47,267 bases of DNA from Terriglobales bacterium. GTDB taxonomy: Bacteria; Acidobacteriota; Terriglobia; Terriglobales; Acidobacteriaceae. Shown in pieces: positions 1 through 47,267 of this stretch (position 1 is the first letter of the stretch; every line of letters starts with the position of its first letter). The position numbers and the translations under genes are program-made. The stretch covers positions 1 to 47,267 of the forward strand of contig DASTZZ010000117.1 of assembly GCA_035764005.1 (NCBI GenBank). Reading direction: 5' to 3'. The notes beneath the pieces are model-generated. The model did not search any database, had not been told where the DNA came from, and saw only the letters and a list, made by a program, of their open reading frames with translations.

Positions 1-1
1 G

Positions 2-601
2 GCGCACGCGACAGAGGCAAGCGAGGACTCCGTCAGACTCGGCGAGAAAGACATCGCGAAGCTCAGGCCAGGCAAGAAGGATGTGGTGATCGGGATAGCC
101 GCCAGCGGACGCACTCCTTACACCATCGCCGCAGTCGAATATGCGAAGAAGAAAGGCGCGAAGACCTTTGCCGTCGTCTGCAACGCAGGTACGCCGCTGG
201 GTGACGCCGCCGAGACAGCCATCGTCGCCGAAGTCGGGCCCGAGGTTCTATCCGGCTCAACTCGCATGAAGGCCGGGTCGGCGCAGAAGATGATCCTGAA
301 CACGATCACGACCGGCGCGATGACCAGGCTCGGATATGTTTACGGCAATCTAATGGTCAATGTATCTCTGAAGAACACCAAGCTCTACGAGCGTGCCGTT
401 GGCATTCTCAGCAAGGCTGCCGGTGTCGATCGCGAGCAGGCAACTCGAGCCATCGAGCGCTCAGGAAAGAGCGTTCCCGTCGCGCTGATCATGCTCAAGA
501 CCGGAGCCAGCCGCGTCGAGGCTGCTCGTCGACTGAAGGCTGCGAAGGGAAATGTTCGCAAAGCCATCGATTCCACCGGAAGTGCTAAGCCTTCCGTATG
601 A
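2..601 (+). CDS. murQ: N-acetylmuramic acid 6-phosphate etherase, C-terminal part (5' end outside window)
   Basis: The reading frame is open from the left edge, so the gene begins before the window; about 199 codons are present. MurQ cleaves the D-lactyl ether of MurNAc-6-phosphate to GlcNAc-6-phosphate in cytoplasmic cell-wall recycling. The visible part carries the end of the SIS fold, with the sugar-phosphate loop GIAASGRTPY, the stretch GPEVLSGSTRMKAGSAQK, and the family block TGAMTRLGYVYGNLMVN, followed by the helical C-terminal domain (GVDREQATRAIERSGKSVPVA). The stop codon TGA ends at 601. The next gene, murA, follows on the same strand after 103 bases, so two peptidoglycan genes sit together. 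The only start inside the window would be a GTG at 83 in the middle of the SIS domain, which I reject as the real start. Confidence 0.95.
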   Translation, partial: AHATEASEDSVRLGEKDIAKLRPGKKDVVIGIAASGRTPYTIAAVEYAKKKGAKTFAVVCNAGTPLGDAAETAIVAEVGPEVLSGSTRMKAGSAQKMILNTITTGAMTRLGYVYGNLMVNVSLKNTKLYERAVGILSKAAGVDREQATRAIERSGKSVPVALIMLKTGASRVEAARRLKAAKGNVRKAIDSTGSAKPSV

Positions 602-704
602 AACCACAGCCTCTCATGAGGTGAACATCGGATGTGAGTCCCGCGCCTAGCGGGTAGAATCTAATCATCCGCAGCACAACACTGCATCAGAGGCGAATCC
701 CCCA

Positions 705-2012
705 ATGGATAAGTTCGTAATTCGTGGCGGTAATCCGCTGGTAGGCACCGTGCGCGTCAGCGGCGCAAAGAATGCGGCACTGCCGGCCATGGCAGCCGCG
801 CTCCTCACCGAAGAGCCGGTCATCCTCGAAGCCATTCCTGACGTTCGCGACATTCAAACCGAGCGCAAACTGCTCGAGTCGATGGGCGCCGAAGTCGAGC
901 TCGGATACGGTCGCGCATCGCATCGCACCAGTATCTGCTGCCGCAACTTGAGCAGTCCGGAAGCGAAGTACGAACTCGTCAAGACGATGCGCGCCTCCAC
1001 GCTCGTGCTTGGTCCGCTGGTTGCGCGCATGGGGATCGCTCGCGTCTCGCTGCCTGGCGGATGCGCCATCGGCGCGCGCCCTATCGACCTGCACATCAAA
1101 GGTCTCGAGAAGATGGGAGCACTGATCACCCAGGAGCACGGCTACATCGAAGCCAAAGCCGATCGCCTGAAAGGCGCGCACATCGTATTCGAAAAGATCA
1201 CCGTTACGGGCACCGAAGACCTGCTCATGGCCGCCACACTCGCTGAGGGAGAGACCGTGATGGAAAACTGCGCCCGCGAGCCGGAAGTTGCCGATCTCGC
1301 CGACCTCCTTAACAAAATGGGAGCGAAGATTCAAGGCGCGGGCACATCGACGATTCGCGTAAAAGGTGTTGAGAAACTCGGTGGCGCCAAGCATCGCATC
1401 ATTCCCGACCGCATCGAAGCGGGAACCTTTGTCGTCGCCGGGGCAATTACCGGCGGAGATTTGATCGTCGCCGGCTGCGAGCCCAAGCACATGGGCGCGC
1501 TGCTCGCGAAGCTGCAGGAATGCGGAGTGAAGATTCGCGCCACCGAAGATTCAGTCCGGGTCCAGAGCGACGGCAATCTCACTGCTGCCGACGTCGTCAC
1601 CGAAGAACATCCTGGATTCCCCACCGACATGCAGGCGCAATACATGGCGCTCACTACGCAGGCAGAAGGAACCTCGGTCGTTACGGAAAACATTTTCGAA
1701 AACCGCTTCATGCACGCGCAGGAGCTTGTGCGCATGGGCGCGAACATCAAGATTGAAGGACGCCGCGCCATTGTTCGCGGCAAGACTCCACTGAGCGCCG
1801 CCGCAGTGCTCGCCTCCGATCTGCGCGCGTCGGCATCGCTCGTGCTCGCTGCGCTGGTTGCGGATGGCGAGACCATCATCGACCGCGTCTATCACATCGA
1901 CCGCGGCTACGAGCGCATCGAAGAAAAGCTGCGCGGAGTCGGCGCGCAGATGAAGCGCATCGGCGAGATGCTGCCCAGGAAGAGCGGACAGCTGGCCGGC
2001 GCGTTGGCGTAA
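705..2012 (+). CDS. murA: UDP-N-acetylglucosamine 1-carboxyvinyltransferase
   Basis: 435 residues, normal for MurA. The enzyme transfers enolpyruvate from PEP to UDP-GlcNAc, the first committed cytoplasmic step of peptidoglycan synthesis. The N-terminus [20 protein letters not shown] and the following KNAALP are typical. The active-site loop reads [18 protein letters not shown], with the catalytic (fosfomycin-reactive) cysteine at residue 120. Later family motifs include [30 protein letters not shown] and [13 protein letters not shown], and the [13 protein letters not shown] end. The ATG at 705 follows a weak purine-rich site (AGAGGCG, roughly 690). It lies downstream of murQ and upstream of a long repeat-rich gap. 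Nothing unusual was seen in the protein. Confidence 0.97.
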
Positions 2013-2072
2013 GCTGACAGGCGCATTAGTTCATCTCCGAACCTGAACTGGCAAAGTCTCTACCTACCCCGA

Positions 2073-2332
2073 GTCCCGCGTCTTGTGCGGGACGAACGAC
2101 AGTAGCCCACCATGTAGCGAAGCGGAATGGTGGGGTAACGTTCGTTGCGATTCGAGTCCGGCTTCCTGCCGGACGATTGAAAATCTTGAGTTATTAAATC
2201 ATTCCCCAATCGAACCCCGAGACTCTCAATCGTCCGGCTGGAAGCCGGACTCGATCCGTTCTTTCATTTCACCCACCATTCCGCTTCGCTACATAGTGGG
2301 CTACTCTCATGCGTCCCGCCGATGGGCGGGAC
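2073..2332. repeat. Nested 260-bp inverted repeat (two long arms plus flanking hairpins)
   Basis: Two outer hairpins (GTCCCGC/GCGGGAC at 2073-2093 and GTCCCGCC/GGCGGGAC at 2313-2332) flank two long arms. The outer arm 2103-2134 matches 2272-2303 in inverse orientation at 31 of 32 bases. The inner arm 2152-2180 matches 2226-2254 at 28 of 29 bases, and each inner arm is itself a hairpin (GTCCGGC..GCCGGAC). The centre (2181-2225) is AT-richer. If transcribed it would fold into one very long stem. It lies directly downstream of murA. It resembles a compound of dispersed palindromic repeat units and encodes no convincing protein. Confidence 0.85.
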
Positions 2333-2499
2333 TTCTCCGCAACCTGAATGAATGACCCTCACGCGCCGGGCTTTGGGTCGATACCTAATTCGGGGACCGC
2401 AGCTATATTTCCCAACGCAACCGCTGTCCCCTTCTTGCATCAGTTCCAGACAAGACACCACCGTTAGAATCTAGTTCCATTTTGGGTCTGAACTTCCTC

Positions 2500-2528
2500 T
2501 TGACATTTGGCGAAATCCGGGATAGCAC
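2500..2528 (+). promoter_or_regulatory. Possible sigma-70 promoter in the repeat-rich gap
   Basis: TTGACA (2500-2505) is followed after 17 bases by TAGCAC (2523-2528). The -35 box is perfect and the -10 box is poor. An ATG at 2535 would sit about at the predicted transcription start, but the frame behind it runs through tandem repeats, so what is transcribed is unclear. It could produce a short RNA carrying the GTTAAC array. Confidence 0.25.
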
Positions 2529-2597
2529 AGGAGTATGGGTCATTTTCCCGAATCCGGAACGCTAACTGGGGCCAGACAGGCTCCTCACATGGAGCTC

Positions 2598-2698
2598 GGC
2601 GTTAACGCCGAAACGGCTGGGGTTAACCCCGTGGAAATTTCGGGGTTAACGCCGTGGAAAACTGGGGTTAACGCCGTGGAAAAAGTGGGGTTAACCCC
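2598..2698. repeat. Array of five GTTAAC-centred palindromes at about 22-bp spacing
   Basis: GTTAAC occurs at 2601, 2622, 2645, 2667 and 2690, so the steps are 21, 23, 22 and 23 bp, close to two turns of B-DNA. Each core sits in a GC palindrome (GGCGTTAACGCC or GGGGTTAACCCC, with mixed forms). The units are joined by GTGGAAA-type linkers, giving a tandem repeat of about 22-23 bp. The pattern is operator- or iteron-like rather than coding. Confidence 0.85.
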
Positions 2699-2950
2699 GG
2701 AACTAAATCGCTCGAATCTGCGGGGAAAGACGGCTCAACAGCCAGAGAAGATCGCATCTTTTCATGAAGATAGCGGAACCGTCGCTGTGAGTACCGTCTC
2801 ATTCTTAGTCGCAGAAGTGCCGATTGCATGCAAATCTCGCGAATTCGATCTGGCGCACGAACTCCAAAGTCGGACCATTATCCAAGCACACTGCGCGGGA
2901 CAGGCGCGAAGCGGTGTTCGACATCCTTGCAGTGACAATCTCACGGAGGT

Positions 2951-3056
2951 GATGAGATATCCCATGCGATCTCTAGAGACCCTGATGAGATCGAGATGAG
3001 ATATCTCATGGCAAAACATGAGATATCTCATCGAGATCGGATGGGATCTCGGCTGC
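2951..3056. repeat. Repeated ATGAGATATCTCAT dyads
   Basis: GATGAGATATCTCATG (2995-3010) and CATGAGATATCTCATC (3017-3032) are inverted copies separated by six bases, and each arm is itself a perfect palindrome. A degenerate copy, GATGAGATATCCCATG, lies at 2951-2966, and related GATGGGATCTC and GAGATCG elements flank the pair. The arrangement could bind a dimeric protein at several sites or extrude as a cruciform. Confidence 0.8.
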
Positions 3057-3271
3057 TAAGTCATTTCACATCAATGAAAGCTGGAAAAAATATTTGTGAA
3101 CGAAGAGGCAACAGAAATCCTGACCGAAGTTCGCGCTGCGCTTTCAATCGGCTGCTGGAGTTCGCGTGCGCTCCCGGTTCTCTCAGCGAATTCGCCCCAG
3201 GTGAAATGATCACTCGCTTCCATTGCGCCTGCACTCCTCGGTGATTTACGATTTTTAATTCACCTTGCGCG

Positions 3272-3310
3272 TGCGGTCATCGCAGGAGCCTGACCGCAGG
3301 TTTTCTCTCT
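3272..3310 (+). terminator. Terminator-like hairpin in the gapA leader
   Basis: TGCGGTCA (3272-3279) and TGACCGCA (3291-3298) form a perfect 8-bp stem with an 11-base loop, followed by GGTTTTCTCTC. It ends about 50 bases before the gapA start. It could close transcription coming from the repeat region or act as an attenuator in the gapA leader. The sequence does not show which. Confidence 0.5.
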
Positions 3311-3359
3311 AACTCATTTCATTTTTACCGCCGGCGTGGCGGATACAGGAGAGCACTTA

Positions 3360-4367
3360 ATGGCAATTAAAGTAGGCATCAATGGATTCGGGCGCATCGG
3401 ACGCAACGTTGTCCGTACCGCGCTGAATCATCCGGGCATCGAGTTCGTCGCCGTCAACGACCTCACCGACGCGAAGACGCTCGCGCATCTGCTGAAGTAC
3501 GACTCGGTTCTCGGCAATCTGAAAGAAGACATTCGCGCTACCGGCGATTCGATCCAGATCGGCAACAAGAAGATCAAGGTTTTTGCGGAACGCGATCCCG
3601 GCAATCTGAACTGGGAATCAGTCGGCGCGCAGGTGGTCGTCGAATCCACCGGTAAGTTCACTGACGCCGAAGCTGCACGCAAGCACCTTCGCGGAACGGT
3701 GAAAAAGGTAATCATCTCCGCTCCGGCCAAGAACGAAGACATCACCATCGTGCTTGGCGTGAACGAAGGCAAGTACGATCCAGCGAAACATCACATCGTT
3801 TCCAATGCTTCCTGCACGACGAACTGCCTTGCACCGATCGCGAAGGTCGTGCACGACTCGTTCGGCATCCAGAGCGGAACGATGACGACGATTCACTCCT
3901 ACACGAATGACCAGGTCATTCTCGACTTCCCGCACAAGGATCTTCGCCGCGCACGCGCTGCCGCGTTGTCGATGATTCCGACTTCGACTGGAGCTGCCAA
4001 GGCCCTCCACCTCGTAATTCCCGAATTGAAAGGCAAGCTCGACGGCTTTGCCATGCGCGTCCCAACGCCTAACGTCTCTGTCGTCGATCTCGTCGCCTTT
4101 ACCGACAAGAAGACCACGCCGGAGGAAGTAAACGCTGCGTTCAAATCGGCGGCGGGTGGCGCCATGAAAGGCATTCTCGGCGTGGAAGACGGCGAGCTGG
4201 TCTCGATGGATTATCGTGGAGATTCGCGCTCATCGATTGTTGATTCGCCGATGACGCGCGTAGTCAACGGAAACTGTGTGAAAGTCATTTCCTGGTACGA
4301 CAATGAATGGGGGTACTCCTGCCGTGTCCGCGACCTCATCGACTTCATGGGTAAAAAGGGCCTCTAG
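3360..4367 (+). CDS. gapA: Glyceraldehyde-3-phosphate dehydrogenase, type I
   Basis: 335 residues from the ATG at 3360. That start has AGGAG at 3347-3351 and begins [19 protein letters not shown], the Rossmann dinucleotide-binding motif. An in-frame start eight codons upstream (3336) is rejected because it lies before the ribosome site. The catalytic cysteine is residue 152 in [20 protein letters not shown] carries the active-site histidine, and the C-terminal [12 protein letters not shown] is standard. The enzyme oxidises and phosphorylates glyceraldehyde-3-phosphate with NAD(P) in glycolysis. pgk begins 13 bases after the stop, so the two form an operon. The leader contains a terminator-like hairpin. 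Confidence 0.97.
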
Positions 4368-4380
4368 TTCGGAGCCCGGT

Positions 4381-5592
4381 ATGCAGAAACTTTCGCTTAA
4401 AGATCTGCCGATAAGAGACAAGCGCGTATTCGTGCGCGTCGATTTCAACGTTCCCCTTTCGGAGGAGGGACGCGTTACCGACGACACGCGCATTCGCGAA
4501 ACTCTTCCCACTTTGGAATATGCCATTCGCAATCGCGCGAAGGTGATTGTTGCCTCTCATCTGGGCAGGCCGAAGGGCAAGCCGAATCCCAAGATGAGCC
4601 TCAAGCCGGTAGCCGAGCGTCTGCGCATGCTGCTCGACAACGTGCTCGAGAGCAGTTGCAACGTCGGCTTCTCGCCCGATTGTGTTGGAATCGAAGCGGA
4701 AGAGCTGGCTACGCGCCTGGAAAGCGGACAGACTCTGCTGCTCGAGAATCTGCGCTTTCATCCTGAAGAGGAAGCTAACGACGAGGCATTTGCGCGATCG
4801 TTGGCGAAGCTCGCCGACTACTACGTGAACGACGCCTTCGGCAGCGCGCATCGCGCGCACGCTTCGACGGCGGGCATCACCAAGTTTGTCGAGAAATCCG
4901 CTGCCGGGTTCCTCATGCAGAAGGAACTCGACTACATGGGTCAGGCGCTGCACGATCCGGCGCGGCCGTTCATCGCTATCATTGGCGGCGCGAAGGTCTC
5001 CGACAAGATCGGCGTGATTAAGAACCTGATGGGCAAGGTGGACGCCCTGCTTATCGGAGGCGCCATGGCGTATACCTTCCAGAAAGCTCAGGGACGCGAA
5101 GTGGGCAAGTCGCTGGTCGAGAACGACAAGCTTCAGCTTGCGTCGGATCTGCTGCGCGAAGCCAAGGAACGCAACGTTCGCCTTCTGCTGCCGGTTGACG
5201 ATGTCGTCGCGATGAAGATCGAGAACGACATTCCGACGAAGACCATCGATGCGAATCAACCGATTCCCGAGGGTTACATGGGGCTCGATATCGGTCCCAA
5301 AACGGTAAAGCTGTATTCCGACGAGATCGCCAATGCGTGCACCATCATTTGGAATGGTCCAATGGGCGTCTTCGAGACGCCAACCTTTGCTACCGGAACG
5401 AAGAAGGTTGCGAAGGCAATCGCGAGTAACGAAGACGCAACGTCAATCGTTGGCGGAGGAGATTCAGTCGCCGCGGTGCACCAGGCAGGGGTGGCGGAGA
5501 AGATCTCGCACATCTCAACTGGCGGCGGCGCTTCGCTGGAATTCTTGGAAGGCAAGAAGTTGCCGGGAGTGGAGGCACTGAGTAATCGCTAG
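4381..5592 (+). CDS. pgk: Phosphoglycerate kinase
   Basis: 403 residues, normal for bacterial PGK. The start at 4381 has GGAG just upstream and gives MQKLSLKDLPIRDKRVFVRVDFNVPL, where RVDFNVPL is the substrate-binding signature. A longer in-frame reading that overlaps the end of gapA is a read-through artefact. Other family blocks are SHLGRPKG, LLENLRFHPEEE, DAFGSAHRAHAST, IIGGAKVSDKIGVI, IWNGPMGVFE and the nucleotide-binding VGGGDSVAAV with STGGGASLEFLEG. It makes ATP and 3-phosphoglycerate from 1,3-bisphosphoglycerate, the step after GapA, and is probably co-transcribed with gapA. Confidence 0.97.
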   Translation: MQKLSLKDLPIRDKRVFVRVDFNVPLSEEGRVTDDTRIRETLPTLEYAIRNRAKVIVASHLGRPKGKPNPKMSLKPVAERLRMLLDNVLESSCNVGFSPDCVGIEAEELATRLESGQTLLLENLRFHPEEEANDEAFARSLAKLADYYVNDAFGSAHRAHASTAGITKFVEKSAAGFLMQKELDYMGQALHDPARPFIAIIGGAKVSDKIGVIKNLMGKVDALLIGGAMAYTFQKAQGREVGKSLVENDKLQLASDLLREAKERNVRLLLPVDDVVAMKIENDIPTKTIDANQPIPEGYMGLDIGPKTVKLYSDEIANACTIIWNGPMGVFETPTFATGTKKVAKAIASNEDATSIVGGGDSVAAVHQAGVAEKISHISTGGGASLEFLEGKKLPGVEALSNR

Positions 5593-5604
5593 GTTCTTTG
5601 TCTT

Positions 5605-5716
5605 GTCATTCCGAGCGGATGCTCACGCGAGCAGTTCGCGTGAGCAGGAGAGAGGAATCCCTATCGGAGCCACGCTGTATTGAGCAGCCAGTCCTGATGT
5701 TGTAGTTCGGAATGAC
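5605..5716. repeat. Dispersed GTCATTCCGA...TCGGAATGAC repeat, copy 1
   Basis: The element begins GTCATTCCGAGCGGATGCTC and ends TTCGGAATGAC, with terminal inverted ends. An inner hairpin (GCTCACGCGA..TCGCGTGAGC) and the motif GAGGAATCCCTATC lie inside. Four more copies occur in the ADOP cluster. Here it separates the convergent pgk and kinase-like genes and may act as a bidirectional stem. Confidence 0.9.
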
Positions 5717-5728
5717 AGAAACGAAAAA

Positions 5729-6199
5729 CTACTGCTTCGCGCTATGCGACTCCGCTTCCCACGGCCGCTCTTCCGATACAGGGGGATGGCCGAGGAGTTC
5801 AGCCGGCAGTACTTCGCTGAGCGCCCACTCGATCCGGTTCACGGCGTGCCCGAGATCCTTCATTGTCTTCTCGTCGCGCTGTTTGTACGAATAGAGGGAG
5901 ATCACCTGGAGGGCGTTGCGAATGTGATGGTTCATCTCTGAGATAGTGCGCAGGCGTTCGCGAATGAACTTGCGACGCTCGCTGTCGCGCCGCCGCGCCT
6001 CCCAGAAGAAGGCGCCGGCAACGAACCCGGTCAGCAGATTGGAAATCGCCAGCAGGTCGTAACGAGAAACGCCTTCTCTGATGAGTAAGCGATCAAAGGC
6101 GATACCGACCACGGCAACCGCAAGCACGACCAGGATTACGATGGTCCACGAGCGCCGGGGAGAATCTTCAGAAGGGAAATTACCGAGGGAATCCTGCAT
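5729..6199 (-). CDS. Small membrane protein with a histidine-kinase phosphoacceptor-like helix, no ATPase domain
   Basis: 156 residues from the ATG at 6199. An upstream extension to 6364 would overlap tpiA on the other strand and has no family-like content. After a short hydrophilic N-terminus there are two membrane segments (about residues 18-36, SWTIVILVVLAVAVVGIAF, and 47-64, LLAISNLLTGFVAGAFFW). A charged linker follows (EARRRDSERRKFIRERLR), then ISEMNHHIRNALQVISLY. The last stretch resembles the H-box of HisKA_2/HWE-type kinases, with a histidine where phosphorylation would occur. The protein ends about 55 residues later, so the ATP-binding domain is absent. It is divergent from tpiA by 35 bases and interrupts the glycolytic genes. 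It could be a phosphotransfer or dimerisation partner or a decayed kinase; no function is assigned. Confidence 0.6.
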   Translation of the reverse strand: MQDSLGNFPSEDSPRRSWTIVILVVLAVAVVGIAFDRLLIREGVSRYDLLAISNLLTGFVAGAFFWEARRRDSERRKFIRERLRTISEMNHHIRNALQVISLYSYKQRDEKTMKDLGHAVNRIEWALSEVLPAELLGHPPVSEERPWEAESHSAKQ

Positions 6200-6234
6200 T
6201 GCACTTCGGATATGAGCTGCTCTGATTTTATCGC

Positions 6235-6984
6235 ATGCGAAAGAAACTGATAGCCGCCAATTGGAAGATGTACAAAACGCCCGACGAAGCCCGCGCCTTT
6301 GTGCGCGATTTCCTGCCGATGGTCGCCAATCATGATCGCGACGAGATCGCGTTGTTCCCACCATTCATCAGCATTCCTACTGTTGTTGAGGCGACTCGAG
6401 GCAGCCGAGTAGAAGTCGGGGCGCAGAACATGCACTTTGAGAAACAGGGAGCGTTTACCGGAGAGATCTCCGCAGAGATGCTGATCGCAATCGGCTGCAA
6501 GCAGGTGATCATCGGCCACTCCGAGCGCCGACAGTACTTTGGCGAGACCGACATCGGCGTGAATCGCAAGCTGCGCGGCGCGCTGGCCGATGGATTGAAG
6601 TCGATCGTCTGCATCGGCGAACTCTTTGAAGAACGCGAATCCGGTTTGACCGAGAATGTCTTGCGGCGTCAGGTGGGCGCGGCTCTACGCGAGATCTCGG
6701 GCGCAGACGTCGACAAATTCTGCATTGCCTATGAGCCGGTCTGGGCCATTGGTACCGGCAAGACAGCGACCCCGGAGATCGCTTCGGAAGCCCACGTCTT
6801 CATTCGCGGTGAAGCAGGAAAGGCAATCGGTGAAGATGCCGCTCAGAAGCTCCGCATACTGTACGGAGGCAGTGTGAAACCGGACAACGCGCACGCGCTC
6901 ATGTCGCAGCCGCAAATTGATGGAGCATTGGTAGGCGGCGCCAGCCTCGATCCGAAGTCGTTTGCCGCCATCGTGAACTGGTGA
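6235..6984 (+). CDS. tpiA: Triosephosphate isomerase
   Basis: 249 residues, normal for TIM. It starts MRKKLIAANWKMYKT. The catalytic residues fall at the classical numbers: Lys11 in NWKM, His95 in IIGHSERR and Glu167 in AYEPVWAIGTGKTATPE. The phosphate-binding loop LYGGSVKPDNA and the end DGALVGGASLDPKSF are present. It interconverts dihydroxyacetone phosphate and glyceraldehyde-3-phosphate. No strong ribosome site is visible before the ATG at 6235, and the start lies only 35 bases from the start of the divergent small membrane gene, so their promoters must overlap. gapA, pgk and tpiA cover three connected glycolytic steps. Confidence 0.97.
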   Translation: MRKKLIAANWKMYKTPDEARAFVRDFLPMVANHDRDEIALFPPFISIPTVVEATRGSRVEVGAQNMHFEKQGAFTGEISAEMLIAIGCKQVIIGHSERRQYFGETDIGVNRKLRGALADGLKSIVCIGELFEERESGLTENVLRRQVGAALREISGADVDKFCIAYEPVWAIGTGKTATPEIASEAHVFIRGEAGKAIGEDAAQKLRILYGGSVKPDNAHALMSQPQIDGALVGGASLDPKSFAAIVNW

Positions 6985-7019
6985 GGAGGATGCATCTGAT
7001 CGCCGACCCTCGGGCCAGT

Positions 7020-7102
7020 GGCAATTTCGCGATTGCGTGATTTCGCGATTTCGCGATTTAGAACCAGAAATAATCGCGAAATCAGGAAATCGCGAAATTG
7101 CG
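7020..7102. terminator. Long inverted repeat between convergent tpiA and GH105 gene
   Basis: About 30 bases from 7021 match the inverse of 7072-7102 with few mismatches. Both arms are built from TTTCGCGAT units (GATTTCGCGATTTCGCGATT). It sits between two convergent genes, so a bidirectional stem-loop terminator is the likely role. The internal 8-bp periodicity makes several registers possible. Confidence 0.6.
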
Positions 7103-7150
7103 AAGCTCGCGGTCGGAGGTGGAGTCGAATGTGAACGCACGAACGCGCAA

Positions 7151-8350
7151 CTAGCGGGAATTGCGGACCTGTTCCATTTCAGAACTGGCGAGCAGAAAGG
7201 CTCCAATGCCTTTCGGATCGTCTGGACCCGCCTTCTCATGAATGTAGTACTCGTAACTGCCATCGCGGTAAGGAGTGCCTCCGAGGCCGGCGCTGTACAC
7301 AGTGTCAATTAGAGTCCAGCGACCGCTGGCATCCTGCCGAACGAAGCGATGCAGGATTCCTTGATAGGCACGCGAGGCGTTAGCTCTGTACTTCGAGTCG
7401 AGATAGCCGAGTCGAACGCCTTTGGCCAGAGCGTAGGTGAACATGCACGCTGCCGATGGCTCCAGATAGTTGCCAGGCGCTCCAGCGCGATCGGTCACCT
7501 GATACCAGAGGCCGGTCTGTTGATCCTGATATTTGGCGATCGTATCGGCCAATCGACCAAGAATCGCGATCAGTTGTGCACGTCCGGGATGATCTTTTGG
7601 GAAGTAGGGCAAGGTATCGACCAGAGCCATCGCATACCAGCCCATCGCTCGCGACCAGAAGTTCGGAGAATCGCCCGTCGTTTTGTCGGCCCACTTCTGC
7701 TGGCGGGACTCGTCCCAAGCGTGGTAAAGCAGTCCCGTTTTGGGATCGCGTGTGTGTTCCTCGACCAGGATGAACTGATGCGCAATGTCGTCGAAAGCTT
7801 TCTTGTCGTGAAACATCGCCGAGTACTGCGCATAGAACGGTTCTGCCATGTAGAGACCGTCGAGCCACATCTGGTTGGGATAGCGCTGTTTGTGCCAGAA
7901 ACCGCCGGAAGGAGTGCGCGGCTGAAGATCAAGTTGATGTCGCAGCATCTGTGCTGCTTTGTAGTACTTGGCCTTGTGCTCGCGTTCGTATAGAAAGAGC
8001 ACCTGGCGTCCGAGGGCCAACTCATCCAGGCTGAGCTCGTTTGGCTTGTACGAAGCAATTGTCCCGTCAGGACCAACCAATCGATCGAGTGCGCGTTCGA
8101 CATACGCCAGGTAGCGCTCATCCGAAGTAAGGCGCGATACCTGAATGAGGCCGGAAAAAAGAACGCTCTTGTCGTATGCCCAATCACTGAGCTTTTCATT
8201 GCCTCGCGCGACCTTGCCCTCGGGCCACCGAAGGATGGCGGCATCCGCCACACGCTTTGCCCAAACCTGGTCTTGTGCGACGGAAAAAACTTGCATAACC
8301 AAAAGGAAAACCACCGCAAATCCGAGAGCCCGCGCGTTGGGTCGATTCAT
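7151..8350 (-). CDS. Secreted GH105 unsaturated rhamnogalacturonyl/glycuronyl hydrolase
   Basis: 399 residues with an N-terminal signal peptide (MNRPNARALGFAVVFLLVMQVFSVAQ). The rest is an alpha/alpha-barrel of the GH88/GH105 group. Visible family blocks are WAYDKSVLFSGL, the catalytic region YPNQMWLDGLYMAEPFYAQY (the Asp of WLDG is the expected acid/base), LYHAWDESRQQKWAD, FWSRAMGWYAMALVDTLPYFP, GLWYQVTD with NYLEPSAACMFTYAL, and DGSYEYYIHEK near the end. The family removes unsaturated uronic acids from oligosaccharides left by pectin or related lyases. Export to the periplasm is inferred from the signal peptide. It is divergent from the xylanase gene across 235 bases, so the two may share regulation for plant polysaccharide use. 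Exact substrate unknown. Confidence 0.88.
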   Translation of the reverse strand: MNRPNARALGFAVVFLLVMQVFSVAQDQVWAKRVADAAILRWPEGKVARGNEKLSDWAYDKSVLFSGLIQVSRLTSDERYLAYVERALDRLVGPDGTIASYKPNELSLDELALGRQVLFLYEREHKAKYYKAAQMLRHQLDLQPRTPSGGFWHKQRYPNQMWLDGLYMAEPFYAQYSAMFHDKKAFDDIAHQFILVEEHTRDPKTGLLYHAWDESRQQKWADKTTGDSPNFWSRAMGWYAMALVDTLPYFPKDHPGRAQLIAILGRLADTIAKYQDQQTGLWYQVTDRAGAPGNYLEPSAACMFTYALAKGVRLGYLDSKYRANASRAYQGILHRFVRQDASGRWTLIDTVYSAGLGGTPYRDGSYEYYIHEKAGPDDPKGIGAFLLASSEMEQVRNSR

Positions 8351-8426
8351 TCCGGTGAGGTTACCTCTCCTGCCTGTGAAAACAACGGCTGAATTCGCGT
8401 GTCGAAATGGCAGTTCGCGGCAAGTG

Positions 8427-8456
8427 TTGACTTCCGAGTTCTACCAGTGATATTTA
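8427..8456 (+). promoter_or_regulatory. Candidate promoter of the xylanase gene
   Basis: TTGACT (8427-8432) is followed by TATTTA (8451-8456) with an 18-base spacer (or ATATTT with 17). It leaves a leader of about 120 bases that contains a small hairpin, GTTCGC GAG GCGAAC (about 8475-8489). Confidence 0.4.
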
Positions 8457-8585
8457 CTGTATCCCGGATTTTGTTCGCGAGGCGAACAGCGGCTAAAGCG
8501 ATTTAGACGCGCCTTCGAAAGGGTCAGCGCCTGCGGGCTCGACCTCCGCAGTCGTTGCAAAATCTCCACAGCCGGAGAGGTCACC

Positions 8586-11500
8586 ATGTCGTGTTCTCGT
8601 CGTCGCTCACTCCTATCTTTTGCACTGACGTTTGCATTCATTCTGTCGTTGACGTGCCGAACTGCCCTCGCGCAGGTTGTAGGCACTTACGACTTCGATG
8701 ACGGAACAGCCGACGGATGGGTTTCATTTAACGGAGCAAGTACGCCGGTCGCGTCGAACGCGGCGGCATACAGCGGATCGGATAGTCTGCTGACAACGAC
8801 GAATACCAGTGGAGCGAGCAGCGGGCCGAGTATTTCGTTAAACGGCGTCCTGCAAGCCGGGGCCACGTACACGATCACCGGTTACGTGATGCTGACCAGT
8901 GGCGAAGCCGCCACGAATGCGAACTTCACGATTCAGCGCAGCGATCCCAATTGCTCGGGCGGGACGTGCTACGACACCGTAGGCAATTATCAGGTCCCGG
9001 TAAATGATTCCAGTTGGGCACAAATAGGCGGAACATTCAAGGCGTCTGCGACGGAAACGGGGGTGCGTCTCTACGCCCAGTTGGTAGGCCCGACCACGAC
9101 GCAGTCTTTTTATCTGGATCACGTCGTCATTACTGAGACGGCGCCGCCGCCGAGCGGGAACACTATCGCCCAATACACATTCGCCGATGGCGGTACTGAT
9201 GGATGGTTCCCGTTTGGCTCGCCAATTCTCTCGAATGTTGCCTCTCCGCTTGCCGATCCGAATAACGATGCACGCGACTTGCTCATCTCGAACCGTACGG
9301 CAGGCTTCATGGGACCGGCACTGAATTTGCTGAGCCTTAACCTGAAAGCCGGAGCAACCTATCAGGTTACCGCGTACGTATTGTTGGCGGCTTCCGACAG
9401 CAGCAATCCCACCGCCACGATGACAATTCAACGGAAAGACTGCTCGACCAACGGGACTTACAGCAACGTTGGAAACGGGCAGACGTTGTCGAGCACGGCG
9501 TGGACTAAATTGCAGGGCACTTTCAGCTTTACGGATGTGCCGGGTGCGCCGACGGGTTTGACTCTTTACATCCAGTCGAGCAGCGCCACGGACTCTTTCT
9601 ACATCGGCGATGTAACTATTAGCGAGATTGCGCTGCCTCCACCGGATCCAAGCCAGCAGGACAATACCGGCATCAGCACCAACTTTGAAGATGGAGGCGT
9701 TGACGGCTGGAGCTCGCGCTCAGGAAGTTCCACGGTAGCGAACAGCACCGCCGCTGCCCACACCGGGAGCCACAGTCTGCTGACCACCGGCAGAATCCAT
9801 AATTGGGATGGCCCTCAGATCAGCGTTAGTAACAAAATGTATAACGGATCGGTTTATAACATCAGCGGCTGGATCATGCTGCAGCCCACCGATGGCTCAA
9901 GTCACACCATAAACATGAGCCTCGAAGTGGCCTTGCAAGGGAACACGAACTACCCTTCAGTAACTTCTTATCCCGGCATCACGGTGCCTGCGGACGGTCA
10001 ATGGCACCAGATCAATGTCATGGGTTACAACATGTCCAGCTCGTACGATCCCGGGGCTGCGCACTTGTACTTCCAGACAGTTACGCCTTCGAGCGCTCCC
10101 GAGGATCTGGTGTCGTTTTATCTCGATGACTTCCAGCTGACCTATGTCGCGCCGCCAACGATCCAGACTGACATTCCGTCAATCTTTCAAACTTACGCGA
10201 ATGTCTTCCCGATCGGCGCCGCGGTTGATCCGACAGATGTTTCGGGTCCGCATGCGCAACTGCTGACCACGCACTTCAACAGCATCGTGTCAGGCAACGA
10301 TATGAAGTGGAGCTCAGTGGAAAGCACGAAGGGCTCCTTCAACTACGCAAATGCAGACCTGCAAGTGGGCGTTGCGGTCTGCCATGGAATGAAAGTGCGC
10401 GGACACAACCTGGTATGGGCGACCGGGGCGCAGACTCCGTCCTACGCAACTGGGGACGGCACCAGCTCGCCCGCAAACCAAGCGACCGTCATAGCTAACA
10501 TCCAGGAGCACATCAAAAACGAGGTGCAACACTTCGGAAATAAAGTGTATGCATGGGACGTGATCAACGAGCCACTTGATCCCAGCCAGCCCGATTGTCT
10601 AGTCCACGGGCCGTTTTATAAGGTGCTGGGGAAGAGCTACATCGATGTTGCATTGCAAGCCGCCCGGCAATATGCGCCTGCCGGCACCAAGCTCTTCATC
10701 AATGATTACAGCTCGTATGATCCAAATCGTCTTGCCTGCTTTGTGAACCTGATTACGGATCTGCGCTCGCGCGGTATTCCTATCGATGGGATTGGGCACG
10801 AGACGCACAACACCATCGACTACCCGTCGCCTGCAGCGATGGCTAACGCGTTCGATACTGTCCATCAAGCGTTTCCCGATCTCGATCAACAGGTAACCGA
10901 GCTCGATATGAGCGTTTACGATTTTGCCGATCTGTCGAATTACGGGCTCAATGTTCCTCCAGCTATTTTGGCGGAACAGGGCTGGCTCTATAAGCAGTAT
11001 TTCGACGTCTTCAAGGAAGCGGCGGTCAACGACAATCTCAAAGCTGTGACGTTCTGGGGAATGGCGGATGACGACACCTGGCTCGATGGCTTCCCAGTTT
11101 CCCGCACCAACTATCCACTGCCGTTCGACATGGGACTGCAAGCCAAGCCGGCATACTGGGGCATTGTTGACCCGACTCACCTGCCGGGATACGGCATGAC
11201 ATTCTCAGCGTCCCAAACCGCTCAAACAGTCGACAGGCGTACCGTGACTATAACCGCAACGGATGGAGACGTTGGGCCGGCTTATGGGACCCAACTCAAT
11301 GGGTTCACCCTGAAGCAGATTTCCGGCCCGCCGTGTACCCCGACTGTCACAGGCGTGACCGTAGGTGGCCAAGCGATCAAGCCGGGAACATTTCCGATTA
11401 ACCTTGGCGACATCCCGACCAGCGGCACGGCTAGCGCTTCATTCACGATCAGCATCGTGGGCTGCAATCCTGTAATGTCGCAATTCCAGTTGAGTGTGCC

Positions 11501-11594
11501 CTGGGGTTCGGCGGGCTATAAGAACCTCCCGCGCTACGACACGGGAACGTTTACGCAGACCATTAACTTCTATCGAGGCAATGGGCCGCAATAA
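8586..11594 (+). CDS. Secreted multidomain GH10 endo-1,4-beta-xylanase with three carbohydrate-binding modules
   Basis: 1002 residues; GGAGAGG six bases before the ATG fixes the start. A signal peptide (to about residue 29, ending TALAQ) is followed by three CBM4/9-like modules, starting near residues 31 (YDFDDGTADGW), 193 (YTFADGGTDGW) and 362 (NFEDGGVDGWSS). The GH10 barrel covers about 530-875. The acid/base is Glu662 in WDVINEPLD and the nucleophile is Glu772 in VTELDMSVYD; GNDMKWSSVES and FWGMADDDTWLDG are further signatures. Two usual subsite residues differ: the His after HxLVW is Ala (RGHNLVWATG), and the common GIGxQxH reads GIGHETH. The last 125 residues are beta-rich and unassigned. 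The protein would bind and cut xylan outside the cell. The gene is divergent from the GH105 gene. Confidence 0.92.
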   Translation: MSCSRRRSLLSFALTFAFILSLTCRTALAQVVGTYDFDDGTADGWVSFNGASTPVASNAAAYSGSDSLLTTTNTSGASSGPSISLNGVLQAGATYTITGYVMLTSGEAATNANFTIQRSDPNCSGGTCYDTVGNYQVPVNDSSWAQIGGTFKASATETGVRLYAQLVGPTTTQSFYLDHVVITETAPPPSGNTIAQYTFADGGTDGWFPFGSPILSNVASPLADPNNDARDLLISNRTAGFMGPALNLLSLNLKAGATYQVTAYVLLAASDSSNPTATMTIQRKDCSTNGTYSNVGNGQTLSSTAWTKLQGTFSFTDVPGAPTGLTLYIQSSSATDSFYIGDVTISEIALPPPDPSQQDNTGISTNFEDGGVDGWSSRSGSSTVANSTAAAHTGSHSLLTTGRIHNWDGPQISVSNKMYNGSVYNISGWIMLQPTDGSSHTINMSLEVALQGNTNYPSVTSYPGITVPADGQWHQINVMGYNMSSSYDPGAAHLYFQTVTPSSAPEDLVSFYLDDFQLTYVAPPTIQTDIPSIFQTYANVFPIGAAVDPTDVSGPHAQLLTTHFNSIVSGNDMKWSSVESTKGSFNYANADLQVGVAVCHGMKVRGHNLVWATGAQTPSYATGDGTSSPANQATVIANIQEHIKNEVQHFGNKVYAWDVINEPLDPSQPDCLVHGPFYKVLGKSYIDVALQAARQYAPAGTKLFINDYSSYDPNRLACFVNLITDLRSRGIPIDGIGHETHNTIDYPSPAAMANAFDTVHQAFPDLDQQVTELDMSVYDFADLSNYGLNVPPAILAEQGWLYKQYFDVFKEAAVNDNLKAVTFWGMADDDTWLDGFPVSRTNYPLPFDMGLQAKPAYWGIVDPTHLPGYGMTFSASQTAQTVDRRTVTITATDGDVGPAYGTQLNGFTLKQISGPPCTPTVTGVTVGGQAIKPGTFPINLGDIPTSGTASASFTISIVGCNPVMSQFQLSVPWGSAGYKNLPRYDTGTFTQTINFYRGNGPQ

Positions 11595-11658
11595 ACGATT
11601 TCCAGAGTGCTGGGCTTGGGAAAAAATCAAAGGCCGGGCACCCTGTAGGGAACTTGAG

Positions 11659-11698
11659 GCGAATCGGCTGATGGCTAAATCGCGAACGGCCGATTCGC
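11659..11698. terminator. Bidirectional terminator-like stem
   Basis: GCGAATCGGC (11659-11668) and GCCGATTCGC (11689-11698) form a perfect 10-bp stem with a 20-base loop. It lies between the convergent xylanase and Ig-like lipoprotein genes and has no strong T-run on either side. Confidence 0.55.
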
Positions 11699-12400
11699 TC
11701 ACTGAACCGTAAGTGTCGCTGATCCTGTAGCTCCGCTCGCTGTTGCAGTGATCGTCGTAGTCTGGCCGGTAGCGGAAGTGTTAAATGTTGCAGTTCCGGT
11801 ACTGCTTCCGATGGGAATGGCGGCGTTGCTGGAGGTCCACGTCGGCGTTACTGCTTGTCCGTTTGAATCAGTCGCAGTAAATGTCACCGAACCCACTGAC
11901 GACGAAACGGTAAACGTGCCGGATCCCAGCGGCGTGCAGAGTGCGCATGCAATAGTCAGGCCGTTCGATGTCTGGTTGCTGACCGTGAGCGTGGTGCTTG
12001 CGGTTTGATTTCCGGACTTTGCTGTGATGGTGGTACTTCCAACGGTGGTTCCCGCAGTTGCAAGGCCTGAGCTGTTAATTGTCGCGATGTTCGCCGAGGA
12101 GGATGACCACGTTACCGTCGATGAAAGATCCTTCGTGCTGTTGTCACCAAACGTGCCGGTAGCTGTGAACTGCTGTGTTTTGCTGGGTTGAATCGTCGGA
12201 TTATTCGGAGAGATTGTGATCGCTACCAGCGTGCCGGCGTCTGGGAAAAACTTCCCGCAACCCGCGGCACCAACTAACAACAGACTGATCGCGCAGAGCG
12301 CAACCAACTGAAGTTTTGTCCGAAGTAGTCTTATCGCTAATGCAAGCTTCGCGGCTTCGTGGCCGCGCAGCTCCGCAGCTTCTTCTTTCAACTTCAACAT
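11699..12400 (-). CDS. Probable lipoprotein with bacterial Ig-like (BIG2) domain
   Basis: 233 residues. A hydrophobic segment (about residues 30-46, LQLVALCAISLLLVGAAG) ends in AAGC, a plausible lipoprotein cleavage site. A BIG2-type Ig-like domain follows (LVAITISPNNPTIQPSKTQQFTATGTF, VTWSSSSANIATINSSGLATA, GSTTITAKSG), then a second Ser/Thr-rich beta region (VTPTWTSSNAAIP, ATFNTSATGQTTTITATA). It is likely a surface or outer-membrane protein with an adhesive or structural role, but the function is unknown. It is the last gene behind the met operon on the same strand after 79 bases. AGGAGG lies about 12 bases before the ATG, slightly far. The first 25 codons (EEAAELRGHEAAKLA) are encoded by a GAAGC-rich repeat like that near 41621-41813, so the true start may be later. 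Confidence 0.65.
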   Translation of the reverse strand: MLKLKEEAAELRGHEAAKLALAIRLLRTKLQLVALCAISLLLVGAAGCGKFFPDAGTLVAITISPNNPTIQPSKTQQFTATGTFGDNSTKDLSSTVTWSSSSANIATINSSGLATAGTTVGSTTITAKSGNQTASTTLTVSNQTSNGLTIACALCTPLGSGTFTVSSSVGSVTFTATDSNGQAVTPTWTSSNAAIPIGSSTGTATFNTSATGQTTTITATASGATGSATLTVQ

Positions 12401-12479
12401 TCGCGGTACACGCCTCCTGAGTCAATGAACGAAGCCACTGCCGGTTCCTGCAGAGAATTTGCAGCGCTTCGTCCTGTGC

Positions 12480-13652
12480 TCAACCGGCTGAGGCTCGCAG
12501 TTCAGGCACGCTCTCTGCAACTTCCAGGGCTTCGGTGAGATCGGCGATCAGATCGTCGGCATTTTCGATCCCGATGGAAAGTCGAATCAGATCTACCGGC
12601 AGCTGCCGTTGTGACGCAACCTGCGGCGGCACGCTCGCATGCGACATCCGACCCGGCAAGCTTACTGACGATTGTAGCCCGCCAAAGCTGACAGTGATGG
12701 GAAACAGCTTAAGCGATTCGACCACCTGTCGAGACGTTTCGATCGAGCCCGTCTCGAAGCTCACGACAGCCCCGTTTCCGCGTGCCTGCCGGACATGAAT
12801 TCCGAAGCTCTTCTTCTCCAGCAGCGATGGGTAATAGACGCGCTTCACGCCGGGATGGCTGCAAAGAAATTGCGCGATCTGAGCGGCATTGGCCTGTTGG
12901 CGCTCCAGGCGCACACTCAGAGTCTTGATTCCACGCAGCAGAAGATAAGAATCGAATGGTCCCAAAACGGCACCTTCGCCGTTTTGAATCAGGTACAGAT
13001 CTTCCGCAAGCTGCGCGTCGCGAACGATGACTGCTCCAGCAATCACGTCGCTGTGTCCGCAGAGGAACTTGGTCGCCGAGTGGACCACGATGTCGGCCCC
13101 AAGGGTCAGCGGATTTTGCAGGTAGGGAGAGAGCATGGTGTTATCGACGCAGAGTAGAGCATTGTGCTGATGGGCAACATGCGCCAAACCCGCGATATCG
13201 ACGACCTTCAGCAGCGGATTCGTGGGAGTCTCGATATGAACCAGACGAGTGCGCGGTCCAAAGGCTCGGACAAAGTCTTCTCCCGTTGTGCCCTGCACGT
13301 ATCGCACAGAAATCTCCGAGCGCTTCAGGATTTTCGAGAACAGGCGGCACGTCCCGCCGTACACGTCATCTACCGCGAGAATCTCGTCTCCAGGACGCAG
13401 CAGGCGAGTCACGGCGGCAAGCGCCGCGAGACCGCTGGCAAAGGCAAAGGCGCGGGTTCCATGTTCGAGCTCCGCGAGCTGCTGTTCCAAAACAGCACGA
13501 GTAGGATTGCCGCTTCGCGAATAGTCGTACTCGCTGAATTCGAGGGCGCCTTCTTGCTCGAAGGTGGCGGTCTGGTAAATCGGAGTCGTAATAGCGCGGT
13601 GCCGGTCGCCCGGACAACCGGCAGATTGAACCAATTTCGTATCGATTTTCAT
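12480..13652 (-). CDS. PLP-dependent trans-sulfuration enzyme, cystathionine beta-lyase-like
   Basis: 390 residues of the Cys/Met-metabolism PLP family (aspartate aminotransferase fold). Visible motifs are the N-terminal PIYQTATFEQEG, YSRSGNPTRAVLEQQLAELE, FASGLAALAAV, DDVYGGTCRLF, the ETPTNPLLKVVDI block, DNTMLSPYLQNPL, and the PLP-lysine site VHSATKFLCGHSD. SLPGRMSHASVP and LIRLSIGIENADDL close the protein. Members act as cystathionine gamma-synthase, beta-lyase or gamma-lyase, and sequence alone does not separate these safely. Because another family member heads the same operon, I infer that this one is the beta-lyase step giving homocysteine. The ATG overlaps the stop of the upstream aspartokinase-homoserine dehydrogenase gene by four bases, indicating translational coupling. 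Confidence 0.85.
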   Translation of the reverse strand: MKIDTKLVQSAGCPGDRHRAITTPIYQTATFEQEGALEFSEYDYSRSGNPTRAVLEQQLAELEHGTRAFAFASGLAALAAVTRLLRPGDEILAVDDVYGGTCRLFSKILKRSEISVRYVQGTTGEDFVRAFGPRTRLVHIETPTNPLLKVVDIAGLAHVAHQHNALLCVDNTMLSPYLQNPLTLGADIVVHSATKFLCGHSDVIAGAVIVRDAQLAEDLYLIQNGEGAVLGPFDSYLLLRGIKTLSVRLERQQANAAQIAQFLCSHPGVKRVYYPSLLEKKSFGIHVRQARGNGAVVSFETGSIETSRQVVESLKLFPITVSFGGLQSSVSLPGRMSHASVPPQVASQRQLPVDLIRLSIGIENADDLIADLTEALEVAESVPELRASAG

Positions 13653-15409
13653 AACGCTAACGCCTCCTCGCCTGCACCAACGGCGGCTGCTACTGCGATC
13701 TTTGCTGAGTGTTCTTGCTCATGCTCATCCGCGATCCGCCGCCGTCCGCGAACCAAGCTCCACAGATCGCCAAAAACGGCTTCCGTCGTCGGCCAGCGGC
13801 CTGCGCCCTTGCCGTGCAAGATGTGAGTCTTGTCTCCGGTGGTCGTTACGGCCACACAGTTCTCTTCGCGATTCGTATTCGCCAGAGCATGCCCTGCTTC
13901 GAGCACGACGGGTTTGACTTCCGCCGTGATGCGATCACCCTCGCGATGCAACGATCCAACGAGTCGCACGGCTGAGCCAGACTTGGATAAATCGAACACA
14001 TGTCGCGGGTCGATTTCGGTGATTCCGACGCGATGAACGGATGTAAACGGCAGGTCCACTCCGAATGCGGCGCGCGCGATCAGCACCAGCTTGCAAGCCA
14101 CGTCGCTGCCGTCGAGATCGGCCGACGGATCAGCTTCGGCCAGTCCGCACGTTTGGGCCTGTGCCACTGCCTGCTCGAAGGGAATACCGCGAGCAAGCTC
14201 GTGCAGGATGAAGTTCGTGGTGCCGTTGAGCACGCCTTCTACGGTCTGGATTTCGTGCTCACGAGCGATCCGATGAAGTGTTTCCAAAACGGGAACTGCG
14301 CCGCCGACTGCCGCTGAGCAGAGTAGCTCGACCCCGTTCTGTTCAGCGATCTGATGCAGCTCAGGATTATTGGCTAACGCAGCTTTGTTTGCGGTGACAA
14401 CGTGCTTACCCGCATTCAGCGCCGCGCGAATGCAATCGGCAGCCGGCTCGATACCTCCGAGGGCTTCGACAACGATGTCGCAGTCGCGATTCACGACATC
14501 CCAAACGTCGGTTGAAAGAAAGCTCTGTGGAACCGTCTCCTCAGGGCGATGCAGATTGCGAACCACGATCCCTACAACGTCGAACAACTCTGACTGAGCC
14601 GCAAGTTCCTGATACACGCCGTAACCGACGGTTCCCAAGCCTAATAGCGCTACGCGCACGCGATCGCGCTTTGCTCGCGCTGGAAAGAATCTGGTGCTCT
14701 CAGCTCCAACAATCGTCGCCTGCTCCGATGCGAGCGCCGCTACTTCGAAGCTCTGACTATGCTCGCGAGCGAAGCGCAGAGCTTTCTGCTGAATAATGCG
14801 CCCGCCGATCGCTAGCGCATCTTCCCAGGTCAAAGAGGCATAACACCGCGCAGAGCTCACGTGCGGATCGTGGTCATAGACGCCGTCAACGTCCTTGAGC
14901 AGCCGGCAACCGCCTCGGAGGTGAACAGCGAGAAAAAGGGCGCTTAAGTCTGAACCCCCACGGCCGAGAAGAGACGTTCGTCCATCCTGCATCTGGCCAA
15001 TGAAACCAGGCACAACGGCAACACGCGAGTTATCGAGGGCCTTGCGAATCGCGCCGACATTGAGGCGAACCGGTTCGGCGTTGAGCACGCGGCCGCTAGT
15101 ACGAAGGCCCAAACGTGAAGGATCAAACGCGCTCGCGGGAATTCCGGCGCGGTCGAGTGCCAGAGCGAGCAACGCCGCAGCGCGTTTTTCTCCCGTGGAG
15201 AGCAGAAGAGCGAGCGCCCCCTCTGGAGGCTGCTCGGAATATTCGCGGGCCGAGGCAAGGAGTTGATCGGTGGTCTTTCCAAAAGCGGAGACGACTGCCA
15301 CGACGGAGTATCCATCGCGCAGCCAGCGATAGATTTCGTGAACAGCGCGCGGCAGATCCGCCTCGCTGCGCAGCACCGAACTGCCGAACTTGAGGACAAT
15401 TACGCGCAT
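13649..15409 (-). CDS. Bifunctional aspartokinase-homoserine dehydrogenase lacking ACT domains (MetL/ThrA-like)
   Basis: 586 residues, far shorter than the roughly 810 of E. coli ThrA or MetL. Residues 1 to about 235 are an aspartokinase catalytic domain: VIVLKFGSSVLRSE, VSAFGKTTDQLL, STGEKRAAALL, and the ATP/aspartate loop LLGRGGSDLSALFLAVHL with LLKDVDGVYDHDP. A linker of about 20 residues follows, and the homoserine dehydrogenase begins near residue 251 with VRVALLGLGTVGYGVYQEL (first Gly of GLGTVG is 257). ALGGIEPAADCIRAALNAGK, VVTANKAALA, AAVGGAVPVLETLHR, VLNGTTNFIL and AEADPSADLDGSDVACKL complete it. No ACT regulatory domain fits between the halves. The protein would catalyse the first and third steps from aspartate to homoserine. 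Its ATG overlaps the upstream gene by 10 bases and its stop overlaps the next start. Confidence 0.92.
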   Translation of the reverse strand: MRVIVLKFGSSVLRSEADLPRAVHEIYRWLRDGYSVVAVVSAFGKTTDQLLASAREYSEQPPEGALALLLSTGEKRAAALLALALDRAGIPASAFDPSRLGLRTSGRVLNAEPVRLNVGAIRKALDNSRVAVVPGFIGQMQDGRTSLLGRGGSDLSALFLAVHLRGGCRLLKDVDGVYDHDPHVSSARCYASLTWEDALAIGGRIIQQKALRFAREHSQSFEVAALASEQATIVGAESTRFFPARAKRDRVRVALLGLGTVGYGVYQELAAQSELFDVVGIVVRNLHRPEETVPQSFLSTDVWDVVNRDCDIVVEALGGIEPAADCIRAALNAGKHVVTANKAALANNPELHQIAEQNGVELLCSAAVGGAVPVLETLHRIAREHEIQTVEGVLNGTTNFILHELARGIPFEQAVAQAQTCGLAEADPSADLDGSDVACKLVLIARAAFGVDLPFTSVHRVGITEIDPRHVFDLSKSGSAVRLVGSLHREGDRITAEVKPVVLEAGHALANTNREENCVAVTTTGDKTHILHGKGAGRWPTTEAVFGDLWSLVRGRRRIADEHEQEHSAKIAVAAAVGAGEEALAL

Positions 15410-16593
15410 GCCGCGCTCCTCTCGGTGCTACAGCTCTCGGCCTTCTCGAGCGCCTGCTCGAGATCGGCGATGATGTCCGAAGCGTCTTCGAGTCCAACCG
15501 ACAGCCGGATCAGTCCGTCAGGAATGCCGAGCGCAACGCGCGTCTCTGGCGGAATATCCGCGTGAGTCATGCTCGCGGGGTGCGTAATCAACGTCTCGGC
15601 CGCGCCGAGATTTTCCGCAAGCGAGCAAAGCTTTACGGATTTCATCAGTTCTAAGGCAGCCGGCGTGCCGCCATTCACCTCGAAGGAGAGCATTCCGCCG
15701 TGCGCAACGTGCTGACGGCAAGCTAGCTCGTACTGCGGAAACGAGCGCAGTCCGGGGTAGGAGACGCGTTGTACCGTTGGGTGCTGTTCAAGCCAGCTCG
15801 CAACCGTGAGTGCATTTTGGGAATGGCGTTCAAGACGCATGCTCAGCGTCTTCAGTCCGCGCTGAGTCAGCCACGATTCGAGTGGCGACTGAATACAGCC
15901 AATGGTCTTGCGCACGAGTCGGAAGCGCTCTAGCAGAGCTTCATCCTTCGTAGCGAGCGATCCGCCGACGGTGGCGTTGTGACCCTCGATGTACTTGGTA
16001 GTCGAAAGCACGCTGATGTCGGCGCCGAGCTCGAACACAGGCTGGAGCGCGGCGGTGAGAAAGGTGTTGTCAACGGCCAGCAACACGTCTGCTTTGCGGG
16101 CTACCGAAGAGACCGCCGCGATGTCAGTGAGTTTCAGAGTGGGATTCGCCGGCGTCTCGATGAAGATCAGTTTGGTCCGAGACTCCACCGCGGCGGCAAC
16201 TGCGGCAACGTTAGCTGTGTCGACAAAGCTTACCCGCGCTCCAAACCCTTCGAGCACCTGGCGAAAGAGACGGACGGTGCCGCCATACACAACGTCGGAA
16301 ATGATGACGTGATCGCCCTGTTTCAAAATGGAAAGGAAGAGCGTGCTTATTGCGGCCATGCCGGTAGAGAAGCAAAGGGTCGGCGCTGTCTCAAGCGATC
16401 CAAGAACATCTTCCAGCGCCGAAACCGTCGGATTGGCCGCACGCGAATAGGTGAATCCCTTGTGAACGCCAACTGCTTCCTGAACGAATGTCGTGGATTG
16501 ATAAATCGGGGTAAGGATGGCGCCGGTGGCGGAATCGGGGGGCTGCGTGCCGTGAATGGTCCGGGTACAAAGACCGCGATTGTCTGAAGACAT
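15400..16593 (-). CDS. PLP-dependent trans-sulfuration enzyme, cystathionine gamma-synthase-like
   Basis: 397 residues. Family motifs are TRTIHGTQPPDSATGAILTP, IYQSTTFVQE, YSRAANPTVSALEDVLGSLE, FSTGMAAISTLFLSILKQGD, DVVYGGTVRLFRQVLE, ETPANPTLKLTDI, DNTFLTAALQPVFELGADI, the PLP-lysine site LSTTKYIEGHNATVGGS, LGAAETLITHPASMTHADIP and LIRLSVGLEDASDII. It would join an activated homoserine to cysteine giving cystathionine (or take sulfide directly), in the cytoplasm. It heads a three-gene operon and has a strong site, CAGGAGGATTC, before the ATG at 16593. The gene order (synthase followed by aspartokinase-homoserine dehydrogenase) matches the E. coli metB-metL pair. A structured leader with a small Met-rich ORF lies directly upstream. 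Confidence 0.87.
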   Translation of the reverse strand: MSSDNRGLCTRTIHGTQPPDSATGAILTPIYQSTTFVQEAVGVHKGFTYSRAANPTVSALEDVLGSLETAPTLCFSTGMAAISTLFLSILKQGDHVIISDVVYGGTVRLFRQVLEGFGARVSFVDTANVAAVAAAVESRTKLIFIETPANPTLKLTDIAAVSSVARKADVLLAVDNTFLTAALQPVFELGADISVLSTTKYIEGHNATVGGSLATKDEALLERFRLVRKTIGCIQSPLESWLTQRGLKTLSMRLERHSQNALTVASWLEQHPTVQRVSYPGLRSFPQYELACRQHVAHGGMLSFEVNGGTPAALELMKSVKLCSLAENLGAAETLITHPASMTHADIPPETRVALGIPDGLIRLSVGLEDASDIIADLEQALEKAESCSTERSAACA

Positions 16594-16639
16594 GAATCCT
16601 CCTGCGTAAGCTATGAAATTTGCGCTGAAAATACGAAGA

Positions 16640-16659
16640 CCGCCGGGATCCCCAGGCGG
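16640..16659 (-). terminator. Candidate attenuator stem in the met-operon leader
   Basis: On the minus strand CCGCC (16659-16655) and GGCGG (16644-16640) form a GC-only stem around UGGGGAUCCC, followed by UCUUCGUAUUUUC. The U-tract is interrupted, so this is a weak intrinsic terminator at best. It lies 33 bases after the leader ORF stop and 46 bases before the first structural gene. Its left arm can instead pair with GGCGG inside the leader ORF (16721-16717). Confidence 0.45.
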
Positions 16660-16662
16660 CCG

Positions 16663-16760
16663 CTCACGTCAGGAAGGTTATTGCTCGACTCTCACGTTCC
16701 CGATGTGGACAGGTCACCGCCCGGGGTGCACATGCCCATATACATTCGGGTTCCTGTGAG
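16663..16760 (-). promoter_or_regulatory. Switchable stem-loop leader upstream of the trans-sulfuration operon
   Basis: On the minus strand CUCAC (16760-16756) pairs with GUGAG (16695-16691), and CCCGA (16750-16746) pairs with UCGGG (16703-16699). A GACU/AGUC pair extends the base, and UGUG/CACA with CACC/GGUG extend the top. The 10-base segment CUCACAGGAA (16760-16751) has a competing partner downstream, UUCCUG-ACG-UGAG (16675-16663), which gives ten pairs with a three-base bulge next to the attenuator stem. The two pairings exclude each other, or form a pseudoknot if only the internal-loop bases are used. The core motifs of the SAM-I and SAM-II riboswitches as I know them are absent. Confidence 0.6.
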
Positions 16761-16769
16761 AGGAGTCAT
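16692..16769 (-). CDS. Putative 25-residue leader peptide, Met- and Thr-rich
   Basis: The ORF runs from the ATG at 16769 to a TGA at 16692 and begins MTPLTGTRMYMGMCTPGGD. It has four Met (residues 1, 9, 11, 13), one Cys (14) and six Thr in 25 residues. GGGAG lies nine bases before the ATG. Met and Thr both derive from homoserine, whose synthesis the operon encodes, and Cys supplies the sulfur. The codons for Met 9-13 lie inside the apical part of the leader stem, and the stop codon overlaps the 3' strand of its base stem. This is the layout expected of ribosome-mediated attenuation. I do not recognise the peptide from a named family; the ORF could be accidental in a protein-free RNA switch. 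Confidence 0.55.
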   Translation of the reverse strand: MTPLTGTRMYMGMCTPGGDLSTSGT

Positions 16770-16854
16770 TGAGGCTCACTCCCGCTAGCTGCGGGTTAAG
16801 GTGATTCTACACAATGGGGCGGGTCTGTCAACTTAGATGGGGGGCGTTCACTTC

Positions 16855-16966
16855 GTGGACAAAAAGTGGACTTTGTGGACTGAGTGGACCTTGTGGATGA
16901 TAAGGCTCATGAAGAATGGCCCTTGCCCATTCCGTCCACCTAGTCCACTGAGTCTACCCAGTCCGC
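16855..16966. repeat. Two facing arrays of GTGGAC/GTCCAC with 9-bp period
   Basis: GTGGAC-type hexamers lie at 16855, 16866, 16875, 16884 and 16893 (GTGGAT); the last four are spaced exactly nine bases apart. The inverse hexamers GTCCAC, GTCCAC, GTCTAC and GTCCGC lie at 16934, 16943, 16952 and 16961, again every nine bases. The halves can pair as a long stem (16866-16898 with 16934-16966). The array is just behind the stop of the LytTR gene, so it may be its terminator, but the strict 9-bp period also suits a repetitive protein-binding site. Confidence 0.8.
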
Positions 16967-16978
16967 TGTAAATACTTG

Positions 16979-17485
16979 CTACGAAACCTCTTGCAGCGCA
17001 CGATAAAAGTCTTTGTGATTGCGCGTGGCCACCAGTTCTCTGCCGCTCAAGAGCTTTATTAAGCTGTCTCCGCGGCGCAGCGACTTGCAATCTTTTACGT
17101 GCATAAGGTTCACGATGGTCGAGCGGTGAATCCGCGCGAACAGCTTGGGGCTGAGCTTCTGCTGCAAATCGTTCATCGTCGATCTCATGGTGTAGGTCAC
17201 GCCAGCAGCATGAATCTCGACATAGTTCGCGGCTGCCGTAAAACACTCGATGTCGGCGATCGGGATAACGATGATTCGCCCACGCGAGATTATGCGCAGG
17301 TGCTGGCGGGCGCTCCCGTCGGCGGCGTCGCGACGCTGGACAACTGACGGACCATTTGGTGCCGGAACCGCAGGCCTGCTATCCAAAACTGCAGGATTCA
17401 CGCCGCTCCCATTGTGAGTGCTCACGGCGCTCACGGCAGAAGCACCCATGCTCATTGCAAAAGCCTGTCCTTTGAAACCTTGCAT
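16979..17485 (-). CDS. LytTR-family DNA-binding protein without receiver domain
   Basis: 168 residues from the ATG at 17485, chosen because GAGGG lies six bases upstream; a GTG four codons earlier is less likely. The first 60 residues are low-complexity (Ala, Ser, Val, Pro) with no receiver or membrane segment. Residues about 65-165 form a LytTR DNA-binding domain: RIIVIPIADIECFTAAANYV, EIHAAGVTYTMRSTMNDLQQ, KLFARIHRSTIVNLMHVKDC and LVATRNHKDFYRAL. Such domains bind direct repeats in promoters. It is divergent from mutS. Two TACCCAG repeats 12 bp apart lie 25 bases upstream of its start, and a GTGGAC array lies behind its stop; either could be a target. The signal it answers to is unknown. 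Confidence 0.85.
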   Translation of the reverse strand: MQGFKGQAFAMSMGASAVSAVSTHNGSGVNPAVLDSRPAVPAPNGPSVVQRRDAADGSARQHLRIISRGRIIVIPIADIECFTAAANYVEIHAAGVTYTMRSTMNDLQQKLSPKLFARIHRSTIVNLMHVKDCKSLRRGDSLIKLLSGRELVATRNHKDFYRALQEVS

Positions 17486-17868
17486 CGATTCCCTCACAAC
17501 TTGAGTATTTACCCAGCAAAATACCCAGTCGCGATGTCCGGTTTGTCACAGAAATGTCATAGGGATGTAAAAGCTTGATGAGAGAGCTGGCAACGGTCCT
17601 GTGTCGGAGCACGCTCGCAGGCCAGGTCCGATCTTTACTCGTTGCCGGGAGCCCGTGGCACGAACAGATCACGCTGTCATGTGGCCAGACTGAGAAGTTG
17701 AGTGCTCTTCGATCGTGGCAGCCCGGTTTTCAACAGCTATCCTCTGCTGACACCGCGCTGTCCATAGCGGATAATCTTCGCCATGCTCCTCACATACGTG
17801 CCGGCGAGGGCGCCATCTGCCCCGACGAAGTTGGGGATGAGCGGAAAGACGACAGTCCGTTGACGGTG
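17486..17868. other. Divergent intergenic region between LytTR gene and mutS
   Basis: 383 bases. The LytTR side holds TACCCAG at 17510-17516 and 17522-17528. On the mutS side one frame is open from 17575 to 17868, but its translation does not resemble the start of MutS and the family N-terminus begins later. No clear promoter for mutS was identified. Confidence 0.4.
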
Positions 17869-20490
17869 ATGAGCGAAGCGTCCACTCCTCTGATGCGGCA
17901 ATACGCCGCAATCAAAAAGCAACACCCGAACGCTTTACTGTTCTTTCGCCTCGGCGACTTCTACGAATTGTTTTTCGATGACGCGATGATCGCATCGCGC
18001 GAACTGCAGATTACGCTCACGTCGCGCAATAAAGAAAAAGAGGTTGCGGTGCCGATGTGCGGCGTGCCGTATCACGCCGCTGAGGGATATTTAGCGAAGC
18101 TGCTGCGCAAAGGCTTTCGCGTGGCCATCTGCGAGCAGATGGAGGATCCCAAGCTTGCAAAGAAGCTGGTCCGGCGTGAAGTAACGCGCGTCCTGACGCC
18201 CGGCACCGCTGCCGACGCGACTCTCGCCTCCGAGGAAAACAACTTCCTGGCTGCCATCGCGCAGATTGCCGATCGTGCCGGACTGGCAGCGCTCGATCTT
18301 TCCACTGGCGAATTTCGCGCGACCGAATTCGCCGCGCAGGACCGTGCTCGTTTGCTGGAGGAACTCAGCCACATGCGTCCGCGCGAAGTGCTGTTTCCGG
18401 CCGCTCTGCCTCTGTTCGCAGCTGCTGAGGCAGAACAGTTCTCGACAGCCGGTGCACGGTTCACGGAAACTCCAGTGGAGGATTGGGCCTTCTCGCCCGA
18501 TTATGCCATTCCTCTTTTGGAAAACCAGTTTGGAGTTCTGTCGTTGGAAGGATTCGGCCTGGCGACCCGGCAGGCCCCGGCTACTGCGGCTGGAGCGATT
18601 CTCCACTACGTCCGCAGCACGCAACGAGGCACTCTCGATCACGTCGATCGCATCGGTTTCTACGATCGGCAGGATTGTTTGGTGCTCGATGCGGTCACGG
18701 TTCGAAATCTCGAACTTGTCGAGCCTCTTTTCTTCAGCACCGGGCCGGAAGTCACTCTATTTCGCACACTCGACGCGACGCTCACGCCGATGGGCAAGCG
18801 GCTACTCCGTTCCTGGCTCCTGCGGCCTTCGATTGATCTTGCTGAAATTCATCACCGGCAGGATGCAGTTGCCGTGGGCGCTGCGCAGACCATCGATCGA
18901 GCAGAGCTGCGGGGAAAGCTGGAGCGCGTTCTTGACCTGGAGCGCCTGCTGAGCCGCGTCACTCTGGAAACCGCGAATCCGCGCGATTTACTCGCGCTGT
19001 CGGCATCATTCGCAAACTTGCCGCACATCAAGAGCGGATTGGGCGCATTGAAAGCTGCGCGCCTCGAACAACTCAATCTGTTGATCGATCCACTGCAAGA
19101 TTTGTGTGAGCGCATCGATACAACAGTCGTGGCAGAGCCGCCTCTCTCGTTCAGCGATGGCGGAGTGATTCGCGCGGGCATTGATCGTGAACTCGACGAG
19201 TTGCGCGACCTCAGCCGAAACAGCAAGCAGTACATCGCGCAGATCGAGGAACGTGAGCGGCAGCGTACCGGCATCAACTCGCTCAAGGTCAAGTTCAATT
19301 CCGTCTTCGGCTACTACATCGAGGTCACCAAAGCGAACCTGCACCTTGTCCCGGCAGATTTCGAACGCAAGCAGACTCTGGTGAATGCCGAGCGCTTTAC
19401 CACTCCCGAACTGAAACAGTACGAATCCAAGGTGCTCGAAGCCGAAGAAAAAATCGTCGAGATCGAGCGCCGTTTGTTCACCGAGCTGCGAGTGTCGATT
19501 GCGGCGGAGGCCAGGCGCATACGACAAACCTCGCTCGCGATTGCGGAAGTCGATGTGCTGCTCGCGCTCGCTCACATCGGTGCGGAGCGCGGATACACGC
19601 GGCCCGCAGTTGATGACTCAGGAGTAATCGAGCTTGTTGAGGCTCGGCATCCGGTCGTGGAACAGCAGGTAATGAGCGGGGCAGAGCGCTTCGTTCCAAA
19701 CGATCTGCTGTTAAATCCTCAATCGGAGCTGATCGTGCTCCTCACGGGTCCCAATATGGGAGGTAAATCCACGTATCTGCGGCAAACAGCCCTGATCGTG
19801 ATCATGGCCCAGATGGGATCGTTCGTACCTGCACGCGCAGCGCGCGTCAGCATCGTCGATCGCATCTTCACCCGCATTGGCGCCAGCGACAACCTTGCAC
19901 GTGGGCGCTCGACCTTCATGGTCGAGATGACCGAGACGGCTGCAATTTTGAATACAGCTACGCCACGGTCACTCGTCCTGCTCGATGAGATGGGGCGAGG
20001 AACAGCCACCTATGACGGCCTCGCATTAGCGTGGGCGACACTGGAATATTTGCATTCTGCGACGCGGGCAAAAACTTTGTTTGCTACGCACTATCACGAA
20101 CTCACTGCACTGGCTGACGATTTGCCGGGAATCAAAAACTGCCGCGTGTCCATTAAAGAGACGGCGGCCGGCATCATCTTCCTTCGCAAGGTCGAGGCTG
20201 GCGCGGCCGATAAGAGCTATGGCATTGAAGTTGCCAAGCTCGCCGGCTTGCCGATGGAAGTGATTCGTCGTGCACGCGAGGTTTTGGCCCAACACGAAGG
20301 GCAGGAGCAACGATCAGTGCAACACCTGGAGCACAACCGCAACCGCGAGCAAGCGCAGTCCGTCCAACTCGCCATCTTTACGCCGCTTTCCCAGCAAATT
20401 TTGGACCGGCTGAAGGAAGTCGATGTGAATCGGCTCACACCGCTTGAGGCTCTTACTTTGCTCGATCAGCTTAAGAAACAACTTGAGTAA
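17869..20490 (+). CDS. mutS: DNA mismatch repair protein MutS
   Basis: 873 residues from the ATG at 17869 (a GTG one codon earlier is possible; no clear ribosome site), close to the usual 850-880. The mismatch-binding domain begins at once: [15 protein letters not shown], then [15 protein letters not shown] with the Phe-x-Glu pair that wedges into a mismatch. The connector, core and clamp follow ([15 protein letters not shown] in the lever region). The ATPase domain has [15 protein letters not shown] (Walker A), [31 protein letters not shown] (Walker B) and FATHYHEL. The C-terminus ends in the helix-turn-helix dimerisation region ([20 protein letters not shown]). It recognises mispaired bases together with MutL, which is not in the window. 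A longer frame back to 17575 was rejected. Confidence 0.97.
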
Positions 20491-20656
20491 AAGTGAGAGC
20501 TTTTGTGGTTGGAGCTTGAGCACATTGTCGGGGCCGTTCACCAAAGAACGAGACATTTCCCCTGCACGGGTGCAATTCGCTCGGAGGCCTTCCGTCGTGA
20601 CCTCTCGTTTTTTTTAACTTTCGTGATCTTCGTGTTCGCCTTTCCCGTTTGCGCAT

Positions 20657-20686
20657 TTGACAACCCGTCGACTCGAGCCATACATT
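20657..20686 (+). promoter_or_regulatory. Promoter for the riboswitch-TonB receptor transcript
   Basis: TTGACA (20657-20662), then 17 bases to ATACAT (20680-20685) or 18 to TACATT. The predicted start near 20692-20697 falls just before the riboswitch, which supports it. Confidence 0.55.
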
Positions 20687-20700
20687 CACCTTCACAACTC

Positions 20701-20885
20701 AACGCGGATCGCGCGATCCCGGTGTGCCGGGATCAGGGAAGCGGGTGAAAATCCCGCGCTGCCGCGCAACTGTTAGCGAGTTAAGGAGACCCGAACGCCA
20801 CTGCCCCGCTTTGCGGGACGGGAAGGTGGGTCATCCGGAGCCCGGTTCATCGGGCCGCTCGTAAGCCAGGAGACCGGCGCGAACC
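20701..20885 (+). ncRNA. Cobalamin (B12) riboswitch
   Basis: The conserved elements occur in the right order: the P3 stem GATCCCGG..CCGGGATC (20716-20734), AGGGAAGCGGGTGAAAATCC, GCTGCCGCGCAACTGTTAGCG, the GCCACT box (20797-20802), GGGAAGGTGGG, and the 3' core AGCCAGGAGACCGGC (20864-20878). The AGGAGG of the receptor gene follows at 20914. The family binds adenosylcobalamin or related forms and shuts expression when B12 is plentiful. Sequestration of the ribosome site is the likely mechanism, as no clear terminator is seen between the aptamer and the gene. Confidence 0.95.
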
Positions 20886-20925
20886 GTACAACACCAATCC
20901 CACTCGCGTGCACAGGAGGATTGCC

Positions 20926-23118
20926 GTGCGGAAGTCCCTTCTTTTTCTGCTCTTGGTCTCGCCGGTTCTGGCGTCAGCCACCGATTTCACAGTTCATGTC
21001 ACCGATCCGTCCGGCAGCGCCGTTGCCGGAGCGCGCGTGACTATCTATCGCGCATCGAACAGCGCGCAGCTCGCTAGTACCAATTCGGGACCAGATGGTT
21101 CCGCGACGTTCCACAAGCTTCCGCCTGAGCGGCTTCGCATTCAAGTGCTTGCGCCGGGATTTGCTGAAAGCATTCGGGAAACAGGAGAGCAATCCGAGCC
21201 GGTTCTGAACGTCGCTCTCAAGATTGCAGCCCGAAATGAAACTGTCGTAGTTACGGCGACGGAGACCCCGCTAACCGCGGATCAAACCGGAGCGCCGGTG
21301 GAGGTTGTCGATCGCTCCGTCCTAACCAATCGTCAGCCGGTCGAGGCAGCCGACGCGATCCGCTTCCTTCCCGGGGCAATCGTCAACGATGCGGGACGGC
21401 GCGGGGGCATCGCTTCGCTGTTCGTACGAGGTGGAGACTCGCGCTATAACAAGGTCATTGTCGACGGAGTTCCCGTAAACGAACCCGGTGGAACGTTCGA
21501 CTTCGGCGTCGTTCCCACAATCGGTGCCGACCGCTTCGAATTTGTGCGCGGGCCCGAGAGCGTGCTTTACGGCTCGGATGCGCTTACCAGTGTGGTGCAG
21601 ATGTTCAGCGCCACGGGCACGACGCGTACTCCTGAGCTCACGCTGAGCGCCGACGGTGGAACATTCTCCACCGCAACGGGATCTGCGGCGCTTGCAGGCG
21701 CATACGGAGGTTTTGACTACAACATATTCGGCGAGCAGTTCAACACCGCGGGACAAGGTATTAACGACGATTACTCGAACTCTGCCCAGGGCGCGAATGT
21801 AGGCGTGCGCCTTGCGCCTCGAGCACTTTTTCGTCTGCGCACGCGGCACTCCAATGAACGGAGTGGAGTGCAGTCGTTCTACAACTTTAATGGTCAGCAA
21901 CTGATTCCTCCTGATACCGACCAGTTCGCGCGCCAAAATAACTTCCTCGCCGACGGCGATCTCACCGTTACTGCCCCAAACCAGTGGAAGCATAGCTTCA
22001 GCGGATACGAGTATCACCATGTGCGCGAGAACGTAGATCGCGTAATGGACCCGGGCCGCGAGAACCCATTCGGGAATTTCGATTTTCCATTCTCAAGCTA
22101 TGCCGATTTCAATCGCGCAGGATTCATGTATCACGGCGAATTCGATCCGCGGCTGTGGGTGCGGACCAACTATGGATATGAATTCGAAGATGAGAACGGC
22201 TTCATCGGTGATTTAACCGCCCTACCGCTAACGCATGGTCTCCGCCGCAACCACGCCGTTTACGGCGAGCAGATCTTCACGTTCTCGCGGTTTTCTCTGA
22301 TAGGCGGTGGACGCTTCATTCACAACGAGAGCTTCGGGAATCGCGGAGTACCGCGTGCAGCGCTTACCTTCCTCGCACTGCGCGGAGGGGAAACCTTCAG
22401 CGGTACGCGGCTGCGCTTTGCCTATGGCGAAGGCATCAAGGAACCGAGCTTTGATGAGAGCTTTGGCATTGGCTCGTTCTTTATTATTTCCAATCCGAAC
22501 CTGAGGCCAGAGCAGAGCCGCACCCTCGAAGCTGCCGTAGTTCAGAATTTCTTCGGCGATCGCTACTCGTTGTCGGCGGGTTACTACAATAACCTCTTCC
22601 GCAATCAGATCGAGTTCACCTCCGATCCCACCACGTTCGTCGGTCAATTCATCAACTTGAATCGCTCGCTGGCGGATGGCGCGGAAGTCGAATTCCATGG
22701 CCGACCGGCAGCAAGACTGAGCTTCGATGCTTCTTACACCTACACCTCCAGCCAGATCCTGCAATCGCCCCTGGCAACGGATCCGTTGCTCGAAGCAGGA
22801 GCGCCATTGCTGCGGCGACCGCGCCATGCCGGTTCGGCGACCGTCAACTACTTCTCGCGGAAGTGGGGTGCAAATTTAAGCGCTGTAGGAATTGGACGAA
22901 GGACCGATTCGGACTTCCTCGGCCTTGTGCCACATGTAGACCACGCGGCTGGATACGTCCGCGCTGACGCAAGCGGATGGTATGAGCTTCAGCGGCATGT
23001 CACGGCATTCTTGGGGATTGAGAATCTGCTCAATAAGCGTTACGAGGAAGCTGCGGGATTTCCGGCGCTCAAGGCGAATTTCCGTGCGGGATTGCGATTT
23101 CGATTCGGTGGAGAGTGA
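20926..23118 (+). CDS. TonB-dependent outer-membrane receptor, probably for cobalamin (BtuB-like)
   Basis: 730 residues from the GTG at 20926, fixed by AGGAGG at 20914-20919; a GTG at 20908 precedes that site. The signal peptide (RKSLLFLLLVSPVLASA) is followed by a carboxypeptidase-regulatory-like beta-sandwich (about residues 20-95: VHVTDPSGSAVAGARVTIYR, SATFHKLPPERLRIQVLAPGF). A TonB-box-like stretch NETVVVTATETP comes next, then the plug (VEAADAIRFLPGAIVND, SLFVRGGDSRYNKVIVDGVP, FEFVRGPESVLYGSDAL). The rest is a 22-strand-type barrel ending in NLLNKRYEEAAGFPALKANF and RAGLRFRF. The upstream B12 riboswitch makes cobalamin or a precursor the best substrate guess. No BtuCDF genes follow in the window. 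Confidence 0.9.
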   Translation: MRKSLLFLLLVSPVLASATDFTVHVTDPSGSAVAGARVTIYRASNSAQLASTNSGPDGSATFHKLPPERLRIQVLAPGFAESIRETGEQSEPVLNVALKIAARNETVVVTATETPLTADQTGAPVEVVDRSVLTNRQPVEAADAIRFLPGAIVNDAGRRGGIASLFVRGGDSRYNKVIVDGVPVNEPGGTFDFGVVPTIGADRFEFVRGPESVLYGSDALTSVVQMFSATGTTRTPELTLSADGGTFSTATGSAALAGAYGGFDYNIFGEQFNTAGQGINDDYSNSAQGANVGVRLAPRALFRLRTRHSNERSGVQSFYNFNGQQLIPPDTDQFARQNNFLADGDLTVTAPNQWKHSFSGYEYHHVRENVDRVMDPGRENPFGNFDFPFSSYADFNRAGFMYHGEFDPRLWVRTNYGYEFEDENGFIGDLTALPLTHGLRRNHAVYGEQIFTFSRFSLIGGGRFIHNESFGNRGVPRAALTFLALRGGETFSGTRLRFAYGEGIKEPSFDESFGIGSFFIISNPNLRPEQSRTLEAAVVQNFFGDRYSLSAGYYNNLFRNQIEFTSDPTTFVGQFINLNRSLADGAEVEFHGRPAARLSFDASYTYTSSQILQSPLATDPLLEAGAPLLRRPRHAGSATVNYFSRKWGANLSAVGIGRRTDSDFLGLVPHVDHAAGYVRADASGWYELQRHVTAFLGIENLLNKRYEEAAGFPALKANFRAGLRFRFGGE

Positions 23119-23128
23119 TCCGGGAAGA

Positions 23129-23217
23129 GCGAACACGAAGGTCACGGAGGCAACAGATTGAGGTCACGAAGAGTTCTTTGTTACCTCTTCTTTTTCCTTG
23201 GTGACCTTCGTGTTCGC
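23129..23217. terminator. 17-bp perfect inverted repeat between convergent genes
   Basis: GCGAACACGAAGGTCAC (23129-23145) is repeated inversely at 23201-23217 with a 55-base loop that contains a T-rich stretch (CTTCTTTTTCC). It separates the TonB receptor gene and the convergent membrane gene. A diverged half copy (GTGATCTTCGTGTTCGCC) lies near 20621-20638, so the arm belongs to a dispersed repeat. Confidence 0.6.
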
Positions 23218-23232
23218 TGTTCTTGACTTCTG

Positions 23233-23934
23233 CTAGCCCTTAATTTCAGTCGGAGGGCTGACGAGACGCGCTTTCTGCGCACGCATAAATTCCTGAACCA
23301 GGAACGCGATTGCAGCGGACATTCCTGATCCAAATATGCTCAGCATGACGGAGCTGGCCAGCCTGCGCGATGAAGAGACAATGCCGTTGTCGTCCGTAGC
23401 CTCAGGTGCACCGTGAGCCACGACAGACAGGCCATGACGGCCCGCGCTGATGCTCACAGAATTGTCGCCGCCTTCACCGAAATTTGCCGAGACAAGCTTC
23501 GTTTGGTCGTAGTTGTCGTTTTCGGCATCCAGGCGAACGCGGATGCTGTGACGGCCCGCGGGAACCTCGATCGTCTTATACAGTCCCGGCGACTTGCTCC
23601 CCAGAAAAGCTAAACGTCCTTTCGATGATCCGTTCACGGTGCCGGAATAGATCACATCGCCATCGGCCCAAACTGTTAAATCGGCAGTGCGAAATCCGTG
23701 CTGGCAGACAATTGTGACCTTTGCAGGATTGGAGAAAAGACGAGCGAAAAGTACTGCCCCCGCCACAAAGAGCAGCAGAGCGAGCGCGGCAAGCCGAAAA
23801 TTGCGGGGCAGCCGCATGAATCGGTTGTAAGCCCTTCGCAACCGACTGACGACGACAGGCTGAGCTTCGTCTGCTTTCTTCGCGTCTCCGGGCTGTGCTG
23901 GGCTGTTGCTCTTCGCTATGGATGTCTCGGCCAC
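23233..23934 (-). CDS. Unknown membrane protein with PEGA-like extracytoplasmic domain
   Basis: 233 residues from a GTG at 23934; no good ribosome site, so the start is uncertain. The N-terminus is basic and cytosolic (RLRRAYNRFMRLPRNFR), then a membrane segment (about residues 47-67, LAALALLLFVAGAVLFARLF). A beta-rich region of about 120 residues follows: CQHGFRTADLTVWADGDVIY, then KGRLAFLGSKSPGLYKTIEV and PAGRHSIRVRLDAE. It looks like a PEGA or similar surface beta-domain. A second hydrophobic helix (about 190-215, SSVMLSIFGSGMSAAIAFLV) precedes a short basic tail. I do not recognise a named family. It lies downstream of the ICL-like gene on the same strand after 140 bases. Confidence 0.6.
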   Translation of the reverse strand: MAETSIAKSNSPAQPGDAKKADEAQPVVVSRLRRAYNRFMRLPRNFRLAALALLLFVAGAVLFARLFSNPAKVTIVCQHGFRTADLTVWADGDVIYSGTVNGSSKGRLAFLGSKSPGLYKTIEVPAGRHSIRVRLDAENDNYDQTKLVSANFGEGGDNSVSISAGRHGLSVVAHGAPEATDDNGIVSSSRRLASSVMLSIFGSGMSAAIAFLVQEFMRAQKARLVSPPTEIKG

Positions 23935-24074
23935 TCTGGGCCCATTTTCCGCGAACTCAGAACGGGCTACCAGTTACGGTAGTCACCCTAGCGATGCGTT
24001 GACAGGCGATTCAGCAGCAATATAGCCCAAGCAGACTCAAGTTGAGATGCAGCCGCCACTACAATCCGCTTGCC

Positions 24075-24998
24075 TCACGCTCGAATCTTGTCCAGGACCT
24101 TGCGCACTTTCGCCATCGGCCCAGAACGGAACCTCGATTCAACCAGGGCCCAATGTGGCAGATCGACGATTACCTCGAATTCCTTCATGGTCACGGCACG
24201 CTTGCTGTCCATCTGCTTGCCTGAGCGAAGAGTCTCGAGCGCATCCTGGATAGCATGGGTCATCCGGAACAAGATCGTCGTCGGATACAAGGCCATATCA
24301 AAACCAAGCTCCTGAAGCTGTTTTGGCGTCATCCACGGCGATTTACCGCCACCTTCGAAAACGTTCACCACCTTGTGAATGCCCTTGAACTCCCTTCCGA
24401 TTCGTTTCAAGTCCTTCTCGCTGTGCTCGGCCTCGATGTAAATGGCGTCGGCTCCGGCTTTCAGGTACAGCTCGCAACGGCGCATGGCATCGTCGAGTCC
24501 GTTTGGATCTTCTGCATCGGTGCGGGCGATCAGGAACATGGAATCTCTGTCGGACCGCGCAGCTGATGCCGCGCGAAGCTTCCCGGTCATCTCCTCGGGA
24601 GGGATAACTTCCTTGCCCGCCATATGCCCGCAGCGCTTTGGCGCTTTCTGGTCCTCGATGAAGATGGCAGAGACTCCCATTTGTTCGTACACGTTCACCG
24701 TGTGCGTCACGTTCTTAACGTCGCCGTAGCCGTCGTCGCAGTCGACCAGGACAGGAAGACTCGATGCCTTAACGATCTCGCGCACTGCTTCCGACTTCTC
24801 GCCGAAGCGGATGAGATCGATGTCGGGCACTCCAAAGCGAGCGCCTTCTAGAGCGAATCCGCCAACCTGATAGGCCGCAAATCCGGCCTGCTCAATCAGC
24901 TTTGCGCTGAGCGCATCGTGAGCTGCCGGGAGCTGCAGAAACTTATGGCGATGCAGCAGCGATCGCCAGCTTGGGCGGAGGACCTTGATTTTGGGCAT
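24075..24998 (-). CDS. Isocitrate lyase/PEP mutase superfamily enzyme (methylisocitrate lyase-like)
   Basis: 307 residues from the ATG at 24998, which gives MPKIKVLRPSWRSLLHRHKF. A GTG start 26 codons upstream adds no family-like sequence. The fold is a TIM barrel: LQLPAAHDALSAKLIEQAGF, AAYQVGGFALEG, PVLVDCDDGYGD (metal-binding Asp residues), IFIEDQKAPKRCGHMAGKEV, LIARTDAE and GADAIYIEAEHSE. Cys123 in KRCGH is the nucleophile position of isocitrate and methylisocitrate lyases, which favours a C-C lyase over a PEP mutase. Substrates in this superfamily include 2-methylisocitrate, dimethylmalate, oxaloacetate and phosphonates, and no neighbouring propionate or phosphonate gene helps decide. It is divergent from the transglycosylase gene. 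Confidence 0.8.
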   Translation of the reverse strand: MPKIKVLRPSWRSLLHRHKFLQLPAAHDALSAKLIEQAGFAAYQVGGFALEGARFGVPDIDLIRFGEKSEAVREIVKASSLPVLVDCDDGYGDVKNVTHTVNVYEQMGVSAIFIEDQKAPKRCGHMAGKEVIPPEEMTGKLRAASAARSDRDSMFLIARTDAEDPNGLDDAMRRCELYLKAGADAIYIEAEHSEKDLKRIGREFKGIHKVVNVFEGGGKSPWMTPKQLQELGFDMALYPTTILFRMTHAIQDALETLRSGKQMDSKRAVTMKEFEVIVDLPHWALVESRFRSGPMAKVRKVLDKIRA

Positions 24999-25357
24999 AT
25001 AAAGGGAACCTGCGAGACGTACTCTCTTCAACAAATGGGATGCAGAGATAAACCATGCCGGGGCTGCTGAATGCACAAAACCTGGTGCTGTGGGCAGATC
25101 GACACCTTAGAGCCCCGTAGGTCTATTTACTGACGGAAGTACAAGTCCTGACGTTACAAGCAATAAGGGCTAGTAGGGCTATACTTTACCGAGCCGTAGT
25201 TGTCTCTGTTTTGGCCTCATGTTCGTAGTTTTAAGGGCCGATACGGTATCGTGAGCCTCGGAATTCTTGAGAGCTCAGGGAAGCACCTTGACGCGTTTTG
25301 AGCGTCTAACCATTTCAGCTCTGGACAGAGCTGAAGCTGGACCGGTCTACGGGCAGA
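24999..25357. other. Divergent intergenic region
   Basis: 359 bases between the ICL-like gene and the transglycosylase gene. A TATACT (25180-25185) could be a plus-strand -10 box, but no well-placed -35 box was found. No repeat or RNA fold stood out. Confidence 0.3.
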
Positions 25358-27256
25358 ATGAGTCAGAGAATCATTCGCGACTGCGGTTTGCTGGCGTGCG
25401 GCTGCGCGCTCGCCCTTCTTGCCACCGCATGTGAGAGTTCAGAAAAAAAGATCCACAGCAATCCAGTCGCGCAGGCACACGCGCCGACGATCTCAACCGC
25501 TAAGGCTCTCAAATCGTCGGCGGATCCAAAATCAGATCCCATCCAGGTTGCGCAAGCGAAGGTTCCTGCTGCTCCGAACCAGGCGGACCCTGTCGACAAG
25601 CTGGTCGAGGAAGCCGAAAAGCAATACCAGGAAGGCCAGCAGGAATACGCGGCTGGCCATCTGGAAGCCGCCAAGCAGAGCTTCGACCAAGCAGTAAACA
25701 TACTGCTTGAGGGTGACATTGACGTCCGCTCAGACGAACGCCTCCAGCGTGAACTAGACAAAATTTCGGAAGGCGTGAACCAGCTCGAAGTCGCAGCTCT
25801 TCAGCAGGGGGACGGATTCACTGAGCAGAAGTCCGAGCCGGCGCCGATTGATGAGGCGAACGACGTTACTTTCCCAGTCGACCCGAACCTGAAAGCTCGG
25901 GCTGAGCAACAGGTGAGAGAAACGCGCTCTGACCTGCCGTTGGTGATCAACGATTTCGTAGCCTCGTATATCAACTTCTACTCGACGCGCGGCCACGGCA
26001 CTCTGGAGCGTGCGCTGGTACGTTCCGGTCGATATCAGGACATGATTAAGCGCGTCCTTAAAGAAGAAGGCGTGCCGCAGGATTTGATTTACCTGGCCGA
26101 GGCCGAGTCTGGATTTGAGCCGCTCGCGCTGTCCCGCGCTGGAGCGCGGGGAATGTGGCAATTCATGGGCAGCCGCGCCAAGGGATACGGACTCCAGCGA
26201 AGCTGGTGGATAGACGAGCGCCAGGATCCCGAGAAGTCGACGCGAGCCGCTGCACGCCACCTACGCGATCTCTACAACCAGTTCGGTGACTGGTACCTGG
26301 CGATGGCCGCGTACAACTCCGGCCCGGGCAACGTACAGCAAGCCGTCCGCAGGACCGGCTACGCCGATTTCTGGGAGCTCTATAAGCGCAATGTCCTGCC
26401 GAAAGAGACCAAGAACTACGTGCCGATCATTCTGGCCTTCACAGTGATGGCAAAGAACCCGGCACAATACGGATTGGACAAGATTCAGCCTGCTCTCCCA
26501 CTGGAAACCGATACAGTTCGGATTAACTACCCAGTCGATCTTCGCCTGGTCGCCGAGTGCGTGGATACTGACCTGCAGACGCTCACTCAGCTCAATCCTA
26601 GCCTCCTGCGTCTGACCACTCCAAAAGACTCCACCTATGATCTCCGCCTGCCATTGGGCACCAAGGATAAGTTCGAACAGGCGATGGCGGCCATTCCTGT
26701 GGATAAGCGCGTGGCCTGGCGGTATCACCATGTAGCCGCCGGGGACACCCTGGACAGCATCGCCCGCCACTACCACACCAGCCCGAGCGCGATTCGCGAG
26801 GTCAACAACCTGCAAGGTGAGGAACTGCAGGCGGACAGCAAGATCATTATCCCCATCACCGCCGGCCGCTCCGCGGAGGCGCGCACTGTGGCCTATTCGC
26901 GCAAGCCGACGCGCTACAAGGTTCGTCGGGGCGATACAGTGTCCTCCGTTGCAGACGATTTCGGCGTTCCTGCCGACCGCCTCCGCCGCTGGAATCGCCT
27001 GAAAGGCGATCACTTGACCTCAGGGCGAATGCTGGTGATCTATCGCCCGGTAATGGCCTTGGACGATCCGGTTATCAATAGCCCTAGTCGTCATCGTTCG
27101 CGGCATTCCAGCAAACGTCACACCTCGCTCTCAGCCAAGAAAGCCTCCACTCATACCACCTCGAACTCCAAATCAAGCAAGGCTTCCACGGCCAAGACCG
27201 ATTCTGTACCAACCGCAAGTGGCGCATCTGAGCGGGCTGCTGCTGGTCTTCGCTGA
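25358..27256 (+). CDS. MltD-like membrane-bound lytic murein transglycosylase with LysM repeats
   Basis: 632 residues. The N-terminus (DCGLLACGCALALLATACESS) has a lipoprotein-like signal with Cys at 25, although the residue at -3 is Ala, so the lipobox is imperfect. Residues about 60-130 are charged helices rich in Glu, Gln and Lys (VEEAEKQYQEGQQEYAAGHL). The goose-type SLT domain (about 200-345) contains DLIYLAEAESGFEPLALSRA with catalytic Glu250, GARGMWQFMGSRAKGYGL, and LAMAAYNSGPGNVQQAVRR. Two LysM modules follow (about 455-505 and 520-565: YKVRRGDTVSSVADDFGVPA). The tail is Ser/Lys/Thr-rich. The enzyme cleaves glycan strands with 1,6-anhydro formation at the envelope. It is a single gene with no operon partner. 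Confidence 0.93.
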   Translation: MSQRIIRDCGLLACGCALALLATACESSEKKIHSNPVAQAHAPTISTAKALKSSADPKSDPIQVAQAKVPAAPNQADPVDKLVEEAEKQYQEGQQEYAAGHLEAAKQSFDQAVNILLEGDIDVRSDERLQRELDKISEGVNQLEVAALQQGDGFTEQKSEPAPIDEANDVTFPVDPNLKARAEQQVRETRSDLPLVINDFVASYINFYSTRGHGTLERALVRSGRYQDMIKRVLKEEGVPQDLIYLAEAESGFEPLALSRAGARGMWQFMGSRAKGYGLQRSWWIDERQDPEKSTRAAARHLRDLYNQFGDWYLAMAAYNSGPGNVQQAVRRTGYADFWELYKRNVLPKETKNYVPIILAFTVMAKNPAQYGLDKIQPALPLETDTVRINYPVDLRLVAECVDTDLQTLTQLNPSLLRLTTPKDSTYDLRLPLGTKDKFEQAMAAIPVDKRVAWRYHHVAAGDTLDSIARHYHTSPSAIREVNNLQGEELQADSKIIIPITAGRSAEARTVAYSRKPTRYKVRRGDTVSSVADDFGVPADRLRRWNRLKGDHLTSGRMLVIYRPVMALDDPVINSPSRHRSRHSSKRHTSLSAKKASTHTTSNSKSSKASTAKTDSVPTASGASERAAAGLR

Positions 27257-27305
27257 AGTATCGTCACCAGAAAGCAAGTAATTTTCGCGCATCATCAAAT
27301 CCGAT

Positions 27306-27336
27306 TTGACACACGAACAGCGCGAGTTGCTATAAT
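27306..27336 (+). promoter_or_regulatory. Strong sigma-70 promoter for the histone-H1-like gene
   Basis: Perfect TTGACA (27306-27311) and perfect TATAAT (27331-27336) with a 19-base spacer; TGC directly before the -10 box makes it an extended -10. The long spacer is offset by the perfect boxes. The leader would be about 65 bases, ending in AGGAGG (27400-27405). Confidence 0.75.
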
Positions 27337-27408
27337 CCGCGCCTGCGTTGTTTTGTGGTGCGCGAGCATTCATCACGTCATTGATGGGCTCAACATTCAG
27401 GAGGAAAA

Positions 27409-27852
27409 ATGAGCTTCGACGATCAGACACTCTATGGGCGAAGTGAGGATGAGATGGACGATTACGGAGATTCGAGCCTGGACGAAGAGTCCATGGATCA
27501 AGGCTACGACGAGGAAGAAGAGGAAGAAGAAGTCGCCGGTGAAGGCGCTGCCGTAGGCGGTGGCACGGCTAGTGGCGGCTTCGGGGGCCAGACCGGTGGC
27601 GGCGGTGAATCCGGCGGCGGTGGCGGAGGAGCCACGCGTGGAGGCGGAGGCGCGCGCAAGAAGAGTTCCGCGAAGAAGAAAGGCGGCGCAAAGAAGAAAA
27701 GCGCTGCTCGCAAAAAGAGTTCAGGCAAATCAGCAAAGAAGAAGTCGGCGGGAAAGAAAAAATCGGCGTCGAAGCGCAGCTCCGGCGGCGCGCGCAAAAA
27801 ATCTTCATCGCGCGGCGCAGCGAAGAAGAAATCGAGCCGGAAGAGGAAATAG
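27409..27852 (+). CDS. Histone H1-like basic protein with acidic head and Gly-rich hinge
   Basis: 147 residues in three compositional blocks. Residues 1-45 are acidic (MDDYGDSSLDEESMDQ, then a run of Asp/Glu). Residues about 46-80 are almost all Gly with Ala and Ser (GGFGGQTGGGGESGGGGGGA). Residues 81-147 repeat Lys-Lys-Ser/Ala units (KKSSAKKKGGAKKKSAARKK), as in eukaryotic H1 tails and bacterial Hc1/AlgP-type proteins. It probably binds DNA or RNA through the basic tail, and the acidic head may regulate this intramolecularly. AGGAGG lies before the ATG and the promoter is near-consensus, suggesting high expression. The alternative is a low-complexity ORF of no function, but the promoter and ribosome site argue against that. 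Confidence 0.75.
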   Translation: MSFDDQTLYGRSEDEMDDYGDSSLDEESMDQGYDEEEEEEEVAGEGAAVGGGTASGGFGGQTGGGGESGGGGGGATRGGGGARKKSSAKKKGGAKKKSAARKKSSGKSAKKKSAGKKKSASKRSSGGARKKSSSRGAAKKKSSRKRK

Positions 27853-27888
27853 GCTTAGTTTCTTTTCGGGAATTCCGTAACGAAGGGA

Positions 27889-27939
27889 ACAGGGGACAGG
27901 TTACAGGGAACAGGACACGCTCCCTCGACTGTCCCCTGT
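27889..27939. terminator. Bidirectional terminator-like stem
   Basis: ACAGGGGACAG (27889-27899) and CTGTCCCCTGT (27929-27939) form a perfect 11-bp stem between the convergent H1-like gene and the last ADOP gene. Confidence 0.6.
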
Positions 27940-27944
27940 CACCT

Positions 27945-30380
27945 TTACTCGTATCTCAACGCCACGATTGGATCGACCTTGGTGGTGCGCCTCGCGGGAA
28001 TGTAGCTCGCCAGCAGGGCGACGACCGCGAGTGCGCCGGCGGCAATTGTCAGGGTTGCCGGATCGGCAGCGTGCACGCCATACAATAGCGACTTCATCAG
28101 CGGCGTGAGCGCAAGAGCGCCAATCAAGCCAACCACCCCTCCAACGCACGCCAGCAGCATGCTTTCGCGCACGACCATACGCATGACCTCTGCTCGCTGC
28201 GCGCCAAGAGCCATACGCACTGCCAGCTCATGCGTGCGACGCGAGACCGAGTGGCTCATCACGCCATAGATCCCAACTGCTGCCAGAACGAGTGCCACGG
28301 CCGCAAATGCCGCAAGCAAATACAGGTAGAACCGCGGCTGCGCATTCGTTTCGGCGACAACTTCTTCCATCGTCTGCACTTCCGAGATGGTCACCGTTTT
28401 ATCTTGCGTACGAATCGCATTTTCGACTGCCGCGGTTTGCGCCGCGGCATCACCGGCGGTGCGCACGACGAAAGTCATGTACTTCGAGAACGGCGATGCG
28501 CCGCCACTGTACGTTGGGCTCTGCAGAAACGGCAGGTAGTATTCTCCGTCGGCTGGGGCATTCCACTCATGGCGCACGACGTTTTGCGTGATGCCCACGA
28601 TCGTGAACCAGACTTTGCTCGGATTCCCATTTTGGTCAAGGCCCACGGCGATCCGCTTGCTAATCGGGTCTTCTCCCGGCCAATAGCGGTTGGCGAGAAA
28701 CTCGTTGACGATGATCACTCCGGGCGCGCTCTGATTGTCATGTTCAGAGAAATCGCGGCCACGCAGCAGCGAAATGTTCATGGTCCGGAAGTATCCCGGC
28801 AGCACAACGCGATAGACTCCATCAGGTCCTTCACCGCGCCGCGGCGTAGGTCGACCCTCGATGAAGAAAGGCAAATCCCAATCATCTCCCGCCAGCGGCA
28901 GATGATTAATAGCGCTCGCCGATACCACTCCGGGAAGAGTCGCCACCCGCTGCAATGCGCCTTGATAAAACGCGCTGCGGTCTTTTGCGGCAACATCTTT
29001 CGCTCCGGCAACAGAGACGATCATGGTGAGCAGATGGTGAGGATTGAAGCCGGGATCGATGTTTGATAAGGCGACGAACGTCCGAATCATCAGCCCTGCG
29101 CCCGCCAGCAGTACAAGGGCCAAGGCGAATTCAGAAGTCACCAGCAAGCTGCGCACCCGGCTAGTGTGGCGACCCGAACCTGCGCCTCGGCTGCCTTCCT
29201 TTAGAGAATCAATCAGGTTCACCGCCGAGCTTTGCAGTGCGGGAGCGAGGCCAAATGCAATGCCAGTCGCCATCGAGATCGCAATCGCAAAGACCAGCAC
29301 TCGAGCATCAAGTGTGATGGAGCCGAACTGGGTGATCTCATCCGGAGCCCAAACGAGCAGAGCTCGTAATCCCCAATGCGCCATCAGGACGCCGATGATA
29401 CCGCCGCTCAGCGCGAGTACCGCACTCTCGGTCAGAAACTGACGCAGAATCCGCGCTCGGCTTGCACCCAATGCAGTACGCACTGCGATCTCCCGCCCGC
29501 GAGCAGAGGCGCGCGCCAGCATCATGTGGGCGATGTTGGCACATGCAATCAACAGCACGAACCCGACCGCGCCTAACAATACCAGCAGCGCAGGACGAAG
29601 ATCGCCAACTACCTCCTCTTTAAGAGGCGTCACGATTAAGTCCTTGTTAGTTCCCGGAAATTGCTTTTCCAGCCGCGCTGTGATCGTAGCCATCTCTGCT
29701 CGCGCCTGCTCCAAAGACACTCCAGGCTTTAGGCGGGCAAACAGCCGCTTGCTGTTCACGACACGGTCTTCCGGATTGACCGGAAGCGGTCCCCACAATT
29801 CGGTGCGATTTGCCCATGATGGGAAAGCAAATCGAAATGTGGCCGGCATCACGCCAATCACTGCATAGGGCTCGCCATTGAACTCAAGGGTGCGGCCAAG
29901 CGCATCTTTGCTTCCGCCAAAATGGCGCTGCCAGAATCCATAACTGAGCACAACCTCGTGATCGTTTCCCACGCGGTCTTCGCCGGGCGTAAATGTCCTT
30001 CCCAAAATGGGCTTAACTCCCAGGACGGGAAATACGTCCGACGTGACGTGCATCGCGCTGACCTGCTCCGGCTTGTCGATGCCGGTCAGATTTGGACTCC
30101 AACCCTCGACCGCGCCCATGTTTTCAAAAACATGGTTGTCGCGCTTCCAATCGAGAAAATTCGCGGAACTTTGACCGCTGTGTCCTTCGCGAATGAAGGT
30201 GACCAGCCGGTCTGGATCGGCATACGGGAGCGGGCGCAGAAGCACAGTATTCACAACACTGAAGATCGCAGTATTCGCGCCGATGCCAAGCGCCAGCGTG
30301 AGCAGCGCGACGGCGGTGAATAGAGGAGACTTGGCTAGATTGCGCAGAGAATAGCGAAGATCCTGCAATAACGTTTCCAT
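27945..30380 (-). CDS. ADOP-family ABC permease 1 (MacB/FtsX type)
   Basis: 811 residues from METLLQDLRYSLRNLAKSP at 30380, a start shared with its paralogues and preceded by AGGA. Duplicated MacB layout: TM1 (about 19-45, FTAVALLTLALGIGANTAIF), a MacB periplasmic core domain, three central TMs (LLVLLGAVGFVLLIACANIA, then ALGASRARILRQFLTESAVL), a second TM pair start near 410, a second periplasmic domain, and three C-terminal TMs. The end PARRTTKVDPIVALRYE is the family hallmark. It is the last gene of the minus-strand transporter cluster. The protein itself has no ATPase domain; the ATPase gene is five genes upstream. Substrate unknown. Confidence 0.9.
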   Translation of the reverse strand: METLLQDLRYSLRNLAKSPLFTAVALLTLALGIGANTAIFSVVNTVLLRPLPYADPDRLVTFIREGHSGQSSANFLDWKRDNHVFENMGAVEGWSPNLTGIDKPEQVSAMHVTSDVFPVLGVKPILGRTFTPGEDRVGNDHEVVLSYGFWQRHFGGSKDALGRTLEFNGEPYAVIGVMPATFRFAFPSWANRTELWGPLPVNPEDRVVNSKRLFARLKPGVSLEQARAEMATITARLEKQFPGTNKDLIVTPLKEEVVGDLRPALLVLLGAVGFVLLIACANIAHMMLARASARGREIAVRTALGASRARILRQFLTESAVLALSGGIIGVLMAHWGLRALLVWAPDEITQFGSITLDARVLVFAIAISMATGIAFGLAPALQSSAVNLIDSLKEGSRGAGSGRHTSRVRSLLVTSEFALALVLLAGAGLMIRTFVALSNIDPGFNPHHLLTMIVSVAGAKDVAAKDRSAFYQGALQRVATLPGVVSASAINHLPLAGDDWDLPFFIEGRPTPRRGEGPDGVYRVVLPGYFRTMNISLLRGRDFSEHDNQSAPGVIIVNEFLANRYWPGEDPISKRIAVGLDQNGNPSKVWFTIVGITQNVVRHEWNAPADGEYYLPFLQSPTYSGGASPFSKYMTFVVRTAGDAAAQTAAVENAIRTQDKTVTISEVQTMEEVVAETNAQPRFYLYLLAAFAAVALVLAAVGIYGVMSHSVSRRTHELAVRMALGAQRAEVMRMVVRESMLLACVGGVVGLIGALALTPLMKSLLYGVHAADPATLTIAAGALAVVALLASYIPARRTTKVDPIVALRYE

Positions 30381-30393
30381 AATCATCCTGGTT

Positions 30394-30501
30394 GTCATTC
30401 CGAACGAAGCGAGGAATCCCTATTTCAGCCAGCGCTGGCTCTTATAGCATTCCTCTCTCCGCCTCTCCCAAAAGACGGGACAGGGCTGCGCTCGGAATGA
30501 C
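30394..30501. repeat. GTCATTCCGA repeat, copy 2
   Basis: It begins GTCATTCCGAACGAAGCGAG and ends CTCGGAATGAC, with an inner GCCTCTCCC element. It lies 14 bases upstream of the ADOP 1 start, between ADOP 1 and ADOP 2. Confidence 0.9.
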
Positions 30502-30510
30502 AAGACGAAT

Positions 30511-33027
30511 TTATTCATACCTCAGCGCCACGACGGGATCGACCTTGGTCGCTCGCCGCGCCGGCACGAACGCCGCAGCAGCAGCGACCAGCGATAACAG
30601 CCCGATCACAACCAGCAGCGAAATCGGATCGGTACTTCTCATCTCGAAGAGGAAGCTGTGCAGCAAACGGCCGCTGGCGAGCGATATTGGAATCCCTATC
30701 GCCAAACCAAGGGCAACCAGCCACATGCCCTCACGCAGAACGAGTTCGAGCACGTCATTCCGCGCGGCTCCCAACGCGATGCGCACGCCAATCTCTCGTG
30801 TCCGACCGGCAACCGTGTACGACATGATTCCGTAAAGCCCGACGCACGCCAGCAGCAACGCCAATCCACCGAAGAACGTCGAGAGCCTCGCCAGAACGAT
30901 CTGGCTGTCGAGGTTCTGCTCCAAATTCTGACGGACGGTGTGCAGCGAAGTTAGTGGCAAATCTGGCGCGGTCTCCTTGATCATTTTGCGCACACTCGCC
31001 AACACCGCATTTGGATCTCCCTGCGTGCTGAGCTCATATATAAGCCGCAAGGGAGTCGCGTCCTGCTGAAACGCGAAGTAAAAGCGCGGCGGCACCGCTT
31101 CACGGAGGAAGTAGCCATGATCCTTTGTGTTCTTCGAGACGCCGATCACCGTGAACGGCTTGCCTTTTTCTTTCGGATCATCGATCTCGAACTGCCGTCC
31201 CAGCGGATTCTCGCCATGGAAGAAGTGTTTCATCATCGCCTGGTTGATCACTGCGACGCGTGTGGAAGTCAGCGTGTCCTGAGGGCCGATTGCGCGTCCG
31301 AGCAAGATCGGAACGCCGATCACCGCGAAATAGTCAGTGCCGACCTCATCCTCGTTTGCGTCGCGGCCCTGGCGCTCATTTGAGGTAAAGCCAGGAACGG
31401 TCAGTTGATTGTTGGTCTCCCCTCCGCCGAGGATTCCATTACGGGAATAGCTGACGCCGCGCACACTTGGGATCGTCGCCAGGCGATCGGCGAGTTGGGT
31501 TGCGAGCTGCCGTAAACGTTCACCTTCGTAGCCAACTGCGGACGGGCTTACCGAGGCGACAACGATGTGTCCGCTGTCATAGCCGAGATCCTGGGTGAGC
31601 AGCTTCTGCAGGCTGCGAACCAGCAGGCTCGCGGCGAAAAGAACAAGGAGCGACAGCGCGACCTGCCCGGCGACCAATCCTTTTCCCCAGCCAAGACGCG
31701 AGCGCGGCTCCTGCGATGCCGCAGAGCTATCTTTGAGCGTGGGACTGACCTGCACCTTGAGACTGCGTAAAGAAGGCACAAGTCCAAACAGAATGCCGGT
31801 CAGGATGCACGCGGCGCAGGTGAACGCCAGCACTCTGATATCTGGCGACATCGGCAGTGAGGCGGCGTCGCCGGAGCCGAACACCTTTACCAGCAGGCGC
31901 ACTCCCCAAATCGCAAGCGTGGCGCCGCAGGCGCCGCCGCACAGCGCGAGCAGAATGCTTTCGGTCAGCAACTGCCGCAACAGCCTTCCTCGACTTGCTC
32001 CCAACGCCAGCCTCACCGCGATCTCTTTGCTGCGCGCCGTCGCTCGCGCCAGCAGAAGATTAGCGACGTTTACACAGGCAATCAGGAGTACTAGCCCAAC
32101 AATGCCCATCAACAGGAGAAGAGGCGTCTCGTAATCGCCGCGAAATTCCGACAGCCCTGCTCCTCCGGCTGCGACTTTGATTCCTTCTTGGGCGATGTCT
32201 TTGCGGTCCTGTTCCGTGATGCTTGCACCGTAACTGCCTTTCAACGCCTGCTGCAGCACAACCGTAAGATTCGCTTTTGCGTGTTCTACGGTTATTCCCG
32301 GTTTGAGTCTGCCGATCACCGAGAGCCACGATGCGTTCGGGTTCTTGAGCAGCTTGGTTCCGCGGATGATCTCCTGCTGCATCGTGATTGGGATGAAGGC
32401 CTCAATCTGATCGCCGACCACGTCGCTTCTGAAGCCAGGCTGAGTCACGCCGACAACCGTGAATGGATATCCATTCAGGCGAATCTCCTTACCGATAATT
32501 GCCGGCGAAAGAGCAAACTTTCGCTGCCAATAGCCGTAGGCGAGTACCACAACGGGATTGGCATTCTCGGCAGTGTCGTCGCCGGTTGTGAATAGACGCC
32601 CGGCACCGGCATCGACGCCGAGCACGGAAAAGTAATTCCCGCTCACCAGTCGTCCGGCAATTACTTCGTCGGAAGCACCACCCACGCTGCTTGAATCAAC
32701 TTCGATGTGGTGCTGCGTCCCCGCAGCGAGCAGACCGCTGAAGACATCGTTGTGATCGCGCAGTTCTCGGTATAGCGGATAAGAGAAATAGTTTGTCTCG
32801 GGCGTGCCATTCTGGCGATCGTTCACCAGCGCAGGATCGCCGACGATCACCAATTGCTCCGGCGACTTAACTGGGAGCGATTTCAGCAAGAGCGCATTCA
32901 CGAACGTAAATATCGCGGTGTTCGCTCCGATGCCGAGGGCCAGAGTGATCACCGCAACTGCAGTGAAGGCCGGGCTCTTGGCCAGCATGCGAAATCCGTA
33001 ACGGATGTCCTGGAAAAGAGTTTCCAT
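30511..33027 (-). CDS. ADOP-family ABC permease 2
   Basis: 838 residues starting METLFQDIRYGFRMLAKSP, with GAGGAG just before the ATG. TM1 is near residues 19-45 (FTAVAVITLALGIGANTAIF). The first MacB core domain has LPVKSPEQLVIVGDPAL and SYPLYRELRDHNDVFSGLLA. The central FtsX domain has PLLLLMGIVGLVLLIACVNV and ARSKEIAVRLALGASRGRLL, the second core domain begins after about 425, and the C-terminal TMs end in ARRATKVDPVVALRYE. It is the largest of the complete permeases here. It is co-directional with ADOP 1 and ADOP 3, with 73 bases to the stop of ADOP 3. Substrate unknown; the family is thought to move lipids, peptides or drugs out of the inner membrane. Confidence 0.9.
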   Translation of the reverse strand: METLFQDIRYGFRMLAKSPAFTAVAVITLALGIGANTAIFTFVNALLLKSLPVKSPEQLVIVGDPALVNDRQNGTPETNYFSYPLYRELRDHNDVFSGLLAAGTQHHIEVDSSSVGGASDEVIAGRLVSGNYFSVLGVDAGAGRLFTTGDDTAENANPVVVLAYGYWQRKFALSPAIIGKEIRLNGYPFTVVGVTQPGFRSDVVGDQIEAFIPITMQQEIIRGTKLLKNPNASWLSVIGRLKPGITVEHAKANLTVVLQQALKGSYGASITEQDRKDIAQEGIKVAAGGAGLSEFRGDYETPLLLLMGIVGLVLLIACVNVANLLLARATARSKEIAVRLALGASRGRLLRQLLTESILLALCGGACGATLAIWGVRLLVKVFGSGDAASLPMSPDIRVLAFTCAACILTGILFGLVPSLRSLKVQVSPTLKDSSAASQEPRSRLGWGKGLVAGQVALSLLVLFAASLLVRSLQKLLTQDLGYDSGHIVVASVSPSAVGYEGERLRQLATQLADRLATIPSVRGVSYSRNGILGGGETNNQLTVPGFTSNERQGRDANEDEVGTDYFAVIGVPILLGRAIGPQDTLTSTRVAVINQAMMKHFFHGENPLGRQFEIDDPKEKGKPFTVIGVSKNTKDHGYFLREAVPPRFYFAFQQDATPLRLIYELSTQGDPNAVLASVRKMIKETAPDLPLTSLHTVRQNLEQNLDSQIVLARLSTFFGGLALLLACVGLYGIMSYTVAGRTREIGVRIALGAARNDVLELVLREGMWLVALGLAIGIPISLASGRLLHSFLFEMRSTDPISLLVVIGLLSLVAAAAAFVPARRATKVDPVVALRYE

Positions 33028-33035
33028 AAGCTCCT

Positions 33036-33081
33036 CATCGGGTCATCGGGTGTTGCCTCAACTTCACCCGATCACCCGATG
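33036..33081. repeat. CACCCGAT-type inverted repeat
   Basis: CATCGGGTCATCGGGTG (33036-33052) matches the inverse of 33065-33081 at 16 of 17 bases. It occupies the ADOP 2/ADOP 3 junction, the only ADOP junction without a GTCATTCCGA repeat. Confidence 0.75.
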
Positions 33082-33100
33082 GCCCGCTCACCCGATTCCT

Positions 33101-35569
33101 TCACTCGTGTCTCAACGCCTGCACTGGATTGATCCTGGTCGCTCTGCGGGCAGGCACACCACTCGCCAGCAAGGCCACGAACGCGAGCGTCGCCGCGACC
33201 GCCATGAACGTCACCGGATCGGTTGCTTTAATTCCGAACAGTTGATCTGCCAACACACGCGACAAACCAAACGAGAGCCCGACCGCCAAAACGATCCCAA
33301 CCGCCAGGCCAACAGCGATCAATCGGAACGCCTGTTTGGCAATCATCAGCATCACCTGCTCGCGATCGGCGCCGAGCGCAATCCGAATTCCGATCTCCTG
33401 CGTTCGCTGTGTGACCGAGTACGACATCACTCCGTAAATGCCGATTACGGCCAGAATCAGAGCGAGGCCGGCGAAGGTCATCAACAGTGACATCGAAATT
33501 CGCCGCGATCCCAGCGAATCGGAGACTATTTGATCCATAGTCTCTGTCCCAGCGATTGGCTGATCGGGATCTACATGCATGACTACGCTGCGTACGATGG
33601 ATGTGAGCGAGAGCGGATCGCTGCCGGCGCTTCGCAACATCAACATGCGGTAATTCAATGCGTGCCTGCCTGTGTGCTGCGCGAAGGGAACGTAAATTTC
33701 CATCGGGGTCGCTGCTTCGAGGTTGTCGTGCTTCACGTCGCCAACAACGCCGACAATCGTTAACCACGGAGATTTCTTCAGGTCAGCAGACATCAGCTCT
33801 GGGGGCCCGCCAATTCGAAACTTCCGTCCGATAGGATCTATGCCGCCGAAGTTCCGCCGCGCGAACTCGCGGCTGACCAGAGCCACTGGAAGTGTCGAAT
33901 CGTTGTCCGATTCCAAAAACTGCCGCCCTTCCAAAATGGGAATTTCCATGGCTGTGAAGTAGCCTGGGCTGGCATGGTAAATGCGCGTGCTTGGGATTTC
34001 TCCGGCCGACGGCACAGGCTTGCCTTCGAGCAAGAAATCCGTATCCCATTCATTGCCGCTTAGCGGCATCGGCCAAATGGCGCTCGCGGTCTTCACTCCC
34101 GGCTGGGTGCGCAGGTTGCGAAGGACCTCGTCAAAGAAGACTTCCGTTTGCTCCGGCGTCGAATATTTCTTTTCCGGAAGCGCGATCTCTGCCGTCAACA
34201 CCTGGCGTGAATCAAATCCCGGATCAACATGAAGGACGCGCACGAAGCTGCGAATCAGTAATCCAGCGCCTACCAACACCGCTAGCGACAGCGCAATTTC
34301 CGAGATTACGAGAGCACTCCGCAACCGCTGCTTGCGCATTCCTGCGGAAGAGGTGATTCCTTCTTTTAATGACCCGGCAAACCTCCGAGCGCTCGCTTGC
34401 AGCGCCGGCAGCACTCCAAACAGGACTCCCGTCACGACGGAGATTGTCAGAGTGAAGAGCAGCACAGCAGCGTCAACATGAATCTCCTGCACCCGCGGCA
34501 ACGCATCCGGTGCGGAAGCGACAACGAACTTCACACCCGCAATGGCAAGCGCAATTCCTCCTACTCCTCCGATGAGGGCGAGGAGAACGCTCTCCGTAAG
34601 CAACTGACGAATGATCCGAGAACGTGCAGCACCGAGCGCGGAGCGAATGGCCAACTCCCGCTCGCGCAAACTGGCGCGCGTCAACAAGAGATTCGCGATG
34701 TTTGCGCAGGCAATCAGCAGAACGAAGCCGACCGCGCCGAACAGCATCAGCAGCACCGGACGCGCGCCGCCCACCACGCGGTCCTGCAGTAGTTGTGCGG
34801 CGACGGAGACGTTCTTGTTCGACTGCGGATACTGTTGTTCGAGCGCCGCCGCTATGGCGTCGAGATCAGCTTGAGCTTGCTTAAGGCTGACTCCGGGTTT
34901 CAGCCTGGCAACGCAGTAGATGCCGCCGTGGCTGCTGCGACGATGCGCGTCCTCCTCACCAGCGTGGAGACCCAGCGGAACAAACACATCGTATTCCTGG
35001 TCACGGTAGGTGAAGCCTTGCGGAAGAACGCCGATGATCGTGTAATCCCGATCGTTCATGGTGACCGTTTTTCCGACGATCTGCGGATCCCCGCCGAATC
35101 TCCGCTGCCACAAACCGTAGCCGATGATTGCCGTCGGGGCGGATTGGGCCTGGTCATCGGAGGCCACAAAGTCGCGACCAAGCAGTGGCTTCACTCCCAA
35201 CGTGCCGAAAAATTCGGAGGTTACGTTCCTGCCATGCAAATGCTGCGGCGTGCTTCCACCGCTCAGGATGAAGGCTTCGCCCTGAATCGCCGCCATGCTG
35301 TCGAAGACGTGATTCTGATTGTGATAATCCCGAAACTCAGGATAAGAAAATGACATTCCGGGGCGGTGCTTGAACGCTTCCATCAAGTAGACAAGCCGGC
35401 CGGAGTCTTTATACGGCAGCGGCCGCAGGACGACGGCGTTGACGATGGTGAACATCGCCGCGTTCGCGCCGATGCCGAGTGCGAGAGCAAGCAGCGCGAC
35501 AATGGTGAAGCTGGGGCTATTGCGCAGAGAGCGCAGTGCGTAGCGAAGATCCTGGAAGAGAGTGTCCAT
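33101..35569 (-). CDS. ADOP-family ABC permease 3
   Basis: 822 residues starting MDTLFQDLRYALRSLRNSP; AGGAG lies five bases before the ATG. TM1 (FTIVALLALALGIGANAAMF), the first periplasmic core with PLPYKDSGRLVYLMEAFKH and YPEFRDYHNQNHVFDSMAAI, central TMs (MLFGAVGFVLLIACANIANL), the conserved cytosolic loop RERELAIRSALGAARSRII, and a second MacB-like half from about 415. It ends GVPARRATRINPVQALRHE, where the last residues deviate slightly from the RYE seen in the others. It has no ATPase domain. Substrate unknown. Confidence 0.9.
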   Translation of the reverse strand: MDTLFQDLRYALRSLRNSPSFTIVALLALALGIGANAAMFTIVNAVVLRPLPYKDSGRLVYLMEAFKHRPGMSFSYPEFRDYHNQNHVFDSMAAIQGEAFILSGGSTPQHLHGRNVTSEFFGTLGVKPLLGRDFVASDDQAQSAPTAIIGYGLWQRRFGGDPQIVGKTVTMNDRDYTIIGVLPQGFTYRDQEYDVFVPLGLHAGEEDAHRRSSHGGIYCVARLKPGVSLKQAQADLDAIAAALEQQYPQSNKNVSVAAQLLQDRVVGGARPVLLMLFGAVGFVLLIACANIANLLLTRASLRERELAIRSALGAARSRIIRQLLTESVLLALIGGVGGIALAIAGVKFVVASAPDALPRVQEIHVDAAVLLFTLTISVVTGVLFGVLPALQASARRFAGSLKEGITSSAGMRKQRLRSALVISEIALSLAVLVGAGLLIRSFVRVLHVDPGFDSRQVLTAEIALPEKKYSTPEQTEVFFDEVLRNLRTQPGVKTASAIWPMPLSGNEWDTDFLLEGKPVPSAGEIPSTRIYHASPGYFTAMEIPILEGRQFLESDNDSTLPVALVSREFARRNFGGIDPIGRKFRIGGPPELMSADLKKSPWLTIVGVVGDVKHDNLEAATPMEIYVPFAQHTGRHALNYRMLMLRSAGSDPLSLTSIVRSVVMHVDPDQPIAGTETMDQIVSDSLGSRRISMSLLMTFAGLALILAVIGIYGVMSYSVTQRTQEIGIRIALGADREQVMLMIAKQAFRLIAVGLAVGIVLAVGLSFGLSRVLADQLFGIKATDPVTFMAVAATLAFVALLASGVPARRATRINPVQALRHE

Positions 35570-35583
35570 GTCGTCTCCTATGT

Positions 35584-35702
35584 GTCATTCCGAGCGGAGC
35601 CTCTCCCGCATTTTGGGAGAGGCGGAGAGAGGAATCTCTACTTTCACCAGACACGTAAGGGGTTGCGAGTCCGTAGGGATTCCTCACTTCGTTCGGAATG
35701 AC
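35584..35702. repeat. GTCATTCCGA repeat, copy 3
   Basis: It begins GTCATTCCGAGCGGAGCCTC and ends CACTTCGTTCGGAATGAC. An inner stem GCCTCTCCC/GGGAGAGGC surrounds GCATTTT. It starts 15 bases upstream of the ADOP 3 ATG and ends 16 bases before the stop codon of ADOP 4 (35718). Confidence 0.92.
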
Positions 35703-35717
35703 AAAAAAAGGCAAAAC

Positions 35718-38171
35718 CTACTCGTACCTCAGCGCCACCATCGGATCCACGTGCGACGCGCGTAGCGCCGGCACGTAGCACGAGGCCATCGTCACCAGGA
35801 ACAACAGCACCGGCACAATGAAAAATGTTGCCGCGTTCGGATCGCCAAGCCCCACGAATCCTGCAGTCAAGATTCGTGCCACCGCTATGCTGACGAGGCC
35901 TCCGATACATATCCCGGCCAGAGATAGCGCGAGTCCCTGGCGCAGCACCATACCGAGCACATCGCTTCGGCGCGCTCCAATGGCCATACGAATGCCGATT
36001 TCTCGGGTGCGGCGCGCGACCGAATACGCGATGAGCCCGTATAGACCGATCACGGAGAGCGTCAGACCCACGCCTCCCATTACCGCGACCATCTCCACCA
36101 CCAAACGTATGTTGGCAATCGCGCGGACCTGATAAAAGTCACGCATCGTGCGCACGTTAAACACCGGCTGGTCGGGGTCGAGGGCGTGTACCATTTCCCG
36201 CAACGGCGCGGCTAAAGAAGCCGGGTCGCCGTACGTGTATGTAAATACAGACATCGACTGTCGGGGATTCTGCGCGAACGGCAAATAAACAAACGAGGTT
36301 GGCGGCTCGCCGCCCCAGAGATACTTTCCCGTTTTGGCGACTCCAACCACCTGCATCCATTCATTCTTCTTGGTGTTAAGGCGCAACCGCTTTCCGATCG
36401 CATCCTGGCCGGGCCAGTACGTCTTGGCAAACTGCTCGTTCACGATCGCCACCAGGGGCGCGCCTTCTTTATCCAGTGCGGTGAATGCGCGTCCTCGAAC
36501 AATCGGCGTCTGCATGACATCGAAGTAGTTCTCATCAACAACGCTGTCGAAGACGGCGGTCGCCACCTGGCCTTTGGGAAATACGTGCCCTTCAGGGGCA
36601 AAGTTGTCCATGTTCACATTCGACGAGAGAGGTACCGAACTGGCGAGAGCGACTCCCCGGACGCCTGGCAGCGCCTGAGCCTTCTCGACAAGGTTGTAAT
36701 AGAAATCGTGGGTCTGCTGCGGCGTGTAACGACCGAATGAAGTATCGAACCCCATCGTCAAAACGTGGTCGATGCGAAACCCGGGATCCACCACACGTAT
36801 GTGGCGAAATCCACCCAGGAGCATACCTGCAGCTACGAGGAGAATCATCGACATGGCGATCTGCGCGATGACCAGCGCATTACGACCGGTGAGGCGGCGC
36901 AACGTCGGCTGACCCGATTCGGCATTCTTCAGTGCCGGTACCAAATCGGGCTTCGAGCTTTGCCACGCTGGAGCGAGACCAAAGACGATCGCGCTGACAA
37001 TCGCGCAAAGCAAAGCGAAGAGCAGTACGCGAGTATCCAGCTGTGGAGTGATGCTGATCGGAAGATCCGTCGGTATCTGAAGCGTCTGGAAGACGCGAAT
37101 GGCGGCGTAAGCAAAGCCGAGGCCTACGATCGCTCCGATAAAAGCCAGCAGCAGACTTTCCGTGAGCAGTTGGCGAACAAGTCTTGCGCGAGTCACGCCC
37201 AGAGCCGTGCGGATTGCGATTTCGCGGGTGCGTCCGCGAGCGCGACCGAGCAGGAGGTTCGCGACGTTTGCGCAGGCAATGATCAGGACTACTCCCACTA
37301 GTGCCAGCAGGAGCGCGACGAGACGGGCATCTTCCGTGTCCTGCACCACGCGCGCCTGAAGTTCTGTCCGGAGTCTGACGATGCGACCGCGATCAGTCGC
37401 GGTATGCAGCGGCTCCAGCCCTTTCCATATGCTCGTGAGCTCCGTCTGCGCCTGTTCGAGACTGACGCCAGGTTTAAGGCGGCCCTTTACGCTGAAGCCG
37501 TGATTGCTGCGATCCTCGATTCGATTGTCGGGGCTGGCAGTCAAGCGCTGTGACATCGCCGCCGGAATGTACAGATTGGGACGAACATACTGGTCAACTC
37601 CGGTGAAGCTCTCAGGAGCGATCCCGACAACGTTGAAATCGAAACCGTTGATGCGCACTGTGCGCCCGAGAATAGAGGGATCGGCGCCGAACTCGGTGCG
37701 CCAGAAGTCATATGCAAGCACCGCGACCGGATGCTGTCCGGAAACAGCGCCTTCCTCCGGCAGAAAACCACGGCCCAGCGTCGGCTGAACTCCGAGTACC
37801 TGGAAAAAGTTGTCGCTCACCAGCAGCGCGCCACGTAGATGAGCATCGTCCCTGGTTGATTTGGCTACGCTGACGCCGGTGAAATCGAATGCCGCCATGC
37901 CGTCGAAAGAACGAGCCTTGTCGCGAAAGTCGCGATAGTCGGGATACGAAACTCCGCCCATCGTCTCCGCATCAAGATCGGTGCTGATGGTAAGCACCGA
38001 GCCTGGCTGATAGACCGGCAACGGACGCAAAAGCAGCGCGTCGGCCAAACTGAAGATCGCGCTATTCGCGCCAATACCGAGCGCGATAGATAGCACCGCG
38101 ATAACAGTGAAACCCGGCGTCTTCAGCAGCGTGCGGAAGCTGTAGGCGATGTCTTGGAGGAATTGATCCAT
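35718..38171 (-). CDS. ADOP-family ABC permease 4
   Basis: 817 residues starting MDQFLQDIAYSFRTLLKTP, with AAGGA nine bases upstream. This is the most divergent start of the five. TM1 (FTVIAVLSIALGIGANSAIF), the first periplasmic core (PLPVYQPGSVLTISTDLDAE, SYPDYRDFRDKARSFDGMAA), central TMs (LLLALVGVVLIIACANVANL), the loop GRTREIAIRTALGVTRARLV, a second half from about 410 (ALVIAQIAMSMILLVAAGML), and C-terminal TMs. The end PALRASHVDPMVALRYE keeps the family signature. It is the fourth permease counted from the cluster's 3' end. Substrate unknown. Confidence 0.9.
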   Translation of the reverse strand: MDQFLQDIAYSFRTLLKTPGFTVIAVLSIALGIGANSAIFSLADALLLRPLPVYQPGSVLTISTDLDAETMGGVSYPDYRDFRDKARSFDGMAAFDFTGVSVAKSTRDDAHLRGALLVSDNFFQVLGVQPTLGRGFLPEEGAVSGQHPVAVLAYDFWRTEFGADPSILGRTVRINGFDFNVVGIAPESFTGVDQYVRPNLYIPAAMSQRLTASPDNRIEDRSNHGFSVKGRLKPGVSLEQAQTELTSIWKGLEPLHTATDRGRIVRLRTELQARVVQDTEDARLVALLLALVGVVLIIACANVANLLLGRARGRTREIAIRTALGVTRARLVRQLLTESLLLAFIGAIVGLGFAYAAIRVFQTLQIPTDLPISITPQLDTRVLLFALLCAIVSAIVFGLAPAWQSSKPDLVPALKNAESGQPTLRRLTGRNALVIAQIAMSMILLVAAGMLLGGFRHIRVVDPGFRIDHVLTMGFDTSFGRYTPQQTHDFYYNLVEKAQALPGVRGVALASSVPLSSNVNMDNFAPEGHVFPKGQVATAVFDSVVDENYFDVMQTPIVRGRAFTALDKEGAPLVAIVNEQFAKTYWPGQDAIGKRLRLNTKKNEWMQVVGVAKTGKYLWGGEPPTSFVYLPFAQNPRQSMSVFTYTYGDPASLAAPLREMVHALDPDQPVFNVRTMRDFYQVRAIANIRLVVEMVAVMGGVGLTLSVIGLYGLIAYSVARRTREIGIRMAIGARRSDVLGMVLRQGLALSLAGICIGGLVSIAVARILTAGFVGLGDPNAATFFIVPVLLFLVTMASCYVPALRASHVDPMVALRYE

Positions 38172-38188
38172 TGTTGTTTTCCTTGTAT

Positions 38189-38308
38189 GTCATTCCGAGC
38201 GGAGCCTCTCCCGGTGTTTGGGAGAGGCGGAGAGAGAAATCCCTACTTTTCGCCATGGACAGAGAATTCCCTCAGTCCGTAGGGATTCCTCACTTCGTTC
38301 GGAATGAC
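38189..38308. repeat. GTCATTCCGA repeat, copy 4
   Basis: It is nearly identical to copy 3 in its outer parts (GTCATTCCGAGCGGAGCCTC at the left, GGGATTCCTCACTTCGTTCG at the right) and differs in the middle. It starts 18 bases upstream of the ADOP 4 ATG. Confidence 0.92.
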
Positions 38309-38320
38309 AGAAAACAGATC

Positions 38321-40759
38321 TCACTCGTACCTCAGCGCAACCAGCGGATCGACCTTCATCGCGCTTCGGGCCGGCAGATACGCAGCTAGCAGCGCAACGA
38401 GCATGAGCACGATCGCTGCTGCGGCGAACGTGGGCACGTCGAGCGGCTTCACACCGAACAGCAGGCTGCTCAGTGCTCGTGTGCTGGCGAGCGCTGCTAC
38501 AAGCCCGATACCGAGTCCAATTGCCACCAGCGCCATTGCCTGGCGAATCACCAACCCGAGAACTTCTGCCCGATCTGCACCTAGCGCAATGCGGATTCCG
38601 AATTCCTGTGTGCGCTCGCGAACGGAGTATGAGATCACTCCGTACGCGCCGATCGCAGCGAGCAGGACTGCGAGTGCGCCGAAGACGCTGAGCAGCACAG
38701 TGAAGAAGCGCGGCTGCGCGATGTTGTCTTGCATCAACTGCTGCATCGTCGCGATGTCGGATACGGCTTGCTCTTTATCGACGGACCAGATCGCCTGGCG
38801 GATCGTCGGAATCAGCGTTAGCGGGTCTTCATTGGTGCGAATAAACAGGTTCAGGCTGCTGCGCGGCGAGATGCGTTCGGGGACGTAGACAGTGTCGCGC
38901 GCCTGATTGGCGAGACCTTCGTTGTGCACGTCGGCGGCTACTCCGATCACCTGGCATGGCGTGGTGCCGAGGTACAAAATCTTGTCGAGCGCGCTCTCCG
39001 ATCCCCAGACTTTCTTCTGCAGACTCTCATTCACCATCAACTGGCAGTCCTGGCGGGTTTCGTCTTGCCTGGAAAATGCCCGTCCGGCGCGAATCGGAAC
39101 CTGCAGCGCCTCGAAATATCCGGGCGTGACAATGAACACGCCCGCGCCAGGACGAATCGATCCGCGATCCTTGAATGGCGCGAGATCGAACTCATATGGC
39201 TCGCCTCCACCGTTTAGCGGAACAGTCTTGCTGCCGCCCACGGCAACTACCCCGGGAACTTCGGCGACTCGATCGAGCATGTTGTTGCGGTATTGAATGT
39301 CGGCTCGATCCTTCCGCGAGAGTCCCGTGGGAACTGTGAGATGAACTCGCAACACCCGATCAGAGTTGAATCCGGGATCGACGTTGACCAGGTGATAGAG
39401 GCTGTTCAGCAAAAGGCCGGAGGCGACCAGCAGCATGGCTGCCAAAGCGGTCTCGCCTATCACGAGCAGCTCGCGCATGCCTTTGTGCTGGCGTCCGGAG
39501 CTCGAACCCCGAGCGCCTTCTTTCAGGGCGTCGACGATGTTCACCGAAGATGAACGCCATGCCGGCATCAGTCCGAAGATCGGCCAGATGATCAATGCCG
39601 CAGCAACTGCAAAGGCAATGACCACCGGATTGATGCTGACTTGATTCGCGTGCGGAATCGTGCCCGCGCTCATGGCCACGAGCACCTGCAGCATTCCGTA
39701 TCCCAGAAGCAATCCGGCGGCGCTGCCGAGGAGAGCGAGGAGCAGGCTTTCGGTCAGCAACTGGCGCACGAGTCGTACACGCTCAGCGCCGAAGGCACTG
39801 CGCACGGCGATCTCGCGGGTGCGTGACGTGCCGCGCGCCAGGAGGAGATTCGCGATGTTGGCGCAAGCGATCAGCAGAACCAGCGCGACGGCTCCGAACA
39901 GAATGAGCAGAGCCGGGCGGACGCTGCCTACGATCGAATCGCGCAGAGAGACTACCGTCGACGATCCCCACCCGCTGTTCGTGACCGGGTAAGCCGTTTC
40001 AAGCTGCTTCAGCTTCAGCGAAGTTTCATTGTGGGCTTGCTGAACTGTGACGCCCGGCTTCAGCCTGCCAATGACGTTCATCCAGCGAATGCCGCGGCGG
40101 TGTGGGACCATATCGTCGGTTTCGAGCGAAATTGGAGCCCAGGCTTCGACTTGCGGCGACGGATAGTCGAACGATGGCGGCATTACGCCGACAATCGTGT
40201 AGGTCATGCGGTTCGACGTGATCCGGTCAGCCGTGACTTTTCTGCCGACGATGTTCGGATCTTTCCCGAACTGGCGCTCCCACAGCCCATAAGACAGCAC
40301 GAGTTGGGCGTTTTGGCCTTTTACATCGTCGCTCGGCTGCAGTGTGCGTCCCAATTCGGCACTCATCTGCAGAGTTGAGAAGAAGTCACCGGAGACGTAA
40401 GCAGTGGAGAGATAGTGCGGTTCTCCTACATCGAGTAACGTTCCGCCGGAGTTGCCGGGAAAGAACGCAAACGAAGCAAAGCTCTCAAAGACAGTTTGCG
40501 ATTGCTTCAGATCATCGACATCCTGCGGAGAGAAAACGCCGTGAAGCTCACCGCTCTCGCGGTTGGCGTCGTAGATGCGCACAAGCTGGTCAGCATCGGG
40601 GTATGGCAGCGGGCGCAGAAGCAGCGCATGAATCACGCTGAAGACGGCGGTGTTAGCGCCAACGCCGAGAGCGAGTGTCAGGATTGCAACGGCGCTGAAG
40701 CCTGGGTACTTGGCAAGCTGGCGAACGGCGTAGCGGATGTCTTGGAAGACCGTTTCCAT
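38321..40759 (-). CDS. ADOP-family ABC permease 5
   Basis: 812 residues from METVFQDIRYAVRQLAKYP at 40759. A longer frame reaching 40840 is rejected because its extra 27 residues (including GIPRCARNDTN) are just the translated GTCATTCCGA repeat. TM1 (FSAVAILTLALGVGANTAVF), first core (PLPYPDADQLVRIYDANRES), central TMs (LLILFGAVALVLLIACANIA), the loop RTREIAVRSAFGAERVRLV, second half from about 400, C-terminal TMs, and the end PARSAMKVDPLVALRYE. It is the permease closest to the ATPase gene and has only a weak ribosome site, because the repeat nearly touches the start codon. Confidence 0.9.
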   Translation of the reverse strand: METVFQDIRYAVRQLAKYPGFSAVAILTLALGVGANTAVFSVIHALLLRPLPYPDADQLVRIYDANRESGELHGVFSPQDVDDLKQSQTVFESFASFAFFPGNSGGTLLDVGEPHYLSTAYVSGDFFSTLQMSAELGRTLQPSDDVKGQNAQLVLSYGLWERQFGKDPNIVGRKVTADRITSNRMTYTIVGVMPPSFDYPSPQVEAWAPISLETDDMVPHRRGIRWMNVIGRLKPGVTVQQAHNETSLKLKQLETAYPVTNSGWGSSTVVSLRDSIVGSVRPALLILFGAVALVLLIACANIANLLLARGTSRTREIAVRSAFGAERVRLVRQLLTESLLLALLGSAAGLLLGYGMLQVLVAMSAGTIPHANQVSINPVVIAFAVAAALIIWPIFGLMPAWRSSSVNIVDALKEGARGSSSGRQHKGMRELLVIGETALAAMLLVASGLLLNSLYHLVNVDPGFNSDRVLRVHLTVPTGLSRKDRADIQYRNNMLDRVAEVPGVVAVGGSKTVPLNGGGEPYEFDLAPFKDRGSIRPGAGVFIVTPGYFEALQVPIRAGRAFSRQDETRQDCQLMVNESLQKKVWGSESALDKILYLGTTPCQVIGVAADVHNEGLANQARDTVYVPERISPRSSLNLFIRTNEDPLTLIPTIRQAIWSVDKEQAVSDIATMQQLMQDNIAQPRFFTVLLSVFGALAVLLAAIGAYGVISYSVRERTQEFGIRIALGADRAEVLGLVIRQAMALVAIGLGIGLVAALASTRALSSLLFGVKPLDVPTFAAAAIVLMLVALLAAYLPARSAMKVDPLVALRYE

Positions 40760-40768
40760 TTCGTTGGT

Positions 40769-40890
40769 GTCATTCCGAGCGCAGCGAGGAATCCCTACTA
40801 CGTCCAGCTCGACGCCCCTGCGAAGGCGACGAACTCGCAAACCCTAGACACACTCCGACCGTAGGGATTCCTCACTTCGTTCGGAATGAC
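40769..40890. repeat. GTCATTCCGA repeat, copy 5
   Basis: It begins GTCATTCCGAGCGCAGCGAG and ends CACTTCGTTCGGAATGAC. It occupies almost the whole junction between the ATPase gene and ADOP 5; only nine bases separate it from the ADOP 5 ATG. Confidence 0.92.
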
Positions 40891-40901
40891 AGGAAAACCG
40901 C

Positions 40902-41606
40902 TTAGACCGCAGTGACGCTTTCTTCGACTACCTTGCCGTCGAAGAGGTGAATCGTGCGCTCGGCGTGGCGGGCGAAGCGCTCATCGTGCGTCACCATGCA
41001 GATGGTTGCGCCTTCGCGGTGCAGCTGTTGCAGAAGTTCCATCACCGCTTCACCATTTCGGGAATCGAGGTTTCCGGTTGGCTCGTCCGCCAGCAGGATC
41101 GACGGCTTACCTGCCAACGCGCGAGCTACAGCGACACGCTGTTGCTGACCGCCGGAGAGCTGTGAAGGATAGTGGCGCATGCGGTGCGACATCCCGACCT
41201 TTTCGAGAGCACCGTGGACGCGCTCCTTGCGCTCGGCGCCGCCCATCTTGCGATAGGTGAGCGGCAGCTCGACGTTCTCATAGACGGTGAGATCGCCGAT
41301 CAGGTTGAAGCTTTGGAAGATGAAGCCAATCTCCTGATTGCGGATGCGCGCGCGGTCGGCGAAGTCGAGGCTCTGCACCGGCTTGCTGTTCAGGATGTAG
41401 GTGCCGTCAGTCGGCGTGTCGAGGAGGCCGATAATCGACAGCAGCGTCGACTTGCCGCAGCCCGAAGGGCCGGCCATCGAGACATACTCGCCTTCGCGGA
41501 TCTCGAGGTGAATGCCAGAGAGCGCGTGGGTTTCAACTTCGTCGGTGTAGAAGATCTTGGTGACGTTCTCCAGCGTGATCAGCGGACGGCCGTTCGGTGT
41601 TGCCAT
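40902..41606 (-). CDS. ABC transporter ATP-binding protein, MacB/LolD type
   Basis: 234 residues from the ATG at 41606, chosen because GAGGAG lies just upstream and PLITLENVTKIFYTDEVET is a normal start for the family. A 49-residue extension to 41753 comes from repeat DNA. Walker A is GPSGCGKST, the Q-loop is in FIFQSFNLIGDLTVYENVEL, the signature is LSGGQQQRVAVARAL, Walker B is ILLADEPTGNLD, and the H-loop is in ICMVTHDERFARHAE. YTDEVETHALSGIHLEIREGE is typical of MacB and LolD, which drive mechanotransmission-type export rather than classic import. It lies between the adaptor and permease genes on the same strand and is probably the shared motor of the ADOP permeases. Confidence 0.93.
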   Translation of the reverse strand: MATPNGRPLITLENVTKIFYTDEVETHALSGIHLEIREGEYVSMAGPSGCGKSTLLSIIGLLDTPTDGTYILNSKPVQSLDFADRARIRNQEIGFIFQSFNLIGDLTVYENVELPLTYRKMGGAERKERVHGALEKVGMSHRMRHYPSQLSGGQQQRVAVARALAGKPSILLADEPTGNLDSRNGEAVMELLQQLHREGATICMVTHDERFARHAERTIHLFDGKVVEESVTAV

Positions 41607-41620
41607 GTATTCTCCTCGGG

Positions 41621-41813
41621 TGAGCTGCGAAGCCACGGAGCCGCGAAGCTTCGAAGCTTGTTTTTTGCCGTTCGACCGCGTCTTGCCGAAAAGTGACTTG
41701 CGGTCGTTTTCAGAAACTTTGCTAGAACTTTGAATACTCAAATACGTAAACAAAGTTACAGGCCTGAAATACTCAAGCTTCGAAGCTCCGTGGCTTCGCG
41801 GCTTCGAAGCTAC
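41621..41813. repeat. GAAGC-rich inverted repeat pair between adaptor and ATPase genes
   Basis: GAGCTGCGAAGCCACGGAGC continuing to about 41660 and its inverse-like partner at about 41775-41813 (GCTTCGAAGCTCCGTGGCTT) flank 115 bases. The arms share AAGCTTCGAAGC and CCACGGAG elements in shuffled order. A related stretch lies in the coding start of the Ig-like lipoprotein gene (12343-12383). Confidence 0.7.
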
Positions 41814-43063
41814 TCCAACCTGATTCGATCTACGTTGTCCCAGCGCGACATGTCGGAGAGGATTACCTGATCGCCCTCGTTCAGTCCGCCGAGAATTTCT
41901 ACTGCATTTACTGAGCTGCGTCCTAACTTCACGGTCACGCGCGTTGCGCCTTTGCCGTCAGGATCGAGCTTGAACATGCTTACGGTGCTGTTTTCCTGGC
42001 CGAAGGCCGGACGTCCTACGTACTCGACATTCGCGAGGCGATCGAGATCGATGGTCCCATCGACGCTCAGGTCGGGACGCTCGCCCGGTGCGTGGCCGTC
42101 GAGTTTTACGTCGACTGTAACCGTTCCGTTGATCACCGCCGGGTCGATGCGCATGACCGTACCGTCAATCAGTCCGTTGTGCGTATCGATCGATGCGGGC
42201 TGGCCGAAGGTGATGTCCTTCGATTGCGTCTCAGCGATCTTCAATTCCGCTTTCAAATGGGTAGGATCGACTACTTTCGCAATGTTCGTGCCTGCGGTGA
42301 CGCGCTGTCCTTCAACTACGGGAACTTCCGTGAGCACGCCATCGATACCGGCGCGGACATGCAGCGCGTCGAGCTGCTTCTTCTTCAGCTCGTAAAGGGC
42401 TCTCAGTTCGTCGATCTTCGCCTGTTGCACTGCCAATTGAGACGCGACAGACTTGGTATTGATAGCAACTCTTTCTTCTTCAATTTGATTTCTTGTAGCC
42501 AGCTCCTGGGCATGGCCTTCGGAACTCTCCAGTGCCTGACCGGAAATCACGCCTAACTTGGCCAGTTGAGAGTCGATTCGCGCTTTAGTTTTGGCATCGC
42601 TGTAATCAGCACTCACGGTCGCGGCATTGGAGCGCTGAGTCATTAGGTCGCTTTGGACCTTTACTTCCAGGTTCTTGTAGTCGGCTTCGGCGGCTTTAAG
42701 CTGGAGTTCGGCGTCCTTAGCTGCCTGTTCCGTCACCGGATCGCTCAGGTCCATGATGATGGTATCGGCTTTTACCTGGGTGCCAGGGAGAATGCGCCGA
42801 CGCTCGACGGTGGCGTCCGTGAGGGCCGAAATAGAGCGAATATCGACGGGAACCAGGGTGCCGAGGCCGCGGACTTGGCGGATCATGGGGCCGCGCTTGA
42901 CAGTGTCAGTCCAGATGGTGGAGCGCTCGACGGTGGGCGCGGCAGGCTTCAGCCGGGACAAGCCTAACGTGACGCCGGCGATAAAAATGATGGCTAATGC
43001 TGAAAGAATGATGCGGCGCTTGCGCTTCGCGGCCGCTACACTCGCTGATCTCTGTATATCCAT
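41810..43063 (-). CDS. HlyD/MacA-like periplasmic adaptor (membrane fusion) protein
   Basis: 417 residues. A basic N-terminus (AAAKRKRRIILSALAIIFIA) with one membrane segment (about residues 17-35) anchors it. The first lipoyl half follows (VRGLGTLVPVDIRSISALTD, ATVERRRILPGTQVKADTII), then a long alpha-hairpin coiled coil (about 110-235, AAKDAELQLKAAEADYKN..EERVAINTKSVASQLAVQQAKI). The second lipoyl half (LHVRAGIDGVLTEVPVVEGQ) and beta-barrel and proximal domains complete it (KLGRSSVNAVEILGGLNEGD). Such adaptors bridge an inner-membrane transporter and an outer-membrane channel. It heads the minus-strand cluster with the ATPase and five permeases. No TolC-like gene is in the window. No clear ribosome site; a short palindrome (GCACTACTAGTGC) lies just before the ATG. 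Confidence 0.92.
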   Translation of the reverse strand: MDIQRSASVAAAKRKRRIILSALAIIFIAGVTLGLSRLKPAAPTVERSTIWTDTVKRGPMIRQVRGLGTLVPVDIRSISALTDATVERRRILPGTQVKADTIIMDLSDPVTEQAAKDAELQLKAAEADYKNLEVKVQSDLMTQRSNAATVSADYSDAKTKARIDSQLAKLGVISGQALESSEGHAQELATRNQIEEERVAINTKSVASQLAVQQAKIDELRALYELKKKQLDALHVRAGIDGVLTEVPVVEGQRVTAGTNIAKVVDPTHLKAELKIAETQSKDITFGQPASIDTHNGLIDGTVMRIDPAVINGTVTVDVKLDGHAPGERPDLSVDGTIDLDRLANVEYVGRPAFGQENSTVSMFKLDPDGKGATRVTVKLGRSSVNAVEILGGLNEGDQVILSDMSRWDNVDRIRLE

Positions 43064-43859
43064 GACTACGCACTACTAGTGCGCTTCGCCTGCCAAAAGG
43101 TTTTCTTCTGTAACTAATTGAAAACTTTTGCCTTATTTCCTGCATTTCGCAGCCTTCGGGTGGGGCTTGTGTTCACGCCTGAATGAAAATGTCCGAAAAT
43201 GAACAGAGGTGTTGGGCTGCGAAACTTAGCTGTCCGTCCGTGAAATCCTGTCGGCGGACTTGCCGGAGCCAACCTATCAAGGGCCAGACGAGGCCCTTCA
43301 ACTCGGCTCAAAGACCCACGTTGTTGTCTCAGAAAGCCTTCCTGCTGCGCCCAAAAAAAGCCAAACCCACAGTGAGGGCCAGGATCCGTGTGATTCCCTG
43401 TTGTTTACCCTGTTCTTTCCCTGCTCGGCAACTCGACCTGCCCATTTTGGGCAGAATTATGTAACATGGGCGTTCGTTGGAGTTACGCTGTTTTTTACGC
43501 TGAACAATACCCTGTAATTTCCGGTATCAGGGTAAGAACAGTGTAAAGGGCCCTTACCCAAAAGCCTGGTTTGCGGCCTCCCAGCTTGCCCTGAGGAGCA
43601 ATCCCGTCACCGTATAGCCGCATTCATTGCGCCAAAAAACTGAGACAAAATGTCTCTTTCGGCGCAAATCCCAATAACATTCATATTTTCATCTACTTAC
43701 ATCGACTTTAATCAATTGATCCCACGGTTCGGCCAGACGAAGTGTCGCAATTAAGTGGCCTGACAATCTTTGTCACTCGATAGAAAACAAGCCACTTATC
43801 TATTTCCACAGGTCTGGTTTCCGGCGTGCACTATACGACGGCGAGGTTAAGTCACCACT
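43064..43859. other. Long intergenic region with hairpins between transporter cluster and protease module
   Basis: About 800 bases with no convincing gene. It holds CCCTG-type direct repeats (near 43398-43430: CCCTGTTGTTTACCCTGTTC). A compound hairpin lies at 43627-43667 (TTGCGCC..GGCGCAA around GAGACA AAA TGTCTC), and there is a TAAGTGGC/GCCACTTA pair in about 43750-43800. The divergent transporter and protease promoters must lie here but were not identified with confidence. Confidence 0.5.
43627..43667. repeat. Compound hairpin
   Basis: The outer stem is TTGCGCC (43627-43633) with GGCGCAA (43661-43667), and the inner stem is GAGACA (43642-43647) with TGTCTC (43651-43656). The T/A-rich internal loops are asymmetric. 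It is candidate RNA structure or a binding site, since no gene abuts it as a terminator would require. Confidence 0.55.
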
Positions 43860-43988
43860 ATGTCCAAGTGCAGCAAAACCATCGTCTTCGTGCTCAGCCT
43901 GATGGCTGTCATGGCTGGGTTCAACCTTTCCTCCCCTCAAGTAAAGCACGTGCTTAGCACGGTTGCCTCCGCCGTGTGGGGCTCCTAA
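43860..43988 (+). CDS. Possible 42-residue secreted peptide ending in AVWGS
   Basis: ATG at 43860, TAA at 43986-43988. The peptide starts MSKCSKTIVFVLSLMAVMAG, a short basic head plus hydrophobic segment like a signal peptide, and ends STVASAVWGS. The VWG near its end recalls the VVWGQ repeats of the protease encoded 110 bases downstream. A GAGG lies 13 bases before the ATG, too far to be convincing. It is unrecognised and could be chance, but the position, signal-like start and shared motif make it worth recording. Confidence 0.4.
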   Translation: MSKCSKTIVFVLSLMAVMAGFNLSSPQVKHVLSTVASAVWGS

Positions 43989-44098
43989 GCATGGACTTTG
44001 CGATAAACCGCGCAAGAGATGAATGGCGCGGAGCAAGTGAAAGTGAACCTCCCCAGAGCTTCACAAAATTTGCAGGGAGTTTAAGAAAGAGAACCCTA

Positions 44099-45979
44099 AT
44101 GAAACCGCATACGAAAACGAAAGGTGCAGTAGGCCAGTTCTGGCGCTTGCACCTGGTCGCCGCGATGCTGCTAGTTTTCGCGACAGCAGCGTTCGCAGCT
44201 CCAGGAAAGGGCAAGTACGGGCCGAAAGCTGCGCCGGACCTCGACGGGTTTACGGTGAATGCGGACGGTACAGTCAGCGTGATCGTCCAGCTTGCGCCGA
44301 ATACCCCTCCAGGGCAGGTCAAGCAATTCGCCCGCAGTATCAACCGAAATCTCAACGGAATTAATGCAGTAGCTGCCAATGTCCCGGTGGACGAATTGGA
44401 GAAGCTGCTGTCTAAGGGTTGGGTAAAGTATGTATCGCCCGACCGTCCGAACAAGTCGGCTTGGGACGACGCTCCTGAGCCAGTTAACGACCAGCAGGCG
44501 CGCCAAAGCTTCGGCGTTGACGGAACTGGAATCGGCATCGCGGTCATCGATAGTGGTGTCTATCAGCACGATGATCTGCAGACCGCGGACATGAAGTCTT
44601 CGCGCGTCGTGTACAGCGAAAGCTTCGTGCCGGGAGATCCCAGCACCAACGACGCATACGGACACGGCACACACGTCGCCGGAATTCTGGCCGGAGACGG
44701 TCACGACTCGGCTGGCCGCTTCTTCGGTGTCGCGCCGAACGCCAACATCATCAACCTGCGCGTACTCGACGCCAATGGCGTCGGCTCCGATAGCCAAGTG
44801 ATTGCGGCTATCAATCGCGCCATCCAGTTGAAGGGTCAGTACAACATCCGCGTGATCAACCTCTCACTCGGACGTCCGGTGTATGAGTCCTACACGCTTG
44901 ATCCTCTCTGCCAGGCAGTGGAAGCCGCTTGGCAGCAGGGAATCGTCGTCGTGGTAGCGGCCGGCAATATGGGTCGTGACAACAGCTTCGGCGAGCAGGG
45001 CTATGCAACCATCGAAGCGCCCGGCAATGATCCGAACGTGATTACGGTCGGCGCAATGAGCCCGCAGGGAACCTGGACGCGCACTGACGACATCGTCTCC
45101 AGCTACAGCTCGAAGGGTCCCTCGTTGCTTGACCACATCCTGAAGCCGGACATTATGGCTCCAGGCAACAAGATCACTTCTCTGCTTTCGCCTGGGTCGA
45201 CCTTGAGCCAGATCGCTCCTTTGACAGCGGTCATTAAGCCGACGCAGCTCTCGTGGCTTTGCGATGTATTCACTGGTCAAACCAGTTGCGGCGCAACTTC
45301 GCCTGGTCCGCAATATCTGCAGTTGAGCGGAACCAGCATGGCAACGCCTGTAGTCGCCGGTGGCGCTGCGCTGATGATCCAGAGCAATCCGAATATCACG
45401 CCCGACACCATCAAGTTGCGTTTGATGAAGACGGCGTGGAAGGGCTATCCGGCCCGCGGCAACAGCTGGGGACGCGATGTATGGGGCAATACGTACCTAT
45501 CGCAATACGACGCCTTCACCATCGGTTCTGGATATCTTGATATCCAAGCCGCTATGGGTGACAGCAGCGTCGCCAACGGTGGTGCGACTTCGCCCACGGT
45601 AGTCTTCAACCCGCTCACCAAGACCGCGACGCTGGTCAACGGCACCTCGGTCGTTTGGGGACAGAGCGTGGTGTGGGGCCAAAGCCCGCTGTTCGCTGAC
45701 TCAGTTGTTTGGGGTCAGTTTACGGTTGATGCCACGGCTGTGGTCTGGGGCAACTCGGTAGTCTGGGGACAGTACGGCACCGATGCCTGCAGCATGGTTT
45801 GGGGCCAGAGCGTGGTTTGGGGTCAGCTCAGCGATGCTCTTAACGCTCTGAGTGATGGCGATCCTGGTGACGCCAGCGACGCCGATACTACGGACTCAGG
45901 TGGCACGATCACTGATTCCGACACAGTCAATCCACCCGATTCGAGCACGACTACGAGCACGACGGGAGGTACGCTGTGA
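44099..45979 (+). CDS. Secreted S8 (subtilisin-like) serine protease with C-terminal VVWGQ repeats
   Basis: 626 residues from the ATG at 44099, chosen because it begins the signal peptide (FWRLHLVAAMLLVFATAAFA); a frame back to 43976 adds unrelated sequence. Residues about 45-125 form an I9-type propeptide (TVSVIVQLAPNTPPGQVKQF). The protease domain has Asp151 (IAVIDSGVYQ), His189 (YGHGTHVAGILAG) and Ser413 (LSGTSMATPVVAGGA), with SNP-type oxyanion surroundings VVVAAGNMG. Residues about 516-577 hold seven VWG[QN] units (SVVWGQSVVWGQ, AVVWGNSVVWGQ, SMVWGQSVVWGQ), and a Ser/Thr/Asp-rich tail follows. The substrate is unknown. Its stop overlaps the GTG of the next gene by four bases. Confidence 0.93.
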   Translation: MKPHTKTKGAVGQFWRLHLVAAMLLVFATAAFAAPGKGKYGPKAAPDLDGFTVNADGTVSVIVQLAPNTPPGQVKQFARSINRNLNGINAVAANVPVDELEKLLSKGWVKYVSPDRPNKSAWDDAPEPVNDQQARQSFGVDGTGIGIAVIDSGVYQHDDLQTADMKSSRVVYSESFVPGDPSTNDAYGHGTHVAGILAGDGHDSAGRFFGVAPNANIINLRVLDANGVGSDSQVIAAINRAIQLKGQYNIRVINLSLGRPVYESYTLDPLCQAVEAAWQQGIVVVVAAGNMGRDNSFGEQGYATIEAPGNDPNVITVGAMSPQGTWTRTDDIVSSYSSKGPSLLDHILKPDIMAPGNKITSLLSPGSTLSQIAPLTAVIKPTQLSWLCDVFTGQTSCGATSPGPQYLQLSGTSMATPVVAGGAALMIQSNPNITPDTIKLRLMKTAWKGYPARGNSWGRDVWGNTYLSQYDAFTIGSGYLDIQAAMGDSSVANGGATSPTVVFNPLTKTATLVNGTSVVWGQSVVWGQSPLFADSVVWGQFTVDATAVVWGNSVVWGQYGTDACSMVWGQSVVWGQLSDALNALSDGDPGDASDADTTDSGGTITDSDTVNPPDSSTTTSTTGGTL

Positions 45980-46704
45980 AAACCTCAGCTAAGATTTTCG
46001 TCGCTCTAGTCGTCCTGTCAGGACTCGCAGTTTTGGTAGAAGCGGTCCTGCATGCACACTCGGCTGATCACGTCCGCGTTGCTTCATTCCTGATCGTGGC
46101 GTGTTTGGCGGCGCGGCTGAAAGTTAAGCTGCCGGGTCTGACAGGACGCATGTCGGTAAACCTGCCGTTCATCCTGGTCGCAGCGGCCGAGATGAGCTCG
46201 TCGGAAGCGCTAGCAGTTGCCTGCTTCTCGACGTTCGTGCAGTGCTTGCCGCACGCAACGCAAAAATTCAACACGGTTCAGGCCGTGTTCAACTTCGCCA
46301 ATATGGCGCTGGCTGTTGCCGCAACACGATTCATCTTCGGCTTCCCGCCCTTCAATAACGCTGTCCCGTCACATGCGTTATTGTTGGCGCTGGCCGCTGC
46401 TGGATTCTTCGTGGTCAACACTGTGCCGGTGGCGATCGTAATTTCACTCACCGAAGCCAAGAACGCCCTGAAGGTGTGGGGACACATCTTCCAGCTCTCG
46501 TTCCCGTACTTCGTCGCCAGCGCCGCAATCGCCGGACTGGTGCTCGCAGCTACGGCGGAGATCGGCTGGCAGGTTCCGCTCTTCGTGCTGCCTGTGATGT
46601 TCGGAGTCTTCCACTCCTATAAGCACTACTTCAGTGGTGCTAAGGAGACGGCTCCGGCTCCTGCGGTGGTTGCGTCACGTGCAGCCACAGCTACGGGAGA
46701 CTAA
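45976..46704 (+). CDS. Multi-spanning membrane protein coupled to the S8 protease
   Basis: 242 residues starting at a GTG that overlaps the protease stop (GTGA), so translation is coupled. It has roughly six to seven hydrophobic helices: KIFVALVVLSGLAVLVEAVL, RVASFLIVACLAARL, VNLPFILVAAAEM, FNFANMALAVAATRFIF, ALLLALAAAGFFVVNTVPVA, FVASAAIAGLVLAATAEIG and PLFVLPVMFGVFHSYKHYF. It looks like the membrane sensor half found ahead of GGDEF or kinase domains in some proteins, but here it stands alone with a short Ala-rich tail. No catalytic motif was seen. I infer a partner of the protease (anchor, sensor or substrate), since they share one transcript that ends in a strong terminator. Confidence 0.75.
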   Translation: MKTSAKIFVALVVLSGLAVLVEAVLHAHSADHVRVASFLIVACLAARLKVKLPGLTGRMSVNLPFILVAAAEMSSSEALAVACFSTFVQCLPHATQKFNTVQAVFNFANMALAVAATRFIFGFPPFNNAVPSHALLLALAAAGFFVVNTVPVAIVISLTEAKNALKVWGHIFQLSFPYFVASAAIAGLVLAATAEIGWQVPLFVLPVMFGVFHSYKHYFSGAKETAPAPAVVASRAATATGD

Positions 46705-46735
46705 CTTCTCGACGGTTTCATTCTCGGTTGCTTGT

Positions 46736-46776
46736 ACCGGCTGTGCCTTTTTGGGGGAGGCGCAGCCGGTTTTTTA
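46736..46776 (+). terminator. Intrinsic terminator of the protease module
   Basis: ACCGGCTG and CAGCCGGT form the stem (about 46736-46743 and 46763-46770), with a GCC/GGC extension and a T/G-rich loop, followed by TTTTTTAT. Strong and well placed 32 bases behind the coupled membrane gene. Confidence 0.88.
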
Positions 46777-46797
46777 TTTGCTTCAGGAGCACGCAGC

Positions 46798-47267
46798 CTA
46801 GTTAGCCAGAGCAGCGATTGTTTTCTGCGAGGACTCTTCATTGTCCACGTTCAGTCCCGTCTTCGATCTGTCGATCTGACGCAGGAGTCCGGTTAGCACC
46901 TTCCCTGGCCCCACTTCCACGAAGCGTTCCACACCGCTCCCAATAAGAAGCTGGATGGAGCGCACCCACTGCACGGCTCCAGTCACCTGACGGATAAGAG
47001 CGTCGCGAGCCACATCGCCACCCTTCACAAACTTTGCATCGACGTTTGTGGCGACGGGAACGGCTGGCGTCCCGAAGTGCAGATTGCGAAGATCCTGGGC
47101 AAGCCGGTCCTGCGCCGGTTGCATGAGCGAGCAATGGAAGGGAGCGCTGACCGGCAGCATCACGGCGCGCTTGGCGCCTTTTTGTTTCGCCAATTCTGCC
47201 GCGCGCTCCACCGCAGCTTTGCTGCCGGAAATCACAATCTGATCTGGAGAGTTGATATTCGCCGGCG
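46798..47267 (-). CDS. fabD: Malonyl-CoA:ACP transacylase, C-terminal part (continues past the right edge)
   Basis: About 156 codons; the frame stays open to the window edge, where it reads PANINSPDQIVISG, a FabD hallmark. The catalytic histidine is in APFHCSLMQPA, and the serine-containing motif lies outside the window. Later blocks are PVATNVDAKFV, LIRQVTGAVQWVRSIQLLI and FVEVGPGKVLTGLLRQI. The enzyme loads malonyl groups onto acyl carrier protein in fatty-acid synthesis. Its 3' end faces the protease module, whose terminator lies between them. The internal start at 47235 is not the real one. Confidence 0.94.
   Translation of the reverse strand, partial: PANINSPDQIVISGSKAAVERAAELAKQKGAKRAVMLPVSAPFHCSLMQPAQDRLAQDLRNLHFGTPAVPVATNVDAKFVKGGDVARDALIRQVTGAVQWVRSIQLLIGSGVERFVEVGPGKVLTGLLRQIDRSKTGLNVDNEESSQKTIAALAN

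Follow-up and report, generated by a model that had tools for sequence, protein, structure and literature searches.

A candidate methionine attenuator in front of the metB operon of an acidobacterium

The DNA directly in front of a metB-like gene in a Terriglobales genome raises the question of how a methionine operon might be controlled at the RNA level. Leader-peptide attenuators are textbook regulators, but control of the methionine pathway is generally attributed to SAM riboswitches, T-boxes or repressors. A Met attenuator is surprising, since a cell short of methionine should also initiate less often at the leader ORF itself. The window (the whole 47,267-nt stretch of DNA that was analysed) carries such a candidate leader on its minus strand at 16594–16831. 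Judged from sequence comparison and computation, it is probably (roughly three chances in four) a ribosome-mediated attenuator sensing charged tRNA-Met, a switch of a known kind for which methionine examples are scarcely documented. If true, this would explain at the RNA level how methionine is controlled in Acidobacteriota.

The leader and its operon

The genes 3' of the leader are arranged in the order metB-like, aspartate kinase-homoserine dehydrogenase (AK-HSD) fusion and metC-like, and the slight overlap of their reading frames suggests one transcript. In the direction of transcription, the following features were recognized:

16804–16831, minus strand: promoter-like TTGACA (16831–16826), 16-nt spacer and TAGAAT (16809–16804), read in the sequence
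16781–16795, minus strand: 5' hairpin CCCGC-AGCTA-GCGGG, read in the sequence and present in the computed fold
16692–16769, minus strand: leader ORF of 25 codons, MTPLTGTRMYMGMCTPGGDLSTSGT and a stop, with Met codons 9 (16745–16743), 11 (16739–16737) and 13 (16733–16731)
16689–16762, minus strand: region 1:2 protector stem, enclosing the Met codons (fold, pairing in the alignment, permutation test)
16716–16726, minus strand: antiterminator 5' arm (region 2), CCCCGGGCGGU, codons 15–18 (stem search and covariation)
16662–16677, minus strand: anti-SD segment CCUUCCUGACGUGAGC (partner energies and permutation test)
16650–16660, minus strand: antiterminator 3' arm, which is also the terminator 5' arm (region 3), GCCGCCUGGGG (stem search and covariation)
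16628–16660, minus strand: terminator-like hairpin GCCGCC...GGCGGU (16660–16639) with an interrupted U-tract to 16628 (sequence, alignment, folding)
16597–16611, minus strand: metB ribosome-binding region GCUUACGCAGGAGGA, pairing with the anti-SD segment (fold and partner energies)
15400–16593, minus strand: metB-like gene (397 aa) of the cystathionine gamma-synthase/lyase family; best NCBIfam matches below the curated cut-offs
13649–15409, minus strand: AK-HSD fusion (586 aa); homoserine dehydrogenase model NF004976 above its cut-off, aspartate kinase models below theirs
12480–13652, minus strand: metC-like cystathionine beta-lyase (390 aa); TIGR01329 above its cut-off

The ORF, with three Met codons, one Cys and six Thr and a GGGAG (16783–16779) 9 nt 5' of the ATG, can be read directly in the DNA as originally described, and so can the GC stem and interrupted U-tract at 16660–16628. 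Transcription is expected, from the sequence, to start near 16797, and a promoter-like layout upstream of the ORF was also seen by eye in L006, L007 and L035. The 3' arm of the 5' hairpin overlaps the GGGAG of the leader, and inspection by eye indicated that its arms vary in concert in L006, L007, L035 and L091. The leader as a whole is more stable than shuffled sequences (z −3.35; 0 of 200 shuffles as good).

Several minor observations concern the surroundings. In L009, L043 and L045 the ATG of the leader ORF lies, by eye, a few bases past a −10-like box, so the leader mRNA is possibly nearly leaderless there. Upstream of the leader promoter, GTCCAC-rich repeats occupy 16850–16960, with partial matches elsewhere in the same genome (L003 on contig C19 and L004 on C121). 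An Rfam scan placed a cobalamin riboswitch (RF00174, 87.6 bits) at 20694–20896 on the plus strand, directly followed by a large ORF (20908–23118) that resembles, by eye, a TonB-dependent outer-membrane receptor.

Conservation of the reading frame and of the RNA pairings

The leader was compared in an alignment (A1) of 23 Terriglobales-type loci forming 22 distinct rows; the close relatives presumably belong to this order, their records giving the same family or titles such as Acidobacteriaceae. The Met codons 9, 11 and 13 are invariant in 23/23 loci, with variable codons between them. None of the 78 alignment columns of the ORF is gapped, against 18 of the 32 columns that follow, and the stop lies 17 codons past the first of the three Met codons in 21/23 loci, the exceptions being L038, where the stop is lost, and L085, which is one codon longer. 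The kept frame and stop distance argue for a translatable leader ORF upstream of the operon, its translation being predicted. When 15 loci of all lineages were aligned, the invariant columns fell on the three Met codons and on three positions of the antiterminator; both here and in A1, the control position holds codons for the pathway product. Thr and Cys codons vary, and L011 has no Thr at all; the original suggestion of combined Met/Thr sensing is rejected because the Thr codons are not conserved. Third codon positions in the A1 ORF are no freer than first and second ones, which suggests that much of the constraint on the ORF comes from RNA pairing.

The ten-pair partner proposed earlier for CUCACAGGAA (UUCCU...GUGAG, with a 3-nt bulge) is readable in the window, but CUCACAGGAA itself is not conserved. 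The mutually exclusive pair that is conserved consists of codons 15–18, CCCCGGGCGGU, with GCCGCCUGGGG, versus the terminator GCCGCC...GGCGGU. In A1, the antiterminator comprises 12 pairs with 95.8% of the cells standard, and its covariation score is 0.234 versus 0.173 after shuffling (0/500) and at most 0.076 when the arms are slid. Twelve cells are changed on both sides, a count reached in 0/500 shuffles; counted by pair, two pairs show changes on both sides, no more than shuffles do (355/500). The longest uninterrupted stem measures 9–15 bp in 29/30 loci (7 bp in L082) and begins 3–5 nt past the last Met codon in 28/30 (at +13 in L063 and +9 in L071). Its length was matched by 15/200 shuffles each for L079 and L082 and by at most 5 for the other 28 loci. 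Across lineages the sequences of the arms differ, yet they match each other: own partners gave a mean of −41.0 kcal/mol versus −34.1 for permuted ones, with 0/5000 permutations as good, in a test on 23 representatives. This and the other permutation tests ignore phylogeny, the representatives excluding near-identical loci.

The terminator-like hairpin is paired in 91.7% of the cells of A1, and its covariation is not beyond that of shuffles (147/500). The common arm makes antiterminator and terminator mutually exclusive; the exception is L063, a Polyangiaceae MAG, in which the antiterminator stem is present and no terminator sharing its arm was seen.

The stem that was predicted around the Met codons, with its base overlapping the ORF stop, can form and is present in the computed fold. 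It consists of CTCTCAC (16762–16756) with GTGAGAG (16695–16689) and CCCGA (16750–16746) with TCGGG (16703–16699), the latter part having 76.4% of its cells paired. In 16 representatives, own partners averaged −15.7 kcal/mol versus −12.5 for permuted ones (0/5000 as good). The stem covaries as a group rather than in every row, since it is no better than swapped partners in L009, L015, L082, L064 and L079.

A further helix covers the ribosome-binding site of metB in many relatives. In the computed fold of the window, it joins the segment after the ORF stop, CCUUCCUGACGUGAGC, to GCUUACGCAGGAGGA, and in L009 and L043 it is represented by TCTCCAATCG/CGATTGGAGA. Own pairs of this SD helix averaged −20.9 kcal/mol versus −15.0 for swapped ones in 30 loci, among which the metB start is misassigned in L018 and probably in L109; with L018 corrected, 0/5000 permutations were as good in 16 representatives. 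When each locus was tested by itself, the uninterrupted stem outperformed both shuffle controls at the 5% level in 14/25, L009 and L043 among them. The ungapped 7-bp stem of the window was matched by 21 and 31 of 300 shuffles and is not significant at 5%. The antiterminator duplex, when extended, also takes up the anti-SD segment, a GGGA(G) near the ORF stop resembling the ribosome-binding site, so the antiterminator state should also free metB translation, and a second, translational output via the ribosome-binding site of metB is likely.

Stalling at the Met codons could also act on this site alone, with the terminator-like hairpin not terminating at all. The covariation of the SD helix as a group speaks for such a purely translational attenuator, as does the lack of a clear U-tract in several relatives and its interruption in the window; against it stands the clear T-run that several relatives, above all the three Planctomycetota, have after a GC hairpin, and so does the lack of significance of the SD helix in 11/25 loci taken singly, the window included. 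We consider it unlikely, at perhaps one chance in eight.

Ribosome position and the choice of fold

That relatives keep both the Met codons and the surrounding RNA stems suggests an operon that is turned on when ribosomes wait for methionine. In the preferred reading, the tRNA-Met-sensing attenuator, scarce Met-tRNA would make the ribosome wait while its A site holds the first or second Met codon, a position in which it would disrupt the region 1:2 stem and leave codons 15–18 free. These codons could then capture the terminator's 5' arm, and RNA polymerase would read into metB. With plentiful Met-tRNA, the ribosome would advance over codons 15–18, the terminator would form, and transcription would stop. 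The anti-SD segment, lying between the ORF stop and the terminator, could pair with the ribosome-binding site of metB. Comparison of the loci supports the frame of the ORF, its Met codons, the antiterminator, the region 1:2 and SD helices as groups and the association with the gene; beyond this, we infer ribosome stalling, termination, a methionine response and translational output.

The effect of ribosome position was modelled in 30 loci by removing the ribosome-covered RNA, assumed to reach 15 nt beyond the first base of the codon in the P site, and folding the remainder to the end of the terminator, a procedure that leaves out co-transcriptional folding. When the A site held the first or second Met of the M-x-M-x-M motif, folding favoured the antiterminator in 58/60 cases, both misses being L008. 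The antiterminator was favoured in 8/30 loci with the ribosome at the third Met, the window not being among them, and in 3/90 cases with the ribosome 2–4 codons past the last Met, all three in L063; in L047 neither fold forms past Met. For the window, the calculation gives an antiterminator value of 1.00 with the ribosome at either of the first two Met codons; from the next codon onward the value is 0.03 or less. Placing the ribosome one codon ahead of the first Met likewise favoured the antiterminator, in 29/30 loci, so what the fold marks is a boundary past the second Met and not the Met codons themselves; that the ribosome would wait at Met is suggested by the conservation of these codons. 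With no ribosome on the leader, the terminator was at least as favoured in 13/30 loci.

The peptide itself might stall the ribosome by nascent-chain arrest at M-x-M-x-M-x-x-P-G, perhaps with methionine or SAM as a co-effector, and the stall would then set the RNA fold. In most members the Met codons are succeeded by P-G or L-G; RAPG, present in some, is given in PMC12992588 as the core of the arrest peptide ApcA. The same paper reports that RAPG placed in ApdP or SecM did not support arrest. The R-A-P-P/G core of the RAPP/RAPG arrest peptides is absent from the window, which has CTPGG, and from others with CTLGG. The P-G codons are part of the antiterminator arm too, which can explain their conservation; the change of Pro to Leu (CCA to CTA) mostly occurs alongside a change of the partner base (UA in five rows, UG in one), and a ribosome stalled at P-G would, by the occlusion geometry, mask the antiterminator. 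Arrest by the peptide is improbable as the explanation.

Known classes, comparable systems and distribution

Rfam, its SAM riboswitch classes included, gave no match to the leader at gathering score or up to an E-value of 5, and the SAM-type switch considered in the original prediction is not supported. In 60 of the 80 metB loci described below (L035–L094, with L095–L114 left out), Rfam at gathering scores returned only three tRNAs. Five leader peptides had no match in NCBIfam. Upstream of metB in Pyrinomonas (L070), a SAM-II-like element was found (28.1 bits, E-value 1.4 × 10−4, below the gathering score of 36), so the same gene is perhaps under different methionine-related RNA devices in related bacteria; sequence similar to this element was noticed by eye in L036 and L065. 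A new class of SAM-binding riboswitch containing an open frame by chance, for which the methionine-synthesis context and this SAM-II-like element before a metB homologue might be cited, is very improbable given the lack of any Rfam match, a frame with no indel and a nearly constant stop distance, and invariant columns that coincide with Met codons and antiterminator positions.

The enterobacterial attenuators (trp, his, thr, leu, ilv, phe) resemble the leader in having an ORF that contains regulatory codons, the alternative stems 1:2, 2:3 and 3:4, and a biosynthetic operon downstream. The leader differs from them in that methionine would be sensed, other codons stand between the Met codons in most members, the antiterminator arm lies inside the ORF directly past the Met codons, an extra SD helix is present, and the hosts are Acidobacteriota and other phyla. 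The SAM-II riboswitch (RF00521) is a ligand-binding RNA with no ORF, and it does not match the leader of the window.

In the open-access literature, no description of such a methionine leader was found, and the sole comparable claim is that for Streptomyces lividans metL. According to PMC8079986, metL is likewise a short ORF with Met codons and a proposed attenuator; it differs in preceding the metNIQ transport genes, in being transcribed leaderless and in having no P-G motif after alternating Met codons, and the paper reports no typical terminator. The 5'UTR of the Xanthomonas met operon is also methionine-responsive and belongs to a Gram-negative metA-metB-hom operon, but is described in PMC6230763 as partly SAM-I aptamer-like and mainly translational. 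For Actinobacteria, PMC1262725 reports no conserved RNA structure before methionine operons.

When 200 genomes of the order were searched at the DNA level, 33 had a match at an E-value of 0.1 or less. On inspection, 13 loci (L005–L016 and L018, the window included) proved to be leaders, while the others look like chance; identity was 81–84%, over the whole leader in two genomes of the same genus and over its core in other genera. A protein search yielded 80 metB relatives with flanks, and inspection of the upstream DNA revealed an in-frame M-x-M-x-M leader in 24 of them, L082 included: 17 close relatives, the Holophagales locus L064, the gp22 acidobacterium L079, L109, the Polyangiaceae MAG L063 and the Planctomycetota L067, L071 and L080. 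The motif of L109 recurs in L115, a genome from the phylum of the window. Conservation of ORF and stems in relatives, on which the original prediction had been staked, is found, and the comparative evidence supports its reading as a Met attenuator. L057, L095 and L098 were dropped since they have no P-G, and L059 and L073 were kept as weak candidates outside the leader count. In L059, the metB of Facilibium subflavum, the preceding ORF (2798 onwards) has a tandem MMM, and its codons show by eye an 11-bp fit with a downstream segment.

The antiterminator and the peptide motif recur before metB in Holophagales and Planctomycetota. One could envisage a multi-phylum Met attenuator in which a single decision of the ribosome governs termination and also frees the ribosome-binding site of metB, some lineages having lost the terminator and being only translational, and in which M-x-M-x-M-x-x-P-G may add nascent-chain sensing; this broader picture is tentative, and we consider it less likely than not. 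In the phylum of the planctomycete L067, a strict pattern was found in that genome alone (1/294), so the leader is rare there or the pattern too strict. A looser sequence pattern matched in 90/297 genomes, largely by chance because it is so short; among 50 such loci inspected (L157–L206), only L191 was a new leader, besides the known window and G028.

With a covariance model trained on 21 leader loci, 298 genomes of the order were searched under stricter filters. The model gave 39 hits in 37 genomes, 19 of these hits being its own training sequences, and 33 of the 39 lie before metB. Three others (L154–L156, about 24 bits), with no met gene, look false. The window's genome has one strong copy of the leader; two further matches there (19.2 and 14.5 bits) are unconvincing. 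Five leaders before metB (L143, L145, L150, L151 and L153) retain just two Met codons, lack a clear U-tract and have possibly lost their transcriptional branch. In G152, a genome with two copies, the leader L149 precedes a separate metC, whose product is a MetC homologue of 60% identity. The leader L125 (G457) stands before AK-HSD with, by eye, an apparent remnant of the MetB N-terminus, and behind L148 (G489:C108) no more than the first 50 residues of MetB are encoded; in these two, either metB was lost behind a kept leader or the assemblies contain errors.
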